Positions 1 through 64,000 of a DNA stretch of 64,000 bases are shown piece by piece. The notes beneath the pieces are model-generated. The model saw only the letters and a list, made by a program, of their open reading frames with translations. It ran no database searches and was not told the DNA's origin. Each line of letters begins with the position of its first letter. Positions within the stretch are counted from its first letter, which is position 1. Position numbers and translations under genes: made by a program. Origin of the DNA: Lentisphaerae bacterium GWF2_38_69 (GTDB lineage: Bacteria; Verrucomicrobiota; Lentisphaeria; Victivallales; GWF2-38-69); the NCBI GenBank assembly GCA_001803205.1, contig MHBE01000029.1:1-64000 (forward strand). The letters run 5' to 3'.

Positions 1-1
1 A

Positions 2-375
2 TACCCTGGTACCAATCTGGTATTAAGATATGAGAGAATCGGCGAAACATGATTGCATGTGTCATCCTTTTGTCCCCCAGATCAAGATTCCTGATATTAT
101 TGCCGAGCAATACTATATGAAATATTTTTTCAGAGAGGTCTAAAAAACAAAGTCGGGTTAAATTTTATCATTCCTTGATTATAGAAGAACCTGGAAGGCA
201 GACACATGATTTAACAAGAATCAAAGATGGAGAATATTCTGAGATCTATTATAAGTTGAAGGTTGATTATCCATTGAAAGCAAGAGAGAAAGTTTATTAT
301 AATAAAGACGAAAATTTATATGTTGGTGCCGTTTACATCGAGAATTCACCTTTCAAGAGTAAGAAGGTTATATAA
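2..375 (+). other. Unrecognised gene fragments at window edge
   Basis: Two open stretches lie here in different frames. Positions 2-52 encode 16 residues (YPGTNLVLRYERIGET) that run off the left edge and stop at 50-52. A second open frame from the stop at 118-120 to the stop at 373-375 has a TTG at 175 and could give 66 residues ending ENSPFKSKKVI; it is rich in charged and aromatic residues and has no signal peptide or membrane segment. I recognise neither. They may be the tail of an upstream gene plus a small gene, or pieces of one decayed gene. No ribosome binding site is obvious before 175. Confidence 0.25.
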
Positions 376-383
376 TGTGATGG

Positions 384-977
384 CTATTTAGAAGAAGAGA
401 TAATGGTTCTTATTCCATTAATAAGCATTTGAGTTGCCATAATTACAAGTAACATGCCCATGAGTCTTTCGACAGCTCTTACGCCTTTTTCCTTTAGTAT
501 TTTGTAAAGTGAAGTAGAAAAGGTAAGAATTACGGCTGTTACGAGCCAGGCTGTTAATATTGCTCCCAAATTTAGAAACATTGTCTTAAGGGGAACTTGG
601 GGAAGGAGTATGATAACAGCAAAAGCAGAAGGCCCGGCAACAAGGGGTATAGCTAAAGGAACTATAAAAGGTTCGTCTTCGTACTTTTCAGCTTCATCGT
701 GACTCTGAGGAAAAATCATTTTTAATGCTATAATAAGAAGAATCAATCCTCCGCTTATAGATATAGACTCCTGGGTAAAGTGCATTAATGACATAATATA
801 TTTGCCTATAAAGAAAAAAAGGAGGATAACGATTAAAGAAATAAACAGCTCTCTTGTAAGTACTTTTTTCCGGCGATCCGGTTTTACACTTTTAAGAGCC
901 GACAGAAAAATTGGTATGTTTCCCAGCGGATCCATAATAAAAAACATAACCAGAGTCGTTGAAAGAAATGCATCCAT
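384..977 (-). CDS. MarC/YhgN family integral membrane protein
   Basis: A 197-residue protein of the MarC family (UPF0056). It starts MDAFLSTTLVMFFIMDPLGN, with the family's DPLGN-IP motif in the first helix, and has about six hydrophobic segments with short loops. Length matches the family. MarC proteins are inner-membrane proteins of unproven function; the old link to multiple antibiotic resistance was not upheld, so no transport substrate should be assumed. It is the last gene of the minus-strand block and begins 3 bases after the stop of the LptF/G gene, so it is probably co-transcribed with it. Confidence 0.85.
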   Translation of the reverse strand: MDAFLSTTLVMFFIMDPLGNIPIFLSALKSVKPDRRKKVLTRELFISLIVILLFFFIGKYIMSLMHFTQESISISGGLILLIIALKMIFPQSHDEAEKYEDEPFIVPLAIPLVAGPSAFAVIILLPQVPLKTMFLNLGAILTAWLVTAVILTFSTSLYKILKEKGVRAVERLMGMLLVIMATQMLINGIRTIISSSK

Positions 978-980
978 TAC

Positions 981-2072
981 TTATCTCTTTGTTATCCTGT
1001 AAAGAATATATATGCCGCCTAACTGATAGAGGATATTGGGAATCCAAAGCAAATATTGAGGATAAAATTCAGGTTTCTCATTAAGCGTATTGCAGATAAT
1101 CATAAAAAAGAAGAAAAATCCAGCCAGCATTACGCTTATAAAAAGTCCGATAGAGGTTTCTCTCCTTGAAGTTCTTATGGCCAATGGAAATCCTATAAGA
1201 AGAAATGCAATAGGAGCCAGCCCCATGGCAAACATGAGATTTAATTGTGTCTCCATTTCTGTTGTAGGGAAACCAAGTTTTTTATAAAGAGATATTTTTC
1301 CCATAAGATCGGTAAAGGTCATAAATCTGATTCGATTTTGCAAAGGTTCATCATTTATTTCTTTGGAGACATTAATTGTCAGAATAAATTCTTTTCCGTA
1401 TAATCGGTCTTCAGTAGAATTTATTTCATAATTTATGATGTTATAGTTATAAAGCGTAAGGTATAAATATCCCAAATCTTTATTGGAGCTCAACATTCCG
1501 CTTGTGGCAGTTATATCCTGAACAATATTCTGTTTTGATTTGTCAAAAGTAAATATTTGCACATCTTTGATGTGCCCCTTATTATCCTTCGATTTGACAT
1601 AAATGACCATGTCATCAAAATTGCATGGTTGCCCGGGCTGTATTAACGCTTCAGGATTATTAAGACCAATGTACCTGGTTAAGACATCTCCTTTTCTCCA
1701 ATAATAAGGAGACCAGAAAGTTTGCAGCATTAAACAAATAATTGCCAGGATAAAAGATAAAATTATCAAAGGGGAGATAATTTGAAAAATAGAAATGCCA
1801 CAGGCTCTCATGGCCGTTATTTCATTGTCAGCAGACATTTTTCCAAACATAAGGAGAACTGATACAAGTATTGCCATAGGAACAGTAAATGAAAATATCA
1901 TAGGAAGCATATAAAGAAGAGCCATCATGGCTGTGCTTACAGGCACTCCTCTGGAAATAAGCCCCATCAGTTGCAGAAGGTTACCTCCAAGCATTCCAAT
2001 AGTCAGCACTATAATGGCTGCTATTAGAATAGCCATCAAATTTCTTGTCACATATAAGTTGAGTATTTTCAC
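981..2072 (-). CDS. LptF/LptG family LPS export permease
   Basis: A 363-residue YjgP/YjgQ-family permease. Three hydrophobic segments lie in the first ~125 residues, a periplasmic beta-rich region in about 125-265, and three more helices in the last ~95 residues; this is the LptF/G layout. In known systems LptF and LptG form the membrane part of the LptB2FG transporter that extracts LPS from the inner membrane. Only one such gene is present here, so the partner, LptB and LptC must be elsewhere or the subunit acts as a homodimer; I cannot say whether it is F or G. It begins 11 bases after bamA, linking LPS export and outer-membrane assembly in one transcript. Confidence 0.85.
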   Translation of the reverse strand: MKILNLYVTRNLMAILIAAIIVLTIGMLGGNLLQLMGLISRGVPVSTAMMALLYMLPMIFSFTVPMAILVSVLLMFGKMSADNEITAMRACGISIFQIISPLIILSFILAIICLMLQTFWSPYYWRKGDVLTRYIGLNNPEALIQPGQPCNFDDMVIYVKSKDNKGHIKDVQIFTFDKSKQNIVQDITATSGMLSSNKDLGYLYLTLYNYNIINYEINSTEDRLYGKEFILTINVSKEINDEPLQNRIRFMTFTDLMGKISLYKKLGFPTTEMETQLNLMFAMGLAPIAFLLIGFPLAIRTSRRETSIGLFISVMLAGFFFFFMIICNTLNEKPEFYPQYLLWIPNILYQLGGIYILYRITKR

Positions 2073-2083
2073 TTTATCATTCT

Positions 2084-4384
2084 TTAATAATCTGCACCAA
2101 CATCAAAATAGAATTGAGGGCTTGTGGCATATGAGCTGTCTGTCCTGCTAACTGGTATACCTAAATCAAACCTTAAAGGTACAGATGTTATCGCAGGTAC
2201 AGTAACTTTCAAGCCGTAACCTAGGCCTACATTCATATTAAAACCATATTCCCATGCATTGGTCCAGGCATTACCTACATCCACAAAAGGATAGCCTTTA
2301 AGTGTAAAAGCATCCATTCTGTATATTGGATGTTCTATTTCAATGGTACCGGTCCACATTGAAAGACCGCCGCCTGGCATGCTTGGAGCTACCATAGGAG
2401 ATACAGACATAAATTCGAAGCCTCTCAGGGAATTCTGACCGCCAAGGAAATATTTCTGATAAATAGGCACATCGTTATTACTGCTTAGCCCTCCAGTCGT
2501 CGCAATTTTAGTTCCTACATGCAATATAAGGAATTTTTCAAAGAAACTCCAGTATCCATGACCTGTAGCTTCAAGGCCATAGTAGTTTGAATCGCTGCCA
2601 AAAGCAACCGAATTAAATAAGCCTTTACCTGAAAGATAATAGCCGGAACTCGGATTAAATAAATCATCTCTGGTATCTCTTTCAGCCGTTAATGTAAAAG
2701 CGCCTTTCCTGGACCAGCCTCCGTATTGGTCTTGAAACCACTGAGGATAATTGCTATTAAATTTTGTGACTTCTACAAAGTCTAAAATATAACTTAATCC
2801 GACGCTGTTAAAGTTGCCTACTTGTTTAGTAAGCCCCCATTGTGTTCCCAAGTGCATTTCATTCCAGTTAGGAAAAACTCTAAGGCTCCAGAATCCGCTT
2901 GCATCTAATCTCAGAGGTATTCCAAAAAGCCATGGCTCAGAAAAATCCAAAGACACATTTGACATTTCATTACCTATTTGTGCGAGTAATGCCATCCTCT
3001 GGCCTCCGCCTCTAAAATAAGTGCTGGGATCTGTAATATCAAAATTTGATTCAGTAAGAGAGAGTCTTCCTACTACGCCTCCGTCAGTAGAAAATCCGCC
3101 ACCGATTGAAGCTTTTGCCGTTGATTTTTCTTCGACTTCATAGTTTACATCTTTTTCTCCAGGTACCGGAGTGCTAGTTGTAAAAGTTTCAACTTTACTG
3201 AAATAATTCATAGCCATTAATCTGGATTTACCTGTATCAATAAGCCTGTTATTTACTGGATCTCCAGGCTGAATGGGCAGCTCTCTTCTGATTACATAAT
3301 CCTTGGTGATTTTATTTCCGGAAATATTAATGTTTCTAATATCGTATGGCTGGCCTTCAGTTATTTGGAATATAATATCAACTATATGAGTATTGAAATC
3401 AGGGGCTATATCTGCTTTGCAGATTATGTCGCAGTATCCAAGCTTGTCGAATTTGGTTTTTATAGCTTCAATTGAAGCTTCTTCCAACTGATAATTATAG
3501 ACTTCACCAGTAGTAATTCTCATTAGAGTCATGATTTCCTCTTCAGAAAAGACGGTATTGCCTATTACCTTTATTTTTCCTACTTTATAAGGTTCGCCTT
3601 CAGTGATATTGAAAGTAACATTTACATAATCAGGATCATCTTCTACTTTTTTTACTTCCAAAGTAGTTTTAAAATCAAGATACCCTTTTGTCCAATATAA
3701 ATTTCTGAGTCTCATCTCATCCTGTTTGGCTACAGCTTCATCGTATAACCCCCAATCAAGTACCCAGTTCAAATAAGAATGCGAAGTCTGAACTTCATCT
3801 TTGAGGGTCCAGCTCGAGAAAACCGTGTTGCCTGTAAAATATACATTATCAACTTTAATTCTTTGGTTTTCCTGAATATTGAAAGTGACAACTACATCTC
3901 CGCCAGGTTCATTTATCATTGATGGAAAGACATTTGCTTCATAATAGCCATTGTCACTATAAAGAGTTTTAATATTGGCAATACTTTCCTGGAGTTGTTT
4001 TTGAACGAGCGGCTCAGAGTTATGAAGTCTGACTGCCTCCATTATTTTTTCTGTGGTGAATTTATCATTGCCTTTTATGAGAATATCTTTAATTCTGGGA
4101 ACATTGGTAAGAGTAAAATCTATATTAATTTTTCCATCAGCCGTAGTAGCTGTTTTTGCCTCAACATCTGAAAAATATCCAGTATCATAAAGAGCCTTAA
4201 TGTCGTCGTTTAGTTTATCCTGGGAAAACTCTTCTCCGCTTTTTAAGTGAATATTGTAGTCGATTAAATCTTTAGGTACTTTGAGAGTTCCGATCTGATT
4301 AAAAATTATATTTCCAACCTGAGCACAAAACAAAGCAGAACTAAGGGAAAATAAGCACGCAAGAAAACAGAATTTTCTTCTCAA
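2084..4384 (-). CDS. bamA: Outer membrane protein assembly factor BamA
   Basis: Omp85-family protein that inserts beta-barrel proteins into the outer membrane. I favour the TTG at 4384 as the start: it gives a clean signal peptide (MRRKFCFLACLFSLSSALFC then AQ) and has GGAAG 8 bases upstream; the frame stays open to a TTG at 4426. Five POTRA repeats fill roughly residues 20-425, each with the GN(T/K)(V/I)F-type turn (GNDKFTTEKI, GNTVFSSWTL, GNTVFSEEEI, GNKITKDYVI). The C-terminal ~330 residues form the barrel, with the conserved loop-6 motif as LRGF (GGQNSLRGFEF) and a last strand ending FDVGADY. Length (766 aa) fits BamA. No Bam lipoproteins are nearby. Confidence 0.93.
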   Translation of the reverse strand: MRRKFCFLACLFSLSSALFCAQVGNIIFNQIGTLKVPKDLIDYNIHLKSGEEFSQDKLNDDIKALYDTGYFSDVEAKTATTADGKINIDFTLTNVPRIKDILIKGNDKFTTEKIMEAVRLHNSEPLVQKQLQESIANIKTLYSDNGYYEANVFPSMINEPGGDVVVTFNIQENQRIKVDNVYFTGNTVFSSWTLKDEVQTSHSYLNWVLDWGLYDEAVAKQDEMRLRNLYWTKGYLDFKTTLEVKKVEDDPDYVNVTFNITEGEPYKVGKIKVIGNTVFSEEEIMTLMRITTGEVYNYQLEEASIEAIKTKFDKLGYCDIICKADIAPDFNTHIVDIIFQITEGQPYDIRNINISGNKITKDYVIRRELPIQPGDPVNNRLIDTGKSRLMAMNYFSKVETFTTSTPVPGEKDVNYEVEEKSTAKASIGGGFSTDGGVVGRLSLTESNFDITDPSTYFRGGGQRMALLAQIGNEMSNVSLDFSEPWLFGIPLRLDASGFWSLRVFPNWNEMHLGTQWGLTKQVGNFNSVGLSYILDFVEVTKFNSNYPQWFQDQYGGWSRKGAFTLTAERDTRDDLFNPSSGYYLSGKGLFNSVAFGSDSNYYGLEATGHGYWSFFEKFLILHVGTKIATTGGLSSNNDVPIYQKYFLGGQNSLRGFEFMSVSPMVAPSMPGGGLSMWTGTIEIEHPIYRMDAFTLKGYPFVDVGNAWTNAWEYGFNMNVGLGYGLKVTVPAITSVPLRFDLGIPVSRTDSSYATSPQFYFDVGADY

Positions 4385-4438
4385 GAGAACACTTCCGTAG
4401 CTTGAAGTTAATACAATGAAAGTCAATCACTGGCTTTC

Positions 4439-4444
4439 ATTATA
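4439..4444 (-). promoter_or_regulatory. Probable -10 box for bamA
   Basis: On the minus strand these bases read TATAAT, a perfect sigma-70 -10 hexamer, in the short gap between dnaB and bamA. No good -35 is seen at 17 bases (AGACAT). Transcription would start near 4432, leaving a leader of about 48 bases before the preferred TTG start at 4384. The leader includes an imperfect inverted repeat (4415-4424 with 4432-4441). This suggests bamA can be transcribed separately from the ribosomal-protein/dnaB genes upstream. Confidence 0.4.
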
Positions 4445-4491
4445 TCAAAACAAGAAAAAAAATGTCTCTATTTTATAAAAAAAAATTAAAT

Positions 4492-5886
4492 TTATTCTAT
4501 ATGTTTGGAAAGACTGCGGAATGTCATTATTTTGGGGAAAAATTGCAACTGAGCTATCCCTGTCTGGCCATTTCTGTTTTTTTCTACAATTAATTCAGCT
4601 TCAACGCATTCTATAGTATTATCCTTTTGAGGGTCTCTGTCTCTGTGAAGAAACATGACTATATCAGCATCCTGCTCAATTGCGCCTGATTCTCTCAAGT
4701 GACTTAGTTTGGGTTTATCCTGAGTTTCCGCCTGACGATTAAGCTGAGCTAGTACTATGACGGGGACATTGAGTTCTTTCGCGATAGCTTTTATCCCAAC
4801 GGATATTTTGGAAACCTCTACCTGCCTGTTGTCAGATCTGCTGATTTGAGCTTGCATAAGCTGCAAGTAGTCCACAAAAATAATGTCTATATTATGATTT
4901 GCTTTGAGTCTTAAAGCTCTGGCTTTGAGTTCATTTATATCTAATGCAGGAGTAGGGTCAATAAAAAAAGGAGCTCCTCCAAGTTCGCTTGCTGCTCCTG
5001 TAATCCTGGACCATTTTGAAGTGAATTCATTTTGGTCAAATCTTTTGTCGTAAAAATCTTTCTCAGAAATTTCAGCTATGCTGCAGAGCATTCTTCTTGT
5101 TAACTGTTCAGCTGACATTTCAAGGCTGAAAAAAGCTACGCTTTTCTTTTTTCTTAAAGCTATATGAGAAGCGATATTTAGAGCGAGCGATGTTTTACCT
5201 ATTGAAGGTCTTGCGGCTATAACAACCATTTCCTGGTTTTTAAGGCCTACGATTATATTATCAAGTGTATGAAAACCTGTGGAAATACCGGTTGCTTCTA
5301 TTTTTCTACTGCTGAGGTTTTCCAGATATTTAACTGCATCAACTAGATGTTCTGAGACTTTCGTGGCCGAACTTTTAGATTTTTCATTTCTAACTTCGAA
5401 AATTGAACTTTCAAGCTCTCCCAATAGATCTTCGACCCCGTCAATTTGTGCGCTATAGCATTTATTTATTGCATTGGCACAAACAGAGATCATTTTGCGG
5501 AGAGCCGCTAAATTTTTAAGTACTTCGCACCAGTTCTCGATATTGGCTGTGGTGATGATATTACTTTGAAGTTCAATAAGGTATTCATGCCCGCCTATAG
5601 TCTCAAGGATCCCTTCTTTTTTAAGGGAGGAACTTACGGAGAGAATATCGATATATTTCCCTTTTTCATTATAGAGCGAATGAATAGCTCTGAATATTCT
5701 TTGGTGAGCCGGGAAGAAAAAATAAGAGATATTACTTTTATCTGAATAAGGAAATTTCTCAAAAACTATATTTCGAGATTCCTCATCAGAAAGAATTGCC
5801 CCCAGAACAGCCTTCTCAGTATTCAGGTCATGAGGTGGGGGCTGATCACCAGGCAGAAAAAAATCATTTTTCCGTTCCTGTGACAT
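4492..5886 (-). CDS. dnaB: Replicative DNA helicase DnaB
   Basis: The 464-residue hexameric helicase that unwinds DNA at the replication fork. The N-terminal DnaB domain starts at PPPHDLNTEKAVLGAIL (family consensus PP.n.eAE.avLG). The RecA-like C-terminal domain has Walker A as ARPSIGKT (about 225-232; usual form GRPxMGKT), Walker B as IIFVDYLQLM, and the DnaB4 stretch LSHLRESGAIEQDADIVMFLHR with its arginine and glutamines. No intein is present. It follows rplI by 7 bases, the common rpsF-ssb-rpsR-rplI-dnaB order, and probably shares its transcript. Confidence 0.96.
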   Translation of the reverse strand: MSQERKNDFFLPGDQPPPHDLNTEKAVLGAILSDEESRNIVFEKFPYSDKSNISYFFFPAHQRIFRAIHSLYNEKGKYIDILSVSSSLKKEGILETIGGHEYLIELQSNIITTANIENWCEVLKNLAALRKMISVCANAINKCYSAQIDGVEDLLGELESSIFEVRNEKSKSSATKVSEHLVDAVKYLENLSSRKIEATGISTGFHTLDNIIVGLKNQEMVVIAARPSIGKTSLALNIASHIALRKKKSVAFFSLEMSAEQLTRRMLCSIAEISEKDFYDKRFDQNEFTSKWSRITGAASELGGAPFFIDPTPALDINELKARALRLKANHNIDIIFVDYLQLMQAQISRSDNRQVEVSKISVGIKAIAKELNVPVIVLAQLNRQAETQDKPKLSHLRESGAIEQDADIVMFLHRDRDPQKDNTIECVEAELIVEKNRNGQTGIAQLQFFPKIMTFRSLSKHIE

Positions 5887-5893
5887 TATGTTG

Positions 5894-6343
5894 TTATGCC
5901 TTTACAACAGCTATATTAACTGTGGCGATTACTTCAGGGTGAAGTTTAATCTTTACTTCATATGAACCCAGTTCCTTGATAGTATCAGGAAGGATGAGTT
6001 TATTGTGGTCTATTGTAATTCCAAGATCAGATATAGCTTGAGCTACAGTATAGGAAGTAACTGAACCGTAAAGTTTATTGTCTTCGCCTACATTCATAGG
6101 AATGTTTATCTTTAATTCAGAAATTTTTGTAGCAATCTGCTGCAGCTTTTCAATTTCTGTTTTTCTCTTTGTTTCAATTTTTTCTCTGCGGGCTTCAAAC
6201 TGTCTCAAAGCTCCTTTTGAGGCTTTAAGTGCCAGTTTTTTTGGAACGAGAAAGTTTCTTGCATAACCAGGGAGCACTGAAACTACATCTCCGGCATTGC
6301 CAAGATTTTCAATATCTTCTAAAAGGATATATTTTTCTTTCAT
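5894..6343 (-). CDS. rplI: 50S ribosomal protein L9
   Basis: A 149-residue L9, the usual length. The N-terminal rRNA-binding domain carries the L9 signature (GDVVSVLPGYARNFLVPKKLA), followed by the long connecting helix (about 40-75, rich in Lys/Glu) and a C-terminal domain with LYGSVT and IKELGSYEVKIKLHPEV. L9 binds 23S rRNA at the base of the L1 stalk. It lies between rpsR and dnaB in the standard order. Confidence 0.97.
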   Translation of the reverse strand: MKEKYILLEDIENLGNAGDVVSVLPGYARNFLVPKKLALKASKGALRQFEARREKIETKRKTEIEKLQQIATKISELKINIPMNVGEDNKLYGSVTSYTVAQAISDLGITIDHNKLILPDTIKELGSYEVKIKLHPEVIATVNIAVVKA

Positions 6344-6374
6344 GATGATTTCTCTTCAGTTAATGAAATTAATC

Positions 6375-6620
6375 TTACAGTGACAGGGCAAGAATTCTTG
6401 CTCTCTTGATTGCCTTGCAGAGCATCTTCTGATGAAGTTTGCATGTGCCGGTAACGCGACTCGGAAGAATCTTTCCATTTTCCGTTTGAAATTTTGCGAG
6501 GAGGTCAGGTTCTAGAAAGTCTATATAATTAACTTTGTTTTCGCAAAATCTGCAGATTCTTGGCCTAAAATCTCTTCTAATAGGCCGTCTGACTGGTCTT
6601 TTATTTTTATTTCTATCCAT
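6375..6620 (-). CDS. rpsR: 30S ribosomal protein S18, zinc-binding form
   Basis: An 81-residue S18. The rRNA-binding helix-turn region is clear (DFLEPDLLAKFQTENGKILPSRVTGTC, then the basic KAIKRARILALSL tail). It has CRFC near residue 23 and CKLH near residue 61, so it keeps the four-ligand zinc site of the C+ type of S18, where many bacteria carry the metal-free C- form. S18 binds the platform of the 30S subunit with S6, whose gene is two positions upstream in the same operon. Confidence 0.96.
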   Translation of the reverse strand: MDRNKNKRPVRRPIRRDFRPRICRFCENKVNYIDFLEPDLLAKFQTENGKILPSRVTGTCKLHQKMLCKAIKRARILALSL

Positions 6621-6653
6621 AATTCAATATTCTCCAAAAGTTTTTAGTTTTAC

Positions 6654-7181
6654 TCAAAATGGGATATCATCTTCATGTTCGGCATTGTCAACAAATATAT
6701 CCTGAGGCGGAACAGGCATAGGATGCTGTTTTGATTGTTGCTTTTGAGGAGCTGCTTGCTTGAAATTCTGTCTGGATGCTTCCTGAGTTGAATAGTCGTC
6801 CTGAGCATCATAGCTGTCAGGAGGATTTTGACTGCGTTTGTCTTCTTGCGATCTATTGAAGTTAAGGAATTGTATTCTTTCCGCGGTAACTACAAGTCTG
6901 GAGCGTTTATTTCCTTCCTTGTCATTCCATGATTCAGATTTCAATCTTCCTTCAACTAACACGGAAGAACCTTTCTGTAAATATTTTCCGCAAGAGTCAG
7001 CCTGTTTTCCCCATGTGACAATATCAACAAAGCAGACTTCTTCTTTTTCCTGTCCGTTTACAGAATATCTGCGGTTAATAGCTATAGAAAAATCACAAAC
7101 TGCTGAACCGTTAGGGTTAGAGCCCGCTCTAGGGTCTCTGGTAAGATTCCCCATCAGGATTACTTTATTAAATGATGCCAT
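6654..7181 (-). CDS. ssb: Single-stranded DNA-binding protein
   Basis: A 175-residue SSB. The OB fold takes the first ~110 residues: MASFNKVILMGNLTRDPRAG, FSIAINRRYSVNGQEKEEVCFVDIVTWGKQADSCGKYLQKGSSVLVEGRL, WNDKEGNKRSRLVVTAERIQFL. A Gln/Pro-rich flexible linker follows, then the acidic tip ending DDIPF, the conserved peptide that recruits replication and repair partners. It sits between rpsF and rpsR, as in most bacteria. Confidence 0.97.
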   Translation of the reverse strand: MASFNKVILMGNLTRDPRAGSNPNGSAVCDFSIAINRRYSVNGQEKEEVCFVDIVTWGKQADSCGKYLQKGSSVLVEGRLKSESWNDKEGNKRSRLVVTAERIQFLNFNRSQEDKRSQNPPDSYDAQDDYSTQEASRQNFKQAAPQKQQSKQHPMPVPPQDIFVDNAEHEDDIPF

Positions 7182-7211
7182 ATAATATTCCCCTTAAAAT
7201 TCGAGTGTCAG

Positions 7212-7553
7212 TTAGATTGTCGTTTCTTTTTGTAAAATAACTTCACTTGCCTTTATCTGATTTTCAGGTCTGTCATAAACAAATACCTGCATGCGGAGAA
7301 TACGCTCATCAAGCTTGTATTTTTCATTTAAGCCCTTTGCTAAATCTTCATTTACGCTGAAAACGAAGTCATAATAAACTCCGGCTTTGCGCTTTTTGAT
7401 TTCTCTTGCAAACTGTTTGCGGCCCAGGGGAGTTACGCTAACCATTTCTCCACCGGCCCCGGAAATCACTGAGGAGAATTCCTCTGTAAATGATTTTCCT
7501 TCGTCCTGAATTTTTCTTTCATCCAGGATGAATACGGTTTCGTACTTTTTCAA
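7212..7553 (-). CDS. rpsF: 30S ribosomal protein S6
   Basis: A 113-residue S6 (MKKYETVFILDE start, PLGRKQFAREIKKRKAGVYYDFVFSV core, DERILRMQVFV near the end), the usual size without the glutamate-rich tail of enterobacterial S6. It binds the 30S platform as a dimer with S18. Its ATG overlaps the end of pth by 4 bases, so translation may be coupled. Confidence 0.96.
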   Translation of the reverse strand: MKKYETVFILDERKIQDEGKSFTEEFSSVISGAGGEMVSVTPLGRKQFAREIKKRKAGVYYDFVFSVNEDLAKGLNEKYKLDERILRMQVFVYDRPENQIKASEVILQKETTI

Positions 7554-8167
7554 TTTTGTACTCCTGTTTTGTTGTTATTTATTTTTATCGCATTAATAAT
7601 ATTCATAGATGCATGAATATCTCTTGCGAGAGTTAATCTGATTGCGTCTATTGATAATTTGACTGCTTCTTTTAAAATATCGAGTTCATCTTGATTAAAT
7701 TTATCAAGAACATGTTCTTTCATGTCATTTTGAGTTCTTCCAATTCCTACTCTCAGTCGTATAAAATCATTTGATTGAATCGATTCAATAACTGATTCTA
7801 TACCATTATGTCCTGCGCTTCCTCCGGCAATTTTGAGTCTAACTGTACCAAGCTCAAAGTCCATATCGTCGTGTATTACTATAATTTCCTGAGGCTTTAG
7901 AAGTTCGGAGGCTACAAGTTTTTTAACAGCTATTCCGCTCAGGTTCATGTATGTCAAGGGTTTCAAAAAATGAATTTTTTCTCCGCCTATATTTTTAAAA
8001 CAATATAATCCTGAGAATTTTTCGTATATTTTTATTTCTCCTTTCAGCGTTGATAAAAAGTGATCAACTACTTTAAACCCTATATTGTGTCGCGTATCTT
8101 CATATTGTTTGCCAGGATTCCCTAAACCAATTACGGCTTTTATACTGTTTTTGGATATTGCTGCCAT
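7550..8167 (-). CDS. pth: Peptidyl-tRNA hydrolase
   Basis: A 205-residue Pth that frees tRNA from prematurely released peptidyl-tRNA. It has all family motifs: GLGNPGKQYEDTRHNIGF with the catalytic histidine, FLKPLTYMNLSG with the substrate-gripping asparagine, VIHDDMDFELGTVRLK with the catalytic aspartate, and GGSAGHNGIESVI. The order rplY/ctc-pth is common; here a strong terminator lies between the two. Confidence 0.96.
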   Translation of the reverse strand: MAAISKNSIKAVIGLGNPGKQYEDTRHNIGFKVVDHFLSTLKGEIKIYEKFSGLYCFKNIGGEKIHFLKPLTYMNLSGIAVKKLVASELLKPQEIIVIHDDMDFELGTVRLKIAGGSAGHNGIESVIESIQSNDFIRLRVGIGRTQNDMKEHVLDKFNQDELDILKEAVKLSIDAIRLTLARDIHASMNIINAIKINNNKTGVQN

Positions 8168-8187
8168 AACTGTTTAAATTTAATCTG

Positions 8188-8218
8188 AAAAAAAAGAGGC
8201 AAAAAATTGCCTCTTTTA
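8188..8218 (-). terminator. Intrinsic terminator between rplY/ctc and pth
   Basis: An 11-bp perfect stem (8192-8202 with 8207-8217) closes a four-base loop. Read on the minus strand the stem is followed by an unbroken T run (complement of the A run at 8188-8195). It lies after the rplY/ctc stop (8243) and before the pth start (8167), so it should end or attenuate the prs-rplY message and modulate the amount reaching pth and the genes below. Confidence 0.85.
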
Positions 8219-8242
8219 AAGCTATATTTTCCTGATAACAAT

Positions 8243-8953
8243 TTATTCTTTCTTGTCTTTAGCAGGAGCTGCTGTTTTTCCAGGAGCAGCTTTTGCTTCA
8301 GCGCCTTCAGCTTTCTTTTCACCTTCAGCACCTTCAGCTTTCTTTTCCCCTTCAGCGCCTTCAGCTGCTGCAGCTTCAGTTGACTTTTCGGTTTCGACTT
8401 TGACTTTCGGCAAGCCGACATGGAATATGACCTGATCCTCATCTCCTACAGCCTTTACATTGGCTGGAAGCTTAACATCTTTTAACTGCAAAGAGGCATT
8501 AAGTTCAAGTGCTGACACATCAGCGGTAATAGAAACCGGAAGATCCGCAGGTAGACAGGATACTTGGATTTCGTGTACATACTGGTCAAGCACTCCACCT
8601 TGAAGAAGACCGATTGAATGACCATGAGGATAGACAGCTATGGAAGCGACAATTTCCTTATTCATATCAATTTCAAGGAAATCAACATGGGTGGTTTGGG
8701 CAGCCAGATAATTGTACTGAACATCTTTGATAAGGGCATTAATTTCGGCGCCATTAGATGAGACTAAAGAAATAATGCTTACATCTTTGCTTAGTACTTT
8801 ATCAAGTTCCTTTGCGTTTATTTCAAAGTGTTTGGGTTCTTTGTGCAAACCATAAACTATGGCAGGTACATTTCCTGCTTTTCTTGCTCTGCGTGATGAA
8901 GCTGAGCCAAGAACCGTTCTTTCAACAACATTTATTTTGCTTGTTGTAGCCAT
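8243..8953 (-). CDS. rplY: 50S ribosomal protein L25/Ctc, long form
   Basis: A 236-residue Ctc/TL5-type L25 that binds 5S rRNA. The N-terminal beta-barrel domain (about 1-93) starts SKINVVERTVLGSASSRRARKAGNVPAIVYG; the C-terminal TL5 domain (about 95-185) contains LQGGVLDQYVHEIQVSCLPADLP and LQLKDVKLPANVKA. The last ~45 residues are a low-complexity tail with AEGAEGEKK repeated in tandem, then an Ala/Pro/Lys stretch ending KDKKE. It lies between prs and pth as in many bacteria. Confidence 0.93.
   Translation of the reverse strand: MATTSKINVVERTVLGSASSRRARKAGNVPAIVYGLHKEPKHFEINAKELDKVLSKDVSIISLVSSNGAEINALIKDVQYNYLAAQTTHVDFLEIDMNKEIVASIAVYPHGHSIGLLQGGVLDQYVHEIQVSCLPADLPVSITADVSALELNASLQLKDVKLPANVKAVGDEDQVIFHVGLPKVKVETEKSTEAAAAEGAEGEKKAEGAEGEKKAEGAEAKAAPGKTAAPAKDKKE
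8301..8366 (-). repeat. 27-bp tandem repeat in rplY tail
   Basis: Two full copies (8301-8327, 8328-8354) and a partial third (from 8355) of a 27-bp unit, differing at only a few bases, encode the nine-residue unit AEGAEGEKK of the L25 tail. The near identity at DNA level points to recent duplication; the unit is a multiple of three, so copy changes would keep the frame. Confidence 0.8.
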
Positions 8954-8997
8954 TTTGTGATCCTTTTTAGATTTTACTTATAACTATATAAAAACAT

Positions 8998-9954
8998 TTA
9001 CTTAACATTGCTTTTAAAAAGAGAAGAAAGCGAACCTCCTGCATGTATTCTTCTTATTGCTTCAGCCATTATCGGAGCAATACTCACGATTTTTAACTTG
9101 CTGGATTTGCCTACGACTTCAGGGACAGAATCAGTAGAATAAAGCTCTTCTATTATACTTGATTCAAGTTTCTCAATTCCAAGATCATTCATCAGGCAAT
9201 GAGAAGTAGCAGCTATTATTCTGTTTGCTCCTTCTTTCTTTAGCAGATTTGCTCCAGCAATCAAAGTTCCTGCCGTAGAGGTCAGGTCATCTATAATTAA
9301 ACAAGTCCTTCCTTTTACTTCTCCAACAAGGTGCGAAGACTCCACTGTCAGTGCATCTGTCCTTCTTTTTGAAATTACTGCAAGACCTGCACCAAGCGCA
9401 CTTGCATATGCATGAGCCATTTTTACGCTTCCTGAATCAGGTGCAACGACCACAGCATTATCTCCTAAAGCTTTTTTAAGATGCGGATAGAGAACGGGAG
9501 CAGCATAGAGGTGATCTACCGGTATGTCAAAGAAACCCATTATTTGCTGAGCATGCAAGTCCATTGTAAGGACTCTGTTTACTCCTGCGGCAATAAGCAC
9601 ATTGGCAACGAGCTTTGATGTGATTGCTACTCTTGGTTTATCCTTTCTGTCCTGCCTGGCGTAACCATAATAAGGGATAACAGCTGTAATCCTGCCTGCC
9701 GAAGCACGCATAGCGGCATCTATCATTATCAGAAGTTCCATGAGAGTTTCATTTGGCGGGTAGCAGGTAGGTTGTATTAGAAACACATCTCCGCCTCTTA
9801 TATTCTGGAGGTATTGTACAAATATTTCCCCATCAGGGAAATGCTCAATTTTTATATTTCCAAGAGTTATCCCAAGCTGTTCAGCGATATCTTTTGCAAG
9901 TTTAGGATGTGCCGAACCCGAAAATACAAATAATTCCTGCCCTCTAGTGTACAT
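8998..9954 (-). CDS. prs: Ribose-phosphate pyrophosphokinase
   Basis: A 318-residue PRPP synthase (ribose 5-phosphate plus ATP to PRPP plus AMP), feeding purine, pyrimidine, histidine and NAD synthesis. Motifs: ELFVFSGSAHPKLAKDIAEQLG, the ATP-binding region PYYGYARQDRKDKPR, catalytic DLHAQQIMGFFDIPVDHLYA, the flexible loop SKRRT, and the PRPP loop as IIDDLTSTAGT. The usual class I loop is DDxIDTAGT, so the middle residues are altered while both aspartates and TAGT remain. Head gene of the minus-strand block, divergent from mlaE. Confidence 0.95.
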   Translation of the reverse strand: MYTRGQELFVFSGSAHPKLAKDIAEQLGITLGNIKIEHFPDGEIFVQYLQNIRGGDVFLIQPTCYPPNETLMELLIMIDAAMRASAGRITAVIPYYGYARQDRKDKPRVAITSKLVANVLIAAGVNRVLTMDLHAQQIMGFFDIPVDHLYAAPVLYPHLKKALGDNAVVVAPDSGSVKMAHAYASALGAGLAVISKRRTDALTVESSHLVGEVKGRTCLIIDDLTSTAGTLIAGANLLKKEGANRIIAATSHCLMNDLGIEKLESSIIEELYSTDSVPEVVGKSSKLKIVSIAPIMAEAIRRIHAGGSLSSLFKSNVK

Positions 9955-10060
9955 AAGTTTTTATCCTAAAAAATTGTTTATTTTATTTTAATTAAAGGTT
10001 ATAAACCTAGCATTTTACCTTAAAATAACTTATATAAAGTATAGCATAACACTCTTTTGC

Positions 10061-11296
10061 TTGCCGGATTCGACTAGAAAAGAGCTTTACTATACACGAC
10101 CCGATTTGTTAGTCAACAATCAATATTATTTAATCTCAAAATATATGGTTCAGGAAAACAAAACCAATTACAGTCCAAATGGTATAGCTATAAAACAGGA
10201 GAGCGATATTTTGACCTTATCCGGTTTTGATGTTAATGATCTGGATGAAGCTTCTTTTAGGGATAACTTCAATTATTTCAAGGAATTGTTAAAAGCAAAG
10301 AAAGTAAAAAATCTAATAATAGATATAAAGAACCTCGGTCCAGGTTTAAAATATAACTTAAGCTTTATTGATGCATGTGTTTCTTTTTGTAACGCAAAGT
10401 GCGTAAAAGTTCAGATTATTAATTCTTCCCATGACATTGATTTGCTTTTAAAAGAACTTGATTTTATTAAAACCCACACAGAAGTTAGAGTAAGACATAA
10501 GACACAGAAAAGCCCTTCGGCTTTAGTATCCATCGGTGAAGGAGCTATAAAATTTTTCAATGATATAAAATCCTTTTTGGGGTTTACCGGAGAAATTACA
10601 TCAGCAATGATTTATTCGGTTTTACATCCCAGAAAAATACAGTGGAAAGAAACCCTTTACTACATGGAAAAAACAGGAGCAGACGCTGTACCGATAGTTT
10701 TTGCAGTCTGCTTTCTCACAGGAGCTATTATTGCATACCAGGGCGTGGTGCAGATGGGAAGGTTCGGACTTTCGATATTTACCTCGGATCTGCTTGGGCT
10801 TGCAATGACTAAGGAACTTGGAGCTCTTATGACATCAATGGTATGCATAGGCAGGGCCGGTTCAGCTTTTGCAGCCGAAATAGGCACGATGCAAGTATCC
10901 GAGGAGGTTGACGCGATGGAAACAATGGGGCTTACTACCTCAAGGTTTCTTGTAGTTCCTAAAATAATAGGGCTTGCATGCGTAATGCCTCTGCTTACTA
11001 TTATTGCAGATATTGCCGGAATACTCGGAGGTTCGATTTCGGCTGTTTTGAAAGGCGGTCTTTCATTTCCGGAATTTTTCTCAAGGACGATTTCAGCGAT
11101 AACCTTCGCTAATGTGATGGAGGGTGTTTCCAAAAGTATAATTTTTGCCATTTTAATAGCTGGAATAGGGTGTTTGCGAGGTTATCAGGCAGACCGCGAT
11201 GCAAAAGGAGTGGGGAGGGCTGCAACTTCTTCTGTCGTTAGCGGGATATTTATGATTGTAGTAGCGGATGGTCTTTTGACGCTGGTTTTTAATTAG
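10061..11296 (+). CDS. mlaE: STAS-MlaE fusion: ABC lipid transporter permease
   Basis: A 411-residue permease of the MlaE/YrbE family. About residues 36-150 form a STAS-like domain (ILTLSGFDVNDLDEASF, KKVKNLIIDIKNLG), equivalent to MlaB, fused to the MlaE domain from ~185 (KETLYYMEKTGADAVPIVF, GRAGSAFAAEIGTMQVSEEVDAMETMGL, RFLVVPKIIGL). With MlaF and MlaD it should move phospholipids between the membranes. The start is uncertain: TTG at 10061 gives the full frame, ATG at 10145 would remove 28 residues without touching the STAS core; neither has a good ribosome binding site. First gene of mlaEFD; no periplasmic MlaC or outer-membrane MlaA gene follows. Confidence 0.9.
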   Translation: MPDSTRKELYYTRPDLLVNNQYYLISKYMVQENKTNYSPNGIAIKQESDILTLSGFDVNDLDEASFRDNFNYFKELLKAKKVKNLIIDIKNLGPGLKYNLSFIDACVSFCNAKCVKVQIINSSHDIDLLLKELDFIKTHTEVRVRHKTQKSPSALVSIGEGAIKFFNDIKSFLGFTGEITSAMIYSVLHPRKIQWKETLYYMEKTGADAVPIVFAVCFLTGAIIAYQGVVQMGRFGLSIFTSDLLGLAMTKELGALMTSMVCIGRAGSAFAAEIGTMQVSEEVDAMETMGLTTSRFLVVPKIIGLACVMPLLTIIADIAGILGGSISAVLKGGLSFPEFFSRTISAITFANVMEGVSKSIIFAILIAGIGCLRGYQADRDAKGVGRAATSSVVSGIFMIVVADGLLTLVFN

Positions 11297-11303
11297 GATA
11301 TAT

Positions 11304-12062
11304 ATGTCAGAACAAAAAGAAGTTATAAAAGTAGAGCATCTTACTATAGGTTATGGAGAATCCGTCCTGCTGAAAGATATTAGCTTTTCTGTCATGAAAG
11401 GAGAAATATTTGCGATATTAGGAGGTTCCGGAAGCGGGAAGAGCACTATAATAAAACACCTAACCGGTTTGCACAAGCCAATCAACGGCAAAATATTTAT
11501 CAATGGGATTGATATAGTTACTGCTGATGATTTTAAGCTTGCAACTTTGAGAAAGAGTTTTGGTATTCTTTATCAGTCTGGAGCTCTTTTCAGTTCATTA
11601 ACTATCGAAGAAAATATTGCGTTGCCGCTTCTTGAATATACGACTTTCCCAAAGGAAACTATTAATTCAATTGCTAAGATAAAGCTCAATACTGTAGGAC
11701 TAGGAGGATATGAAAAATTCATGCCTTACGAACTTAGCGGAGGAATGAAGAAAAGGGCAGCTCTCGCAAGAGCTTTAGCTTTGAATCCGGAAATTTTGTT
11801 TTTTGATGAACCTTCAGCAGGGCTGGATCCTATAAATTCTGCAAAACTTGATAATCTAATTTTAAAGATAAATAACGAAACAGGCGTTACAATTGTAATT
11901 GTCACTCATGAACTGGAGAGTCTGTTCTCTGTAGCAGATAGAGTTATAATAGTAGATAAAAAGTGCCAATGCATTCTCGATGAAGGTGAACCGCAGAGCC
12001 TGAAAGGCAACAGCAAAAATGAATGGGTCAGAAACTTTTTGAATAGAAAATATTTAGGATAA
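11304..12062 (+). CDS. mlaF: MlaF-type ABC transporter ATPase
   Basis: A 252-residue ATP-binding subunit. Walker A GGSGSGKST (40-48), Q-loop YQSGALFSSLT, signature LSGGMKKRAALARAL (from 144), Walker B ILFFDEPSAGLDP and H-loop VTHE are all intact. YQSGALFSSLT and SGGMKKR are typical of the MlaF/Ttg2A group. It begins 7 bases after mlaE, with GGA before the ATG, and should power lipid transport by MlaE and MlaD. Confidence 0.94.
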   Translation: MSEQKEVIKVEHLTIGYGESVLLKDISFSVMKGEIFAILGGSGSGKSTIIKHLTGLHKPINGKIFINGIDIVTADDFKLATLRKSFGILYQSGALFSSLTIEENIALPLLEYTTFPKETINSIAKIKLNTVGLGGYEKFMPYELSGGMKKRAALARALALNPEILFFDEPSAGLDPINSAKLDNLILKINNETGVTIVIVTHELESLFSVADRVIIVDKKCQCILDEGEPQSLKGNSKNEWVRNFLNRKYLG

Positions 12063-12066
12063 AAAT

Positions 12067-13029
12067 ATGTCAAATCTAGCAAATAAATACAAGCTTGGGA
12101 TTTTTGTAGTTCTTTCTTTTATTCTGATTGTGATAGTTGCCATTTTGCTTGGAAGTTTATCTTTGTTTCAAAGTAAAACAAGATGCATGACAGTAGTTAA
12201 CTCATCGGTGCAAGGTCTCTCAGTCGGTGCCAAGGTTAAGTTCAACGGAGTAAATATCGGACAGGTTTCTTCTATTCAAATATCTCCAAGGGGAGAATAT
12301 ATATTTATTTATATGAATCTTTCATCTGAAGCGATAGCCTTCACCGGCAGCGATACTACTCATTCTTTTGCTGATTTTCTTGATGATGAGGTTAAAAATG
12401 GGCTTTGCTGTCAATTAAGATATGAAGGCATTACAGGTAATCTTTATCAGGAAATAAAATATTTTCCTGAAGAAACCTATAAGATACCTGCCCCTAAACT
12501 TCCATCAGGGCACTTGCTTTTTATCCCCTCAACGCCCCCGATTCTTCTTACTGATCTTATGAATAAAGTTAATTCTTCTCTTGAGAAACTTTCTAAAATC
12601 GATGGGATATTTCTCAAGGTTGTAAGTACTGTGGATACTATTAATAAATACCTTGAAGGGCCGCAAGTAGCTAATTTTATTAAAGAAACCGAAAAGATAT
12701 CTGTTAATCTAGCCCAAATGTCTGAAAAATTTAATGATATAATTACTAAAGAAAAACTCGAGAATATAATTGATGACATAGAGGTTGCAGCAAATCAGGT
12801 AAAAAATCTTTCTTTGGAACTTAACGAACAAGTCAAAAAAGCAAAAATCGCCGAAACTTCCCTTAGAGCCAGACAGCTTATGCACTCAGCAAAAACGAAT
12901 ATCAATAATATCTCAGGTTCAATTGAAACGGCTACTGAAAGTATAACTGATCTGTCTGATTCCATAAACAGAAATCCCAATGTGCTTATTATGGGATCCG
13001 GTAATAAAGAAGTAGTTCCTTCATTTTAA
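12067..13029 (+). CDS. mlaD: MlaD-type MCE domain protein
   Basis: A 320-residue MCE protein. One N-terminal membrane helix (about 8-31) is followed by the MCE domain (about 38-150: VQGLSVGAKVKFNGVNIGQV is the family hallmark, then RYEGITGNLYQEIKYF). The rest is a long helical region predicted coiled coil, ending without a lipid anchor. MCE proteins form periplasmic hexameric rings with a hydrophobic pore that carries lipids. E. coli MlaD is ~183 residues; the long helical tail resembles the longer MCE proteins and could reach further across the periplasm. Follows mlaF by 4 bases. Confidence 0.92.
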   Translation: MSNLANKYKLGIFVVLSFILIVIVAILLGSLSLFQSKTRCMTVVNSSVQGLSVGAKVKFNGVNIGQVSSIQISPRGEYIFIYMNLSSEAIAFTGSDTTHSFADFLDDEVKNGLCCQLRYEGITGNLYQEIKYFPEETYKIPAPKLPSGHLLFIPSTPPILLTDLMNKVNSSLEKLSKIDGIFLKVVSTVDTINKYLEGPQVANFIKETEKISVNLAQMSEKFNDIITKEKLENIIDDIEVAANQVKNLSLELNEQVKKAKIAETSLRARQLMHSAKTNINNISGSIETATESITDLSDSINRNPNVLIMGSGNKEVVPSF

Positions 13030-13073
13030 TTTTGAAGTTCATTCTGTCTTTATAACTTTGCTCTATTTCTATT

Positions 13074-13109
13074 ATCAAGCTTGATTATAAAAGATTAAAA
13101 GACAATATT
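13074..13109 (+). promoter_or_regulatory. Possible promoter with palindrome for GNAT gene
   Basis: A perfect 12-bp palindrome ATCAAGCTTGAT (13074-13085) overlaps a possible -35 TTGATT (13081-13086), followed 17 bases later by AATATT (13104-13109) as a weak -10. The GNAT start is 52 bases further on. The overlap of palindrome and -35 is what a repressor site would look like, but the support is only by eye. Confidence 0.25.
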
Positions 13110-13161
13110 TCGTGGAATAATTAAATTACCACATCCAAAAACGAAAAGGACATCCGGTATT

Positions 13162-13875
13162 ATGGAACAAGTGTCACAAGTAGTGAATTACATTAAAACC
13201 AATTTCAAGAGAAATTTAAGCTTATTGAACTTTGTAGACGAAAATCCTGTTTATAGTGCAGAGAGGGTAGGGAACTCTGTAATAGTAAGAGGTATAAGTG
13301 ATTATCCATGGGTTTATTTGGATAGTGAAAATGAAAGTGAACTTAAGCAGCTATTGCCTAAGCTCAAACCTGAAGACAATTATTTTGCAGCAGTTCAGGA
13401 TTGGATTATTCCACATCTTCTAAAAGTAAAGAGAAAACACTGGGATATTCGCACTTATCAGTACTATCTTCCAATGGATGCAAGAATTCCTGATGTTCAC
13501 GGGGAAGTCCTTCCGTTACAAATTTCAGATATCGATACTGTTTATGAGCATGTAGCTTACAAGATGGCTCTTACAAAGAACTATATCAAAGAAAGAATTA
13601 TGAAGGGATATACTGCCTGTATAAGAAAAGAAGGCAAACTTGTTGCCTGGATTCTTACGCATGATGATGGAGCTATTGGCTGTCTTTCTGTTCTGGATGG
13701 ATATAGGAATCAGGGATTAGGTACAAATGTCTGTACCAGACTGATTTCAAAAATAAGAAATGCAGGCAAACTTCCTTTCCTATATCTGGGTTATGAAAAT
13801 AAAGATTCAGAAACCTTTTTCCTGAATTTGGGTTTTAAAAAGACTATACCTGTAAACTGGTTGTATTTGCGCTGA
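13162..13875 (+). CDS. GNAT family N-acetyltransferase, FR47-like
   Basis: A 237-residue protein. The C-terminal ~110 residues are a GNAT fold: PLQISDIDTVYEHV, TACIRKEGKLVAWILTHDDGAIGCLSVLDGYRNQGLGTNVCTRLISKI (the Q/RxxGxG/A acetyl-CoA motif appears as RNQGLGT), and LGYENKDSETFFLNLGFKK. The first ~110 residues are a poorly conserved domain as in glycine N-acyltransferase-like and FR47 proteins. The substrate cannot be told. Start chosen at ATG 13162 with GAAAAGGA 11 bases upstream. It stands alone, about 130 bases after mlaD. Confidence 0.8.
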   Translation: MEQVSQVVNYIKTNFKRNLSLLNFVDENPVYSAERVGNSVIVRGISDYPWVYLDSENESELKQLLPKLKPEDNYFAAVQDWIIPHLLKVKRKHWDIRTYQYYLPMDARIPDVHGEVLPLQISDIDTVYEHVAYKMALTKNYIKERIMKGYTACIRKEGKLVAWILTHDDGAIGCLSVLDGYRNQGLGTNVCTRLISKIRNAGKLPFLYLGYENKDSETFFLNLGFKKTIPVNWLYLR

Positions 13876-13890
13876 ATTATCAATGAATAT

Positions 13891-14024
13891 TTATTTGGTA
13901 TAGCAGTTAGGATATTCTTCCAGGTAATCTTTACTCATAGCGAAAGCTTTCCCCCCCCCAGAAAAGAAATATATTTATTGGTACAGGCAGAGCATTTTCC
14001 TTTAAGGTTGTTTCTATCTTGGAG
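13891..14024 (-). pseudogene. Decayed C-terminal SPASM-domain fragment with G9 tract
   Basis: On the minus strand, directly after the HlyD-like gene stop, an open frame reads LQDRNNLKGKCSACTNKYIS, then FLGGG; in the next frame it continues KAFAMSKDYLEEYPNCYTK and stops at 13891-13893. Joined, this closely resembles the C-terminal end of radical-SAM SPASM proteins (family pattern KGkCgaCeyk.iCGGCRaRAYa.tGDyl.eDP.C). The frame change falls in a run of nine G (C9 at 13951-13959); ten G would join the two halves. The CGGC cysteines are lost and no radical-SAM body exists upstream, so this is a relic of a larger gene. Confidence 0.6.
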
Positions 14025-14025
14025 A

Positions 14026-15063
14026 TTAATAAAAGAGAATGTCGACAGGAAGACAGGCAATCTTGTATTTATGAGGAATATTTTCTTTAGGGAGTACCCT
14101 TATAAGGATTTTCTTTTTATCGCTCGATACTATGTTTGATCTTGATGGATCCATTTCAGCGAAAATGGGCGTTGCTGAAACTATTCCTTTTATCTTTTCT
14201 CCATCAGGAAATAAAATGTTAACCTCCTGATTTGCTTTGAGCTTCTTTGATAGGAATTTGGACTCCACATAGGCTATTATGTAAATGTTTCTGTTAACAA
14301 CTATGATTGCAATGTCTTGGCCATCTTTTACATATTCATTTTCATGAATAACAACTTTTGCCAGAGTTCCTGCTTCAGGAGCTTTTATCGTCAAGAGTTC
14401 GAGAGATGTTTTAAGTATTTTAATCTTTGCTTCCGTTGCTCTTATATTCTTGTCAAAATATTCTTCACTCTGAAGTTTCTTATTAGTTTGGAGTTTGGCA
14501 ATCTCTCTATCTAAAGCTTTGTAGCCTTGAGTAGCAGTGTTCAGATCATAAAGAGCTTTTTCTATATTTGCAATGCTTGTCTGCCCTTTTGATTTAAGGT
14601 CTTCCCATACTTTGAGATAATATTTACTGGATTCCATATATTTTGCGGCTTCTGTTCTGGCAATTAGCAGATGGTTTAATTCGGAATCATCACTAAGCAG
14701 TTTTTTTTTCTTCTCTTCTAGTGTGAGGATTTCTTCATCCAGAGTTCTAAGCTCAGATAAGAGCTGTGGACTGGAAAGCAGCATCAAAGACTGACCTTTC
14801 TCAAAAGAATCTCCGGGAGTTAAAAGTACCTGGTCAACATATGCATTTGAAGGGGAGCGAAGAACAACCTCGCCAAACATAATATGCCCATTCGCACTCA
14901 TCAGAAATGTATCAGTGAAAATTTTGTAACCAAGATAGACAAAGGGAGAGAGAATCATTATAAGCAGAAGATACCAGTAAACTTTAGACAGATGTCTTTT
15001 GCCAGGAGCATAGCTTGGAGATTGCTGAAGTTTTTGATCTTTATGTTTAAAATTGAAACTCAT
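14026..15063 (-). CDS. HlyD/membrane-fusion-like protein of polysaccharide locus
   Basis: A 345-residue protein with one N-terminal membrane helix (about 28-52, YWYLLLIMILSPFVYLGYKIF), a biotinyl-lipoyl-like half motif (VVLRSPSNAYVDQVLLTPGDSFEKGQSLMLL), a long coiled-coil hairpin (about 100-215), the second half motif (LTIKAPEAGTLAKVVIHENEYVKDGQDIAIIV) and a beta-barrel domain (YVESKFLSKKLKANQEVNILFP). This is the HlyD/EmrA layout; similar proteins (Alg44, BcsA-associated adaptors) act as periplasmic parts of polysaccharide export. No PilZ domain is seen. It follows the glycosyltransferase gene by 18 bases, so it probably helps pass the glycan across the envelope. Confidence 0.82.
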   Translation of the reverse strand: MSFNFKHKDQKLQQSPSYAPGKRHLSKVYWYLLLIMILSPFVYLGYKIFTDTFLMSANGHIMFGEVVLRSPSNAYVDQVLLTPGDSFEKGQSLMLLSSPQLLSELRTLDEEILTLEEKKKKLLSDDSELNHLLIARTEAAKYMESSKYYLKVWEDLKSKGQTSIANIEKALYDLNTATQGYKALDREIAKLQTNKKLQSEEYFDKNIRATEAKIKILKTSLELLTIKAPEAGTLAKVVIHENEYVKDGQDIAIIVVNRNIYIIAYVESKFLSKKLKANQEVNILFPDGEKIKGIVSATPIFAEMDPSRSNIVSSDKKKILIRVLPKENIPHKYKIACLPVDILFY

Positions 15064-15081
15064 TAGCTTTACTTATTAAGT

Positions 15082-16416
15082 TTAATTTGTTTTTCTGATT
15101 ACCCACCAGGGTGCCATGCTAGTGTCTTTATGAGTTGAGAGAACAAACTCAAGAATCGTAGCATAAGCTGTATTTATTCTCATTATATATTGATAAATAG
15201 GCATAAGCGGTAGATAAAGTAAAAATTTTATATCATTTTTCTTTCTTTCAGATACAAATGCCAGGTAAAGAAAAAATAGAGCAGTAGTAGAAAACAAGTA
15301 ATAGATATATGTCAATATGAGCATAGTACTAGCAAAGCTTGGAGAGAATTTAAAAAAAAGCCATATGGTATAAATGATAGTCAGGAACGGAACGCACAGG
15401 CAAAACATAAAATCATACCAAACAATAGCAAAGAGGTTTTTCCATCCAATATTTTTGGGTCTTAGTATTTTTCTGTAACGCTTGAAATAGAGAAAAGAAA
15501 GATCGCCGTCCCATCTTTGGCGCTGTTTGAGCAGTTTGCTCCAGCTTTCAGGTCCGTCTGTATGCATTGTAGATTCATATGTATGAATGATTTTGAGATT
15601 AGGATAACTTTTGAGATATGCTTTGATCCTTGTTGTCATATCGAGATCTTCAGCAGTTCCGTTTTTCCAGCCACCTATAGCCTGTATGAAACTTTTCCTG
15701 AATATTCCATGCGCTCCAGATATATTATTGAGCATTCCGAGTTCTGCCAAACCGGTTTTTGATAATTGCAACCCGATCATATATTCGAGAGCCTGGAATT
15801 TTGTAACCAGACTTGCATTCCAGTTTCTAATTCTGATATTTCCTGATGACCCTACAACATTAGGATTCGCAAAACCTCTGACAGCAGAAGCTACCAGATC
15901 ATTATCCAAAGAGCAGTCGCCGTCGACAATTATTATTATCTCTCCTTTTGAAATGGATAAGCCGAGGTTGTTTGATGAGACTCTGCCGCCGCGTAATTTT
16001 TTTGGAATTACCCTTATATAACGAGAACTGTACTTATTCTCAGCATGATACTTATTTGCATAATTCAAAGCAGCTAGATAAGTAGATTTATTGATGTCAG
16101 AACCGTCTACCATGACCAGAATTTCTATATTTCCTTTGTAAAGTTGTTCGACCAGGGATCGGATTGTGTCGAGTATGGCTTTTCCTTCGTTATAGCATGT
16201 TATTATACAGCTGACAGTCGGGAAATAGTTCACCGGAGCAGACCAGAGAAATACATCATTCCAAAATTTTTTAATATAAGAAGTAATTATTAGTAAGTAG
16301 AGCGGTATCTCAAGGAAAATAACGATAGGGAAGACAAAGACATACAGTTTCCAGTATTCTTCATAGTTCCAGTACATTGTCAGGTAATAGAGGATCTCAT
16401 TCCAATATCTGTTCAT
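15082..16416 (-). CDS. Processive family 2 glycosyltransferase (PgaC/BcsA-like)
   Basis: A 444-residue membrane glycosyltransferase. N-terminal helices (about 24-48), then a GT-A catalytic domain with the processive D,D,D,QxxRW set: MVDGSD (102-107), VDGD (164-167), TAEDLD (254-259), QRQRW (298-302); three or four more helices follow, from about 330. Size and layout match PgaC/IcaA poly-N-acetylglucosamine synthases better than the larger BcsA, and no C-terminal PilZ domain is present. It should polymerise a beta-linked glycan from a nucleotide sugar and thread it through the inner membrane. Its start overlaps the preceding gene by 4 bases. Confidence 0.88.
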   Translation of the reverse strand: MNRYWNEILYYLTMYWNYEEYWKLYVFVFPIVIFLEIPLYLLIITSYIKKFWNDVFLWSAPVNYFPTVSCIITCYNEGKAILDTIRSLVEQLYKGNIEILVMVDGSDINKSTYLAALNYANKYHAENKYSSRYIRVIPKKLRGGRVSSNNLGLSISKGEIIIIVDGDCSLDNDLVASAVRGFANPNVVGSSGNIRIRNWNASLVTKFQALEYMIGLQLSKTGLAELGMLNNISGAHGIFRKSFIQAIGGWKNGTAEDLDMTTRIKAYLKSYPNLKIIHTYESTMHTDGPESWSKLLKQRQRWDGDLSFLYFKRYRKILRPKNIGWKNLFAIVWYDFMFCLCVPFLTIIYTIWLFFKFSPSFASTMLILTYIYYLFSTTALFFLYLAFVSERKKNDIKFLLYLPLMPIYQYIMRINTAYATILEFVLSTHKDTSMAPWWVIRKTN

Positions 16417-17768
16417 AGTTGGCCAGCGATAGCTGCTATGAGCTCTTCAGCTGATTTATCTGAAATATTTTCTTTGGTTGAAGAGAATGAAGCTATTTTA
16501 ATGTCAAATTTGCCTTTGTTTAATGATATGTTTTTTAGGAAGGTTTGGATTTTATTTTGAATAGATTGTAAGGCTTGCGCATCTGATTTCGGAAAGAAGA
16601 AAATTAATGAATTTATATCTAATTTGGAGCACAGATCCGTTGTTCTAAATAACTGACGGAGCATTTTTGAAAATTCTAGAATAAGATCGTACGCAGAAGT
16701 TGTTTCATCGAGTACAAATTTAAGAGCGATAAGACTGAAATAGTCTTCGGGATATCTTCTTTGTATTTTTATATACCAGTCAATGTTGAAAATGAAATGA
16801 TTTATTTCTAGGTAGTTAAGTTCATTAACAATTAGATTTATAGAATTTATTGTGCCGAATCTTATCTGATTTCTGCCGTATTCGGTAAGTTTATATTCAT
16901 AAATGAGTTTTTTGCTCAAGTCTTCGGTTGAGCAGCTCTTATGACAGGTCAAGCATTCTATTTTAAGTTTACTCTCAATATGATATGTCCCACAGTCATT
17001 GCAAACGCCATTTTCAAGAGGCCTGTCATAATCTTGGCCTATTAGTTTTAGTTTTGATTTGCATGATGGGCATACAAACCTTTCGTTTTTCAGGAATTTG
17101 CTTTCAGGTCCCACATATCCGCATGTGAAGCAGTGAATAAACTTTTCATTTCTTATATTTATACTTCCGCAGTTTGGACAATGGTCACTGAATTTTAATA
17201 GAGCTGAAAAGCAATAAGGACAGCAGAAAATCCTGTCAACTAGTTTGACTTTTGACAGGATATTCTGAGAAGCCATATCCTCAAGCCAGTAAAAGTAATC
17301 TTCCTGACCGTCATAGAACTGTTCTACCAGAGGGTAGTAGTAGAACATCGGTTTTTGTTTGTCTAGTTTTGGAGCAATTGTAAAATCCGGGCGTGTGTAG
17401 AAATAAGCAAGTATCCTATTCTCCCAAGTGGAATAATGATGGTGTTCTATTTCCGTGCAAAGGCTTTTTATAGCTATAACCTGCTCTTTAAGTTTAGCCG
17501 CTGCAATTGGAGTTTCATAAAATAGAAAATTCCCATCTTCCTCGAAAAATATCGGGAATACATAGATTTTATCAGATTGCCTTGCAACTTTAATATATGA
17601 CTCTATTATTTCCATTCCAAGCAGAGTGGAGAAAACGGCAACATCAAATTCATTATCAGACTTTTGAAAATCATCAATAGAATCAAAACAGGTAACATTT
17701 TCAAAATAGTCTTTCAGTAGTTTTATAACAAAATCTTTTTTAGTCGGAGCGATATAAACTAAATTCAT
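16413..17768 (-). CDS. TackOD1-like zinc-ribbon protein with degenerate GGDEF
   Basis: A protein of ~451 residues if started at ATG 17768 (the frame stays open to TTG 17828, adding a hydrophobic stretch that does not belong to the first domain). Residues ~1-100 look like a degenerate receiver (MNLVYIAPTKKDFVIKLL). Residues ~183-280 hold six CxxC pairs (CPYC, CPNC, CFTC, CPSC, CNDC, CLTC), a zinc-ribbon array like the Thaumarchaeal output domain 1 (TackOD1). The last ~75 residues resemble a GGDEF fold (TTDLCSKLDINSLIFFFPKSD) lacking the GGDEF motif, so no cyclase activity is expected. Inference: a regulator, perhaps nucleotide-sensing, of the glycosyltransferase whose gene it overlaps. Confidence 0.65.
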   Translation of the reverse strand: MNLVYIAPTKKDFVIKLLKDYFENVTCFDSIDDFQKSDNEFDVAVFSTLLGMEIIESYIKVARQSDKIYVFPIFFEEDGNFLFYETPIAAAKLKEQVIAIKSLCTEIEHHHYSTWENRILAYFYTRPDFTIAPKLDKQKPMFYYYPLVEQFYDGQEDYFYWLEDMASQNILSKVKLVDRIFCCPYCFSALLKFSDHCPNCGSINIRNEKFIHCFTCGYVGPESKFLKNERFVCPSCKSKLKLIGQDYDRPLENGVCNDCGTYHIESKLKIECLTCHKSCSTEDLSKKLIYEYKLTEYGRNQIRFGTINSINLIVNELNYLEINHFIFNIDWYIKIQRRYPEDYFSLIALKFVLDETTSAYDLILEFSKMLRQLFRTTDLCSKLDINSLIFFFPKSDAQALQSIQNKIQTFLKNISLNKGKFDIKIASFSSTKENISDKSAEELIAAIAGQL

Positions 17769-17941
17769 AACTAACCATAATTGAATTGCTAATGACTTAA
17801 AGTTTAGCCTGATAAAAATAAGAATCAATAAAGTTTATTTTTCTATAAGAATTTCTTTTCTAGATTAAGCCGCTTTATTCTTTTGCTTTTTAGGTTATAA
17901 ATCTCAAGTAAATAAGGCAATATAATTAACAAGGAATTTTT

Positions 17942-18919
17942 ATGGGGACTATTGCTGAGAAGGCAAAAAGAGTTTTTGATATTGAAATATCTGAACTTAC
18001 TTCTTATCGAGATAGGATTGATGAAAACTTCGAAAAGATGGTTTTTGTCTGCAGAAGTATTCTTGATAATGGAGGCAAAATAATAGTTAGCGGTATCGGC
18101 AAAAGCGGAATAATAGGAAATAAAATTAGTGCTACCCTTACCAGCACAGGCTCGCGATCATTCTTTCTCCATCCCGTGGAAGCAATGCATGGGAATCTTG
18201 GTCTGCTTCGCGATAATGACATTCTTATAGCTCTAAGCTATAGCGGAGAGACAGATGAACTGCTTACAATACTACCTTTTGCAAAACGCTTAAAAATACC
18301 AGTTATTGCCTTAACTGGTATTTCTGAATCAAAATTGGCTAAGTGGGCGGATATAGTAATAAATACAAAAATTGATAAGGAAGCTTGTCCTTTTAATCTT
18401 GCTCCGACAAGTTCTACCACGCTTCAGCTTGTTTTAGGTGATGCTCTTGCAATGGCTCTTCTAGAGATCAGAGGTTTTACAAAAGAAGATTTTGGAAAAC
18501 TTCATCCTTCAGGAGCTATTGGGAGAACAATGACTCTTAGTGTTTCAGACATAATGAGATCAAGAAATTCTCACAAACTTGTTACAGTTACTCAGGAATT
18601 ATTAGTAAAAGAAACTATTTTAAAAATGACAAAAGCTAAGACCGGTTCGGCAGTAATTATTGATGATAATGGTTTGCTGTTGGGTATTTTTACTGATGGA
18701 GATTTAAGAAGGCACTTCGATGAAGAGAATATGTTAAACAACCCTGTAAAAAATTACATGACGCGTAATCCTTCTACAATCCATTCAGATCAGTTGGCAG
18801 TTGATGTCCTGAATGTGATTGAGAAGAACAAAGTAGACGACATAGTAGTTGTAGATAGACAGGGAATAGTCGTTGGATTGGTAGACAGTCAGGATTTGCC
18901 CAGTTTCAAACTTTTATAA
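17942..18919 (+). CDS. kdsD: Arabinose-5-phosphate isomerase KdsD/KpsF
   Basis: A 325-residue isomerase that turns ribulose 5-phosphate into arabinose 5-phosphate, the first step to Kdo in LPS. SIS domain about 35-165 (SGIGKSGIIGNKISATLTSTG, HPVEAMHGNLG, ALSYSGETDEL, CPFNLAPTSSTTLQLVLGDALA), then two CBS domains (about 205-325: MRSRNSHKLVTV, GSAVIIDDNGLLLGIFTDGDLRR, YMTRNPSTI). Length equals E. coli KdsD. TATAAT at 17921-17926 lies close to the start and AAGGA at 17931 is a ribosome binding site. Fits with kdtA/waaA in this window. Confidence 0.94.
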   Translation: MGTIAEKAKRVFDIEISELTSYRDRIDENFEKMVFVCRSILDNGGKIIVSGIGKSGIIGNKISATLTSTGSRSFFLHPVEAMHGNLGLLRDNDILIALSYSGETDELLTILPFAKRLKIPVIALTGISESKLAKWADIVINTKIDKEACPFNLAPTSSTTLQLVLGDALAMALLEIRGFTKEDFGKLHPSGAIGRTMTLSVSDIMRSRNSHKLVTVTQELLVKETILKMTKAKTGSAVIIDDNGLLLGIFTDGDLRRHFDEENMLNNPVKNYMTRNPSTIHSDQLAVDVLNVIEKNKVDDIVVVDRQGIVVGLVDSQDLPSFKLL

Positions 18920-18962
18920 TGATTTTCCATAATACCAAAAAACAAAAAATGTGGGGTGAAAA

Positions 18963-19700
18963 ATGAATTGGATGATGACTACTTTTTCCGCAGAATTACT
19001 TGGTACCTTGATCTTGATTCTGCTAGGAGACGGTGTAGTGGCAAATGTTCTTTTAAGCAAAAGCAAAGGTCAAAATTCCGGGTGGATTGTTATTACAGCA
19101 GGATGGGCTTTTGCTGTAACAATGGGCGTATATGTGACAGGATGGGTAAGCGGAGCCCATCTCAATCCGGCTGTGACAATCTCTATGGTAGTTGTTGGTA
19201 ATTTGCCGCTGAGTTCAGCTTTTTCTTATATAGCCGGGCAATTCATAGGCGGATGCATAGGAGCATTTCTGGTCTTCCTTTCTTATAAATCCCATTGGGG
19301 AGTAACTGATAATCCTGATTTTAAGCTTTCAGTTTTCTGCACGATGCCTGCTATAAGAAAAGCAAAGCACAACATTATGACTGAAATAATAGGCACTGCT
19401 ATGCTTTTGATGGGCATATTAGGCATTTCTGATACTCATAATGGCCTTTCAGCCGGAGTTGGTCCAATAGCAGTTGGAATACTTATTTTTGCTATAGGGT
19501 TATCTCTCGGAGGACCTACTGGATATGCTATTAATCCCGTTAGAGACCTTGCTCCAAGAATAATGCATGCTATTCTTCCGATTCCAGGCAAGAGAAATTC
19601 AGATTGGAGTTATGCATGGATACCAATAGTAGGCCCTATTTTCGGAGGAGTAATAGGAGCTCTGATTTACAAACTTTTCTGTCGTTCATTCTGGATGTGA
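18963..19700 (+). CDS. glpF: Glycerol-uptake-facilitator-type aquaporin (MIP family)
   Basis: A 245-residue MIP channel with six membrane helices and two half-helix motifs: SGAHLNPAVTI (first NPA) and GYAINPVRDLAPR (second, NPV instead of NPA). The Asp after the Arg (RD) is the glycerol-facilitator signature, and the long third loop also fits GlpF, so glycerol and small polyols are the likely cargo, not water alone. GGGGTG upstream of the ATG is a good ribosome binding site. No glycerol kinase is nearby. The NPA-to-NPV change occurs in other MIP proteins and need not block transport. Confidence 0.9.
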   Translation: MNWMMTTFSAELLGTLILILLGDGVVANVLLSKSKGQNSGWIVITAGWAFAVTMGVYVTGWVSGAHLNPAVTISMVVVGNLPLSSAFSYIAGQFIGGCIGAFLVFLSYKSHWGVTDNPDFKLSVFCTMPAIRKAKHNIMTEIIGTAMLLMGILGISDTHNGLSAGVGPIAVGILIFAIGLSLGGPTGYAINPVRDLAPRIMHAILPIPGKRNSDWSYAWIPIVGPIFGGVIGALIYKLFCRSFWM

Positions 19701-19708
19701 ACGAATAT

Positions 19709-20041
19709 CTAGCTTTGCTCTGATGTTTCTGGCTTTATCTCAGGGATTTGAATTTTTTGTCCTATCTTAAGCGCTGAGTTTTTTTCGAGATTATTCTCTT
19801 CTTTGAGTATTTTTACAGAGATATTATAACATTTTGCTATACTCCATAAAGTATCACCTGATTTAACCGTATGCTCAAAATATTTATTTTCAGCAGGTAG
19901 TGCTGAAAATTGCTTTTCCAATTTGACATCCTTTCTGATGTTTTGAGGCTCAGTTCCATTTGAGGAATAGAAAAAGTGCAGCAAAAATATTATTAGAATT
20001 TCGGTTACAAGGACGATAGAGAAAGTTATATATCTTTTCAT
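19709..20041 (-). CDS. Membrane-anchored LysM domain protein
   Basis: A 110-residue protein: one N-terminal membrane segment (about 5-25), a short linker, and one LysM domain (about 53-100: YFEHTVKSGDTLWSIAKCYNISVKILKEENNL, ALKIGQKIQIP). LysM binds the glycan of peptidoglycan, so it should sit in the periplasm attached to the inner membrane. No catalytic domain is present. It converges on glpF with an 8-base gap. Role unknown. Confidence 0.8.
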   Translation of the reverse strand: MKRYITFSIVLVTEILIIFLLHFFYSSNGTEPQNIRKDVKLEKQFSALPAENKYFEHTVKSGDTLWSIAKCYNISVKILKEENNLEKNSALKIGQKIQIPEIKPETSEQS

Positions 20042-20225
20042 TTCAATTTCCTACAAAACTTAGGCTGGATGATTATCAAATGAGCCAAAAAAAGCTGAGT
20101 TTTTAATTTCTTATTATTTTCAATAAGGCATATAAGTAAAAATCCAAGTTGTTTCTACGAGAAATTATAAATTTATGCAATGAAAGGATGGTCTTGATTT
20201 ACTTTGATGGTGCATCCTTGCTATC

Positions 20226-21008
20226 CTAAGAAATTAGAACAGGGACAGAGGGTTGATGCTGTTTCATCAGTTTAACGGTAATATCTGAACGGTTCATGGA
20301 GCGTAATTTTGAGACAGCCATTCCTTCTACTATCGAATGAAGATTGCAGTCAGAGCTGATGTGTCCGAGCATTATTTTTCTGGTATTTTCCGTTACTAAT
20401 TCTGAAAAAGCTCCAATTGCTTCGGTGTTATCAAGGTGGCCTGTTCTTGAGAGAATCCTTTTTTTAAGATAGAAAGGTCTGGTTGACTCCATTAACATTT
20501 TTTTGTCATGGTTGCTCTCAAGCATAATCACATCGCAGCCTTTCAGCCTCTGTTTTGTAAGAGTGTCAAGAGTTCCGACATCCATAGCATAACCGATTTT
20601 GATTCCTTTTGTTTCGAAAACAAATCCGACGGATTCGATAGCATCATGAGATATTCTGAAAGGTGTTATCTTGAAATTTTCAATAATGAAAGGAGAGCCT
20701 GTCAGAAAAGACTTATGCTTCTTGCCAAGGCATGAAACTTTTCTCATTTCATTTGCAGTAAAGGTATTGGCAAAAGTTTCTATGTCCAATGCATCAGCTA
20801 TAATTCTAGCTCCTTTGATATGGTCAGAGTGTTCATGGGTGATTATTAGAGCTTTTATAGTATCCGGTGAGATTCCGCTTACAGAGAGCCTTCTTAATAA
20901 TTCTTTTTTGCTGAAACCATTATCAATCAGAACACCAAAATTTCCAAGAGATACGACCGTAGCGTTACCTTCGCTGCCGCTTCCCAGAACAGTTATATTC
21001 AGATCCAT
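20226..21008 (-). CDS. MBL-fold metallohydrolase, WalJ/YycJ-like
   Basis: A 260-residue metallo-beta-lactamase-fold protein. Metal-binding motif THEHSDH (57-63), preceded by the GSGSEGNATVV strand, with further ligands in FRISHDAIESVGF, GYAMDVGTL and the histidine of GHLDN; LGHISSDCN follows. The start GSGSEGNAT and the overall pattern fit YycJ/WalJ, a 5'-to-3' DNA exonuclease in Gram-positives; the exact role here is unproven. It is a single gene with about 180 bases of non-coding DNA after it and 250 before it. Confidence 0.83.
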   Translation of the reverse strand: MDLNITVLGSGSEGNATVVSLGNFGVLIDNGFSKKELLRRLSVSGISPDTIKALIITHEHSDHIKGARIIADALDIETFANTFTANEMRKVSCLGKKHKSFLTGSPFIIENFKITPFRISHDAIESVGFVFETKGIKIGYAMDVGTLDTLTKQRLKGCDVIMLESNHDKKMLMESTRPFYLKKRILSRTGHLDNTEAIGAFSELVTENTRKIMLGHISSDCNLHSIVEGMAVSKLRSMNRSDITVKLMKQHQPSVPVLIS

Positions 21009-21144
21009 AGAAACTTCCTTAATAATTTCTTTTAAGAAAAATAGTCTTTAAAATCAAAAATTAAAGGATTCTTGATAGTTTATTTAAAACTAGTAGAATC
21101 ATGAATGATAAATGAAAGGAAATAATCGATAAGGGGGATAAATT

Positions 21145-21240
21145 ATGGAAGAATTCTGTCCTATAAACAGTTTAATTGTTATCATAATAAGGGTAATAAC
21201 ACTTTATTATGATGAAAGCAACAAATTCTATGGAAATTAA
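21145..21240 (+). CDS. Candidate 31-residue leader/small membrane peptide
   Basis: An ATG at 21145 has a strong ribosome binding site (AAGGGGG, 8 bases upstream) and opens a 31-codon frame, MEEFCPINSLIVIIIRVITL then YYDESNKFYGN, ending 19 bases before the OPT transporter start. The middle ~15 residues are hydrophobic. It could be a small membrane protein working with the transporter, or a leader whose translation affects the downstream gene. Too short for coding statistics; the ribosome binding site and position are the only support. Confidence 0.4.
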   Translation: MEEFCPINSLIVIIIRVITLYYDESNKFYGN

Positions 21241-21259
21241 TATAGGGAGATGGAGATAA

Positions 21260-23236
21260 ATGGCTAGACTTGCTGAAAATGCCTATAGAGAATTAAGAAA
21301 AGACGAAATTTATATTCCGGTTCTTTCTCCTGACAAAACTTATCGGGAAGTAAATCTTTACAGTGTGGGGCTAGGGTTTGTTTTCGCGATAATTTTTACC
21401 TTTGCATTGATGTATCTGGCGTTGAAATTAGGATTGGGAATTTCTGCAGATACTCCGGTTGCCATTATTGCTGTGGGTCTTGCAATGTACCTAAAAAGAC
21501 CTGACGCGTATGGTGAAAATTATATGATGTCTTATATTCCTTTTACAGCTTCAGCAGTAATGGCTACAGGAACATTTCTTTTTCCTGCTTTTATTATACT
21601 TAAATTCGATGTTTCATACTGGGATTTGCTGTTAACTCTCATTCTCGGAGGCGTGCTGGGAACTTTAGTATCGATAATCTTCCGTAAATACTTTGTGCAG
21701 GACATGCACGGGAAATATCCTTTTCCGGGAAGTGTTGCAACTTCTGAAATACTTGTTTCCGGACAGAGTTCTTCCGCGAAAGTCATGGTTGTAGCCGGGA
21801 TAATAGGTTTTATATACGACCTGGTAACAGGAGCGATAGGATGGTGGAATGAAGTTTTTTCCACAAGAGCTTTTGAATGGGGGAAAGCTCTAGCTGACAA
21901 ATATAAAATGGTTTTCAGCATAGATGTGAGCGCAGCGTTTCTCGGAATAGGGTATTTGACCGGATTGAGGTATTCAGCGATAATTGCCGCAGGTTCAGTT
22001 TTTGGCGGTTTTGTATGCATTCCTTTAATATCAGTTTTGTTTTCAGGAAGCAGTGTAGGTTTTGTTCCACAAACTCCAGAATATATCTATTCTCATTATG
22101 TTAAGTTTATAGGAGTAGGAGCTCTTGCTACAGGAGGTATTATCGGCCTTATAAAGATGCTTAATGTTATAGGAAAGGCAATGGTTCAGGCCGTCCGGGA
22201 TATAATAAGTCATAAGGCGATACATGAGGCAACGACCAAAAGGACTGATTTGGATCTTTCTATGAGAACCGTTTTCATTGCAATAATAATTAATATTGTA
22301 CTTATTGCAATTTTTATCTATTTCAGGGCTGCTCATCAGAGTTTTATGCTCACTGGTATATCCACAGGGCTTGTTATAATATTCAGTTGTCTTTTTTCTA
22401 TTGTGGCGGCAATATCGATTGGTTATACTAACATCGAGCCTGTGTCGGGTATGACTATTCTTATGCTCATAGTAAGTGCTGTTATTTTCTCTTCTGTGGG
22501 AGTAAGCGGCGCGACTGCTGCTATTATGATTCTTATAGTCGCGGCTGTCGTTTGTTCAATGCTTGGACAGGCAGGATATATAGCTGGAGCCTATAAGGTA
22601 GGATACTTAATTGGATGTACGCCGAAAAAACTTGAAGTTTGGGGCATAGTAGCTGTTATTGTAACAAGTCCAATAATTATTTTTGCTTTTATGATACTCA
22701 ATAAGGCATATGGCTTTACCGGGTCTAACGCGCTTCCTGCGCCCCAAGGAAACGCTATGGCCAGCGTGCTTCAGCCCTTAATCGCAGGAGAAGCAACTCC
22801 ATGGATATTCTACATTATTGGAGCATCTGTTTCAGTCACAATTACTCTTTGCGGAATATCGGCTCTTCCTTTTGCAATGGGAATGTATCTTCCCATGAGC
22901 CTGGCTACGCCGTTTATTGTCGGCGGTTTCCTCTCATGGATAGTCGAAACATCTTCTAAAGATGAAAAAATTAAAACTTTCAGAAAACAGAAAGGTATAG
23001 TTATTGCTTCAGGATTAATTGCCGGAGGCGCCATAGCAGGAATATTTACTGCGGTACTGCAGATACTTAGTGTCAGTTTTGTGAATGAGAAATATCTGAA
23101 GACAGGAACTTCTCAAATTTTGGGGCTTGTGGTTTTGGTGTGTCTGTGTATTTTTACTGTTTTCTATGCTATAAAAAACAAAAAGAATAAAGGGTATTTA
23201 AATGATAAAAGCAATCCTTCTGGGTATATACTCTGA
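21260..23236 (+). CDS. OPT family oligopeptide/metal-chelate transporter
   Basis: A 658-residue OPT-family protein with about 14-16 membrane helices. The start (YIPVLSPDKTYREVNLYSVGLGFVFAIIFTFALMYLALKLG) and KYPFPGSVATSEILVSG are typical of the bacterial OPT group. OPT carriers are proton-driven importers of oligopeptides or metal chelates; the cargo cannot be read from sequence. GGGAGATGGAG upstream is a clear ribosome binding site. The last 35 bases overlap the NAD kinase gene, so nadK and folC are probably co-transcribed with it. Confidence 0.9.
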   Translation: MARLAENAYRELRKDEIYIPVLSPDKTYREVNLYSVGLGFVFAIIFTFALMYLALKLGLGISADTPVAIIAVGLAMYLKRPDAYGENYMMSYIPFTASAVMATGTFLFPAFIILKFDVSYWDLLLTLILGGVLGTLVSIIFRKYFVQDMHGKYPFPGSVATSEILVSGQSSSAKVMVVAGIIGFIYDLVTGAIGWWNEVFSTRAFEWGKALADKYKMVFSIDVSAAFLGIGYLTGLRYSAIIAAGSVFGGFVCIPLISVLFSGSSVGFVPQTPEYIYSHYVKFIGVGALATGGIIGLIKMLNVIGKAMVQAVRDIISHKAIHEATTKRTDLDLSMRTVFIAIIINIVLIAIFIYFRAAHQSFMLTGISTGLVIIFSCLFSIVAAISIGYTNIEPVSGMTILMLIVSAVIFSSVGVSGATAAIMILIVAAVVCSMLGQAGYIAGAYKVGYLIGCTPKKLEVWGIVAVIVTSPIIIFAFMILNKAYGFTGSNALPAPQGNAMASVLQPLIAGEATPWIFYIIGASVSVTITLCGISALPFAMGMYLPMSLATPFIVGGFLSWIVETSSKDEKIKTFRKQKGIVIASGLIAGGAIAGIFTAVLQILSVSFVNEKYLKTGTSQILGLVVLVCLCIFTVFYAIKNKKNKGYLNDKSNPSGYIL

Positions 23237-23945
23237 AGACATTTTACCGCTGCTCCACAAGTATGATATCGATGTAATCAGGGATAATCGATGTCCCGAT
23301 GTTGTTATTACCTATGGCGGCGACGGGACATTACTTGCTGCGGAAAGAGAATTTCCAGGGATACCTAAATTGCCGATAAGGGATATTAGAACAGCTCCTC
23401 TGTGCCCACGGCATTTTGTTGAAGAAATTATCAGAAGATACTTGGAAGGAATTCTTGAAATGTCCTCGATGATAAAGATTTCAGCGAAATGCAATGATAA
23501 AGAGTTTATAGCTCTTAACGATATTTTTATACATAATTGCCAGCGTGTTACAGCTATAAGATATTCGGTGATAATAGATGACGAACTATACATAAGAGAA
23601 GCAGCTAGCGATTCATTCGGGGTAGCAACTCCCCATGGCAGCACAGCATATTTTAGAAGCATAACCGGTACTGCATTCAGATCTGGTCTCGGTATGGCGT
23701 TCAGTAATTCAAGAGAAAGAGAAGCGCATTTAATCATTCCTGATTCGAGTTCTATAAAGGTGAAGATACTAAGAGGTCCAGCAATAATGGTAGCAGATAA
23801 CTGCAAAGATATTATTACTTTAGATGAAGGAGATGACATAACTATATCAAAATATTCCAAGAGCGCTGTTGCCTATGGACTTAAGGAATTCATGTGCCAT
23901 GATTGCAGAAATCTCAGACACAAAGTAACTTATCAATATGCATAA
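23202..23945 (+). CDS. nadK: NAD(+) kinase, divergent type
   Basis: A 247-residue NAD kinase that makes NADP. GGDGT (39-43), LNDIFIHN and the second signature ATPHGSTAYF are present; most NAD kinases have TPTGSTAY here. The region after it (SITGTAFRSGLGMAFSNSRE) also differs from the usual SAGGPIV stretch. These features are shared with a sub-group of shorter bacterial and archaeal NAD kinases, so function is likely kept. AAAGGG before the ATG inside the OPT gene supports the start. Confidence 0.87.
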   Translation: MIKAILLGIYSEDILPLLHKYDIDVIRDNRCPDVVITYGGDGTLLAAEREFPGIPKLPIRDIRTAPLCPRHFVEEIIRRYLEGILEMSSMIKISAKCNDKEFIALNDIFIHNCQRVTAIRYSVIIDDELYIREAASDSFGVATPHGSTAYFRSITGTAFRSGLGMAFSNSREREAHLIIPDSSSIKVKILRGPAIMVADNCKDIITLDEGDDITISKYSKSAVAYGLKEFMCHDCRNLRHKVTYQYA

Positions 23946-25239
23946 TTTGCGCACTTCGCTTAAGAAACTTTACAGCTTGGAGCAATTCGGAATTAAACTA
24001 GGATTGCAGAACCTTTCTGAACTCCTTAAGTTCCTGGGAAACCCTCAAGAAGGTCAGAAATTTATTCATATTGCCGGAACCAATGGCAAAGGCTCGGTCT
24101 GCGCTATTCTCTCTAAAGTTTTAGAGGCAGCAAACTTCAGAGTCGGTTTTTTTAGTTCACCCCATCTTGTTACGATAAGGGAACGCTTCAGATTTAATAA
24201 TTCCGGTATCAGCGAAGCTGAGCTTGTTTTGATAATCAATGAGATTTGGCCTTATATCGAAGAATTATACAAACGGAATATTAAGATAACTTTTTTTGAA
24301 GCAACTGTTGCCATAGCATTAATATATTATCGTCGTAAGAAGTGTGATTTTGTTGTTTGGGAAACAGGTATGGGGGGGCGTCTTGACGGGACAAATATTG
24401 TTGACCCAATAGTTACAGCTATAACAGGTATTAATTATGATCATCAGCAGTATCTTGGCGATATGCTCGAAAAGATTGCCTTTGAAAAAGCCGGAATAAT
24501 AAAGAAAGGTATTCCATTATTTCTGGGAAATATCCTGAAAAATCCATTGAGTGTAATTATCAAAAGATCTGAAGAACTTGAGTCTGCAATATACTTTTTT
24601 GATCCTGAAGTGCTGAGATTTGAAGAACTCAAAAAAGATTCTTGTTCTGGATGGAATTTTTTTATTAAAGGAGACATAGAAAAAAGAAATTATTTTCTCG
24701 CGATGCCGGGGCTTTATCAGAAACATAACATGATTTTGGCTTATTCAATCCTCAAGTATTTATCCCGTATTTATAATTTCAATTTAATGGAATCTCTTTT
24801 AGTTCTGAAATATATAAAGTGGCATGCCAGATGCCATATATTGCCTGACGGCAAAATTCTTGACGGTGCTCATAATCAAGAAGGAATAGAAGCGCTACTT
24901 TCTTCGGTAAGAAAAATTTTTCCAAATCAGAAATTTACTGTGATATTCGGATGCATGCAGGAAAGAAACCCTCAACAAGCTATTCTTGCTCTTTCAGCAA
25001 TTGCTGAAAAATTTATTTTTACTCCAATTTCTCCGGAGCGTAAAAGCTACCAACCGATAAACATTATAAAACTAATGAATAATATAAAGTCTTTTTCGAC
25101 TGAATGCGCGGCTGTAAAATCTGCAAAAGAAGCTCTTGATATGGCAGGAAATTCAAAAACTCTTATTGCTGGTTCTTTATATCTGGCTGGAGAAATTTTA
25201 AGAGAGTATTATAGTGAGGATGATATTACTAAAATTTAG
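23938..25239 (+). CDS. folC: Folylpolyglutamate/dihydrofolate synthase
   Basis: A 433-residue Mur-ligase-like enzyme adding glutamate to folates, possibly also joining glutamate to dihydropteroate. Starts with RTSLKKLYSLEQFGIKLGLQN; P-loop GTNGKGS (47-53), FSSPHLVTIRERFRFN, ETGMGGRLDGTN, NYDHQQYLGD, AFEKAGIIK, and the C-terminal-domain motif LDGAHNQEG. Length is normal for FolC. Overlaps nadK by 8 bases, suggesting translational coupling. Confidence 0.94.
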   Translation: MHNLRTSLKKLYSLEQFGIKLGLQNLSELLKFLGNPQEGQKFIHIAGTNGKGSVCAILSKVLEAANFRVGFFSSPHLVTIRERFRFNNSGISEAELVLIINEIWPYIEELYKRNIKITFFEATVAIALIYYRRKKCDFVVWETGMGGRLDGTNIVDPIVTAITGINYDHQQYLGDMLEKIAFEKAGIIKKGIPLFLGNILKNPLSVIIKRSEELESAIYFFDPEVLRFEELKKDSCSGWNFFIKGDIEKRNYFLAMPGLYQKHNMILAYSILKYLSRIYNFNLMESLLVLKYIKWHARCHILPDGKILDGAHNQEGIEALLSSVRKIFPNQKFTVIFGCMQERNPQQAILALSAIAEKFIFTPISPERKSYQPINIIKLMNNIKSFSTECAAVKSAKEALDMAGNSKTLIAGSLYLAGEILREYYSEDDITKI

Positions 25240-25253
25240 ACAAGGATTAGTTA

Positions 25254-25652
25254 ATGAAGAAAGCGATATTAGTATTGATGTTCTTAAGTTTATCTATTTG
25301 TTGCCTTAATGCGGCTGAACAACCACTACCAACAATAGACCAAAAAGATGAAAAAGTTGCGAAACTAACTGAAGATGAAGCATTCAGGCAAAAGATAAAC
25401 GATTTAATTAATCAGAGGCGTCAGGTATCCATGTCTATCTATCAGACAAGGGTAGATTTAATTAAATCAGATCCCAATCTTAGGGTTCTCCACCAGGCGA
25501 TTATTGACCTTCATGAAAAAATGGCCAAGGAATTAAATGCCAATCCCAAAATGGTAGTACTTATAGACAAAGGCAATGAACTGGATAAAGAAATGGCACA
25601 GCTTATACAGCAATATCAGGCTTCAAAATCCGCAGTCGGAGTTCAGAAATGA
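25254..25652 (+). CDS. Secreted small helical protein of unknown function
   Basis: A 132-residue protein with a clear signal peptide (KKAILVLMFLSLSICCLNA then AE). The mature part is almost all helical, with charged and glutamine-rich heptads (residues ~40-125) that suggest a coiled coil; there are no cysteines after the signal region. I do not recognise a family; size and make-up resemble periplasmic OmpH/Skp-like or Spy-like helical proteins only loosely. It starts 14 bases after folC and overlaps the next gene by 4 bases. Confidence 0.75.
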   Translation: MKKAILVLMFLSLSICCLNAAEQPLPTIDQKDEKVAKLTEDEAFRQKINDLINQRRQVSMSIYQTRVDLIKSDPNLRVLHQAIIDLHEKMAKELNANPKMVVLIDKGNELDKEMAQLIQQYQASKSAVGVQK

Positions 25653-26662
25653 AAAATATCCTGGTAACAGGAGGGGCAGGTTTTATTGGAGTTAATTTCG
25701 TCAGAATGCTGCTTAATGAAACTGATGATATAAATGTAATAAATTATGATGCTCTTACTTATGCTGGAAATCTTGCGAGCCTTGACGATTGTTTAAACAA
25801 TGAAAGACACATATTTATTCATGGCGATATTTGCGATATTAATAAAGTTGAAGATACTTTTGAAAGATATTCACCAGAGGGAGTAATAAATTTTGCGGCT
25901 GAATCACATGTGGACAGATCAATTACCGATCCTGATATTTTCCTTAAGACAAATATTATGGGAACATTGAGTCTTCTTAGAGCTTCCCGTAAATTCAATG
26001 TAAAGAGATTTCTGCAGGTTTCTACTGATGAAGTTTATGGATCGCTTGGCCTGACTGGTAAATTTACAGAAGCGACTAATATTTTACCTAATTCGCCATA
26101 TAGCGCAAGCAAAGCTTCAGCTGACCATTTTGTCAGAGCTTTTAACCATACTTATGATTTTGATACGGTTATAACAAGGTGTTCTAATAATTACGGTCCT
26201 TATCAATTCCCTGAAAAAATGATTCCTCTTTGTATAAATAATATACTCAAAAACAAAAACCTGCCTGTTTATGGAGATGGTATGCAGATAAGAGACTGGC
26301 TCTTTGTAAAAGACCACTGCACTGCAATCTGGGAAGTTTTTAATAAAGGAAAAAGTGGAGAAGTATACAATATTGGAGGATCCAATGAAAAGGCAAACCT
26401 TGAACTTGTCAAGATACTTCTAAAGATACTTAACAAACCTGAATCGCTTATCACATTTGTTAAAGACAGGCCAGGCCATGACAGAAGATATGCCATTGAT
26501 AACAGCAAAATAATGTCAGATTTAAATTGGAAACTATCTGTTACATTTGAACAGGGTATTGAGTTAACGGTTAAATGGTATCTGGACAATAAAAAATGGC
26601 TTGAGAATGTAACAAGCGGGGCTTACCAGAACTATTACAGCAATATGTACTCTAACCGTTAG
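25649..26662 (+). CDS. rfbB: dTDP-glucose 4,6-dehydratase
   Basis: A 337-residue short-chain dehydrogenase/reductase. NAD-binding GGAGFIG (8-14), catalytic TDEVYG (126-131) and YSASK (151-155), plus SNNYGPYQFPEKMIPL and the C-terminal GHDRRYAID, identify RfbB/RmlB, second step of dTDP-rhamnose and other dTDP-deoxysugar routes. No rmlA, rmlC or rmlD is adjacent, so the rest of the pathway lies elsewhere. Its end overlaps the convergent nrnA gene by 4 bases. Confidence 0.93.
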   Translation: MKNILVTGGAGFIGVNFVRMLLNETDDINVINYDALTYAGNLASLDDCLNNERHIFIHGDICDINKVEDTFERYSPEGVINFAAESHVDRSITDPDIFLKTNIMGTLSLLRASRKFNVKRFLQVSTDEVYGSLGLTGKFTEATNILPNSPYSASKASADHFVRAFNHTYDFDTVITRCSNNYGPYQFPEKMIPLCINNILKNKNLPVYGDGMQIRDWLFVKDHCTAIWEVFNKGKSGEVYNIGGSNEKANLELVKILLKILNKPESLITFVKDRPGHDRRYAIDNSKIMSDLNWKLSVTFEQGIELTVKWYLDNKKWLENVTSGAYQNYYSNMYSNR

Positions 26663-27645
26663 TATCCAAGAAGAGACTTTACTTTAGTTAACATTAGAGC
26701 TTCGACCGATAAATAGTCTCCAGATTTGACAAAACAGCCTGCAGCAAGCTTATGTCCGCCTCCCGAAAGTTCTTTTGCTATCTGATTCACGGGGTATGTT
26801 ATATTATTTGAACGAAGAGAAATTTTATAGCCGTCATTTAGTTTTGTTATAGTGGCAGCTATATAAACTCCTTTGATTGTGCGCAGGTTGTCAATTATGC
26901 CTTCAGTTTCCTTGTACTGTATTCCGTACTTATTCAACAATTCGTCGCTTAGATGAATATAAACAAATTTGCCATCAAACTCAGATTTCATGTGATTCAG
27001 GCAGGAATCAGTTTCTAGCAGCATCATTGCAAGAGGCTTTGCAAAATACATTTCTTTTATGATCTTAAGATAATCTGCTCCGTAATCTATGAGAGCAGCT
27101 GTTTTTCTTAGTACTCCTGCATTGGTATTGTCAAATCTTAGTCCTCCAGTGTCGAGCATAATGCCAATAAGAATGAAATTCGCAAAGGGACTATTTATTT
27201 TCCATGTTGTATCAGATGTGACAACATCAAAAATAATTTCAGCTGTAGCGCAGGCATTTGAGTCGACAAAATTATAAAGTCCGAATAGCTCATTATCCGG
27301 ATGATGGTCAATATTAATCATCTCTGCTCTGTTTCTGATGTTTTTATCATAAAGAGCAAGTCTGTCGTAATTGCCGCAATCCAAAGCTATACAGTATTTA
27401 TAATTGGCTCCAGGTTTTGGCTTTATTACATATGTTTGATCATTTGATAGATGCAGATATCTTTCAGGGAGAGTGTCTGAAAAATAAATATCAGCTTTTT
27501 TCCCTAAATTAAAGAATGCCTGCTGAAGCGCAAATGAAGAACCTATGGCATCGCCGTCAGGTCTTTCATGAGTCACAATGAGTATGTTGTTTAAATGAAG
27601 AAGAAGGTCAGATAGTTCTTTAATTGTCTTATAAATGCTACTCAT
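26659..27645 (-). CDS. nrnA: DHH/DHHA1 phosphoesterase NrnA
   Basis: A ~328-residue DHH phosphoesterase that degrades short oligoribonucleotides (nanoRNA) or pAp. Motifs: THERPDGDAIGSS (from 25), ALDCGNYDRL, IDHHPDNE, and the DHHA1 end GGGHKLAAG. The ATG at 27645 overlaps the rbfA stop (ATGAGTAG), the normal layout for translational coupling; an ATG at 27672 would add nine residues within rbfA. The nusA-infB-rbfA-nrnA order is widespread; truB and ribF, which often follow, are absent. Confidence 0.93.
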   Translation of the reverse strand: MSSIYKTIKELSDLLLHLNNILIVTHERPDGDAIGSSFALQQAFFNLGKKADIYFSDTLPERYLHLSNDQTYVIKPKPGANYKYCIALDCGNYDRLALYDKNIRNRAEMINIDHHPDNELFGLYNFVDSNACATAEIIFDVVTSDTTWKINSPFANFILIGIMLDTGGLRFDNTNAGVLRKTAALIDYGADYLKIIKEMYFAKPLAMMLLETDSCLNHMKSEFDGKFVYIHLSDELLNKYGIQYKETEGIIDNLRTIKGVYIAATITKLNDGYKISLRSNNITYPVNQIAKELSGGGHKLAAGCFVKSGDYLSVEALMLTKVKSLLGY

Positions 27646-28000
27646 TGGAGGGATTATCGTTGTCAAGATCATTGATTATAGATAGAACTTTATCTCCTGC
27701 TTCAAGTCTTCTGTCAAGTTCGAAATCAAGAACCGGCGTATATTTGATTTTTATAACTGAAGCTATAAGGGATTGTATATAGATTCTGTTTTTCTCAACT
27801 GCCTTCATGTATTTTTTCTTTGATTCAGCAGAACCGAATATACTTATGTAAACCTTGGCACATCTCAGGTCAGGAGTCGTGTTGACTTCTGTTACTGAAA
27901 CAAGGCATCCGCTTTCTCTATCAATAATTTTCTCAAGTATTGTAGCTATTTCGTGCTGGAGAAGTTCATTGATTCTTGTCATTCTTAAAGATTCTTTCAT
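27638..28000 (-). CDS. rbfA: Ribosome-binding factor A
   Basis: A 120-residue KH-like protein for 30S maturation, acting on the 5' end of 16S rRNA. It begins MKESLRMTRINELLQHEIATIL and carries VSVTEVNTTPDLRCAKVYISIFG and KYTPVLDFELDRRLEAGDKV, the family's conserved blocks. Normal length. Lies between infB and nrnA. Confidence 0.94.
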   Translation of the reverse strand: MKESLRMTRINELLQHEIATILEKIIDRESGCLVSVTEVNTTPDLRCAKVYISIFGSAESKKKYMKAVEKNRIYIQSLIASVIKIKYTPVLDFELDRRLEAGDKVLSIINDLDNDNPSNE

Positions 28001-28046
28001 ATGCGAAAGTCCTCTTGTATTTCGTTTTATCTAATATACTGATTCC

Positions 28047-30239
28047 TTACAAAGAGGCCTTCTTGAATTCTATATCATAGACATTAATAATATCCCCTTC
28101 CTGGAAATCGAGAAAATTGTCAAGCCTTATTCCGCATTCCTGACCGGATTTTACTTCTTTTACATCATTTTGAAATCTTCTAAGGGATTGAATTATGCCG
28201 TTGAATATAAGCTCTTTATTTCTATAGACTCTAGCTTTTCCGCCGACCTTGATATAGCCTTCTTCTACAAGACAGCCACATACTTTTGGTCCTTTGGAAA
28301 CATCAAATATCTGAAGTATTTTAGCTTTTCCAAGGTTAACTTCTCTTTGGTCGGGAGCGAGCCTTCCTTCAAGGGCATCTTTGATATCCTCGATGAGCTC
28401 ATATATAATGCTGTAAAGCCTTATTTCGACTTTTTGTTTTTTAGCAAGATCGTTGACTCCTGAATTGACCTTTACATGGAATCCTATAACTATTGCGTCT
28501 GAAGCTGAAGCGAGCATTATATCGCTTTCAGAAATACCTCCAACGGCGGAATGAACAATATTAACTTTAATTTTTTCTGAAGGAAGCTTCGTTAATGAAT
28601 CTTTAATGGCCTCAGCAGTGCCCTGAACATCAGTTTTAACTACAAGATTAAGGTCATTTCTCTGATTATTCTTTATATTTGTAAAAAGATCTTCCAGTGT
28701 TGCGGAAGTAGCTTTGTGGAGTCCTTTTACTCTTACATCGTCTGCTTTAGTTCCAGCTGCTTCTGCTGCAATTCTCTCATTCTTTACAACTTTGAATGTA
28801 GATCCTGCGTTTGGAATGCCTGAAAGGCCGACTATTTTAGCTGGAAGGCTTGGGCCTATGCTTTTTACTCTTACGCCTTGTCCATCTATCAAAGCTTTAA
28901 TCCTTCCATAAAACTGGGCGCAAAGAACTATGTCTCCGGTATTTAATGTGCCGCTCTTAACTACAACATTGGCTATGGGCCCCATTCCCTGCTCAAGTTC
29001 AGCTTCAAGAACTATTCCTTCTGCTGGTTTGTTTGGATTTGCCTTAAGTTCAAGAATTTCAGCTTCAAGGAGAATTCTATCCAAAAGTTCAGGAAGTCCT
29101 TGACCTGTAAGAGCTGAGACTTTAATAGCGCCAATATCGCCTCCCCACTCTTCACTTGTCAAGTTATTTTGCTGCATATGGAGTAGTACTTTTCCAGGAT
29201 CGGCTGAATGAAGATCAATTTTGTTTATAGCTACAATAATAGGAACATGAGCTGCTCTGGCATGGCTTAATGCTTCTACTGTTTGCGGCATAAAGCCGTC
29301 ATCAGCCGCAACGACAAGAACAACGATGTCAGTAACATTTGCGCCTCTTGCCCTCATGGCGGTAAAAGCTTCATGCCCCGGAGTGTCAATAAAGACGATA
29401 GTCTTGCCTTTGTGTTTAATTACGGATGCGCCAGTATGCTGGGTTATTCCACCTGCTTCTCCCTTCACTACATGTGTTTTTCTGATAGCATCCTGTATTG
29501 AAGTTTTTCCATGGTCTACATGTCCCATGAATGTAACAACAGGTGGCCTATCCGTCAGATTTTCAGGTTTTTCGGTATCTTTTGCTGGAAGAGATTCTGT
29601 TTTGATAGATAGCTCAGGCTTCGCTTCAATTTTATCTGCTTTGTCAATTACAAGCGTGAAACCATGTTTCTTGCAGACCTGTTTAGCTGCATTGCCTTCA
29701 ACAGCCTGGTTGATTGAAGCCAGAATATTCATCTGCATGAGGGTCATTACTATTTCAGAAGTTTTTTTACCCATCGCTTCAGCAATCATCTTAACTGTAA
29801 TTGGACTCTTGAGGGAAATTTCCTTTTCAGTTCCAGCAGGAACAAAAGGAACAGCAAGTGAAGCTGGTGCAGCAGGTGCAGCAGGTGCAGCAGGTGCAGC
29901 AGGTGCAGCAGTTGCAGTAGGAACAGCTGGAATAGGGACTAACTCAGGAGACTTAATTTTAGGAGCGGCTGAAGAATCAGAAGCTTTTTTAGCCTTAGGT
30001 TTAGCAGTAGTGCTTTTCTCCCCTTTTTCTTTTTTGAGTTTATCGAAGTGTTCGAAAACTTTTTCAAGAAATTCGTCTTCGATAGTATCGGTGGACACTT
30101 TTTTCTTTACACCGAGCTTTTTCAGCTCCTTGATTGTGAGTTCAACTGAACAACTATAACTTTCCGCCAATTCTTCGACAGTTGTTTCGTAGGTTTCAGT
30201 TATAAGTTCTTTTTCAGTAGTTTTTTTTGCATGTATCAT
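28047..30239 (-). CDS. infB: Translation initiation factor IF-2
   Basis: A 730-residue GTPase that brings initiator tRNA to the 30S subunit. N-terminal IF2_N-like segments (about 20-65 and 145-195) flank a low-complexity Ala/Pro linker. G domain: G1 GHVDHGKT (239-246), G2 with [10 protein letters not shown]3 DTPGHEAF, G4 NKID, then domains II-IV. Size is smaller than E. coli IF2 (890) and close to Bacillus. It follows nusA in the classical operon. The start [11 protein letters not shown] is uncertain by a few residues. Confidence 0.95.
29865..29912 (-). repeat. 9-bp tandem repeat in infB linker
   Basis: About five copies of a 9-bp unit (GCAGGTGCA on the plus strand) encode the repeated Ala-Ala-Pro of the IF-2 linker (residues ~112-126). 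Copies are nearly identical, so the array is likely to change length by slippage without breaking the frame. Confidence 0.8.
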
Positions 30240-30279
30240 AAATGCCGCCCGACTTTAAAATTTAATATGGGGTAGAGTC

Positions 30280-31521
30280 TTAAACCGTTTTTCCGATAGT
30301 TTTGAAGATAGCATCAATAATTTCTTCATTGAGCCCTTCAATAGTCATCAGATCACTTTTTTCAGCTCCCCTTAATCCTTCCGGAGTAACAAATCCATTA
30401 TTTACTAAAATTTTAGCTATATCCTCATGTACAGACAATGATTCTGCCAAAGTTCTTACTGCTTCATTTATCTGTTTTTCGAAAAGAGATTCGGTTTCCT
30501 CTTCAGGAAAGATGTTTACTCTTATTCCAAGTAGCTGTCCGACCAGCTTGGCGTTCTGCCAGTTCTTTCCAATGGCAAGTTTAATCTGTTCTTTATTCAC
30601 ATAAACATTTGCCATTTTATTGTCATGATCGTAATCGACTTTGCCTGGAACAGCAGGCTGCAGGGCATTAGTTATGTATTGAGTAATATCTTCATCATAC
30701 CTGATTATATCTATTCTTTCTCCACCTATTTCAGCCATGACATTTTTCACTCTTGACCCTCTTAGCCCTATGCAGGCGCCTATTGGATCAACTCTCTGAT
30801 TATGGCTTATCACCGAAACTTTGGCTCTTGAACCAGGATCTCTCGCAATGCCTTTTATTTCAACAGTACCATCGGCTATTTCAGTTATTTCCCGTTCAAA
30901 AAGCCTGCGCAGGAAATTCCTGTTCGTCCTGGTAAGAATTAGACTTGGCCCAGACCCTGAGGTATTGATTTCGGCCAATAAAGCATTGACTCTTTCACCG
31001 GCAATAAAATTATCCCCGGGTATTTTATCCTTCGAAGAAATTATTCCTTCAGCCTTCTGAAAATCCAGAATTACATTTCCTGCGTCAAATCGCCTGACTA
31101 TTCCGCTTACAATCAGACCTATGCTGTTCTTGAAATCTTCAAAAACTCTGGCTTTTTCAGCTTTCTTGAGCTGCTGGAGCATTGTTTGTCTGGCTGTTTG
31201 CGCAGCTATCCGTCCGAAATCATTTTTCGGAATGTCCTTGGAAACGATTTCTCCCACTTTGGCATCAGAGCGTAATTTTTTTGCCTCTTCAATGTTTATA
31301 TAATCACCCTTGGTCGATCCCTCCGACACTTCAAAATCAACATAAGCATTGATAAGGCCAGTGAGTCTGTTGACTTTTACTCTGATCTCTTTGCCGTATT
31401 CTATGCTTTTACGAGCGGCAGATGCTAAAGATTTTTCGAGCGCTTCAATGAGCTCGTCTCTGCTGATACCTCTTTCCTGCTCAACATATTCCAATAGACT
31501 AAGAAGTTCGTTGCCAGCCAT
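30280..31521 (-). CDS. nusA: Transcription termination/antitermination factor NusA
   Basis: A 413-residue NusA. N-terminal RNA-polymerase-binding domain (about 1-125, with IEALEKSLASAARKS), S1 domain (about 130-200, SGIVRRFDAGNVILDF), KH1 and KH2 (about 225-345, with the signature PIGACIGLRGSRVKNVMAEIGGERIDII) and a helix-hairpin-helix tail (LMTIEGLNEEIIDAIFKTIG). The single short C-terminal repeat sets it between Bacillus (371 aa) and E. coli (495 aa) forms. AAGGAG sits before the ATG. The rimP gene that normally precedes nusA is missing. Confidence 0.95.
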   Translation of the reverse strand: MAGNELLSLLEYVEQERGISRDELIEALEKSLASAARKSIEYGKEIRVKVNRLTGLINAYVDFEVSEGSTKGDYINIEEAKKLRSDAKVGEIVSKDIPKNDFGRIAAQTARQTMLQQLKKAEKARVFEDFKNSIGLIVSGIVRRFDAGNVILDFQKAEGIISSKDKIPGDNFIAGERVNALLAEINTSGSGPSLILTRTNRNFLRRLFEREITEIADGTVEIKGIARDPGSRAKVSVISHNQRVDPIGACIGLRGSRVKNVMAEIGGERIDIIRYDEDITQYITNALQPAVPGKVDYDHDNKMANVYVNKEQIKLAIGKNWQNAKLVGQLLGIRVNIFPEEETESLFEKQINEAVRTLAESLSVHEDIAKILVNNGFVTPEGLRGAEKSDLMTIEGLNEEIIDAIFKTIGKTV

Positions 31522-31570
31522 ATTTATGCTCCTTTCTTAGTTCCTTTCCTCAAGAACATTTATATTGTTT

Positions 31571-31599
31571 AAAAAAAATAAGTGGGCTGGAGACCCACT
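31571..31599 (-). terminator. Terminator-like hairpin in nusA leader
   Basis: On the minus strand AGTGGG (31599-31594) pairs with CCCACT (31586-31581) around a seven-base loop, followed after TA by eight T (complement of A at 31571-31578). This is an intrinsic terminator shape about 50 bases before the nusA start, with no minus-strand gene upstream that it could terminate. It may be an attenuator in the nusA leader. Confidence 0.6.
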
Positions 31600-31670
31600 G
31601 TATCAAAATTACTTACAGCCATTTTCCCTAAATATACCAATTCTCATTTTCATTACAATCATAACTAAAC

Positions 31671-31698
31671 TTGATTTTTCTATTTTTAATGCGATAAT
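31671..31698 (+). promoter_or_regulatory. Probable sigma-70 promoter of rpsT
   Basis: TTGATT (31671-31676), a 16-base spacer, and GATAAT (31693-31698) preceded by TGC, which is an extended -10. Transcription would begin near 31705, giving an ~80-base leader before rpsT. Confidence 0.5.
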
Positions 31699-31783
31699 AC
31701 ACATTCTTAATTTTTAAGATAAACGAAATAAGATATTTAATATATTTCTTAACAAAAAATATAAAAGTAAAAGGTTAAAGGAA

Positions 31784-32053
31784 ATGGCTAACACAAAAAC
31801 AGGTATTAAAAGAGCAAAAACAAGCGCAAAAGCAAGACAGAGAAATAAAGCATGCAAAGCTTCTTTGAAGACAGTCGAGAAGAGATTTAGATCCGTTGCA
31901 GCCAATGATGCCATGCTTTCAAAGGAAACTTACAAGGAAGCCAGCTCTAAGTTAGATAAAGCAGCCAAGACCGGGAAAATCCATAAGAATAAGGCTAATA
32001 GAAAGAAATCCCGCCTTGCCAAGGTATTGAATGCAGCTTCAGCAGCTAAGTAA
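31784..32053 (+). CDS. rpsT: 30S ribosomal protein S20
   Basis: An 89-residue, very basic, all-helical protein (MANTKTGIKRAKTSAKARQR; later KIHKNKANRKKSRLAKVLNAA), the standard S20 pattern and length; binds 16S rRNA at the base of the 30S. It has its own promoter-like sequence, GTTAAAGGAA ribosome binding site and downstream terminator, so it is a separate unit, as in most bacteria. Confidence 0.95.
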   Translation: MANTKTGIKRAKTSAKARQRNKACKASLKTVEKRFRSVAANDAMLSKETYKEASSKLDKAAKTGKIHKNKANRKKSRLAKVLNAASAAK

Positions 32054-32076
32054 GAGATTTTTTTGCTAAGGATTCC

Positions 32077-32106
32077 GGCCTAAACCTAAAAAGTTAGGCC
32101 TTTTTT
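32077..32106 (+). terminator. Intrinsic terminator after rpsT
   Basis: GGCCTAA (32077-32083) pairs with TTAGGCC (32094-32100) around a ten-base loop and is followed by six T (32101-32106). It lies between the rpsT stop and the start of the PHP gene at 32112, so the PHP gene is either read through or has a promoter I did not identify. Confidence 0.75.
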
Positions 32107-32111
32107 GTTTT

Positions 32112-32891
32112 ATGATAGATTTTCATTCACATACAAACAGAAGCTATTGTGCTGACAAAGACCTCTCTCTTGATTTCTATGAGCAGAAATTAAGCGAATC
32201 CAGCGATTTCGATGGCGTGTGTATAACTGATCATGGGATGGCTATATATTTTCCTGATTCAGTCGCATGGTCATGGGAGTACATTAAAGATAGCAGAATA
32301 TTCGATAATCACAGGGATTTTGGCAACGAAAGGCTTGAAAAGCATCTAAAAAATGTTGCTCTGCTCAATTCAAAGAGCATTTATTGCGGCCTGGAAGTAG
32401 AGATGTCACAGGATGGGAAATTAATTTACGACTCATATTTCAGAAGAAAACTTCATCCTTTAATTGGAAGTGTTCACTATCTCTTTGTTAGCAATGAATA
32501 TGGTTATTTAGAAAAAGATATTGCTGGTTTCTGGCTGGAACATAATAAAAAACTTATGGAATCGGGTATAGACATTTTGGGGCATCCCCTGAGATGGATT
32601 TCAAGCCATGCTAAAATCGATGACAGCATGATTGAGCAGATATTGAATATTGCTCAGCAGAATTCAGTTGCAATTGAAATAAACAGTCACAATATCACAA
32701 AGACACTGTATGAAGCAGATAAGAAAATGATTATTATGGCTGCAGAGCGAGGCTTAAAAATATCATTGGCCGTGGATGCACATAAGAAAGTGCAAGTCGG
32801 GAATTTTGATTTTCATAATAGATTATTCAAAGAATGCGGGATTTCTTTAAAAGATCTTAATTTACTTAATCTTAAAGATATAGGATTATGA
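32112..32891 (+). CDS. PHP-domain phosphoesterase (HisK-like)
   Basis: A 259-residue PHP-fold enzyme. Metal ligands: MIDFHSHTNRS at the start, ITDHG (about 39-43), GLEVEM, IGSVHYL, ILGHPLRW and a late AVDAHKK, the standard PHP series. Size and pattern fit histidinol-phosphatase of the HisK type or a related sugar/nucleotide phosphatase; no histidine gene is near, so the substrate is open. It follows the rpsT terminator and overlaps the next lipoprotein gene by 4 bases. Confidence 0.75.
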   Translation: MIDFHSHTNRSYCADKDLSLDFYEQKLSESSDFDGVCITDHGMAIYFPDSVAWSWEYIKDSRIFDNHRDFGNERLEKHLKNVALLNSKSIYCGLEVEMSQDGKLIYDSYFRRKLHPLIGSVHYLFVSNEYGYLEKDIAGFWLEHNKKLMESGIDILGHPLRWISSHAKIDDSMIEQILNIAQQNSVAIEINSHNITKTLYEADKKMIIMAAERGLKISLAVDAHKKVQVGNFDFHNRLFKECGISLKDLNLLNLKDIGL

Positions 32892-33598
32892 AAAGTATTA
32901 AATCGATCTTGAAGTTATTTTGCATTTTGCTTTATCTTTTTATCTCTTCTTGTGATAATAGCGAGAACCCCGACGGAAGGCATCCTGTATTTATTAAGGC
33001 AGAAAATTTTTATGATGAAGGAAACATTAAAGATGCCTATCAGCTCTATGAGAGATATTTTCAGTTAAATCCAAAATCCGCTAAGGCAAGTTATAAACTT
33101 GCACTTATCTCACAGGACAGAGGTGATTATGTAAAAGCTATTTATTATTATGAGAAGTACCTGGAACTTGATACTAATTCCAGCGACAGGAAAATAATAC
33201 AAAAATGGATAGAGGCTTCAAAGAAATCCCTTGTAAAAGAAATCTCAAGAGATTCTCCTGTGTCAATTGACAGTAGTATCAATAAAACTGTCATCGCTGA
33301 CACAGAAGTTGCCATACTTAAGGAGAAAAATGAAGAATTGCAAAAGCAATTGGATCTACTCAAGGAATCCAAAAATATTGACACTGATACAGCAAAACAG
33401 CAACTATCGTTCCAAACACAACAATCAATAAAGTATATAGTTGAAGAAGGCGACACTTTATATAAAATTTCCAGAAAATTTTATGGATCTATTAAGTATT
33501 ATAAGCAGATAATTGAGGTCAATAAAGAGACTCTTAAAGGCGGAACTTCCATAAAACCTGGAGATATCCTTATTATTCCTGCGGTAAAAATGGAGTAA
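32888..33598 (+). CDS. TPR and LysM lipoprotein
   Basis: A 236-residue exported lipoprotein. Signal peptide with lipobox LFISSC (Cys near residue 22), two TPR-like helical repeats (about 35-100: AENFYDEGNIKDAYQLYERYFQLNPKSAKASYKLALISQDRGDYVKAIYYYEKYLEL), a short coiled coil (about 142-165) and a C-terminal LysM domain (about 183-233: YIVEEGDTLYKISRKFYGSIKYYKQIIEVN). Likely tethered to a membrane and bound to peptidoglycan; specific role unknown. Confidence 0.82.
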   Translation: MKSIKSILKLFCILLYLFISSCDNSENPDGRHPVFIKAENFYDEGNIKDAYQLYERYFQLNPKSAKASYKLALISQDRGDYVKAIYYYEKYLELDTNSSDRKIIQKWIEASKKSLVKEISRDSPVSIDSSINKTVIADTEVAILKEKNEELQKQLDLLKESKNIDTDTAKQQLSFQTQQSIKYIVEEGDTLYKISRKFYGSIKYYKQIIEVNKETLKGGTSIKPGDILIIPAVKME

Positions 33599-33654
33599 TT
33601 GCAGAATAACTTTTTTTCCGATTCAGAATTAAGAATTAACTCTAGAGGGGGATT

Positions 33655-34773
33655 ATGAAAGCGCAGATATCCAGAGCAAATTATATTACAAGGAACACGG
33701 GGAATTTTTCAGACGAACTGGAAATAGACGGAATTAAATATACAAAAGTCGATGACTTACGATATGGGACTAATCCTCATCAACCAGCTGCATTTTACAA
33801 GCCTACAAATTTACAAACACCCATTGGTAGTTTGGAAATTCTTAAAACAGGAAAAAACGGCCTTTCACAGACTAATTTGGAAGATATCTCATATTCTCTA
33901 AATATAGTCAAATTCTTTGATGCTCCATCATGCGCTGTAATGAAACATGTCAATCCCAGTGGCGCCGCTGTAGCAGTGAAAAACGAAAATGTTAAAAAAG
34001 TTTATATCAAAGCAAGAGATTGTGATCCGAGAGCTGCCTTTGGAAGCACAGTCGGTTTTAATTGCTTAATTGATAAAGCTACCGCAGAAGAAATAATGTC
34101 ATCCTTCGTAGAGTGTATTGTAGCTCCTTCTTACTCTGAAGAGGCTATGAAAGTTTTCAATGATTCTCCAAAGTTTAAGATCAATAGCAGTATAAGAATC
34201 ATTAAATGCGGAAACCTCTGTGAGCTGCCCAGATTTACCGGAGAAGCAGATAAAAGACATAGGACTCTCAAAACTCTTGCTGATGGTTCAATAGTTGTTG
34301 CAGAACCTCTTCTTACTAATTTAAGAACAATTAATGATATCAAGATGGCAGAAGCTGAAAACGCCAGATCAGGGAGACATTCGTCTCTTTATAGACCTTC
34401 GGTTGAACAGCTCAATGACCTTCTGGCAGCCTGGTATGTGAATATAAATGTCAGATCAAACGGCGTGGTTATATACAAGAATGGAGAAACGCTCTCAGTG
34501 GGAACCGGCGAACAAGATAGAGTAGGGGCAGTTGAACAGGCAATAGAAAAATACAGTCAGAAATATCAGGGGAAAGAATCGATTGAGGGATCAGCGATGG
34601 CAAGTGATGGATTTTTCCCATTTCCAGATGCAGTTGAGACTGCGGCTAAAGCCGGAGTTAAAGCAATAATTGCTCCGGCTGGCTCTATAAATGATGCTGA
34701 TGTCATTAAAAGAGCAAATGAGCTGGGAGTTGCTCTTACATATGCTCCTGAGCGTATTTTTTCCCATCATTAA
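33655..34773 (+). CDS. purH: Stand-alone AICAR transformylase (C-terminal PurH half)
   Basis: A 372-residue protein that matches only the AICAR formyltransferase domain of bifunctional PurH (usually ~520 residues); the N-terminal IMP cyclohydrolase/MGS-like domain is absent. Conserved blocks: LRYGTNPHQPAAFY, VMKHVNPSGAAV with the catalytic Lys-His, DPRAAFGSTVGFN, VRSNGVVIYKNGETLSVGTGEQDRVGAVEQAI and AMASDGFFPFPDAVE. It would make FAICAR from AICAR with formyl-tetrahydrofolate; the ring closure to IMP must come from a separate enzyme elsewhere. Such single-domain versions exist in other bacteria and archaea. AGAGGGGGA is its ribosome binding site. Confidence 0.88.
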   Translation: MKAQISRANYITRNTGNFSDELEIDGIKYTKVDDLRYGTNPHQPAAFYKPTNLQTPIGSLEILKTGKNGLSQTNLEDISYSLNIVKFFDAPSCAVMKHVNPSGAAVAVKNENVKKVYIKARDCDPRAAFGSTVGFNCLIDKATAEEIMSSFVECIVAPSYSEEAMKVFNDSPKFKINSSIRIIKCGNLCELPRFTGEADKRHRTLKTLADGSIVVAEPLLTNLRTINDIKMAEAENARSGRHSSLYRPSVEQLNDLLAAWYVNINVRSNGVVIYKNGETLSVGTGEQDRVGAVEQAIEKYSQKYQGKESIEGSAMASDGFFPFPDAVETAAKAGVKAIIAPAGSINDADVIKRANELGVALTYAPERIFSHH

Positions 34774-34864
34774 GGAAGCTATATTTAATATCCTGACTCT
34801 AACTGAATATGTTTTTAATATAGATATCTATTTACCTAGGACTGATTTAATTTAAAATAATTAG

Positions 34865-34870
34865 TATAAT
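34865..34870 (+). promoter_or_regulatory. Probable -10 box of the sugar operon
   Basis: A perfect TATAAT 36 bases before the FucP-like gene, within an AT-rich 132-base gap that separates it from purH. The -35 region at 16-17 bases is poor (TGATTT/CTGATT), which would suit an activator-dependent sugar promoter. Confidence 0.4.
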
Positions 34871-34905
34871 TTTTAATTTCAAAAGCTAATAGAGGGGAGA
34901 TTCGA

Positions 34906-36216
34906 ATGAGCGATAAAGAATTAATTCAATACCCAGACGGTTCTTTGAATAAAACACCAATTTTTCAGTTCATCCTATTGTCTATTCTATTTCCGTTATG
35001 GGGAGCAGCGGCAAGTTTAAATGACATTCTTATAACTCAGTTCAAGAGTGTATTTTCTCTAAGCGACTTTGCTTCAGCATTAGTGCAGAGCGCATTCTAC
35101 GGCGGTTACTTTATTATCGCGATTCCTGCATCACTTGTTATTAAAAACACTACTTATAAGTTTGCTATTCTAACAGGTCTTTCATTCTATATTATAGGAT
35201 GTGTGCTCTTTTTTCCTGCCTCGAGAATGGCGACCTACACTATGTTTCTTGTAGCCATTTTTGCTATAGCTATAGGGCTTAGCTTTCTTGAAACTGCATC
35301 AAATACATACAGTTCTATGATTGGACCACAAAAGTATGCTACATTGCGTTTGAATATCAGCCAGACTTTCTATCCAATCGGGGCAGCGCTTGGGATTATT
35401 CTGGGAAAATATCTGGTTTTTCAAAAAGGAGAGAGCCTTTATAGCCAGATAGCTGATATGTCAGGAGAACAGCTTCGCCTTTTCAAAATGGAAAATCTGC
35501 ACCATACTCTTCAACCTTACATGTATCTGATTGTCATTCTTGTAATTGTTGCAATTCTGTTTCTTGTTACAAGATATCCCAAGTGCAAAGTTGAAAAAGT
35601 TCTACATGACAAACACCAATTGCACCCTGGAACTGCCGAAACTCTTCGTTATCTGATAAACAACAGGCGTTTCTGCAAAGGCATTATTGCTCAGTTCCTT
35701 TATGTCGGAATGCAGGTGACAGTATGGTCCTTTACTTTGCGCCTTGCTCTAAATATAGATAATACTATAAATGAGCGTAGTGCTGCTAACTTTATGATAT
35801 ATAGCTTTGCTGCGGTTTTCATAGGCAAATTTATAGCCAACTTTTTAATGACTAAATTTGCTCCAATCAAAGTGCTTTTGACCTATTCTGTTATAGGTTC
35901 ATTACTTCTGATTTATGTTATCATGGTTCCAAATATTACAGCTATTTATGCTGCTATTGCCGTAAGTGTGTTGTTTGGTTCTTGTTGTCCAACAATTTAC
36001 GCAGAGAATATTGCGGAAATAGACAACAAGTATAGAGAAATTGGCGGCGCAGTTGTTGTTATGTCAATTGTCGGTGGCGCGGTTATTCCTGCAGTGCATG
36101 GGCTTGTTTCTGACACGATCCACTCCATGCAGCACGCATTTATCGTTCCGCTGTTATGTTTTATTTATGTTGGATATTATTTCTTCAGCGAGATAAAAAA
36201 TGCAAAAGAACATTGA
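34906..36216 (+). CDS. FucP-like MFS sugar:proton symporter
   Basis: A 436-residue major facilitator protein with 12 membrane segments. The first helix motif LFPLWGAAASLNDILI keeps the Asn-Asp (Asp40) of FucP; QSAFYGGYFIIAIPA and IGLSFLETASNTY are also FucP-family motifs. FucP carries L-fucose; relatives carry glucose, galactose, N-acetylglucosamine or others, so the sugar is not certain. GAGGGGAGA is the ribosome binding site. It heads a four-gene sugar cluster with a broken epimerase, a second transporter and a ribokinase. Confidence 0.87.
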   Translation: MSDKELIQYPDGSLNKTPIFQFILLSILFPLWGAAASLNDILITQFKSVFSLSDFASALVQSAFYGGYFIIAIPASLVIKNTTYKFAILTGLSFYIIGCVLFFPASRMATYTMFLVAIFAIAIGLSFLETASNTYSSMIGPQKYATLRLNISQTFYPIGAALGIILGKYLVFQKGESLYSQIADMSGEQLRLFKMENLHHTLQPYMYLIVILVIVAILFLVTRYPKCKVEKVLHDKHQLHPGTAETLRYLINNRRFCKGIIAQFLYVGMQVTVWSFTLRLALNIDNTINERSAANFMIYSFAAVFIGKFIANFLMTKFAPIKVLLTYSVIGSLLLIYVIMVPNITAIYAAIAVSVLFGSCCPTIYAENIAEIDNKYREIGGAVVVMSIVGGAVIPAVHGLVSDTIHSMQHAFIVPLLCFIYVGYYFFSEIKNAKEH

Positions 36217-36228
36217 GAGAAATAAAAC

Positions 36229-36961
36229 ATGAATGGCAGGATTGACCTTCAGAGGGAATATTTCGGAAAAAATCCGTCATTGATTTATAAAAGCGATGAT
36301 TTTACTGTCACGATTTTCCGTTACAATTCGGGAATAGAGGGGCTAGAGCTGGCAAACTCAAGATGTAAAATGGTTGTTCTGCCATACATGGGACAAATGA
36401 TCTGGGATCTTGAGATTGACGGGTTTAACATGAAAATGAAAGGAATGTATGAAGAACCTTGGAAGTTTTGAGATGCCCTTGCAGTATATGTGCCATATAA
36501 ATTATGCGTATATTGCAAACGGTACAATGAATCAGAATATTCCGGATTCTGAGATCGTTCTTAGACAGACGATTCCTGGTCATGTAAAACCTACACCCAA
36601 GTGGAAGGCGTTCAATGAAGACCTGCTTAGAAGCAAAATTCCCATAAAAACTCTTGATAGACTCGAAATGTATGATCCTGAAATAGTTTTTTTTGCTGAT
36701 AGAATCGATAAGCACCAGAAGAGAGCTTATTTTGAAATAGTTGCTCCTGACGGGAAAACTTTTTTTACAGAATTTGATACAACTGATCTTAAATATGCGA
36801 CAAGGTGGATATTATACAATGGCGATCAGCAGGTGAGCGCTTTTGTCCTGCCGGCTACATGTCGTCCAGAGGGTTTTCTCGCAGCAAAGAAAGCAGGAAC
36901 CCTGATTATGCTAAATCCAAATGAGGAAAAATCTTTTAAAATAAAAACAGGCAAAAATTAA
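36229..36961 (+). pseudogene. Disrupted DUF4432 aldose 1-epimerase-like gene
   Basis: The first frame (ATG 36229, stop 36469-36471) encodes 80 residues typical of the N-terminus of DUF4432 sugar epimerase-like proteins (MVVLPYMGQMIWDLEIDGFN, ending MKGMYEEPWKF). A second, overlapping frame (36449-36961) encodes the C-terminal part of the same family (PLQYMCHINYAYIANG, TIPGHVKPTPKWKAF, YDPEIVFFADR, FVLPATCRPEGFLAAKKAG). Compared with intact members (~350 residues) roughly 100-130 residues from the middle are missing, and the join shifts the frame. This looks like an internal deletion, not just a single-base frameshift. The gene would have been a mutarotase/epimerase of the flanking sugar pathway. 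Confidence 0.75.
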
Positions 36962-36991
36962 ATGCCATAATAGGAATAACAGGAGATTTAA

Positions 36992-38011
36992 ATGGTAATA
37001 ATTACCTCGTATGTATTGGCGGTCATCATGTGCGTAATAACTATGATGTGCTGGGGATCATGGGCTAACACACAGAAGCTTGTAAGCGGTAAGAGTTGGC
37101 CATTTCAGCTGTTTTATTGGGATTACTCAATAGGTGTATTTGTAATGGCAATGATTTTTGCTCTGACTATGGGAAGCATGGGGGATGCCAGCCGTCCTTT
37201 CTTTGCTGATATGGGGCAGGCTGCAGGCGGAGCCATTTTTTCTGCTTTTATTGGTGGAGTAATATTCAATTTATCTAATATTTTGCTTGTGATAGCGATT
37301 GAGATTGCCGGGTTAGCTGTAGCTTTTCCGATTGGTGTAGGCTTAGCACTGGTTATCGGTGTAGTAGCCAATTATATTCCGGATCCGGTCGGAAATCCTT
37401 TTGTTCTCTTTCTTGGAGTAGCTCTGGTTGTACTTGCGATCATATTATCTGCAATTGCTTATAAAAAATTACAGTCAAATCAAACGGGCAAATCATCTAA
37501 TGTGGTTAAAGGAGTCGTCGTGTCTCTCCTTGCAGGGATACTGATGGGTACTTTTTTCCGCTTTGTTATGGCTTCAATAGGAACCTCTGATTATACTAAA
37601 CTCATTCCTGGAAACTTAAGCCCTTATTCAGCGATAGCAATATTCAGTTTTGGTTTGATGATTTCATCTCTTCTCTGGAATACTATAAATATGTATAAGC
37701 CAATAACCGGTGTGCCTTGCACTTATAAAGAGTATTTTACAAAAGGGTCTCCGTATATTCACTTCGTGGGACTTCTCGGTGGTGTTATCTGGTGTATAGG
37801 AAACTCATTTAGTATTCTTGCTTCAAATGCGGCAGGCCCATCTATTTCATATGGACTTGGTCAGGGAGCTACCCTTATCGCGGCTATATGGGGAGTATTT
37901 ATCTGGAAGGAATTTAAAAACGCTCCGAAAGGAACAGGAAAAATTCTCGGAATGATGTTTGCCGGTTATGTCATAGGATTGATTCTAATAATTGTTTCAA
38001 GATACGCATAA
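36992..38011 (+). CDS. GRP/ureide-permease-like sugar transporter
   Basis: A 339-residue protein with about ten membrane helices of the drug/metabolite transporter superfamily. MMCWGSWANTQKL, FQLFYWDYSIGVF, GGVIFNLSNILLVIAIEIAGLAVAFPIGVGLALVIGVVANYI are the hallmarks of the family that joins plant ureide permeases and bacterial GRP-type (RhaT-related) sugar uptake proteins. In bacteria these usually sit next to carbohydrate kinases, as here. Cargo is unknown; a pentose or nucleoside-derived sugar would fit the ribokinase 35 bases downstream. Confidence 0.83.
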   Translation: MVIITSYVLAVIMCVITMMCWGSWANTQKLVSGKSWPFQLFYWDYSIGVFVMAMIFALTMGSMGDASRPFFADMGQAAGGAIFSAFIGGVIFNLSNILLVIAIEIAGLAVAFPIGVGLALVIGVVANYIPDPVGNPFVLFLGVALVVLAIILSAIAYKKLQSNQTGKSSNVVKGVVVSLLAGILMGTFFRFVMASIGTSDYTKLIPGNLSPYSAIAIFSFGLMISSLLWNTINMYKPITGVPCTYKEYFTKGSPYIHFVGLLGGVIWCIGNSFSILASNAAGPSISYGLGQGATLIAAIWGVFIWKEFKNAPKGTGKILGMMFAGYVIGLILIIVSRYA

Positions 38012-38046
38012 TTTATAATCAAATATTAATATAGGAGATAAGATAA

Positions 38047-38976
38047 ATGAGTAAACCGAAAATATGTGTTGTGGGCTCATGTAACTATGACATGATTGCT
38101 TATACAGATCGTCTTCCTAAGCAGGGCGAAACAATTATGGGAACCGACTTCAAAATGGGCTTTGGCGGAAAGGGCGCAAATCAGGCAGTAGCTGCTGCTA
38201 AACTCGGAGCTGAAGTAACAATGGTTGCCAAACTCGGAGAAGATGTATTTGGTAAGCAGACTATGGAAAATTTTAAAAACTTGAATATCGTTTCAAAGTA
38301 TGTTTATTTTACTGACAAAGCGTCTTCAGGTGTTGCTCCGATTTGGGTAGATAAACAGGGGCATAATTCAATTATCGTTGTTTCTGGAGCCAATGATCTG
38401 ATAACTGTAGAAGAGGTTGAAGCTTCCCGGAAAGCTATTGCTTCATCAAAGATTCTTATCTGCCAGAATGAAGTTCCTCTTGAAGTAACTAAAAAAGCTC
38501 TTCAGATAGCCAGAGAAGAAGGTGTAATTACTGTCTTTAATCCGGCTCCTGCTCCTACAGTTGAACTTTCTAATGACTATTTTGAACTGACTGATATCTT
38601 CTGTCCAAATGAAACAGAGGCAGAATTGCTTACACACAGAACAGTAAAAACTCTTGAAGATGCAGTAGATGCCGGCAGAGCTCTGATTAAGAAAGGAGTT
38701 AAAAAAGTGCTTATGACTCTCGGTTCTAAGGGATGCCTGTTTGTAGACGCTAAAACTCACACCCATATACCAGGTTTACATGTTAAAGCATTTGACACCA
38801 CAGGTGCCGGTGACTGCTTTATCGGAAGTTTTGCTTACTTCCTTGGCGCTGGTTTGAGTGAAGAAGAAGCTGCCCGCAGAGCCTGTATTGTTGCTTCTGT
38901 AAGTGTGCAAAAACCAGGAACTCAAAAAAGTTTTCCGTTTGCAAAAGAGCTTCCAGCTGATCTTTTTGTTTTCTAA
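38047..38976 (+). CDS. rbsK: Ribokinase (PfkB family)
   Basis: A 309-residue PfkB-family kinase. GFGGKGANQAVAAAKLGAEV is the N-terminal signature of ribokinases and DTTGAGDCFIGSFAYFLGAG the C-terminal one with the catalytic Asp; CNYDMIAYTDRLPKQGET is typical of RbsK. It should phosphorylate ribose (or deoxyribose or a similar sugar) at O5 on entry. AGGAGATAAG lies before the ATG. Last gene of the sugar cluster. Confidence 0.92.
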   Translation: MSKPKICVVGSCNYDMIAYTDRLPKQGETIMGTDFKMGFGGKGANQAVAAAKLGAEVTMVAKLGEDVFGKQTMENFKNLNIVSKYVYFTDKASSGVAPIWVDKQGHNSIIVVSGANDLITVEEVEASRKAIASSKILICQNEVPLEVTKKALQIAREEGVITVFNPAPAPTVELSNDYFELTDIFCPNETEAELLTHRTVKTLEDAVDAGRALIKKGVKKVLMTLGSKGCLFVDAKTHTHIPGLHVKAFDTTGAGDCFIGSFAYFLGAGLSEEEAARRACIVASVSVQKPGTQKSFPFAKELPADLFVF

Positions 38977-39035
38977 CATGTTATATCATACGATCCTATA
39001 AATGGAAAACTGTTTTCCTGCCAGCCTGACAAAAT

Positions 39036-39170
39036 ATGGAAACAGGGTGCATTTTATTGGACTGGAAAGAATTACAAGAACTATTACAGGTTTGTCCATT
39101 GTTAGAGTCAGAAAAATATAATAATTTATCGATTAATCAGACCGATGCCCTATACTTCAAAATGATGTAG
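39036..39170 (+). CDS. Possible 44-residue ORF (weak)
   Basis: An ATG-initiated frame of 44 codons (METGCILLDWKELQELLQVC at its start, ending LYFKMM) fills most of the gap between rbsK and the lipase gene. There is no ribosome binding site and no recognisable family, so it may be chance. Upstream at 39003-39017 a short hairpin GGAAAA-CTG-TTTTCC follows rbsK but lacks a T run. Confidence 0.15.
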   Translation: METGCILLDWKELQELLQVCPLLESEKYNNLSINQTDALYFKMM

Positions 39171-39196
39171 AAAAATCAATCAAATTGAGGTGTTAC

Positions 39197-40687
39197 ATGT
39201 TTTCTGGATTCAAGTCTTTAAATGTCCTTCTTTTTCTCTGTATTTCTTTACTTTTCGTTTCGTGCGGTTCGTCAACCGGTTCTTATACTTCGATGGAAGA
39301 CAGAATTACTGATCCAATGCAAGTCCAAATGTTTAAGAAGAATATTAATTATGAAGGGATGGATAGAAATCCCCTCATAATTGTGCACGGATTTCTTGGA
39401 TCAAGCTTAATTGATCCCAAAACAAAGGATAGCCTCTGGGGAAGTTTCAGAGCTATTGACGCGATATCTATTTCTGACAAGAAGATGTATGAAATAGCAT
39501 ATCCGATGGAATATGGAGTAAAGCTTGATTCCCTTAAAGACAATGTTGAAGTTGGTTGTCTTTTGGAATCAGTGAAGATAAGCATTTGCGGAATACCTTT
39601 TCAGGTAGGAGCGTATAAAGACCTTGTCGATATTATGACCAGGGGCGGTTATGTTTCTGATTCAAGACCGATGCCTGAAGGAAAACATTTTTATTCCCTT
39701 TTTGAGTTTGCTTATGACTGGAGACAGCCAATTCCAAAAAGTTCGGTTCAGCTGGGAGAGTTTATTAAGCAAAAAAAAGAATATTTGCAGAAGGAATATG
39801 AAAAACTCTACGGAGTTAAAAATTTTGATGTCCAATTCGATATTATAGGACATTCAATGGGAGGGCTAGTTTCAAAATATTATTTAATGTATGGCAACCA
39901 GCTTCTGCCCGAAGACGGATCTCTCCCAGAAGTTACATGGAAGGGATCTGAAGATATTGACAGACTTATAGTAATGGGAACACCGAATGCTGGCTATCTG
40001 GATACTTTTTTAGAGTTGCAAAGAGGCGGTAAATTGCAGCCTTATCCACCCCCGGCGCTTGGAACATTACCCACTTATTATCAGATGCTGCCGGCGCTGT
40101 ATTCTCATTCAATAGTTTATTCAGACGATCCGGACGGTATGATAGATTATTTTGATGTGGATGTCTGGATTAAGAATAAATGGGGTTTGGCTTCTCCTGA
40201 TATAGATAATACGCTTAAAATACTTCTTCCTGGTATAAAAACTTCTGAGGATAGACGCAAAATTGCACTGGATCACCTTGATAAATGCCTGAAGTCAGCA
40301 AAGCAGTTCATTTCTGCCATGTCTGTACAGGAAGTTCCTCCTGCTGATGTCAGGTTAGACTTATTCCTGGGATATGGGATAATGACAACTAAACGGGCTT
40401 TTATTAATAGGAAAACCGGGACAATTGAAAATGTTGAATACGATTCTGGTGATGGTAAAATACTTGCTACAAGTGCCCTATATGACAGAAATACTGAACA
40501 GCATTGGGGCTATTTCCTAAACTCTCCGGTGCAATGGGACAATGTGACTATTCTTAGAGCAGCTCATATGGGCATAACAAGAGATCCAACTTTTGCAGAT
40601 AATATTCTCTTCATGCTAATGAGTGAAGAAACCTTACAACAGAAAATCGTACTTGGGAAAATAAAAATCGATCAGCCTAATCATTAA
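39197..40687 (+). CDS. LCAT/PGAP1-like lipoprotein lipase/acyltransferase
   Basis: A 496-residue lipoprotein if started at ATG 39197, which has GAGGTG 6 bases upstream (a TTG at 39185 would add four residues). Signal peptide ends in the lipobox LFVSC (Cys23). The alpha/beta-hydrolase body resembles lecithin:cholesterol acyltransferases: NPLIIVHGFLGSSLIDPKTK with LWG, FAYDWRQPI, the nucleophile elbow IIGHSMGG (Ser220), VMGTPNAG and a late GDGKI plus AAHMG for the acid and histidine. It probably acts on lipids or esters at the cell surface. Its last 11 bases overlap the convergent rluA gene. Confidence 0.8.
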   Translation: MFSGFKSLNVLLFLCISLLFVSCGSSTGSYTSMEDRITDPMQVQMFKKNINYEGMDRNPLIIVHGFLGSSLIDPKTKDSLWGSFRAIDAISISDKKMYEIAYPMEYGVKLDSLKDNVEVGCLLESVKISICGIPFQVGAYKDLVDIMTRGGYVSDSRPMPEGKHFYSLFEFAYDWRQPIPKSSVQLGEFIKQKKEYLQKEYEKLYGVKNFDVQFDIIGHSMGGLVSKYYLMYGNQLLPEDGSLPEVTWKGSEDIDRLIVMGTPNAGYLDTFLELQRGGKLQPYPPPALGTLPTYYQMLPALYSHSIVYSDDPDGMIDYFDVDVWIKNKWGLASPDIDNTLKILLPGIKTSEDRRKIALDHLDKCLKSAKQFISAMSVQEVPPADVRLDLFLGYGIMTTKRAFINRKTGTIENVEYDSGDGKILATSALYDRNTEQHWGYFLNSPVQWDNVTILRAAHMGITRDPTFADNILFMLMSEETLQQKIVLGKIKIDQPNH

Positions 40688-41630
40688 AGAGAGAAGTTAT
40701 TTCCAAAGGGATTTCTGTGTCAAATAAATAAGGTTTTCCAGTTGAAGGCAATGTAAAATCAAGAGTCTTTGCGTGCAGCGCCTGCCTGTCCAGGATGAGT
40801 ATTTTTTTATCTTCCTGAGTCATTGAGTCTGAAATGAATCTGAGAAAAATAGTTTCGTCAAGTCCGTAATATTTATCTCCGACTACTGGAAAACCAAGAG
40901 AATATAGAGTGGCTCTTATTTGATGAAATCTTCCTGTTTTTGGTATTGCCTTGACAAGGCTTAAGCCTCTATGCTCTTTTATTAATTCAAAATATGTCTC
41001 GGAAGTTTCTTCGTTCCCTGAAAAGGATTTAAATTTATTTTCATTGAGTGCTACGAATCTGCGTTTTTTCAAAAGCACGCTTCCTGTAAAATGCTCAAGG
41101 TATCCCATTGAATGATGTCTTTCAGGAAAGCTTCCGTGAACGGCTGCAACATAAGTTTTATGAATCTGCTTTTTAACGAATAATTCGGATAGCTCCTTAG
41201 CTATAGCTGGATTTTTTGCCATTACAATAATGCCTGAAGTTTCCCGATCTAATCTATGCACGATATGTGCTTTTATTTTCAAATCATTGACGACTAAATA
41301 CCATAGGGTTTTATGAAAATATGCGCCGGATGGATGGCATGGCAGGTCAGGTGGTTTGTTGAGAGCAATAATGTTTTCGTCTTCAAAAATGACAGTGTAA
41401 TTAGTATTTGAATCAGGTTCTTTTTCTACATTGGTTTTAAGTTCGACAATGTCATTTTCAGCTACTATTCTTGACGGTCTGGCAGATTTATTGTTAAGAA
41501 GGACGTCTTTATTTCGTATAAGTTCCTGCCACTTGCTTCTGGAATTATAATTAAATCTGGAGCTTAACCATAAATCAAGGCGCATTCCGGAAGTATTTTT
41601 TCCCACGACTGAAGATATCTTGCGTCTCAT
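40677..41630 (-). CDS. RluA-family 23S rRNA/tRNA pseudouridine synthase
   Basis: A 317-residue pseudouridine synthase. S4 RNA-binding domain (about 17-62, RLDLWLSSRF through RPSRIVAENDIVEL), then the RluA catalytic domain with HRLDRETSG (125-133, catalytic Asp128), VIFEDENIIALNKPPDLPCHPSG and the late GRFHQIRATLYSLGFPVVGDKYYG. The S4 domain and length place it with RluC/RluD; the target uridines cannot be given. Confidence 0.9.
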   Translation of the reverse strand: MRRKISSVVGKNTSGMRLDLWLSSRFNYNSRSKWQELIRNKDVLLNNKSARPSRIVAENDIVELKTNVEKEPDSNTNYTVIFEDENIIALNKPPDLPCHPSGAYFHKTLWYLVVNDLKIKAHIVHRLDRETSGIIVMAKNPAIAKELSELFVKKQIHKTYVAAVHGSFPERHHSMGYLEHFTGSVLLKKRRFVALNENKFKSFSGNEETSETYFELIKEHRGLSLVKAIPKTGRFHQIRATLYSLGFPVVGDKYYGLDETIFLRFISDSMTQEDKKILILDRQALHAKTLDFTLPSTGKPYLFDTEIPLEITSLFND

Positions 41631-41733
41631 GTGCAGTTTTTAAGCATTAGTTTGTTTTTAAATATGATTTGATGTAATATAACAAATCTCAATTCATTTA
41701 TAAGTATTTAAAATCCGGAAAGGTCTATTATTT

Positions 41734-43152
41734 ATGTTTGATGCACTATCTGATAAATTTCATGATGTCTTCAGAAAGCTCAGGGGACAGGCTGTTATTT
41801 CTGAAAGCAATGTTACTGAAGCTCTAAAAGATATAAGGCTAGCCTTACTTGAAGCCGATGTTAATTATGATGTAGCAAAAGAATTTGTCGAATCTGTGAA
41901 AGCAGAGGCTTTAGGACAATCAGTTTTAAAGAGTGTTACTCCCGGTCAGCAGATAATCAAGATAGTCAATGACAAGCTTACGGAACTGATGGGACATTCT
42001 GTTTCCAAGTTTGATTTATCAGGCAGTCCATCTGTGATATTGCTTGTAGGTCTGCATGGCAGCGGTAAAACTACAACTGCCGCAAAGCTTGCCTTATACT
42101 TAAAGAAAAATGGAAGAAAAGTAATGCTTGCTGCAGGCGATATCTATAGACCTGCTGCTATAGATCAGCTCGAAATATTAGGAAAGGAAATAAGCGTTCC
42201 GGTTTTTGCTGATAGACTCATGCCTAGAGTGGACATGATAGCAGGAGAAGCAAAGAACAAGGCTAAACTGGAAGGTTTTGACACTCTCATAATAGACACG
42301 GCAGGCCGATTCCAGATTGATGAGGAAATGGTGCAGGAGCTGATATCTGTTTCACATGCAGTTTTACCTAATGAAATAATATTTGTTTCTGATTCGGCAT
42401 TAGGACAGGAGGCAGTATCAGTTTCTCAAAGTTTCCATAACGCTCTTGGCTTGACGGGTATTATTCTTACAAAACTTGACGGTGATGCTAGAGGCGGCGC
42501 AGCTCTTTCTATAAAAAAAGTTACTTCTTGCCCGATTAAAATGATCGGAGTTGGGGAAAAGCTAGAAGATCTGGAAGTTTTTCATCCAGACCGTATGGCT
42601 TCGAGAATATTGGGTATGGGCGATGTAGTTTCACTTGTAGAGAAAGCAGCTGAAGAAATTGATGCTGAGGAAACTGAAAAGCTTCAAAGAAAACTCAAAG
42701 CCAATCAGTTTGATCTGAATGACTTGCTTGGGCAGATGAAACAGATGAAAAAACTAGGTGGCATGGAGAAGATTCTGGGGATGTTCCCAGGAGGTAAAGC
42801 CCTTTCATCAGGAAATGTCGACTTCAAGGAATTTGCCAAAGTAGAGGCTATGATTTGTTCAATGACACCTAAGGAAAGAGAGAATCCTGATATAATAGAT
42901 TTTTCACGCAGAAAAAGAATAGCACGAGGTTCAGCTGCAACCTTGGAGAAAGTTAATGGTCTTCTGAATCAGTTTGCCATGATGAAAAAAGTTATGAAAA
43001 AACCTGGAATACTCGGTAATGCAATGTCTGCAATGGGCGGCGGCGGAATGATGGGTGGGATGCCTCAGATGCCCAGGATGGGTGGTTTTGGCGGAGGTCA
43101 GAGGGGTTCTAACTTCACCAAACCTAAAGAAAAGCGCAAGAAACGCCGCTGA
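41734..43152 (+). CDS. ffh: Signal recognition particle protein Ffh
   Basis: A 472-residue SRP54/Ffh. N domain (about 1-90), GTPase G domain with GLHGSGKTTTAAKLA (from 106), DIYRPAAIDQL, DTAGR and TKLDGDARGGAALS, and the Met-rich M domain (about 325-440: LGGMEKILGMFPG, KRIARGSAATLEKVNGLL). The tail has an extra Gly/Met stretch (GGGGMMGGMPQMPRMGGFGGG) and a basic end. It binds signal peptides of membrane proteins and targets ribosomes to the SRP receptor. The 4.5S RNA gene was not seen. Confidence 0.96.
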   Translation: MFDALSDKFHDVFRKLRGQAVISESNVTEALKDIRLALLEADVNYDVAKEFVESVKAEALGQSVLKSVTPGQQIIKIVNDKLTELMGHSVSKFDLSGSPSVILLVGLHGSGKTTTAAKLALYLKKNGRKVMLAAGDIYRPAAIDQLEILGKEISVPVFADRLMPRVDMIAGEAKNKAKLEGFDTLIIDTAGRFQIDEEMVQELISVSHAVLPNEIIFVSDSALGQEAVSVSQSFHNALGLTGIILTKLDGDARGGAALSIKKVTSCPIKMIGVGEKLEDLEVFHPDRMASRILGMGDVVSLVEKAAEEIDAEETEKLQRKLKANQFDLNDLLGQMKQMKKLGGMEKILGMFPGGKALSSGNVDFKEFAKVEAMICSMTPKERENPDIIDFSRRKRIARGSAATLEKVNGLLNQFAMMKKVMKKPGILGNAMSAMGGGGMMGGMPQMPRMGGFGGGQRGSNFTKPKEKRKKRR

Positions 43153-43168
43153 CTTTTTGTAATATGAT

Positions 43169-43202
43169 AAAAAAACAGCCGAAAACTTTATGTTTTCGGC
43201 TG
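43169..43202 (-). terminator. Intrinsic terminator of the ech operon, shared with ffh
   Basis: A perfect 11-bp stem (43176-43186 with 43192-43202) around a five-base loop. On the minus strand it is followed by a T run (complement of 43169-43175), so it ends the hydrogenase operon whose last stop is at 43232. Being between convergent genes, the hairpin also lies just past the ffh stop, but the plus-strand side has no T run. Confidence 0.85.
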
Positions 43203-43231
43203 CTATTTCGTTGGACTAGAAATTTAAACTT

Positions 43232-43639
43232 CTATTCTGCTGGCGTTGAAGCAGCTGGAGCAGCGGCTGGTTTTGGAGCCGGTTTCTTTACTTCTACATC
43301 GAACATTTCCATTTCCATTTTAGCCATTGGAGGAGCATATTGATTCTCAACTGCTAGAGCTTTAACAGGTTTAACAGGGCAAGCGACAACGCATTCGATA
43401 CACATGATGCATTTATATCTGTTTATTTGCCAAGAACCTTTTACTCTGTCAACTTCTATAGCCCCAGTCGGGCATCTTTTCGCGCAAAGCGAGCATAGTA
43501 TGCATTTTGAAGCGTCAAGTTTTATATGGCCTCTTGTATGATCATAAAATTTTGCAGGTTTGAAAGGGTACATCTGGCAAAAAGGCTTCTTTCGAAGACT
43601 AGATACCACCGTTTTACACATTTTTAAAATATCTGACAT
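43232..43639 (-). CDS. echF: Ech hydrogenase subunit EchF (2[4Fe-4S] ferredoxin-like)
   Basis: A 135-residue NuoI-like electron-transfer subunit. Two [4Fe-4S] motifs: CILCSLCAKRCP (about 47-58) and CIMCIECVVACP (about 77-88). An N-terminal region (FCQMYPFKPAKFYDHTRGHIKLDASK) matches Ech/Mbh ferredoxin subunits; the C-terminal ~45 residues are an Ala/Pro/Lys low-complexity tail not needed by the fold. It should take electrons from reduced ferredoxin. Last gene of echABCDEF. Confidence 0.9.
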   Translation of the reverse strand: MSDILKMCKTVVSSLRKKPFCQMYPFKPAKFYDHTRGHIKLDASKCILCSLCAKRCPTGAIEVDRVKGSWQINRYKCIMCIECVVACPVKPVKALAVENQYAPPMAKMEMEMFDVEVKKPAPKPAAAPAASTPAE

Positions 43640-43643
43640 ATTT

Positions 43644-44726
43644 TTACCTCTCTGTACAGCTTATACATGGGTCTATTGCAAGAACAATAGCAGGAACATC
43701 GGCAAGATCGCAGCCTGCTAACATCTGGACTAATGGAGGAATGTTTGCAAATGTCGGGGTTCTGACTCTGAACCTTTCAAGATACTTGGTACCATTGCCC
43801 TTGACATAGTATATGACTTCGCCGCGCGGCTGTTCTACTCTTGAGAAGTATTCACCTGTCGGAAAGCCTGTTACCTTTGCTTCAGTTTCTCCTCCTTCGG
43901 GCATTTTTGAAATAGCCTGGCGAATCTGATCGAAAGACTGGTAAACTTCACGCACTCTAACTAGAGCTCTAGCGTAACAGTCTCCAGCAGTTTCCACGAT
44001 AGGCTCCATGGTTATTTTGTCATAGCCGCCGTATTTTATCATTCTTGTATCCATAGCTAATCCGCTAGCTCTTGCGGTAGGTCCCACTGCGCCAAGAGTT
44101 ATTGCCTGTTCTTTTGTAAGAAGACCTACTCCGGACCATCTGTGAGCGATGGTAAAATCATTAACAAATACATCAGCTATTTGTCTGTATTCTTCTTCAA
44201 CCTTTTCCAATTGCTTTAGGATGCGGTCTAAAGTTTCCTTGTTAATGTTTTTCTTAACACCACCAACTTTAATAGCGTCAAAGATAACTCTTCCGCCTGT
44301 GGTTTCTTCAAAGATATCAAGAACAAGTTCTCTTACTCTCCATGAGTGCATGAATAAACTCTCAAATCCGATACCGTCAGCTGCAAGCCCCAGCCAGAGC
44401 AGATGACTGTGAACTCTAGATAATTCGCTCCAGAAAACTCTGAGCATTTCAGCTCTTTCGGGAACCTGTATATTCATTATTTTCTCTACGCCGTTTACAA
44501 AACCTATTCCATGAACCAAACTGCAGATCCCGCATATGCGTTCAGCTACAAGAACCATATCCTGGAAAGGTTTCTTTTCACAGAGAAGTTCCAGGCCTCT
44601 ATGGATGAATCCTACATTAGGAATTGCTTCAACCACTTTTTCATCTTCAAGAACCAGATCAAGATGGATTGGTTCAGGGAGAACCGGGTGATGAGGGCCG
44701 AATGGTATTACAGTACGATTAGGCAT
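43644..44726 (-). CDS. echE: Ech hydrogenase large subunit EchE, [NiFe] site
   Basis: A 360-residue NuoD-like catalytic subunit. Both nickel-iron cysteine pairs are present: RICGICSLVH (Cys65, Cys68) and the C-terminal DPCISCTER (Cys354, Cys357). This separates a true group-4 [NiFe] hydrogenase from complex I NuoD, which lacks them. The protein ends right after DPCISCTER, so there is no C-terminal peptide for a maturation protease to remove, as reported for some group-4 enzymes such as CooH. Catalyses proton reduction or H2 oxidation. Overlaps echD by 8 bases. Confidence 0.93.
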   Translation of the reverse strand: MPNRTVIPFGPHHPVLPEPIHLDLVLEDEKVVEAIPNVGFIHRGLELLCEKKPFQDMVLVAERICGICSLVHGIGFVNGVEKIMNIQVPERAEMLRVFWSELSRVHSHLLWLGLAADGIGFESLFMHSWRVRELVLDIFEETTGGRVIFDAIKVGGVKKNINKETLDRILKQLEKVEEEYRQIADVFVNDFTIAHRWSGVGLLTKEQAITLGAVGPTARASGLAMDTRMIKYGGYDKITMEPIVETAGDCYARALVRVREVYQSFDQIRQAISKMPEGGETEAKVTGFPTGEYFSRVEQPRGEVIYYVKGNGTKYLERFRVRTPTFANIPPLVQMLAGCDLADVPAIVLAIDPCISCTER

Positions 44727-45090
44727 TCTTCACCTCCTTTTTTACGACCTTATTAAATGGAGCTGTTTCATTAATCCTGTAAAATTTTCCGCCGAAATCA
44801 AGAGCATTGCCTATCACATTAATCCCGAAGAGATCATGAATTTCATTTTCGTAGGTAAACGCAGCAAAATATATTCCTGTTATACTTGGAAGAGATGCTC
44901 CTTCCAATGGAAGTTCAATTCTATAATCGATAAACTTGTAATCTTTATCGAAAGAATAGTCCATTATCAATTTATCAGGAAGCTTTGTGCAGCAAATCTG
45001 CACCAGCCTATGGCCGCTCTTGAAGAGGGGAGCTGTTTTTTCTAAAAGCTCTTCCTTCTTGATTGTTATGTATTCCTGTGATTCAAACAT
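44719..45090 (-). CDS. echD: Ech hydrogenase subunit EchD (NuoC-like)
   Basis: A 123-residue NuoC/30-kDa-like subunit with the conserved block FAAFTYENEIHDLFGINVIGN and a short N-terminal domain. It is much smaller than complex I NuoC, as expected for EchD. It carries no cofactor and holds together the hydrophilic arm with EchC, EchE and EchF. Between echC and echE. Confidence 0.88.
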   Translation of the reverse strand: MFESQEYITIKKEELLEKTAPLFKSGHRLVQICCTKLPDKLIMDYSFDKDYKFIDYRIELPLEGASLPSITGIYFAAFTYENEIHDLFGINVIGNALDFGGKFYRINETAPFNKVVKKEVKNA

Positions 45091-45119
45091 AAGTTTAGTA
45101 CCTCTTTCTTTTTTAATGC

Positions 45120-45554
45120 CTAAGCATTCTTTTTCATATTCTTCTGTTTTTCTTCGAGTACCGCTAAACCTTTTATTACAGCGTCAATAATGACTTCAGG
45201 CCTTGCAGCGCATCCCGGAACATATACATCTACCGGAATAGCTTTGTCAACACCGCCGTAAATATTGTAGCATTCTGCAAAGAAGTGACCTGTGCAGGCG
45301 CAGATGCCAACTGCAACGACTACTTTGGGTTCGCCCATCTGGTTATATATATTTTTAATTACTTGAATGTTTTGCTCATTTACCGAACCTGTGATCAAGA
45401 AGACATCGGCATGTTTCGGGTTACCAGTATTGATAATCCCAAAGCGCTCTACATCATATTTCGGCATAAGAGCAGCGAGGACTTCTATATCACAGCCATT
45501 GCAACTTGATCCGTCATAGTGAAGGATCCATGGAGATTTTTTAAGGAAACCCAT
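45120..45554 (-). CDS. echC: Ech hydrogenase small subunit EchC (NuoB-like)
   Basis: A 144-residue NuoB-like small subunit carrying the proximal [4Fe-4S] cluster: GSSCNGCDIEVLA (Cys18, Cys21), VGICACTGHF (Cys85 or 87) and VPGCAARPE (Cys115). Unlike complex I NuoB, the tandem CC motif is replaced by CNGC, the hydrogenase pattern. Passes electrons from EchF to the NiFe site in EchE. Confidence 0.92.
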   Translation of the reverse strand: MGFLKKSPWILHYDGSSCNGCDIEVLAALMPKYDVERFGIINTGNPKHADVFLITGSVNEQNIQVIKNIYNQMGEPKVVVAVGICACTGHFFAECYNIYGGVDKAIPVDVYVPGCAARPEVIIDAVIKGLAVLEEKQKNMKKNA

Positions 45555-45570
45555 ATTTGCAACTCCTTTT

Positions 45571-46422
45571 TTATAGTGATAAGAAATATAGTACGAAAAG
45601 ATTGCCTACGCCCAGAATGAGAGTAACAATCCATGCTGATTTAAGCATCAGTTCCCATTTGATACGGGCATTGATGTTATCAATCAGGATTTCCACAAAA
45701 TAGATGGCAAGAGCCACTATTATTCCTACGATAGGCATATTAGCAAAGAAAAGATATATCAGGCCTAGAAGTAGTATTGTTTCGTACCAGTGAGCTAATT
45801 CGAAGAATCCCAGTGATGGGCCGGCCATCTCAGTAGTCAGTCCTTTAACCAATTCCTGATGCGCATGGTGTGATGTGGAAAGGTCGAAAGGAGATTTTCT
45901 GAGTTTTATTGTCAGCACATAAGAAAGAGCAACAAATACACCAGGTATGTAAAGGAAAGGCGTATGTGTGGTTTTGAGCATATCAGAAATATCGAATGTG
46001 CCGGTTACATTGTAGAGTGCTACTGCAGTAAGAAGCAGCATTGGTTCAGCTGCAAGCATCTGAAGCAGTTCTCTCTCAGCTCCTATGAGGGTGTAAGGAG
46101 AGTTTGAACAGTAGGCAGCAAGGACAAGGAATACATTAGCCACTATAAGTGCAAATATACACAGGAGTAGATTTCCGCCTCCGAAGAAAATACCTCCGCT
46201 TATTACTGTAAAGATAAGGAAGCACAGTACATAGTCCACATGGAAACGGTTGACTACCAAGTTTTGTTTACTGAAAAGTTTTAGTACATCATAAAAAGGC
46301 TGCATGATCGGAGGCCCGACTCTGCTTTGCATACGGGCTGTAATGATTCTATCTGCGCCAGCGATAATTCCTCCTGCGACAGGAGCCAGTATAATATAAA
46401 GAATTATTGAGAAAATTTCCAT
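45571..46422 (-). CDS. echB: Ech hydrogenase membrane subunit EchB (NuoH-like)
   Basis: A 283-residue NuoH-like membrane protein with about eight helices. Motifs: GADRIITARMQSRVGPPIMQPFYDVLKLFSKQ (after the first helix), GAERELLQMLAAEP, and RKSPFDLSTSHHAHQELVKGLTTEMAGPSLGFFELAHW. These form the interface that links redox chemistry in the hydrophilic arm to ion movement. 13 bases after echA. Confidence 0.93.
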   Translation of the reverse strand: MEIFSIILYIILAPVAGGIIAGADRIITARMQSRVGPPIMQPFYDVLKLFSKQNLVVNRFHVDYVLCFLIFTVISGGIFFGGGNLLLCIFALIVANVFLVLAAYCSNSPYTLIGAERELLQMLAAEPMLLLTAVALYNVTGTFDISDMLKTTHTPFLYIPGVFVALSYVLTIKLRKSPFDLSTSHHAHQELVKGLTTEMAGPSLGFFELAHWYETILLLGLIYLFFANMPIVGIIVALAIYFVEILIDNINARIKWELMLKSAWIVTLILGVGNLFVLYFLSL

Positions 46423-46435
46423 TTTTTTTATCCTC

Positions 46436-48310
46436 CTATAGGTTCTCCATAAAAAACATAAGTACCCACAAGCAGATAGTAAAGATGATCGTAGGTTTCA
46501 GCAGCTTGCCTTCGCTGAAGTATTTCTCAAGATAGTAATTCTTGAATGACCATTCTTTAGATGTTCCCAGAGAACTCAGGAATTTTGTCTTGTCTTCTAA
46601 ATTTACACCCGAAAGGTAGGGCTCGGTGTAAACAAGGTTTTTCCAGTGTATGAGGAAACTCAGAGGAGGCAGTATCATCATAACTATCATGATTCCTATT
46701 GTAAGTTCTATATTTTCTGAGAACATTGGGCACTGTCCATACATTGGAATAACCCACCATTCCCCTATAAGCGGATAGATTATGACAGTGACAATAGTCA
46801 GGATTGCAAGACCTGCAAGTCCAATCCATTCAATGCCTATTTCCTTATTTAGTTTAGGTGGAACTTTATTTGTTACAGCTATAAGATGTCCCATCCACTT
46901 TGTCCAGAAAAAGAGCATCATAGATCCTCCGAATATCACAATCGGCGGAAAAAGAGGGCTCCTTGTAGCAAGAGCTTCAAGCACAGCCATTTTGCTTATC
47001 AGCATACCAAACGGAGCAAGGAACATTCCACTGATTCCTATGACCATTACGACTGCGAGCATTGGCATATTAGAAACCATGCCGTACATATCTTCAATAT
47101 CCTGACTGTATGTAGCATTATCAACAGATCCCACAGATATGAACATGAGGGCTTTGGCCACTGCATGGAATATGATAAGAAGGAGAGCCGCACTGAGCGT
47201 GAAAGGAGTGCCAACTCCTGCGCAGAGAATAATCAGTCCCAGATTTGCGATAGTCGAGTAAGCAAGAACTTTTTTACTGTTTCTTTGAGATATTGCTATA
47301 GCCGCCCCTGCGAGGAAGCTTACGCCTCCAATTATTGCGACAATTGCGCCTGCTGCTGTGTCCTGTAGTATTGGAGAACATCTGATTACCAGGTAAACCC
47401 CTGCTTTAACCATTGTACTTGAGTGGAGCAAAGCTGATGAAGGAGTAGGAGCTACCATTGCGCCGAGCAGCCAATTCCCGAAAGGAAATTGAGCAGCTTT
47501 ATTCATTCCTGCAAAGCAGAAGAGAAGGATTGGCACTAGAACAAGAGCCTTCTTCATTGTCAGTATTTGCTGGAGATCAAGAGATTTGAGCGTATCAGCA
47601 CAGTATATGATGCCGAATGAGAATGCCAGTCCACCAAGAAGAAGCATCCAGACTGCTCTCATAGCGTTATTTTTGGCTTCTTCAGTACGACTGTAACTGA
47701 TCATTATGAATGAACAGAGCGTAGTGATTTCCCAGAAGAAATATATCCATGCAACGCTGTTTGAGAAAATTATCCCGAACATGGCAAAGAAGAAGAGAAA
47801 TATAGCTGATATGAACTGATGAGAGCGATCTTCTATTCCATGATGGTGATGGTGGTATTTCTTCATATAGCCTACTGCATAAATAGCAATCAAACAACCA
47901 ACTATGGCAATAACAAGCCCCATAATTACTGTAAGATTGTCAATGTATATGTAGCGGCTCATTTCGGGCATCCTGCCAGTCAGATCGTAAAAGATGACTA
48001 ATCCATACTGAACTACGACCAATAATGGGATCCAGTATTTTTTGTATGGCAGGTTTCTGCAAATGTACAGGAAGACCAGCGCTACAATAATGTCACCGAA
48101 CACGACCAATCCATTGACCGCATGCGCATTGATGTAGTAGAAGTCTCCACCGCGTCCGACTTGCTGTATAGCCAAGCCAATTGATCCTGCGATGATGAGA
48201 ATTGACGATATTATTACTATCCACTTCTGAGCTTCATAGTTCTTCTTCGTGAATAGGAGTAATACCGTGGGGATGAGAGGGAACAAAATTAAAAATGTCG
48301 CCCAATCCAT
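46436..48310 (-). CDS. echA: Ech hydrogenase membrane subunit EchA (NuoL/Mrp-like)
   Basis: A 624-residue antiporter-like membrane subunit with about 14-16 helices and a C-terminal extension ending in a last helix. Proton-channel residues of the family are visible: the glutamate in IYFFWEITTLCSF, the lysine in CFAGMNKAAQFPFGNWLLGAM, and LLHSSTMVKAGVYL. It should pump H+ or Na+ during electron flow from ferredoxin to protons. Residues 153-157 are five histidines (KKYHHHHHGIEDRSHQF) in a loop after a helix. First gene of the ech operon. Confidence 0.92.
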   Translation of the reverse strand: MDWATFLILFPLIPTVLLLFTKKNYEAQKWIVIISSILIIAGSIGLAIQQVGRGGDFYYINAHAVNGLVVFGDIIVALVFLYICRNLPYKKYWIPLLVVVQYGLVIFYDLTGRMPEMSRYIYIDNLTVIMGLVIAIVGCLIAIYAVGYMKKYHHHHHGIEDRSHQFISAIFLFFFAMFGIIFSNSVAWIYFFWEITTLCSFIMISYSRTEEAKNNAMRAVWMLLLGGLAFSFGIIYCADTLKSLDLQQILTMKKALVLVPILLFCFAGMNKAAQFPFGNWLLGAMVAPTPSSALLHSSTMVKAGVYLVIRCSPILQDTAAGAIVAIIGGVSFLAGAAIAISQRNSKKVLAYSTIANLGLIILCAGVGTPFTLSAALLLIIFHAVAKALMFISVGSVDNATYSQDIEDMYGMVSNMPMLAVVMVIGISGMFLAPFGMLISKMAVLEALATRSPLFPPIVIFGGSMMLFFWTKWMGHLIAVTNKVPPKLNKEIGIEWIGLAGLAILTIVTVIIYPLIGEWWVIPMYGQCPMFSENIELTIGIMIVMMILPPLSFLIHWKNLVYTEPYLSGVNLEDKTKFLSSLGTSKEWSFKNYYLEKYFSEGKLLKPTIIFTICLWVLMFFMENL

Positions 48311-48349
48311 AGTGTTTTACCTCTATTGTTTGTTGTTGGTATTGTATGG

Positions 48350-48378
48350 TTTATATTGAATTAGAAAATGAAAAACAA
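48350..48378 (-). promoter_or_regulatory. Probable sigma-70 promoter of the ech operon
   Basis: Read on the minus strand: TTGTTT (48378-48373), a 17-base spacer, and TATAAA (48355-48350). Transcription would begin about 33 bases before the echA ATG at 48310, with AGAGGT as ribosome binding site. Spacing is ideal and both boxes are good matches. Confidence 0.55.
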
Positions 48379-48561
48379 AATTATCACACGATTTTTAAGT
48401 TCTCGATATATAACTGCCCTAAACTAATTCTATTTAAATAAAGTTAATTTTCAATAAAAGTGATTATTATTTTTTACTTCTTTATTGTCAACTAGTGATA
48501 ATAGTTTATTTATTACTATCATTACTGATTTTATAAATGATTAACTATAGGGTTACACTCA

Positions 48562-49752
48562 ATGAAAAGAATCGCAGGACTAATTTGTTGCATTGCATTT
48601 ATTACGGTATTTTCTTCTTTTGCAGAACAGATAACCATTATAAAACAGGCATCATTATCAAATCCTAAGTTGATTTACAACGGAATGACAGGCAATCAGG
48701 AGTTTTCAGAGTATGTAAAAAGTAATTTGCAAAAGTGCGGTTGGTTTGATGTAATACCATCTGGTACAGCAAAATATACAGTTGATGGAATTATTTTAGG
48801 AAACAAAGCTACGCTCAATGTAAAAGGTGAAATAAACTTCAATGTTTCAATAAATATTGATCCAAACAACTCAAAATGGTCTTCGTACAAGCTTGTGGAC
48901 TTACTTCTGAACAAAATTTTCAATATTCCAGGAATATGCGCATCCAGGTTTGTTTTTGTGGCTCAGCACAACGGCAAAAAAGATTTGATGATAGCAGATT
49001 TTGACGGCTCAAATGTTAAACAGCTTACCGGGCTGAATGCTCTTGCTCTTGAGCCTTCGTGGTGCATGAATAACTCTTTGATAGTTTATACTCTAATACA
49101 TAATAACTTCGCAGATGTGATAGGATTAAATCTCAGTTCAGGAAAGAATACAGTTCTTGCAAATTTTCCAGGTCTCAATACAGGAGGAGCGATTTCTCCG
49201 AACGGCAAACAGATGGCTTTAATATTAAGCAAAGACAAGAATGTTGATCTTTATGTAAAGAAAGCCTACGGTGGTAAAGAGTTAATGAAAATTACAAAAG
49301 GTAATGGAGCTGTGGCAGGTTGTCCGGCCTGGTCTCCAGACAGCAGAAAACTGTGCTTTGTCTCAAATATGAAAATGAACAGACCCAGCCTTTATATAGC
49401 AGATATTGACTCAGGTAAAATTTATCCAATCCGAACACTTGGAGGAGAAGCTGTGAGTCCTTCATGGTCTCCTGACGGGAGCAAAATTGTCTATTCGGCA
49501 AAAATGGGGTCAAACTACACTTTAGGTGTTTATGATATTGAAGCAGGAACAACAAGCCTTGTCGAGATAAATTCAGCAGGCGACTGGTTTAGCTCTTCAT
49601 GGGCTCCTGACAGTCGGCATGTGGTATGCTCAAGGAGACTCAATTATTTCTCTCAGCTTTATGTTGTTGACACCCTCTCTGGCGAAGCGAGAAAGGGCTT
49701 GAACTCGAAATATAATACTACATCTCCCGACTGGTCAGCCCTATATAGATAA
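48562..49752 (+). CDS. tolB: TolB-like beta-propeller protein
   Basis: A 396-residue exported protein: signal peptide (KRIAGLICCIAFITVFSSFA then EQ), an N-terminal TolB-type domain (about 30-130), and a beta-propeller of PD40 repeats (ADFDGSNVKQLTG, ISPNGKQMAL, AWSPDSRKLCFVSN, SWSPDGSKIVYSAK, SWAPDSRHVVCSRR). In Tol-Pal systems it links Pal to the inner-membrane complex and helps the outer membrane constrict at division. No pal, tolQ, tolR or tolA is in the window, so the assignment rests on domain layout. Confidence 0.85.
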   Translation: MKRIAGLICCIAFITVFSSFAEQITIIKQASLSNPKLIYNGMTGNQEFSEYVKSNLQKCGWFDVIPSGTAKYTVDGIILGNKATLNVKGEINFNVSINIDPNNSKWSSYKLVDLLLNKIFNIPGICASRFVFVAQHNGKKDLMIADFDGSNVKQLTGLNALALEPSWCMNNSLIVYTLIHNNFADVIGLNLSSGKNTVLANFPGLNTGGAISPNGKQMALILSKDKNVDLYVKKAYGGKELMKITKGNGAVAGCPAWSPDSRKLCFVSNMKMNRPSLYIADIDSGKIYPIRTLGGEAVSPSWSPDGSKIVYSAKMGSNYTLGVYDIEAGTTSLVEINSAGDWFSSSWAPDSRHVVCSRRLNYFSQLYVVDTLSGEARKGLNSKYNTTSPDWSALYR

Positions 49753-49771
49753 GTTTTTTAAGAAAATTAAG

Positions 49772-51070
49772 ATGATATTTTTGTATAACCTAATATTCCC
49801 GATTGTATTGCTCTTCTATCTGCCCGGAAATATCTATAAATACTTAAAAAGAGGGGGAGTAAAAAAAAACTATCTGGAACGGTTTGCAATATTCTCAGAG
49901 GATAAAAAAAGAGAACTCGATAATATTAAAGGCAGAAGGATTTGGATTCACGCGGTGTCAGTGGGTGAAACTCAACTTGCAATTGATTTTATAAAAGCCC
50001 TTGCCAAATCAGATACAGCTTACAACTTTATAATTTCCACTACAACTACAACAGGTCAGGAACTGGCTGTAAATAAGTTAAAAAATCTTGCAGCTGTAAT
50101 ATTTTGTCCCCTGGACTATTTTTTGTTTGTAAGAAAAACAATTAATCTTATTAATCCCGAAATCCTTATTATTATTGAAACAGAACTCTGGCCTTCGATG
50201 ATTTATGAAGCGCACAGAAAAGCCATCAGGATCGCGCAGGTAAATGCAAGAATTTCTGATCGTTCTTTTAAAATGTATAAAATATTTTCTTGCTTTGTGA
50301 AACCATTTGTTTCACTCATTAATGTATCTTGCGCTCAAACTCAAACTGATGCGCAAAGGCTTAACCTTATTTGTCCTTCTCTAAATATCGTGGAAACAGG
50401 GAATATGAAATTTGATCAGAGTCTCCCTGAAGAGATTTCAGATATATGCCTTGAAGAGTTTTTTGGAAAAGGTTCTTTTATATATATTATTGGCGCCAGT
50501 ACGCACCCTGGAGAGGAAAAACTTATTATAGGTATATATAAAAAACTATTAAATGATTTTAACAATCTTAGATTAATACTTGTCCCAAGGCATGCCGAAA
50601 GAGCTAAAGACATTTTAAAAGAGCTTAAAAAAGCCCAGATACCGTATTTAAGAAAAAGCAACAACTCTAAATGGGGGACAGATACTATTCTGTGTCTGCT
50701 GGCAGATACTACTGGTGAGATGCATGCTTTAATGCAACTTTCTGATATTGTAATAATGTGTAAGAGTTTTGCTGGAAACGCAGGTGGGCACAATATTATT
50801 GAGCCGGCTCTTTTAGGAAAAGCGATTATTACAGGCAGAGAGCTGTCAAATTTCCGGTTTGTGATGAAAATTATGCTTGATAAAAATGCTATTCTGGGAG
50901 TTACCGACAATGAAATTGAGGATGCAATCAGGAAATTGATAGAAAATCCTGCAGAAAGAACAAAACTCGGAGAAACTGCCAAATCAATAGTTCTGCAGAA
51001 TACCGGTGCAATTAATAGAACTGTAAAAGAGATTGAAAAATTAATTAAGAAACATGTAAGCAATAAGTAA
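49772..51070 (+). CDS. waaA: Kdo transferase KdtA/WaaA
   Basis: A 432-residue GT-B glycosyltransferase that adds Kdo to lipid A precursor. One N-terminal membrane anchor (about 3-22), then RIWIHAVSVGETQLA, ISTTTTTGQELA, ETELWPSMIYEAHRKAIRIAQVNARISDRSFKMYK, GASTHPGEEKLII, LVPRHAERA, and GGHNIIEPALLGKAIITG, all hallmarks of WaaA. It follows tolB by 19 bases. With kdsD it shows that this organism makes Kdo-containing LPS; mono- or bifunctional action cannot be told. Confidence 0.93.
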   Translation: MIFLYNLIFPIVLLFYLPGNIYKYLKRGGVKKNYLERFAIFSEDKKRELDNIKGRRIWIHAVSVGETQLAIDFIKALAKSDTAYNFIISTTTTTGQELAVNKLKNLAAVIFCPLDYFLFVRKTINLINPEILIIIETELWPSMIYEAHRKAIRIAQVNARISDRSFKMYKIFSCFVKPFVSLINVSCAQTQTDAQRLNLICPSLNIVETGNMKFDQSLPEEISDICLEEFFGKGSFIYIIGASTHPGEEKLIIGIYKKLLNDFNNLRLILVPRHAERAKDILKELKKAQIPYLRKSNNSKWGTDTILCLLADTTGEMHALMQLSDIVIMCKSFAGNAGGHNIIEPALLGKAIITGRELSNFRFVMKIMLDKNAILGVTDNEIEDAIRKLIENPAERTKLGETAKSIVLQNTGAINRTVKEIEKLIKKHVSNK

Positions 51071-51091
51071 AGACTCTAGATACAAAAAAAT

Positions 51092-52324
51092 ATGCAAATA
51101 GAACTTTTATCACCTGTAGGATCTTACGAATCACTCAATGCTGCTATAAGAGCTGGAGCTGACAGCATTTACTTTGGAGCAGGCGAACTTAACATGCGTT
51201 CTAGGTCGTCTTTCAATTTTCTGGAAGAAGACATATTCAAGGTTGCCAGTATTTGTTCAAAAATGAAAGTAAAGAGTTATCTGGCTTTAAATACGATAAT
51301 ATATGATGAAGAAATACCTAAAGCTGAAAATCTTCTTGCTTCTGCAAAAAATGCTGGGATTTCTGCGGTCATAGCCAGCGATTTGTCAGTCATTATTGCT
51401 GCTCACGCAAAAGGACTACCGGTGCATATATCTGTTCAGGCAAATGTATCAAATATTGAAACTCTCAGATTCTATTCCAAATACGCAGATGTAATGGTTT
51501 TGGCAAGAGAACTTTCGCTGGATCAAATCAAACAAATCGTTAATAAAATTAAAACTGATGATATTAGAGGCCCGTCAGGAGATTTGATAAAAATCGAAAT
51601 ATTTGCTCATGGAGCTCTCTGTGTTTCTGTATCAGGCAAATGCTATATGAGTTTATCAACCCACAACGCTTCCGCAAACAGGGGAGCCTGCTATCAAAAC
51701 TGCAGGAGAGCATACAGAGTAATTGATGAGATTAGCGGACAGGAACTTGTTATCGACAATAAATATGTAATGTCACCTAAAGATATCTGTCTAATAAGAT
51801 GCCTTTACAAGATTATTTCAGCAGGAGTTTCTGTGCTCAAGATAGAAGGCAGGGGGCGCTCTACAGACTATGTCCATACTGTCACAAAAGTTTATAAAGA
51901 AGCACTGCTTGCGATTGAAGAAGATCAATACACCAGTGAAAGAATCAGTGTCTGGGAAAAACAGCTTTCAGGAGTTTTTAACAGAGGATTCTGGCACGGA
52001 GGATATTATCTTGGAAACAGCCTGGAAATGTGGAGCGGAAATCCTGAAAATAAAGCTGAAAAAAGGAAAATAAGGGCAGGGGTTGTAACAAATTATTTTG
52101 CGAAAATAGGAATTGCAGAAATAAACCTGCGAGAATTTGATCTTGAAGATGGAGATGAAGTGATTTTTATAGGCGCATCGACTGTAACAGTTCCTGAAAA
52201 CATCAAAAGCATCCGACTTGATGACAGAGAAGTGAAATCTGCTCCTAAAGGTTCAATTATAAGTATAAAAGTATCGCAAAAAGTCAGGCGGAACGATGCG
52301 GTTTTTGTGCTAAAGAAAGATTAG
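51092..52324 (+). CDS. U32 family peptidase/tRNA hydroxylation protein (TrhP-like)
   Basis: A 410-residue U32-family protein. A TIM-barrel-like N-terminal part (LSPVGSYESLNAAIRAGADSIYFGAG, LNTIIYDEE) is followed by the U32 signature EIFAHGALCVSVSGKCYMSL and NRGACYQNCRRAYR with the clustered cysteines, SPKDICLI and KIEGRGRSTDYVHTVTKVYKEAL. Members such as TrhP (YegQ) take part in 5-hydroxyuridine formation in tRNA rather than proteolysis; others are collagenase-like. The tRNA role is likely but unproven. Its end overlaps the convergent dgt gene by 4 bases. Confidence 0.85.
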   Translation: MQIELLSPVGSYESLNAAIRAGADSIYFGAGELNMRSRSSFNFLEEDIFKVASICSKMKVKSYLALNTIIYDEEIPKAENLLASAKNAGISAVIASDLSVIIAAHAKGLPVHISVQANVSNIETLRFYSKYADVMVLARELSLDQIKQIVNKIKTDDIRGPSGDLIKIEIFAHGALCVSVSGKCYMSLSTHNASANRGACYQNCRRAYRVIDEISGQELVIDNKYVMSPKDICLIRCLYKIISAGVSVLKIEGRGRSTDYVHTVTKVYKEALLAIEEDQYTSERISVWEKQLSGVFNRGFWHGGYYLGNSLEMWSGNPENKAEKRKIRAGVVTNYFAKIGIAEINLREFDLEDGDEVIFIGASTVTVPENIKSIRLDDREVKSAPKGSIISIKVSQKVRRNDAVFVLKKD

Positions 52325-53475
52325 GCGCGAAACTTATCAGAAAAAAATCTGTTATATTCTTCCAAAGCAAAACGATCCGTCATGCCTGCGATATAGTAGC
52401 AAATGGCGTGTTCAAGCCCAAATTGCGGTGTAATTCTATTAATGAAATCCGTATGCGGTGTTTTCTCTTCAAGGTAATAATTGAAGAGTTTTTCAATTTT
52501 ATCCGCACAAGCCCTGTTAACTTCAAGCACTTTTTCATTCCAATAGATATTCCTGAAGAGGAATTCCTTAAGGGATATTGTCATTTCTTTAAATGCTGAG
52601 CTGAATTCAATAACCCTTGCCAAGGTGTTCTGAGCGTCTTCAGGTGTCTTAATTTTCATTGTGCGTATATTCTCAGCGGATTCATCAATAACATCTTTAA
52701 CCATTGAATCTATAAGGCATCTTACGACAAACCTAGCATATTTTCTGTTAGACTTTGAATTGCCATGCCTTAGGGATATATCAGAGGCTTTTTTCCAGAT
52801 ATCAAGATGTGCAATATCGTTAACAGAAATTAAACCTGATTCCAATCCGTCATCTATATCGTGTCCATAATATGTTAGATCATCGGCAATGTCAGCTACC
52901 TGTGATTCAAGAGAAAGATTAAGAGGTAAAGGAATGCCATCAAGTTCTACATTTTTACCCTCTCTATGTTTGATAAGCCCTTCTCGTGTTTCACGGGTAA
53001 GATTTAGGCCATCAAACTGTGGGTATTTCTCAATCAACTCGTCAACCAGTATAATTGAATAATCATTGTGCTCAAAAGAAGAATCATAATTCCGCATAAT
53101 TTCATTTAACTTATTTTCCCCTGTGTGTCCGAATGGCGGATGCCCTATGTCGTGAGCCAAAGCGATGGTTTCTGCAAGATCCTCATTCAACCCTAAAGCT
53201 CTGGCAAGCGTTCTTGATATCGCCGCTACTTCAATTGTATGGGTAAGCCTTGTTCTGTAATGATCCCCTACGCCATTTAAAAAAACCTGTGTTTTGTACT
53301 CAAGTCGACGAAATTCGCGACTATGCAGTATTCTGTCACGATCTCTCTGAAATGCCGTTCGGATAGGATGATCTTTCTCAGGATATCTTCTTCCTTTGGA
53401 TGTATGGCTTTTTAATGCATAAGAAGAAAGGAAATCATCTTCAAATTTATAATAGTCTGAAAGGCCTTTTAACAT
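52321..53475 (-). CDS. dgt: dNTP triphosphohydrolase (dGTPase-like)
   Basis: A 384-residue HD-domain enzyme that splits dNTPs to nucleoside and triphosphate. RTAFQRDRDRILHSREFRRLEYKTQVF, HYRTRLTHTIEVAAISRTLARALGL (first His79), and LAHDIGHPPFGHTGE (HD at 108-109) are the family blocks; NLTRETREGLIKH follows. Shorter than E. coli Dgt (505) but typical of the type common in other phyla. Substrate range (dGTP only or all dNTPs) is unknown. Confidence 0.92.
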   Translation of the reverse strand: MLKGLSDYYKFEDDFLSSYALKSHTSKGRRYPEKDHPIRTAFQRDRDRILHSREFRRLEYKTQVFLNGVGDHYRTRLTHTIEVAAISRTLARALGLNEDLAETIALAHDIGHPPFGHTGENKLNEIMRNYDSSFEHNDYSIILVDELIEKYPQFDGLNLTRETREGLIKHREGKNVELDGIPLPLNLSLESQVADIADDLTYYGHDIDDGLESGLISVNDIAHLDIWKKASDISLRHGNSKSNRKYARFVVRCLIDSMVKDVIDESAENIRTMKIKTPEDAQNTLARVIEFSSAFKEMTISLKEFLFRNIYWNEKVLEVNRACADKIEKLFNYYLEEKTPHTDFINRITPQFGLEHAICYYIAGMTDRFALEEYNRFFSDKFRA

Positions 53476-53509
53476 ATTTTTAAGTTCAAATTTAAAATAA
53501 AATAAAACA

Positions 53510-55198
53510 TCACATTTTACCGTGGCGGAGTATAGAAATTATGAGTAAAAGTCCCATAAAAGCCGAAAACATGAAAAACAATGAACCTGGTATTGATATG
53601 CCATGATACAAGGGAGGAACTTTTGAATTCAGGAGCATAGCAGATCCTAGAATCATTGAGGCTGTTATAATGGCAAAAGATAATCTGTTTACAATATTAT
53701 CATGTTTGGCCAGAAGAGGTTCCAGTCCTCTGTGTTCAAACTGAATCTTAAGCGTTTTGTTTTTAAATTGAGTAAGAATGTCTCTAAGCTCACTCGGGAG
53801 CTCTGCGAGAAATTTAGAATAGTCTACTCCAGCCCTTAAGAGATCCCGAATCAGTTTGTATGGGCTTCTTGTTCTGTAAAGAAGTTTTTTTATAAATGGT
53901 TCAATATGTGAGATCATATCAAAATTCGGCATGATCTTTCGTATGGTTCCTTCCAAAGATATCAGAGATTTGAGAAGCAGGAAAATATCAGTAGGAATCA
54001 GAAGTTTATTTTGGACAAGCAATTTAAGCAGGTCTCTCAGAAAATGACCTATGTTGATGTCTTCAATTGGCAGATAAGCGTATTGTTCCATAATTTTAAA
54101 TGCCTGATGTTCTATTTCAGCCCTGTTATCTACTTCTTTGTTGTGTGATAGTGAAATAATAGCTCTTGTAATAAGTTCAGGATCATGGTTTACAAGTCCG
54201 AGTATTATATCGCAGAGCGAGGTTTTGTGTTTTGGCGGAAGAAGCCCCATAAGGCCGAAGTCAATAAAGCATATCTTGAGATCATCGGTGATTATTATAT
54301 TGCCTGAATGAGGATCCGCATGAAAATACCCTTCCTGGAATATCTGTCTCAAAACTAAGTTGGCAAGTTTTTCACATATTTTTTTTATTTCCTCTTCCGT
54401 GCCGGCATAATTGGAAAATTTGACTCCTTCGATGAAAAGCATCGTAAGAATATCTTTATTGGAAAATTCTTTGAAAACCTTTGGAACTACAAGTTCTTTT
54501 TCTTCAGAAAACATTCTGGAGAATTTTTCGATATTGAGAGCTTCTCTCGAAAAATCCAATTCCTGCCTTATTCCGTCACTGAATTCATTGACTATTGCCA
54601 CAGGATCAAGAGCGCTCATTTCCGACATGTGTTTTTTAACGGTTAATGCCAAAAACATCATTATCTCCAAATCACTTTCGATAATGGCCTTGATTCCTGG
54701 TCTTTGAATTTTTACAGCGACTTTGGTTCCATCGAGAAGAACTGCTCTATGAACCTGAGCTACTGAAGCTGAAGAGAAAGGATCAGGATCAAATTCCTTA
54801 AAAACTTTATCTATCTTGACATTCAAACTGGATTCAAAAATCATTTTGGCCAGCTCCGCCCTGAATGGAGGTACATTTTCAAGGAGTTTTTCGAATTCAG
54901 CGCAAAGTTCTGAAGGAATCAGGTCAGGCCTGTTGCTAAGAAACTGACCGAGTTTTACGAATGTCGGGCCAAGCTCTTCACATGCCAGTCTTAGCCTTTC
55001 CCAATGTGAAAAGTGCTTATGAAATTCTTCTTTCTGGTGCTTTTTAAATGTAAAGCGGCTAAGCTTCATAGCCTGAATCAAACGGCTGTTATCAACAAAA
55101 TCCATGAAGCCATGCTTAATTAGCACAGTAATTATGCTTCTTGCTCTTAGCAGATTGTGATAGCCTCTTCCGATTTTAGTGCGCCTCAATATTCCCAT
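53510..55198 (-). CDS. AarF/UbiB/ABC1 family kinase-like protein
   Basis: A 562-residue atypical kinase. The KxGQ motif appears as FVKLGQFLSNRPDLIP, the nucleotide loop as FSSASVAQVHRAVLLDGTKVAVKIQRPG, then EFSDGIRQELDFSREALN, YFHADPHSGNIIITDDLKICFIDFGLMG (catalytic HxDxHxxN and DFG); two membrane helices end the protein. Members support ubiquinone or other isoprenoid lipid metabolism. In an anaerobe without recognised quinone genes nearby the role is unclear. Gene stands alone on the minus strand. Confidence 0.9.
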   Translation of the reverse strand: MGILRRTKIGRGYHNLLRARSIITVLIKHGFMDFVDNSRLIQAMKLSRFTFKKHQKEEFHKHFSHWERLRLACEELGPTFVKLGQFLSNRPDLIPSELCAEFEKLLENVPPFRAELAKMIFESSLNVKIDKVFKEFDPDPFSSASVAQVHRAVLLDGTKVAVKIQRPGIKAIIESDLEIMMFLALTVKKHMSEMSALDPVAIVNEFSDGIRQELDFSREALNIEKFSRMFSEEKELVVPKVFKEFSNKDILTMLFIEGVKFSNYAGTEEEIKKICEKLANLVLRQIFQEGYFHADPHSGNIIITDDLKICFIDFGLMGLLPPKHKTSLCDIILGLVNHDPELITRAIISLSHNKEVDNRAEIEHQAFKIMEQYAYLPIEDINIGHFLRDLLKLLVQNKLLIPTDIFLLLKSLISLEGTIRKIMPNFDMISHIEPFIKKLLYRTRSPYKLIRDLLRAGVDYSKFLAELPSELRDILTQFKNKTLKIQFEHRGLEPLLAKHDNIVNRLSFAIITASMILGSAMLLNSKVPPLYHGISIPGSLFFMFSAFMGLLLIISILRHGKM

Positions 55199-55281
55199 CA
55201 GAGCTTTTAATAATTATAGAGTTAAAATAAAGTGTTCACTCTAATTATATTGTATTGTTCGCAATTGGCAAATTAATGTCA

Positions 55282-55830
55282 TTATTGCCATTTTTCGCGG
55301 AAATATATTTTTTCAAGGGTCAGTTTCTTTGGCTGTTCTCTTATTTCAGATGGATACCCGAGAGTAAAAAGTGATAAAACTTTCACATTCCAGGGAATAT
55401 TAAGTATTTTCTTTACTTTTTTCTCTTTGAACCAGCCAATCCAGCAGCTTCCAAGACCAAGTGATTGGGCGGCAAGAACAAAATGTTCACCTGCTATGCC
55501 TATGTCTATCTGTCTATAGTCAACTTTAGAGAGGAATGAAGCGAATTTATGCACTGTAAGATCGGTCAAAGCGCAAATAGCAACTAGAACCGGAGCATCC
55601 TTCATCCATGGCATCGGCACTCCGGGAAGTACTCCTTCCGAACAAATCTTTTGTCTTAATTCCTTGTCCTTGACAATTATAAAACGCCAAGGCTGTTTAT
55701 TGCATGCAGATGGAGAAACTCTTGATGCTTCAATACACTTAGAGATAAGTTCATCAGGAACTTCATCTGTTTTGTAAGAGCGGCAACTGTGCCTTGCCCT
55801 TACAAGTTTAATAAAATTATCATAATCCAT
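55282..55830 (-). CDS. Nitroreductase family flavoprotein
   Basis: A 182-residue FMN-dependent nitroreductase-fold protein. RARHSCRSYKTDEVPDELISKCIEASRVSPSACNKQPWRFIIVKD is the N-terminal FMN-binding signature; DIGIAGEHFVLAAQSLGLGSCWIGWF and LSLFTLGYPSE complete the fold. The physiological substrate is unknown. Divergent from pdxS. Confidence 0.9.
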   Translation of the reverse strand: MDYDNFIKLVRARHSCRSYKTDEVPDELISKCIEASRVSPSACNKQPWRFIIVKDKELRQKICSEGVLPGVPMPWMKDAPVLVAICALTDLTVHKFASFLSKVDYRQIDIGIAGEHFVLAAQSLGLGSCWIGWFKEKKVKKILNIPWNVKVLSLFTLGYPSEIREQPKKLTLEKIYFREKWQ

Positions 55831-55927
55831 AAAAATAATCCTTTATGTAAGTTTACTTTGTATAGGTTATCACTAAGACTCTTAAAAACAATCAACTGCA
55901 ATTGCATGAGGTTTGAAAAATCATAAT

Positions 55928-55945
55928 TTAAGATTAATCTAAACG
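55928..55945. promoter_or_regulatory. Palindrome upstream of pdxS
   Basis: The 10-bp palindrome AGATTAATCT (55931-55940) is flanked by TTTA and AAAC in the 140-base gap between the divergent nitroreductase and pdxS genes. It could be a regulator site; there is no independent support. Confidence 0.2.
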
Positions 55946-55985
55946 GTTTGTTATTTAATTATAAATATTAATGGAGGTTATACAT

Positions 55986-56867
55986 ATGGAAAAATCTGCA
56001 TGGGAAACAAAAGTAGGTTTAGCTGAAATGCTTAAAGGTGGAGTAATAATGGATGTAGTGACTCCTGAGCATGCAAAAATAGCTGAACAAGCCGGAGCCG
56101 TAGCAGTAATGGCTCTTGAGAGAGTTCCTGCCGATATTAGAAAAGAAGGCGGAGTTGCAAGGATGTCTGACCCAAAACTTATTAAACAGATTATGGAAAC
56201 TGTTTCTATTCCTGTAATGGCAAAAGTGCGTATCGGGCATTTTGTGGAAGCACAAATTCTTCAGCATCTGGGCATTGATTTTATTGATGAAAGCGAAGTG
56301 CTTACACCAGCAGATGATGAGAATCACATTTATAAATTTGATTTTAAGGTTCCGTTTGTATGCGGTTGCTGCAATCTGGGAGAAGCTCTCAGAAGAATTG
56401 GTGAAGGCGCTGCTATGATAAGAACCAAAGGCGAAGCCGGAACAGGAAATATAGTAGAGGCCGTTCGTCAATTCAGGACTGTTACCAGAGAAATCAAAAG
56501 GATCCAGGCCTTGGAAAAAAGTGAGTTAATGTCTGCGGCTAAGCTGCTTCAGGCACCCTTCCATCTAGTTGAATATGTTCATCAAAACGGTAAACTTCCA
56601 GTTCCTAATTTCTCTGCCGGAGGCATAGCCACTCCTGCTGATGCTGCCCTGATGATGCAGCTGGGTGCTGAAACAGTTTTTGTCGGTTCAGGGATTTTTA
56701 AATCCGGCAATCCTCAAAAAAGAGCTGAAGCTATAGTAAGTGCTGCCACATATTTTAATGACCCTGATATGCTGGCGAGGGTTTCAGAAGACCTTGGCGA
56801 ACCCATGACCGGTATTGAAATAGATAAACTTCTTGATAACCAGAAGCTAGCTAATAGAGGCTGGTAA
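55986..56867 (+). CDS. pdxS: Pyridoxal 5'-phosphate synthase subunit PdxS
   Basis: A 293-residue TIM-barrel subunit that joins ribose 5-phosphate, glyceraldehyde 3-phosphate and ammonia into [47 protein letters not shown], the catalytic lysine in [58 protein letters not shown] and [30 protein letters not shown] are all conserved. Start placed at ATG 55986 because GGAGG lies 8 bases before it; the ATG at 55971 would overlap that site. Stop overlaps pdxT (TAATG). Confidence 0.96.
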
Positions 56868-57448
56868 TGTCCCAGACTATTGGCGTGCTCTCTATCCAGG
56901 GAGCTTTTGAAAAGCACAGAATTGCTTTTGAAAAACTTGGTTTAAAGGTATTATATGTCCGTTCTATTGCAGAACTTGAGAAAATAGATAAATTGGTAAT
57001 TCCGGGCGGAGAGAGTACTGCAATGGTAACTATACTCAAAAAGCATGATCTTTGGTTTCCATTAAAAAAGTTCTGTTCTGAAAAACCGGTATTCGGAACA
57101 TGCGCGGGAGCTATTTTACTTGCTAAGAAAACTCATGGACTTGAGAAGTTTGGCGTTGACAACTCTTTCTCTGTTATGGATATTGAAGTCAAAAGAAACA
57201 GTTATGGAAGACAGTTGGATAGTTTCAAAACTTTTCTCGATATAAAAATTAACAACAATTCGAAGAAAATAGAATCCATTTTTATAAGAGCTCCGTCTAT
57301 AATGGATGTTGATAGTGCGAAAGTTGAAATATTGGCTTCTTTTAAAAAAGAACCGGTTTTTGTCAGACAGGGAAACAAGCTTGCGGTGACCTTTCATCCT
57401 GAGTTGACTGATGATTTGTCGATACACCAATATTTCGCCGATATTTAA
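56867..57448 (+). CDS. pdxT: Pyridoxal 5'-phosphate synthase glutaminase PdxT
   Basis: A 193-residue class I glutamine amidotransferase that supplies ammonia to PdxS. IGVLSIQGAFEKH, LVIPGGESTAM (GGES 47-50), the nucleophile in FGTCAGAILL (Cys79), and HPE (His177, Glu179) complete the triad. The TAATG overlap with pdxS shows strict co-translation of the two subunits. Confidence 0.96.
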   Translation: MSQTIGVLSIQGAFEKHRIAFEKLGLKVLYVRSIAELEKIDKLVIPGGESTAMVTILKKHDLWFPLKKFCSEKPVFGTCAGAILLAKKTHGLEKFGVDNSFSVMDIEVKRNSYGRQLDSFKTFLDIKINNNSKKIESIFIRAPSIMDVDSAKVEILASFKKEPVFVRQGNKLAVTFHPELTDDLSIHQYFADI

Positions 57449-57471
57449 ATAAAAAATAAAGGAAGATAATA

Positions 57472-58923
57472 ATGGCTGACAATGAAATTAAAATTTCAAG
57501 AATCCAGTCATTATTGAATTCAAGCGCAGGATTCATTGCCGCGATTGTAATAATCGTTGTTTTTATTCTTGCTGCTACTTTTTTCAAACCGGTCGTATTT
57601 GGCCTTCTTCTTGCGTATCTATTTCTGCCTCTCGAGGGATTTTTCAGAAACTATCTGCTCAAAAACAAATTATATAATTTTATTCTAAGCATTATCTGTA
57701 CAATCCTATCCCCTATTATACAGCCGGGAAGAGCGTTAAAAAACAGAGTTTTTAAATATGTAAAATTTAAAACAAAGCAAACATATATTTCTGAAGAAGA
57801 ACGCTTAAGCAAGAAATATATTAAGAGATCATGCATCCTTACAATATTTACTGTTTTTATCCTAATGATTTTTATGCTAAGCGGAATAATATGGTTATCA
57901 ACTACATATATAAATAATGCATCTGCATCCATTTCTGCCTGGGCAAAAAAAACTACCAATACCTATGAAAAACCATCTCAAAATACGGAATTTGACTCTT
58001 CCGGAGAACTAATGACCAATGAAGAAGAAACAAATTCGATGAAAGAGTTTCTAGATGCAGTCCAGTATAAAATTGAATCATTTAAGCCAAAAATGGAAAA
58101 GTTTAAAATTTTTGCGCTGTTGAAAGATTATATAGGCGAGAATCTTGGTTCTCCTGAAAGCATAAGAGAATTCATTAGGCATATAATTGATAAGTCAGGA
58201 GGGTTTTTCTCTTATACCGCAGGAATAGTCGGGACTTTGATATTTATCATCCTTAAAATAGTTTTTACTTTTTTCTTCTTTGCTTTTTTCCTGAATAAGC
58301 TTGTTAACTTCAACAGCAATAAAGATCATAAGGTAAGCACCGGTGAATATCTTACTGATACAATAATGGAAAGCAGCTGGTTTCCGCATACAAAAGAAGG
58401 CACAAAAGAAACTGCTGCCAGAATTTTGGATAATATCTTGTTCAGGCTGAAAATATGGGTTAGGGGTTATTTTATAATAATCCTTATTGAAGGAACATTT
58501 TATGCGACAGTGTTTACGCTCATAGGAATTCCCTTCGGCTTAATTTTGGGGATTATTGCCGGTTTTACCATTCTTTTGCCTTATATCGGTCCTATCGCCA
58601 GTGCGCTGCTGACCATAATAGTCTGCTTTGCTTCAGGCGATGTGACTATGGTGCAGATTATATTAGTAGTAATGGCATATATATTTATGACAGGAATTTT
58701 GGATCAGCTCTTTATTTATCCGGCAGTTGTTGGAGCCTCGCTGGGGCTAAATGAACTGGAAACAATTGTTGTTGTTATTCTTGGCGGAATGTTTTTTGGA
58801 ATTACAGGGATGATGTTCGCGGTACCAACAACTTCCATATTAAAATATCTCATACCTGAAATATATAAACTTATTGATGACAACAAGTCTAAATCGCTTC
58901 AAAGAAATACAAATCAACTCTAA
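57472..58923 (+). CDS. AI-2E family transporter
   Basis: A 483-residue protein of the AI-2E/PerM family with about eight membrane helices: paired N-terminal helices, a long amphipathic region (about 150-235), and a C-terminal bundle with the family motif GIPFGLILGIIAGFTILLPYIGP and VVGASLGLNELETIVVVILGGMFFGITGMMFAVPTTSIL. An extra ~60-residue basic loop follows the second helix (about 70-130). Family members export AI-2 in some species or act as Na+(Li+)/H+ antiporters; cargo here is unknown. Starts 23 bases after pdxT. Confidence 0.87.
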   Translation: MADNEIKISRIQSLLNSSAGFIAAIVIIVVFILAATFFKPVVFGLLLAYLFLPLEGFFRNYLLKNKLYNFILSIICTILSPIIQPGRALKNRVFKYVKFKTKQTYISEEERLSKKYIKRSCILTIFTVFILMIFMLSGIIWLSTTYINNASASISAWAKKTTNTYEKPSQNTEFDSSGELMTNEEETNSMKEFLDAVQYKIESFKPKMEKFKIFALLKDYIGENLGSPESIREFIRHIIDKSGGFFSYTAGIVGTLIFIILKIVFTFFFFAFFLNKLVNFNSNKDHKVSTGEYLTDTIMESSWFPHTKEGTKETAARILDNILFRLKIWVRGYFIIILIEGTFYATVFTLIGIPFGLILGIIAGFTILLPYIGPIASALLTIIVCFASGDVTMVQIILVVMAYIFMTGILDQLFIYPAVVGASLGLNELETIVVVILGGMFFGITGMMFAVPTTSILKYLIPEIYKLIDDNKSKSLQRNTNQL

Positions 58924-58937
58924 AAGCGGAGGAAATT

Positions 58938-59324
58938 ATGGGCGTTCAAAAAAACAGAAATGAAGTATTCAAATGCAATCTTTGCGGGCAGGTAATAGAA
59001 GTTATGCATGGAGCTACCGGCACACTGTATTGCTGCAATCAGGAAATGGTTCATTTAAAGGAAAATACAGTAGAGGCTTCTGCTGAAAAGCATATTCCTG
59101 TACTGACTGATGATGGAACACACATTAAAGTTTCCGTAGGTGCTGTTGCCCATCCGATGGACATTGATCATTTCATTGAATGGATTGAGGTGATTAATGG
59201 AGATTATGTAAACAGAATGTATTTAAAACCAGGATTTAGACCGGAAGCAAGCTTCTATGTGCATAAACAGCCAGGTTTGATTCTCAGGGCTTATTGCAAT
59301 AAACATGGTCTCTGGAAAGCATAA
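58938..59324 (+). CDS. dfx: Desulfoferrodoxin, two-iron superoxide reductase
   Basis: A 128-residue cytoplasmic protein that reduces superoxide to peroxide without making O2, a mark of anaerobes. The N-terminal desulforedoxin domain has all four iron cysteines (CNLC at 13-16 and CC at 32-33); the second domain holds the catalytic site (EKHIPVL, AHPMDIDHFIEWIEV, and CNKHGLWKA with the Cys and last His ligand). Ribosome binding site GCGGAGGAAA. Ends at a strong terminator. Confidence 0.94.
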   Translation: MGVQKNRNEVFKCNLCGQVIEVMHGATGTLYCCNQEMVHLKENTVEASAEKHIPVLTDDGTHIKVSVGAVAHPMDIDHFIEWIEVINGDYVNRMYLKPGFRPEASFYVHKQPGLILRAYCNKHGLWKA

Positions 59325-59344
59325 TCCTGATATCAGATTTTAGC

Positions 59345-59384
59345 AAAAAAAATGGGAACAGTGAATTACTGTTCCCATTTTTTT
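59345..59384 (+). terminator. Bidirectional intrinsic terminator
   Basis: A perfect 12-bp stem (59351-59362 with 59368-59379) around GAATT, flanked by an A run (59345-59352) and a T run (59378-59384). It can end both the superoxide reductase message (plus) and the small-protein operon (minus). Confidence 0.88.
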
Positions 59385-59395
59385 ATATTGATTAT

Positions 59396-59509
59396 TTACT
59401 TAAGAACGCCATATCTGCTAATAACCGCTCCATATTTATCAATGAATTGGATATATTCATGATAAGCTTTCTGTAAAGTATTTTTAATTGATATAAATGA
59501 GTTTTTCAT
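59396..59509 (-). CDS. Candidate 37-residue small protein
   Basis: An ATG at 59509 with AAGGTAGG upstream opens a 37-codon frame: MKNSFISIKNTLQKAYHEYI then QFIDKYGAVISRYGVLK, ending just before the bidirectional terminator. It is a likely amphipathic helix with aromatic residues and no cysteine. It is the second gene of a minus-strand pair; both products begin MKN and are helical. No known family recognised. Confidence 0.45.
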   Translation of the reverse strand: MKNSFISIKNTLQKAYHEYIQFIDKYGAVISRYGVLK

Positions 59510-59531
59510 ATTGACCTACCTTAAAACAATA

Positions 59532-59554
59532 AAACTTCAAAACAGCTGAAGTTT
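59532..59554 (-). terminator. Weak hairpin between the two small genes
   Basis: AAACTTCA (59532-59539) pairs perfectly with TGAAGTTT (59547-59554) around a seven-base loop, at the stop codon of the first small gene; on the minus strand TATTGTTTT follows. AT-rich, so at most a partial terminator or a 3'-end processing hairpin. Confidence 0.35.
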
Positions 59555-59719
59555 GTCTGTAAATGCAATTACTTGAGCCTGAATACTATTTTTTGGAAGA
59601 ATTCGAAGAGAATTTATCCTTAAAAAATATTCATTGTTATACGCCAGGCTTGTGGCCTCCTCAATCTCTTTATTGAAGTTTTTAAAAGCTTGAGATATCT
59701 TTTTAATGAAATTCTTCAT
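59537..59719 (-). CDS. Small protein of unknown function, 60 residues
   Basis: A 60-residue protein (MKNFIKKISQAFKNFNKEIE at its start, ending FTDKLQLF) with an excellent ribosome binding site (AGGAGGTG, 7 bases before the ATG) and a promoter-like sequence ~50 bases further up. The N-terminal half is a basic amphipathic helix, the rest mixed; no cysteine, no signal peptide, no clear membrane segment. I do not recognise a family. It is followed by a second small gene on the same strand. Confidence 0.6.
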   Translation of the reverse strand: MKNFIKKISQAFKNFNKEIEEATSLAYNNEYFLRINSLRILPKNSIQAQVIAFTDKLQLF

Positions 59720-59771
59720 TATACACCTCCTATATATGGTGAATAATCCTGCCGGCTAACCGGTTGAAGGT

Positions 59772-59800
59772 TTATTCGCCTGTGTCTATCAAGATTTCAA
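59772..59800 (-). promoter_or_regulatory. Probable promoter of the small-protein operon
   Basis: On the minus strand: TTGAAA (59800-59795), exactly 17 bases, and GAATAA (59777-59772). Transcription would start near 59765, about 46 bases before the first ATG. The -35 is good, the -10 moderate. Confidence 0.45.
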
Positions 59801-59865
59801 TGAACAACTTAAATTATTTAAGTTATGGCATAAAAATAACATTGTTATTCTGGAGGGCAAACTAA

Positions 59866-59973
59866 ATGATACTAAAGTGTGTTAGTTTACGGTTAAGATA
59901 TAAAAATAGCCTCCATATTACTGTAATTTACGATACTATCCGGTATGATTATTTTTCCTTTATTTCAAGATAA
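59866..59973 (+). CDS. Possible 35-residue ORF with ribosome binding site
   Basis: An ATG at 59866 preceded by GGAGGG (8-base spacing) opens a 35-codon frame, MILKCVSLRLRYKNSLHITV at its start, ending FISR. The ribosome binding site is strong but the composition is unremarkable and the frame short. Confidence 0.2.
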   Translation: MILKCVSLRLRYKNSLHITVIYDTIRYDYFSFISR

Positions 59974-60038
59974 TCACAATATTCTGAGATTTCTGAAAAC
60001 TTTGCTCGTTTTAACTATACTAATTTGGCAGGAGTAAT

Positions 60039-60422
60039 TTAGCTGTTTATCAGGCTGTAGATCAAAATGACGAAAACGATTGTTGTAACTATTACATACA
60101 TGATATCGCGCTGCAGGGCAAACCCTATTATGGAGAGAGTCACTCGTGCGACAGGTGTTGCTATAAGAATAAGAAGTCCTAACTGTATTAAGCCTTTCCC
60201 ATGAAATTCCAGCGCATTCCCGACTATTCCTGGTATGTAGCACAATTCCGGAGGAACCCTATGGAAAACCTTGTAATCGATCGGTTCAAAACCATGATGG
60301 TATAGATAAACAATTCCTCCAAGTAAAACGACGGTAGCAGCAATTATGACTCCTGTTCTTAGAAGGTTCCCTACTAATATCTGAAGGCGATGATTGGAAA
60401 GTTTAAAGTTTTCCTTATTCAT
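60039..60422 (-). CDS. DUF1634 membrane protein, partner of TauE permease
   Basis: A 127-residue DUF1634 protein with three membrane helices (about 24-42, 78-95, 105-125) and the conserved RTGVIIAATVVLLGGIVYL and LIQLGLLILIATPVARV. DUF1634 genes commonly lie next to TauE/SafE permeases, as here, where its ATG overlaps the permease stop by one base. Function unknown, perhaps an accessory subunit. Confidence 0.88.
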   Translation of the reverse strand: MNKENFKLSNHRLQILVGNLLRTGVIIAATVVLLGGIVYLYHHGFEPIDYKVFHRVPPELCYIPGIVGNALEFHGKGLIQLGLLILIATPVARVTLSIIGFALQRDIMYVIVTTIVFVILIYSLINS

Positions 60423-61258
60423 CAGAGATTCCCCATAAAGCCGGAGTAAACCATTTCAATTCCTAAAGCAAGAATTATCAGGGTAAATACCAACCTGAGC
60501 TTTTTCGTGTTTGTCCCAAATAGAAGTTTAGCTCCGATTGTAGAACCAATGAGCACTCCAAGCATTACAGGCATGACTATTCCGGGAGCTACATATCCTT
60601 CATGCAGATATATACCTGCACTTGCCGCAGCTGTTACTCCTATCATGAAATTGCTTGTAGCTGTGGAAACTTTAAATGGTATTTTCATTACATTGTCCAT
60701 GGCAAGTACTTTTACTGCTCCTGACCCAATGCCTAACAATCCTGATAACACTCCTGCTACGAACATAATACTGAATCCTAATGGAACTTTTCGGACATTG
60801 TAGGCTTTTTCCCCTTCAGTGGTGGGATAGGAACTGTTCATTTTAAGCCTTGTGGCCAGAGGGTCAGGTTCTATCCCTGAAAGAGGATCATTTTTGGATT
60901 TGTTTGACATATAGGCTGAATACAGAAGAACAATACCGAAAATTACTGCTATAACTGATGCGTTAAGTATAAGAGCAATGGCAGCCCCGGCTATTGCTCC
61001 TACGGTTGTTGCCATCTCTAAAAACATTCCTATGCGCATATTGCTGAAGCCTTCTTTTACATAGGCTGAAGCGGCTCCTGACGATGTAGCTATTACTGAA
61101 ACGAGTGAAGCTCCTATCGCATATTTGATGTCAACGCCGAAGACCACAGTAAGAAGAGGAACAATGACTATCCCTCCGCCCAAACCTGTAAGAGCGCCTA
61201 GGAATCCTGCGCATATCGCGCCAGCAAAGAGCAGAATTGTAAAGATTATTATTTCCAT
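60422..61258 (-). CDS. TauE/SafE family sulfite/anion exporter
   Basis: A 278-residue TauE/SafE (DUF81) permease with about eight helices in two related halves: GFLGALTGLGGGIVIVPLLTVVFGVDIKYAIGASLVSVIATSSGAA near the start and FVAGVLSGLLGIGSGAVKVLAMDNVMKIPFKVSTATSNFMIG later, each with the GxxxGxGG-type turn. Members export sulfite, sulfoacetate or other organosulfur anions; cargo here is unknown. Two-gene unit with DUF1634. Confidence 0.9.
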   Translation of the reverse strand: MEIIIFTILLFAGAICAGFLGALTGLGGGIVIVPLLTVVFGVDIKYAIGASLVSVIATSSGAASAYVKEGFSNMRIGMFLEMATTVGAIAGAAIALILNASVIAVIFGIVLLYSAYMSNKSKNDPLSGIEPDPLATRLKMNSSYPTTEGEKAYNVRKVPLGFSIMFVAGVLSGLLGIGSGAVKVLAMDNVMKIPFKVSTATSNFMIGVTAAASAGIYLHEGYVAPGIVMPVMLGVLIGSTIGAKLLFGTNTKKLRLVFTLIILALGIEMVYSGFMGNL

Positions 61259-61302
61259 TTGTCTATTTTTAGTTTATCACAGTATTCTATAATGATGGTT
61301 AT

Positions 61303-62619
61303 TTATTCCCTATTAATAGGTTTTGGGTAGACCCTTATTTTCTGTATCTGATTTTTTCTAAGTTCCCTAATGACCGCATCAAACTCGGGAAAACTGATTT
61401 TCTGGCCTTTCCTGGGTTGTTTTCCCAATTGATTGATAATCAGGTTGGATACCGTGTCGATTTCCTCCTGCTCTGGGGTAAGCATAAGGTCGTAATCAAG
61501 TCCCCTTTCCAGAGAGAAAACAGAACATTTTCCTTTTACTGTAAGAGATCCGTCAGGATTCTTTATCCAGTCATCAATGGTTTTGTGGAATTCATCCTGA
61601 ATGCGCCCTATAAGAACATGCAAAAGATTGTCAAAAGTAACAAATCCGAGCAGTTCCCTGTTTTTGTAAACCAGAGCCAGATGAGGCATTCCTTCGCGGA
61701 ATTTTCTCAATAAATTTATCGCAGGCAAAAGATGAGAAACCCTTGATATGGGGCGAATACAAGGTCTAAGATTTTCTATGTCTTTCTGTTTGAACAACGC
61801 TTTGAAAAGGTCTTTCACATGTACAACGCCAAGTATCTCGTGTTCACCGCTGTCATAAACAGGATAACGGCTGTAGCGATGTTCTGCAGCAATGCTCAGG
61901 ATATTTCGAATGGGCTGCTGGATATCGAGCATTACGAGTTCCTCTGTCGGACGCATAACCTCAGTCACTTTCAAGTCGGCGAATTCAAGAGTTTGTTCCA
62001 TAATCTCTGTTTCGTCTTTGGTCAGTTCTCCATGTACATGGCTGGCATGCAGTACATGCTGGATTTCTTCAGTTGAATAGAAGTGTTCAGCGCGATGCGA
62101 AGCATCCAGGTTGAATATTTTAAGAAGCATGTTAGAGCATGTGTTCAGAATCCATATCGCTGGATACATCATCCAGTAAAAGCCATACAGCGGCACGGCA
62201 GTCCAAACTGACACAGCTTCAGATTGCCTTATGGCTAAGGATTTTGGCATAAGTTCGCCGATTACTATGTGCAGAAATGAGATTACTGAAAAAGCTACGA
62301 CAAAAGCCGACACAGATATAACTTCAGGAGAAGTGATTTGGAAATATTTGAAAACAGGTTCCAGTAAATGTGCAAAAGCAGGTTCTCCTATCCAGCCCAG
62401 ACCAAGAGAAGCTAAGGTTATTCCCAGTTGACAGGCAGAGAGATAAGCATCAAGGTGTTTATGCACTTGTCCAAGTATGACGCCCCTGATTCCATACTTT
62501 TTTTTGATTTCCTGAACTTTGGTACCGCGGATTTTAACCATTCCGAATTCAGCAGCTACGAAAAAGGCGTTAAGGAAAACAAATACAACCGCTAAAAATA
62601 TAAATACAAAATCCAGCAT
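61303..62619 (-). CDS. CNNM/HlyC family (DUF21-CBS-CorC) membrane protein
   Basis: A 438-residue protein: DUF21/CNNM membrane domain with four helices (about 1-195, AEFGMVKIRGTKVQ, ACQLGITLASLGLGWIGEPAFA, VIGELMPKSLAIR), two CBS domains (about 215-335, VMRPTEELVMLD, RYSRYPVYDSGEHEILGVVHVKDL) and the CorC_HlyC end domain (about 350-430). Often called hemolysin-like, but family members such as CorC/MpfA are tied to magnesium efflux. No toxin role is implied. Confidence 0.92.
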   Translation of the reverse strand: MLDFVFIFLAVVFVFLNAFFVAAEFGMVKIRGTKVQEIKKKYGIRGVILGQVHKHLDAYLSACQLGITLASLGLGWIGEPAFAHLLEPVFKYFQITSPEVISVSAFVVAFSVISFLHIVIGELMPKSLAIRQSEAVSVWTAVPLYGFYWMMYPAIWILNTCSNMLLKIFNLDASHRAEHFYSTEEIQHVLHASHVHGELTKDETEIMEQTLEFADLKVTEVMRPTEELVMLDIQQPIRNILSIAAEHRYSRYPVYDSGEHEILGVVHVKDLFKALFKQKDIENLRPCIRPISRVSHLLPAINLLRKFREGMPHLALVYKNRELLGFVTFDNLLHVLIGRIQDEFHKTIDDWIKNPDGSLTVKGKCSVFSLERGLDYDLMLTPEQEEIDTVSNLIINQLGKQPRKGQKISFPEFDAVIRELRKNQIQKIRVYPKPINRE

Positions 62620-62925
62620 TATTGAGCTTTAAGTTAAACTTTATTCATTTTTCTAGAAAAAATCCTATCAGCTTCTTATTAGGAAAGTGAAGTAGAACTA
62701 TGATTAAAGTTACAGCGATGAAGACTATATACAAGCCTTATTGCATACTCCTCAAGCAGTGTTAAGATATTTGACTTTGACAAGGTCTCTTTACTTTATG
62801 AAAGATTACAGTTTGTTACAAATTTTGGAACATTATTAATAAATTTTGGACAGGAAATTTAAAATTACGCTCTTTTCGAATAGAATAGAAGAAGACATCA
62901 AATAATTTCACAAAAGGGAAGGAAA
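62620..62925. other. Intergenic region with direct repeat
   Basis: A ~306-base AT-rich gap between the divergent CNNM gene and the MFS gene. It holds two copies of AAATTTTGGA (62820-62829 and 62841-62850) exactly 21 bases apart, which could be paired regulator sites for the MFS gene. TAGAAT at 62881-62886 is a possible -10. No gene or RNA recognised. Confidence 0.4.
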
Positions 62926-64000
62926 ATGAAAAGCATCGTTAAAACCCCTGCGTTTATAGTTACCTACTTTGGGCTGGGAGGTTTTATCTGCGGTTATGCT
63001 CTAAGTGTAATAGCAGGAGCTGCTCCGATAATCGTGAAGGAATTTAATCTTACAACAGGTGAAATTTCTACTATAATGGGATTAATTCTTTTCGGTGGTC
63101 TTATTGCTAAAGTCATTCTTGTTTTTAATGACCTTTTTGAACGAAAACTGATGTTGATAATAAATCTGCTGCTTTATATTTTAGGCATACTGATATTTAC
63201 CAACGCCCATAGTTATATGATGTTATATATAGGGCGCTTTATCCAGGGCGGGGCAGTTATTATGGGGACAGTTATTTTTACCGTTTACCTTTCTGAAATA
63301 GCTCCGACAAAAAGCAGAGGTAAGATGATAACTTCGTTTCAGCTGGCATGGACTGCCGGTATGCTTATAGCTAATATCGTGAATCTCCAAATGGTAGAAG
63401 GCACTAACTGGCAGTTTATGTTCAATGTAATATTGATAATTCCAATATTGCTTCTTGTTTTATCATTATTTCTCCCGAAAAGCCCTAGATGGCTTGCAAT
63501 GAAAGGTAAGTTTTCAGAAGCAGAGAAGATACTTAAATCTTTAAATTCAAGTTTAACTCATGAAGAACTGCAGAAAGAACTTATCCTTTTACTTTCTAAA
63601 AATGAAATACAATGGTCTCATTCATTTGCCTTAATCGCACAATATATAAAACCTGTCCTTCTTGCCACTGCTGTCCTTGTCCTTACTCAGCTTTGCGGTA
63701 TAAATGCAATAATGCAGACAAGTGTAATTGTTCTTAAAAATTGCGGAGTTCAGTCAGATTTCATGGCTATTTTCGGGACGATTCTTCTTACAGGGATAAA
63801 TTTCCTGATGACAATCGGCACAATCATTTTTGTTGACAAGCTTGGCCGTAAAAAGTTAATTAAGATAGGCACTTCAGGATACTGTGTATGCATGCTTATT
63901 CTTGCAGTTTCAGTAACTTTAATGCCCAAAGCTGAAATTACAGGCTGGATTTCACTAATTCTTATGGTTGTGGGAATAGGATTTCTAGCATTCGGCCCGA
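62926..64000 (+). CDS. Sugar-porter MFS transporter (partial, cut by window end)
   Basis: The first 358 codons of an MFS protein of the sugar porter family; the 3' end lies outside. Signature blocks: GRFIQGGAVIMGTVIFTVYLSEIAPTKSRGKMITSFQL (after helix 4), PKSPRWLAMKGKFSEAEKIL (after helix 6), LTQLCGINAIMQTS (helix 7) and DKLGRKKLIKIG. About ten helices are present in the visible part. GGGAAGGAAA before the ATG at 62926 is a good ribosome binding site. Likely a proton-coupled sugar or polyol importer; cargo unknown. Confidence 0.88.
   Translation, partial: MKSIVKTPAFIVTYFGLGGFICGYALSVIAGAAPIIVKEFNLTTGEISTIMGLILFGGLIAKVILVFNDLFERKLMLIINLLLYILGILIFTNAHSYMMLYIGRFIQGGAVIMGTVIFTVYLSEIAPTKSRGKMITSFQLAWTAGMLIANIVNLQMVEGTNWQFMFNVILIIPILLLVLSLFLPKSPRWLAMKGKFSEAEKILKSLNSSLTHEELQKELILLLSKNEIQWSHSFALIAQYIKPVLLATAVLVLTQLCGINAIMQTSVIVLKNCGVQSDFMAIFGTILLTGINFLMTIGTIIFVDKLGRKKLIKIGTSGYCVCMLILAVSVTLMPKAEITGWISLILMVVGIGFLAFGP

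Follow-up and report, generated by a model that had tools for sequence, protein, structure and literature searches.

The three genes studied here lie on the minus strand at positions 14026–17768 of the window, that is, the 64,000-nucleotide stretch of Lentisphaerae bacterium GWF2_38_69 contig MHBE01000029.1 that was analysed, where the initial annotation had placed them. The first gene (16413..17768) encodes a 451-residue protein, counted from the ATG, with a degenerate receiver, predicted zinc ribbons and a predicted degenerate GGDEF domain; we refer to it as the TackOD1 protein. It is followed by the gene for a processive-type GT2 synthase of 444 residues (15082..16416, minus strand) with membrane segments at both termini and the catalytic motifs of this class, and by that for an HlyD-like periplasmic adaptor of 345 residues (14026..15063, minus strand) with one N-terminal membrane helix and a lipoyl/barrel-sandwich region. 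The reported overlap between the zinc-ribbon gene and the synthase gene amounts to four bases, a common ATGA, and 18 bp separate the GT2 stop from the HlyD-like gene. Promoter and terminator scans of the locus gave no signal above shuffle level. Just 3′ of the HlyD gene, an AT-rich stretch contains a run of nine G (13951–13959, minus strand), possibly a slippage site or an assembly feature.

A profile search confirmed the assignment of the first protein as TackOD1-like. Residues 111–294 match PF18551 with 205–208 bits at a cut-off of 32, which excludes a chance match. This domain (16887..17438, minus strand) contains all six of the annotated CxxC pairs (residues 183, 197, 213, 233, 256 and 272) along with an invariant His, and the family alignment shows the Cys pairs and this His to be conserved as strictly as the I-site described below. 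An AlphaFold2 model built from 40 sequences (pLDDT 89) consists of a receiver-like N-terminus, the zinc-ribbon part and a C-terminal domain of alpha/beta type. Its 50 best matches in the PDB (Foldseek) are GGDEF proteins only, and several of these structures were determined with c-di-GMP. A profile of the family's C-terminal domain alone likewise retrieves diguanylate cyclases from the PDB (E 9.3e-11). The Pfam GGDEF model scores below threshold with the protein from this genome (11.9 bits) and above threshold with a Stutzerimonas homologue (27.4 bits). By sequence homology and predicted fold, the C-terminus is thus a degenerate member of the GGDEF superfamily. The initial annotation was right in recognizing a GGDEF-like domain without the GGDEF motif; the domain spans residues from about 306 to 451 (16416..16853, minus strand) and not the last 75 residues only.

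The N-terminal domain (residues 1–110; 17439..17768, minus strand) is a weaker case. Searched alone, it finds CheY/PhoB receivers as its nearest structures (probability 0.99, E 0.016, TM about 0.6), so that the annotation as receiver-like holds at the level of a weak structural match. The phospho-acceptor Asp at the end of strand 3 is absent from this domain, and we can therefore rule out a functional two-component regulator. Arg 63 of the same domain is invariant in a diverse alignment of 40 homologues (40/40). The TackOD1 protein has no GAF match in Pfam and no clear transmembrane segment. Legionella gresilensis encodes a 758-residue chain with two TackOD1 stretches (L039:7755-10031).

In GGDEF enzymes, the inhibitory site (I-site) is an RxxD motif whose Arg and Asp precede GGEEF by nine and six residues (PMC2170427). 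The TackOD1 protein contains RTTD (R375..D378; 16635..16646, minus strand) at precisely this distance from DINSL (16605..16619, minus strand), the sequence that replaces GG(D/E)EF. Since this motif is lost here and in all 82 homologues, we can exclude an active diguanylate cyclase. The Arg and Asp of the predicted I-site are nevertheless both kept in 76 of the 82, including the protein from this genome. In the 40-member alignment, R375, D378 and R338 are invariant (40/40; residue numbers are alignment positions plus one), and the residue 31 positions after the I-site Arg is basic in 39 of 40 sequences (R in 34, K in 5). Here this residue is K406 (16551..16553, minus strand) and not Arg; together with RTTD at −9/−6 it completes the sequence signature of an I-site receptor. 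Profile alignment places the RxxD on the RxxD I-site of the cyclase structures 6zxm and 3ign, which according to their entry titles were both solved with c-di-GMP. The spacing of R375, D378 and the +31 residue equals that of R359, D362 and R390 in PleD.

Two observations temper the significance of this conservation. In a small control, RxxD was present in 7 of 10 active GGDEF domains, and position 382, a further basic residue near the I-site, is conserved as well (K here, R in 36/40). Retention of the I-site may therefore be partly structural or ancestral. Furthermore, the six homologues without an I-site, all from this organism's own order, keep both the zinc ribbon and the operon, which shows that c-di-GMP is not indispensable to the cassette.

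The assignments of the second and third genes as GT2 and HlyD were both borne out by profile matches. The synthase resembles PgaC, hyaluronan and cellulose synthases. Its intact catalytic residues (D104, D165xD167, E256D257 and Q298xxR301W302) and transmembrane segments identify it as a processive GT2 synthase, and these residues are kept in 66–68 of 68 homologues. The best NCBIfam match is PgaC, with 114.7 bits against a family cut-off of 422. The protein is therefore not a member of the PgaC family, and a PNAG operon can be ruled out.

Relatives of the TackOD1 protein were found in genome contigs by an alignment-based scan; a single-protein scan gave none. At least 553 contig stretches encode such a relative. 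Among the best 80 of these, 76 loci contain GT2 and HlyD homologues beside the TackOD1 gene, and in 65 an outer-membrane efflux (OEP) protein is encoded there as well. Of the four unlinked loci, two are contig ends, and the only well-flanked locus without GT2 or HlyD is gammaproteobacterial (L056); its TackOD1 homologue has an I-site, and neither partner was found within 8 kb. Linked loci occur in Pseudomonas, Nitrosomonas, Legionella, Francisella, Desulfobacterota and Synergistaceae, with variable gene order and constant linkage. Because the profile behind this set had been built from linked examples, we also ran the Pfam model on 338 genomes of the phylum. Nine of them, including this one, scored above the cut-off, and all nine have linked neighbours, although in one (G008) the contig stops within the HlyD gene, short of any GT2 that might follow. 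Homologues of the three genes are thus not scattered apart, and the proposed operon partnership of regulator and synthase is kept across several phyla.

In most relatives the operon includes a fourth gene coding for an OEP-domain protein of about 700–1050 residues with a 260-residue tail. This tail contains the motifs FDGLHLDIEP and MxY, which resemble those of TIM-barrel glycosidases such as GH18. Its best PDB match is a putative glycoside hydrolase at a borderline E of 0.0022 (PelA: E 0.6), and neither Pfam nor the PDB names it firmly; the FDGLHLDIEP motif in particular suggests that the tail is glycosidase-like. The fourth gene is absent from this genome's family, and the Legionella and Francisella cassettes likewise showed no adjoining OEP gene. 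Hence, the locus was correctly described as lacking a linked outer-membrane component. The description as compact fits the three genes present here; the four-gene cassette, which does include such a component, is nonetheless the commoner form, and the present one a shorter variant of it. TolC-type OEP proteins are encoded elsewhere in this genome, unlinked, and probably provide the outer-membrane channel. Within the order, OEP proteins of about 1040 residues occur at L014:5800-8946 and in L015, L016 and L019. Weak beta-propeller signals were seen in the L015 protein (DUF5050) and in a shorter L018 protein (PD40), and the L014 tail reads LDIKP, with Lys where others carry an acidic Glu.

The genome encodes two GGEEF cyclases, one REC-GGEEF and one PAS-GGEEF, and gives six HD-GYP matches. 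Profile searches detected no EAL domain in the genome and no PilZ domain, the latter neither in the operon, as the initial annotation had noted, nor genome-wide, which argues against a PilZ-controlled synthase. Within the order, the four I-site retainers carry 5–28 matches to c-di-GMP turnover genes and the six losers 0–5 (exact one-sided p 0.0095; ten incomplete genomes, uncorrected for phylogeny, from lineages that are not independent). Three of the six loser genomes contain at most one weak GGDEF match, no EAL and no HD-GYP. Elsewhere, turnover genes adjoin the cassette itself: the TackOD1 gene of Legionella L050 shares bases with a PAS-GGDEF-EAL gene; the Francisella L094 cassette has three GGDEF-type genes at its flanks, with GGDEF-EAL adjoining; in Thioalkalivibrio L082, a phytochrome-GGDEF gene lies near the cassette, and L099 has a similar GGDEF gene. 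Another genus of this family encodes a GGEEF-motif protein divergently from, and adjoining, the cassette (L012:13460-14974), which there also includes two HlyD-like genes and a 332-residue unknown. The PAS-GGEEF cyclase of the present genome (L101:5545-6480) sits in a neighbourhood running from serS to a CTSAPYTNRSQL lipoprotein; the corresponding region of the sister genus (L013/L020) contains the TackOD1-GT2-HlyD cassette.

Taken together, these data make it probable, though by no means certain, that the operon encodes a synthase-dependent system for exopolysaccharide that is controlled by c-di-GMP, with the TackOD1 protein as soluble c-di-GMP receptor. The initial annotation had proposed that the zinc-ribbon protein takes the place of the usual c-di-GMP/PilZ control. 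The reverse is probably true: the I-site is kept while the catalytic motif is lost, and in a genome with cyclases and without PilZ the role of c-di-GMP receptor more likely falls to the TackOD1 protein. According to this model, the membrane-embedded GT2 would polymerize and translocate a glycan, which the HlyD-like protein would pass across the periplasm to an OEP channel, operon-encoded in most relatives and here probably an unlinked TolC-type protein. The cytosolic TackOD1 protein would bind c-di-GMP at the I-site of its degenerate GGDEF domain, and its zinc-ribbon and receiver-like parts would transmit the signal to the synthase, licensing it in the manner of PelD or BcsE. Within this scheme, we infer c-di-GMP binding, contact with the GT2, activation as the direction of control and an exported polysaccharide as the product. 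Judging by its layout, the Francisella L094 locus may correspond to F. novicida FTN_0451-0456. In an F. novicida strain without FTN0451-0456, an expressed cyclase reportedly still raised biofilm, which points to another c-di-GMP route in that organism.

The zinc-ribbon/receiver protein might instead control the synthase through metal, redox or phospho-signalling in which c-di-GMP plays no part. The invariance of the Cys pairs and the His would fit such a role, as would the six relatives in which the I-site is gone but zinc ribbon and operon persist, and an archaeal TackOD1 census lists no GGDEF partner (PMC5847659). This reading is unlikely, given an I-site that outlasted the catalytic motif in 76 of 82 homologues, a receiver without phospho-acceptor and a genome with cyclases and no PilZ. 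We consider it more improbable still that the protein is a scaffold or assembly factor of the GT2 complex whose GGDEF remnant is a ligand-free dimerization fold. The frequency of RxxD in active GGDEF domains and the dispensability of the I-site in part of the order would be compatible with such a function; selective invariance of the I-site residues within an otherwise drifting domain is not what it predicts.

A different objection concerns the product, which could be a cell-wall or lipid-linked glycan or an envelope modification rather than a secreted polymer. No outer-membrane exit is linked to the cassette here, in Legionella or in Francisella, as this idea would have it. Against it stand the same-operon OEP protein with glycosidase-like tail in most relatives and the resemblance of the GT2 to PgaC, hyaluronan and cellulose synthases, and we regard it as quite unlikely.

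Beyond this genome, the chances are about even that the TackOD1-GGDEF proteins of Pseudomonas, Nitrosomonas, Legionella, Desulfobacterota, Synergistota and the lineage studied here represent a widespread, undescribed type of cytosolic c-di-GMP receptor, with every member serving exclusively a GT2-HlyD(-OEP/glycosidase) machine for exopolysaccharide. The zinc ribbon would touch the membrane machine, and some lineages poor in c-di-GMP genes would have lost the ligand site. The literature searched for TackOD1 or the zinc ribbon in connection with GGDEF, GT2, HlyD or exopolysaccharides yielded the archaeal census only, in agreement with the initial impression of an undescribed system. If correct, the proposal would add both an exopolysaccharide system and a type of c-di-GMP receptor to those known, in many genera, well-studied ones included. 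It would also assign a first concrete role to the orphan TackOD1 domain and explain how c-di-GMP could be read in genomes with cyclases but no PilZ. The natural I-site losses make the receptor idea directly testable.

Several known systems share parts of this architecture. The archaeal TackOD1 response regulators have no described GGDEF or GT2 partner (PMC5847659). The F. novicida FTN_0451-0456 locus makes and breaks c-di-GMP and is linked to biofilm (PMC3952080), in keeping with the GGDEF-type genes around the L094 cassette. The PgaC/IcaA PNAG synthase is the best NCBIfam match of our GT2, yet this match is far under the cut-off and the operon contains no PgaA, PgaB or PgaD. Alginate production, which is under c-di-GMP control, also combines a GT2 synthase (Alg8) with a periplasmic membrane-fusion partner (Alg44) (PMC8461298). 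In Alg44, however, PilZ and adaptor form one protein; the present operon encodes its adaptor separately from the sensor, which is not a PilZ protein. PelD is a further parallel, as a c-di-GMP receptor for exopolysaccharide production with a degenerate GGDEF domain, RxxD, a second Arg and no PilZ (PMC2170427, PMC8461298). It has four transmembrane helices and a GAF domain, both unmatched here, and Pel uses the GT4 PelF and PelG instead of GT2/HlyD neighbours; the TackOD1 protein is therefore not a PelD. Nor is it a BcsE, as it has no BcsE Pfam match and no bcs genes beside it. Still, this regulator of enterobacterial cellulose secretion is likewise cytosolic, combines a degenerate receiver with a degenerate GGDEF domain, binds c-di-GMP at an RxxD I-site and serves a GT2 synthase (PMC7439463). 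BcsE carries an additional N-terminal domain and acts on BcsA alongside a PilZ, whereas in the present protein the TackOD1 zinc ribbons sit between the receiver and GGDEF domains.
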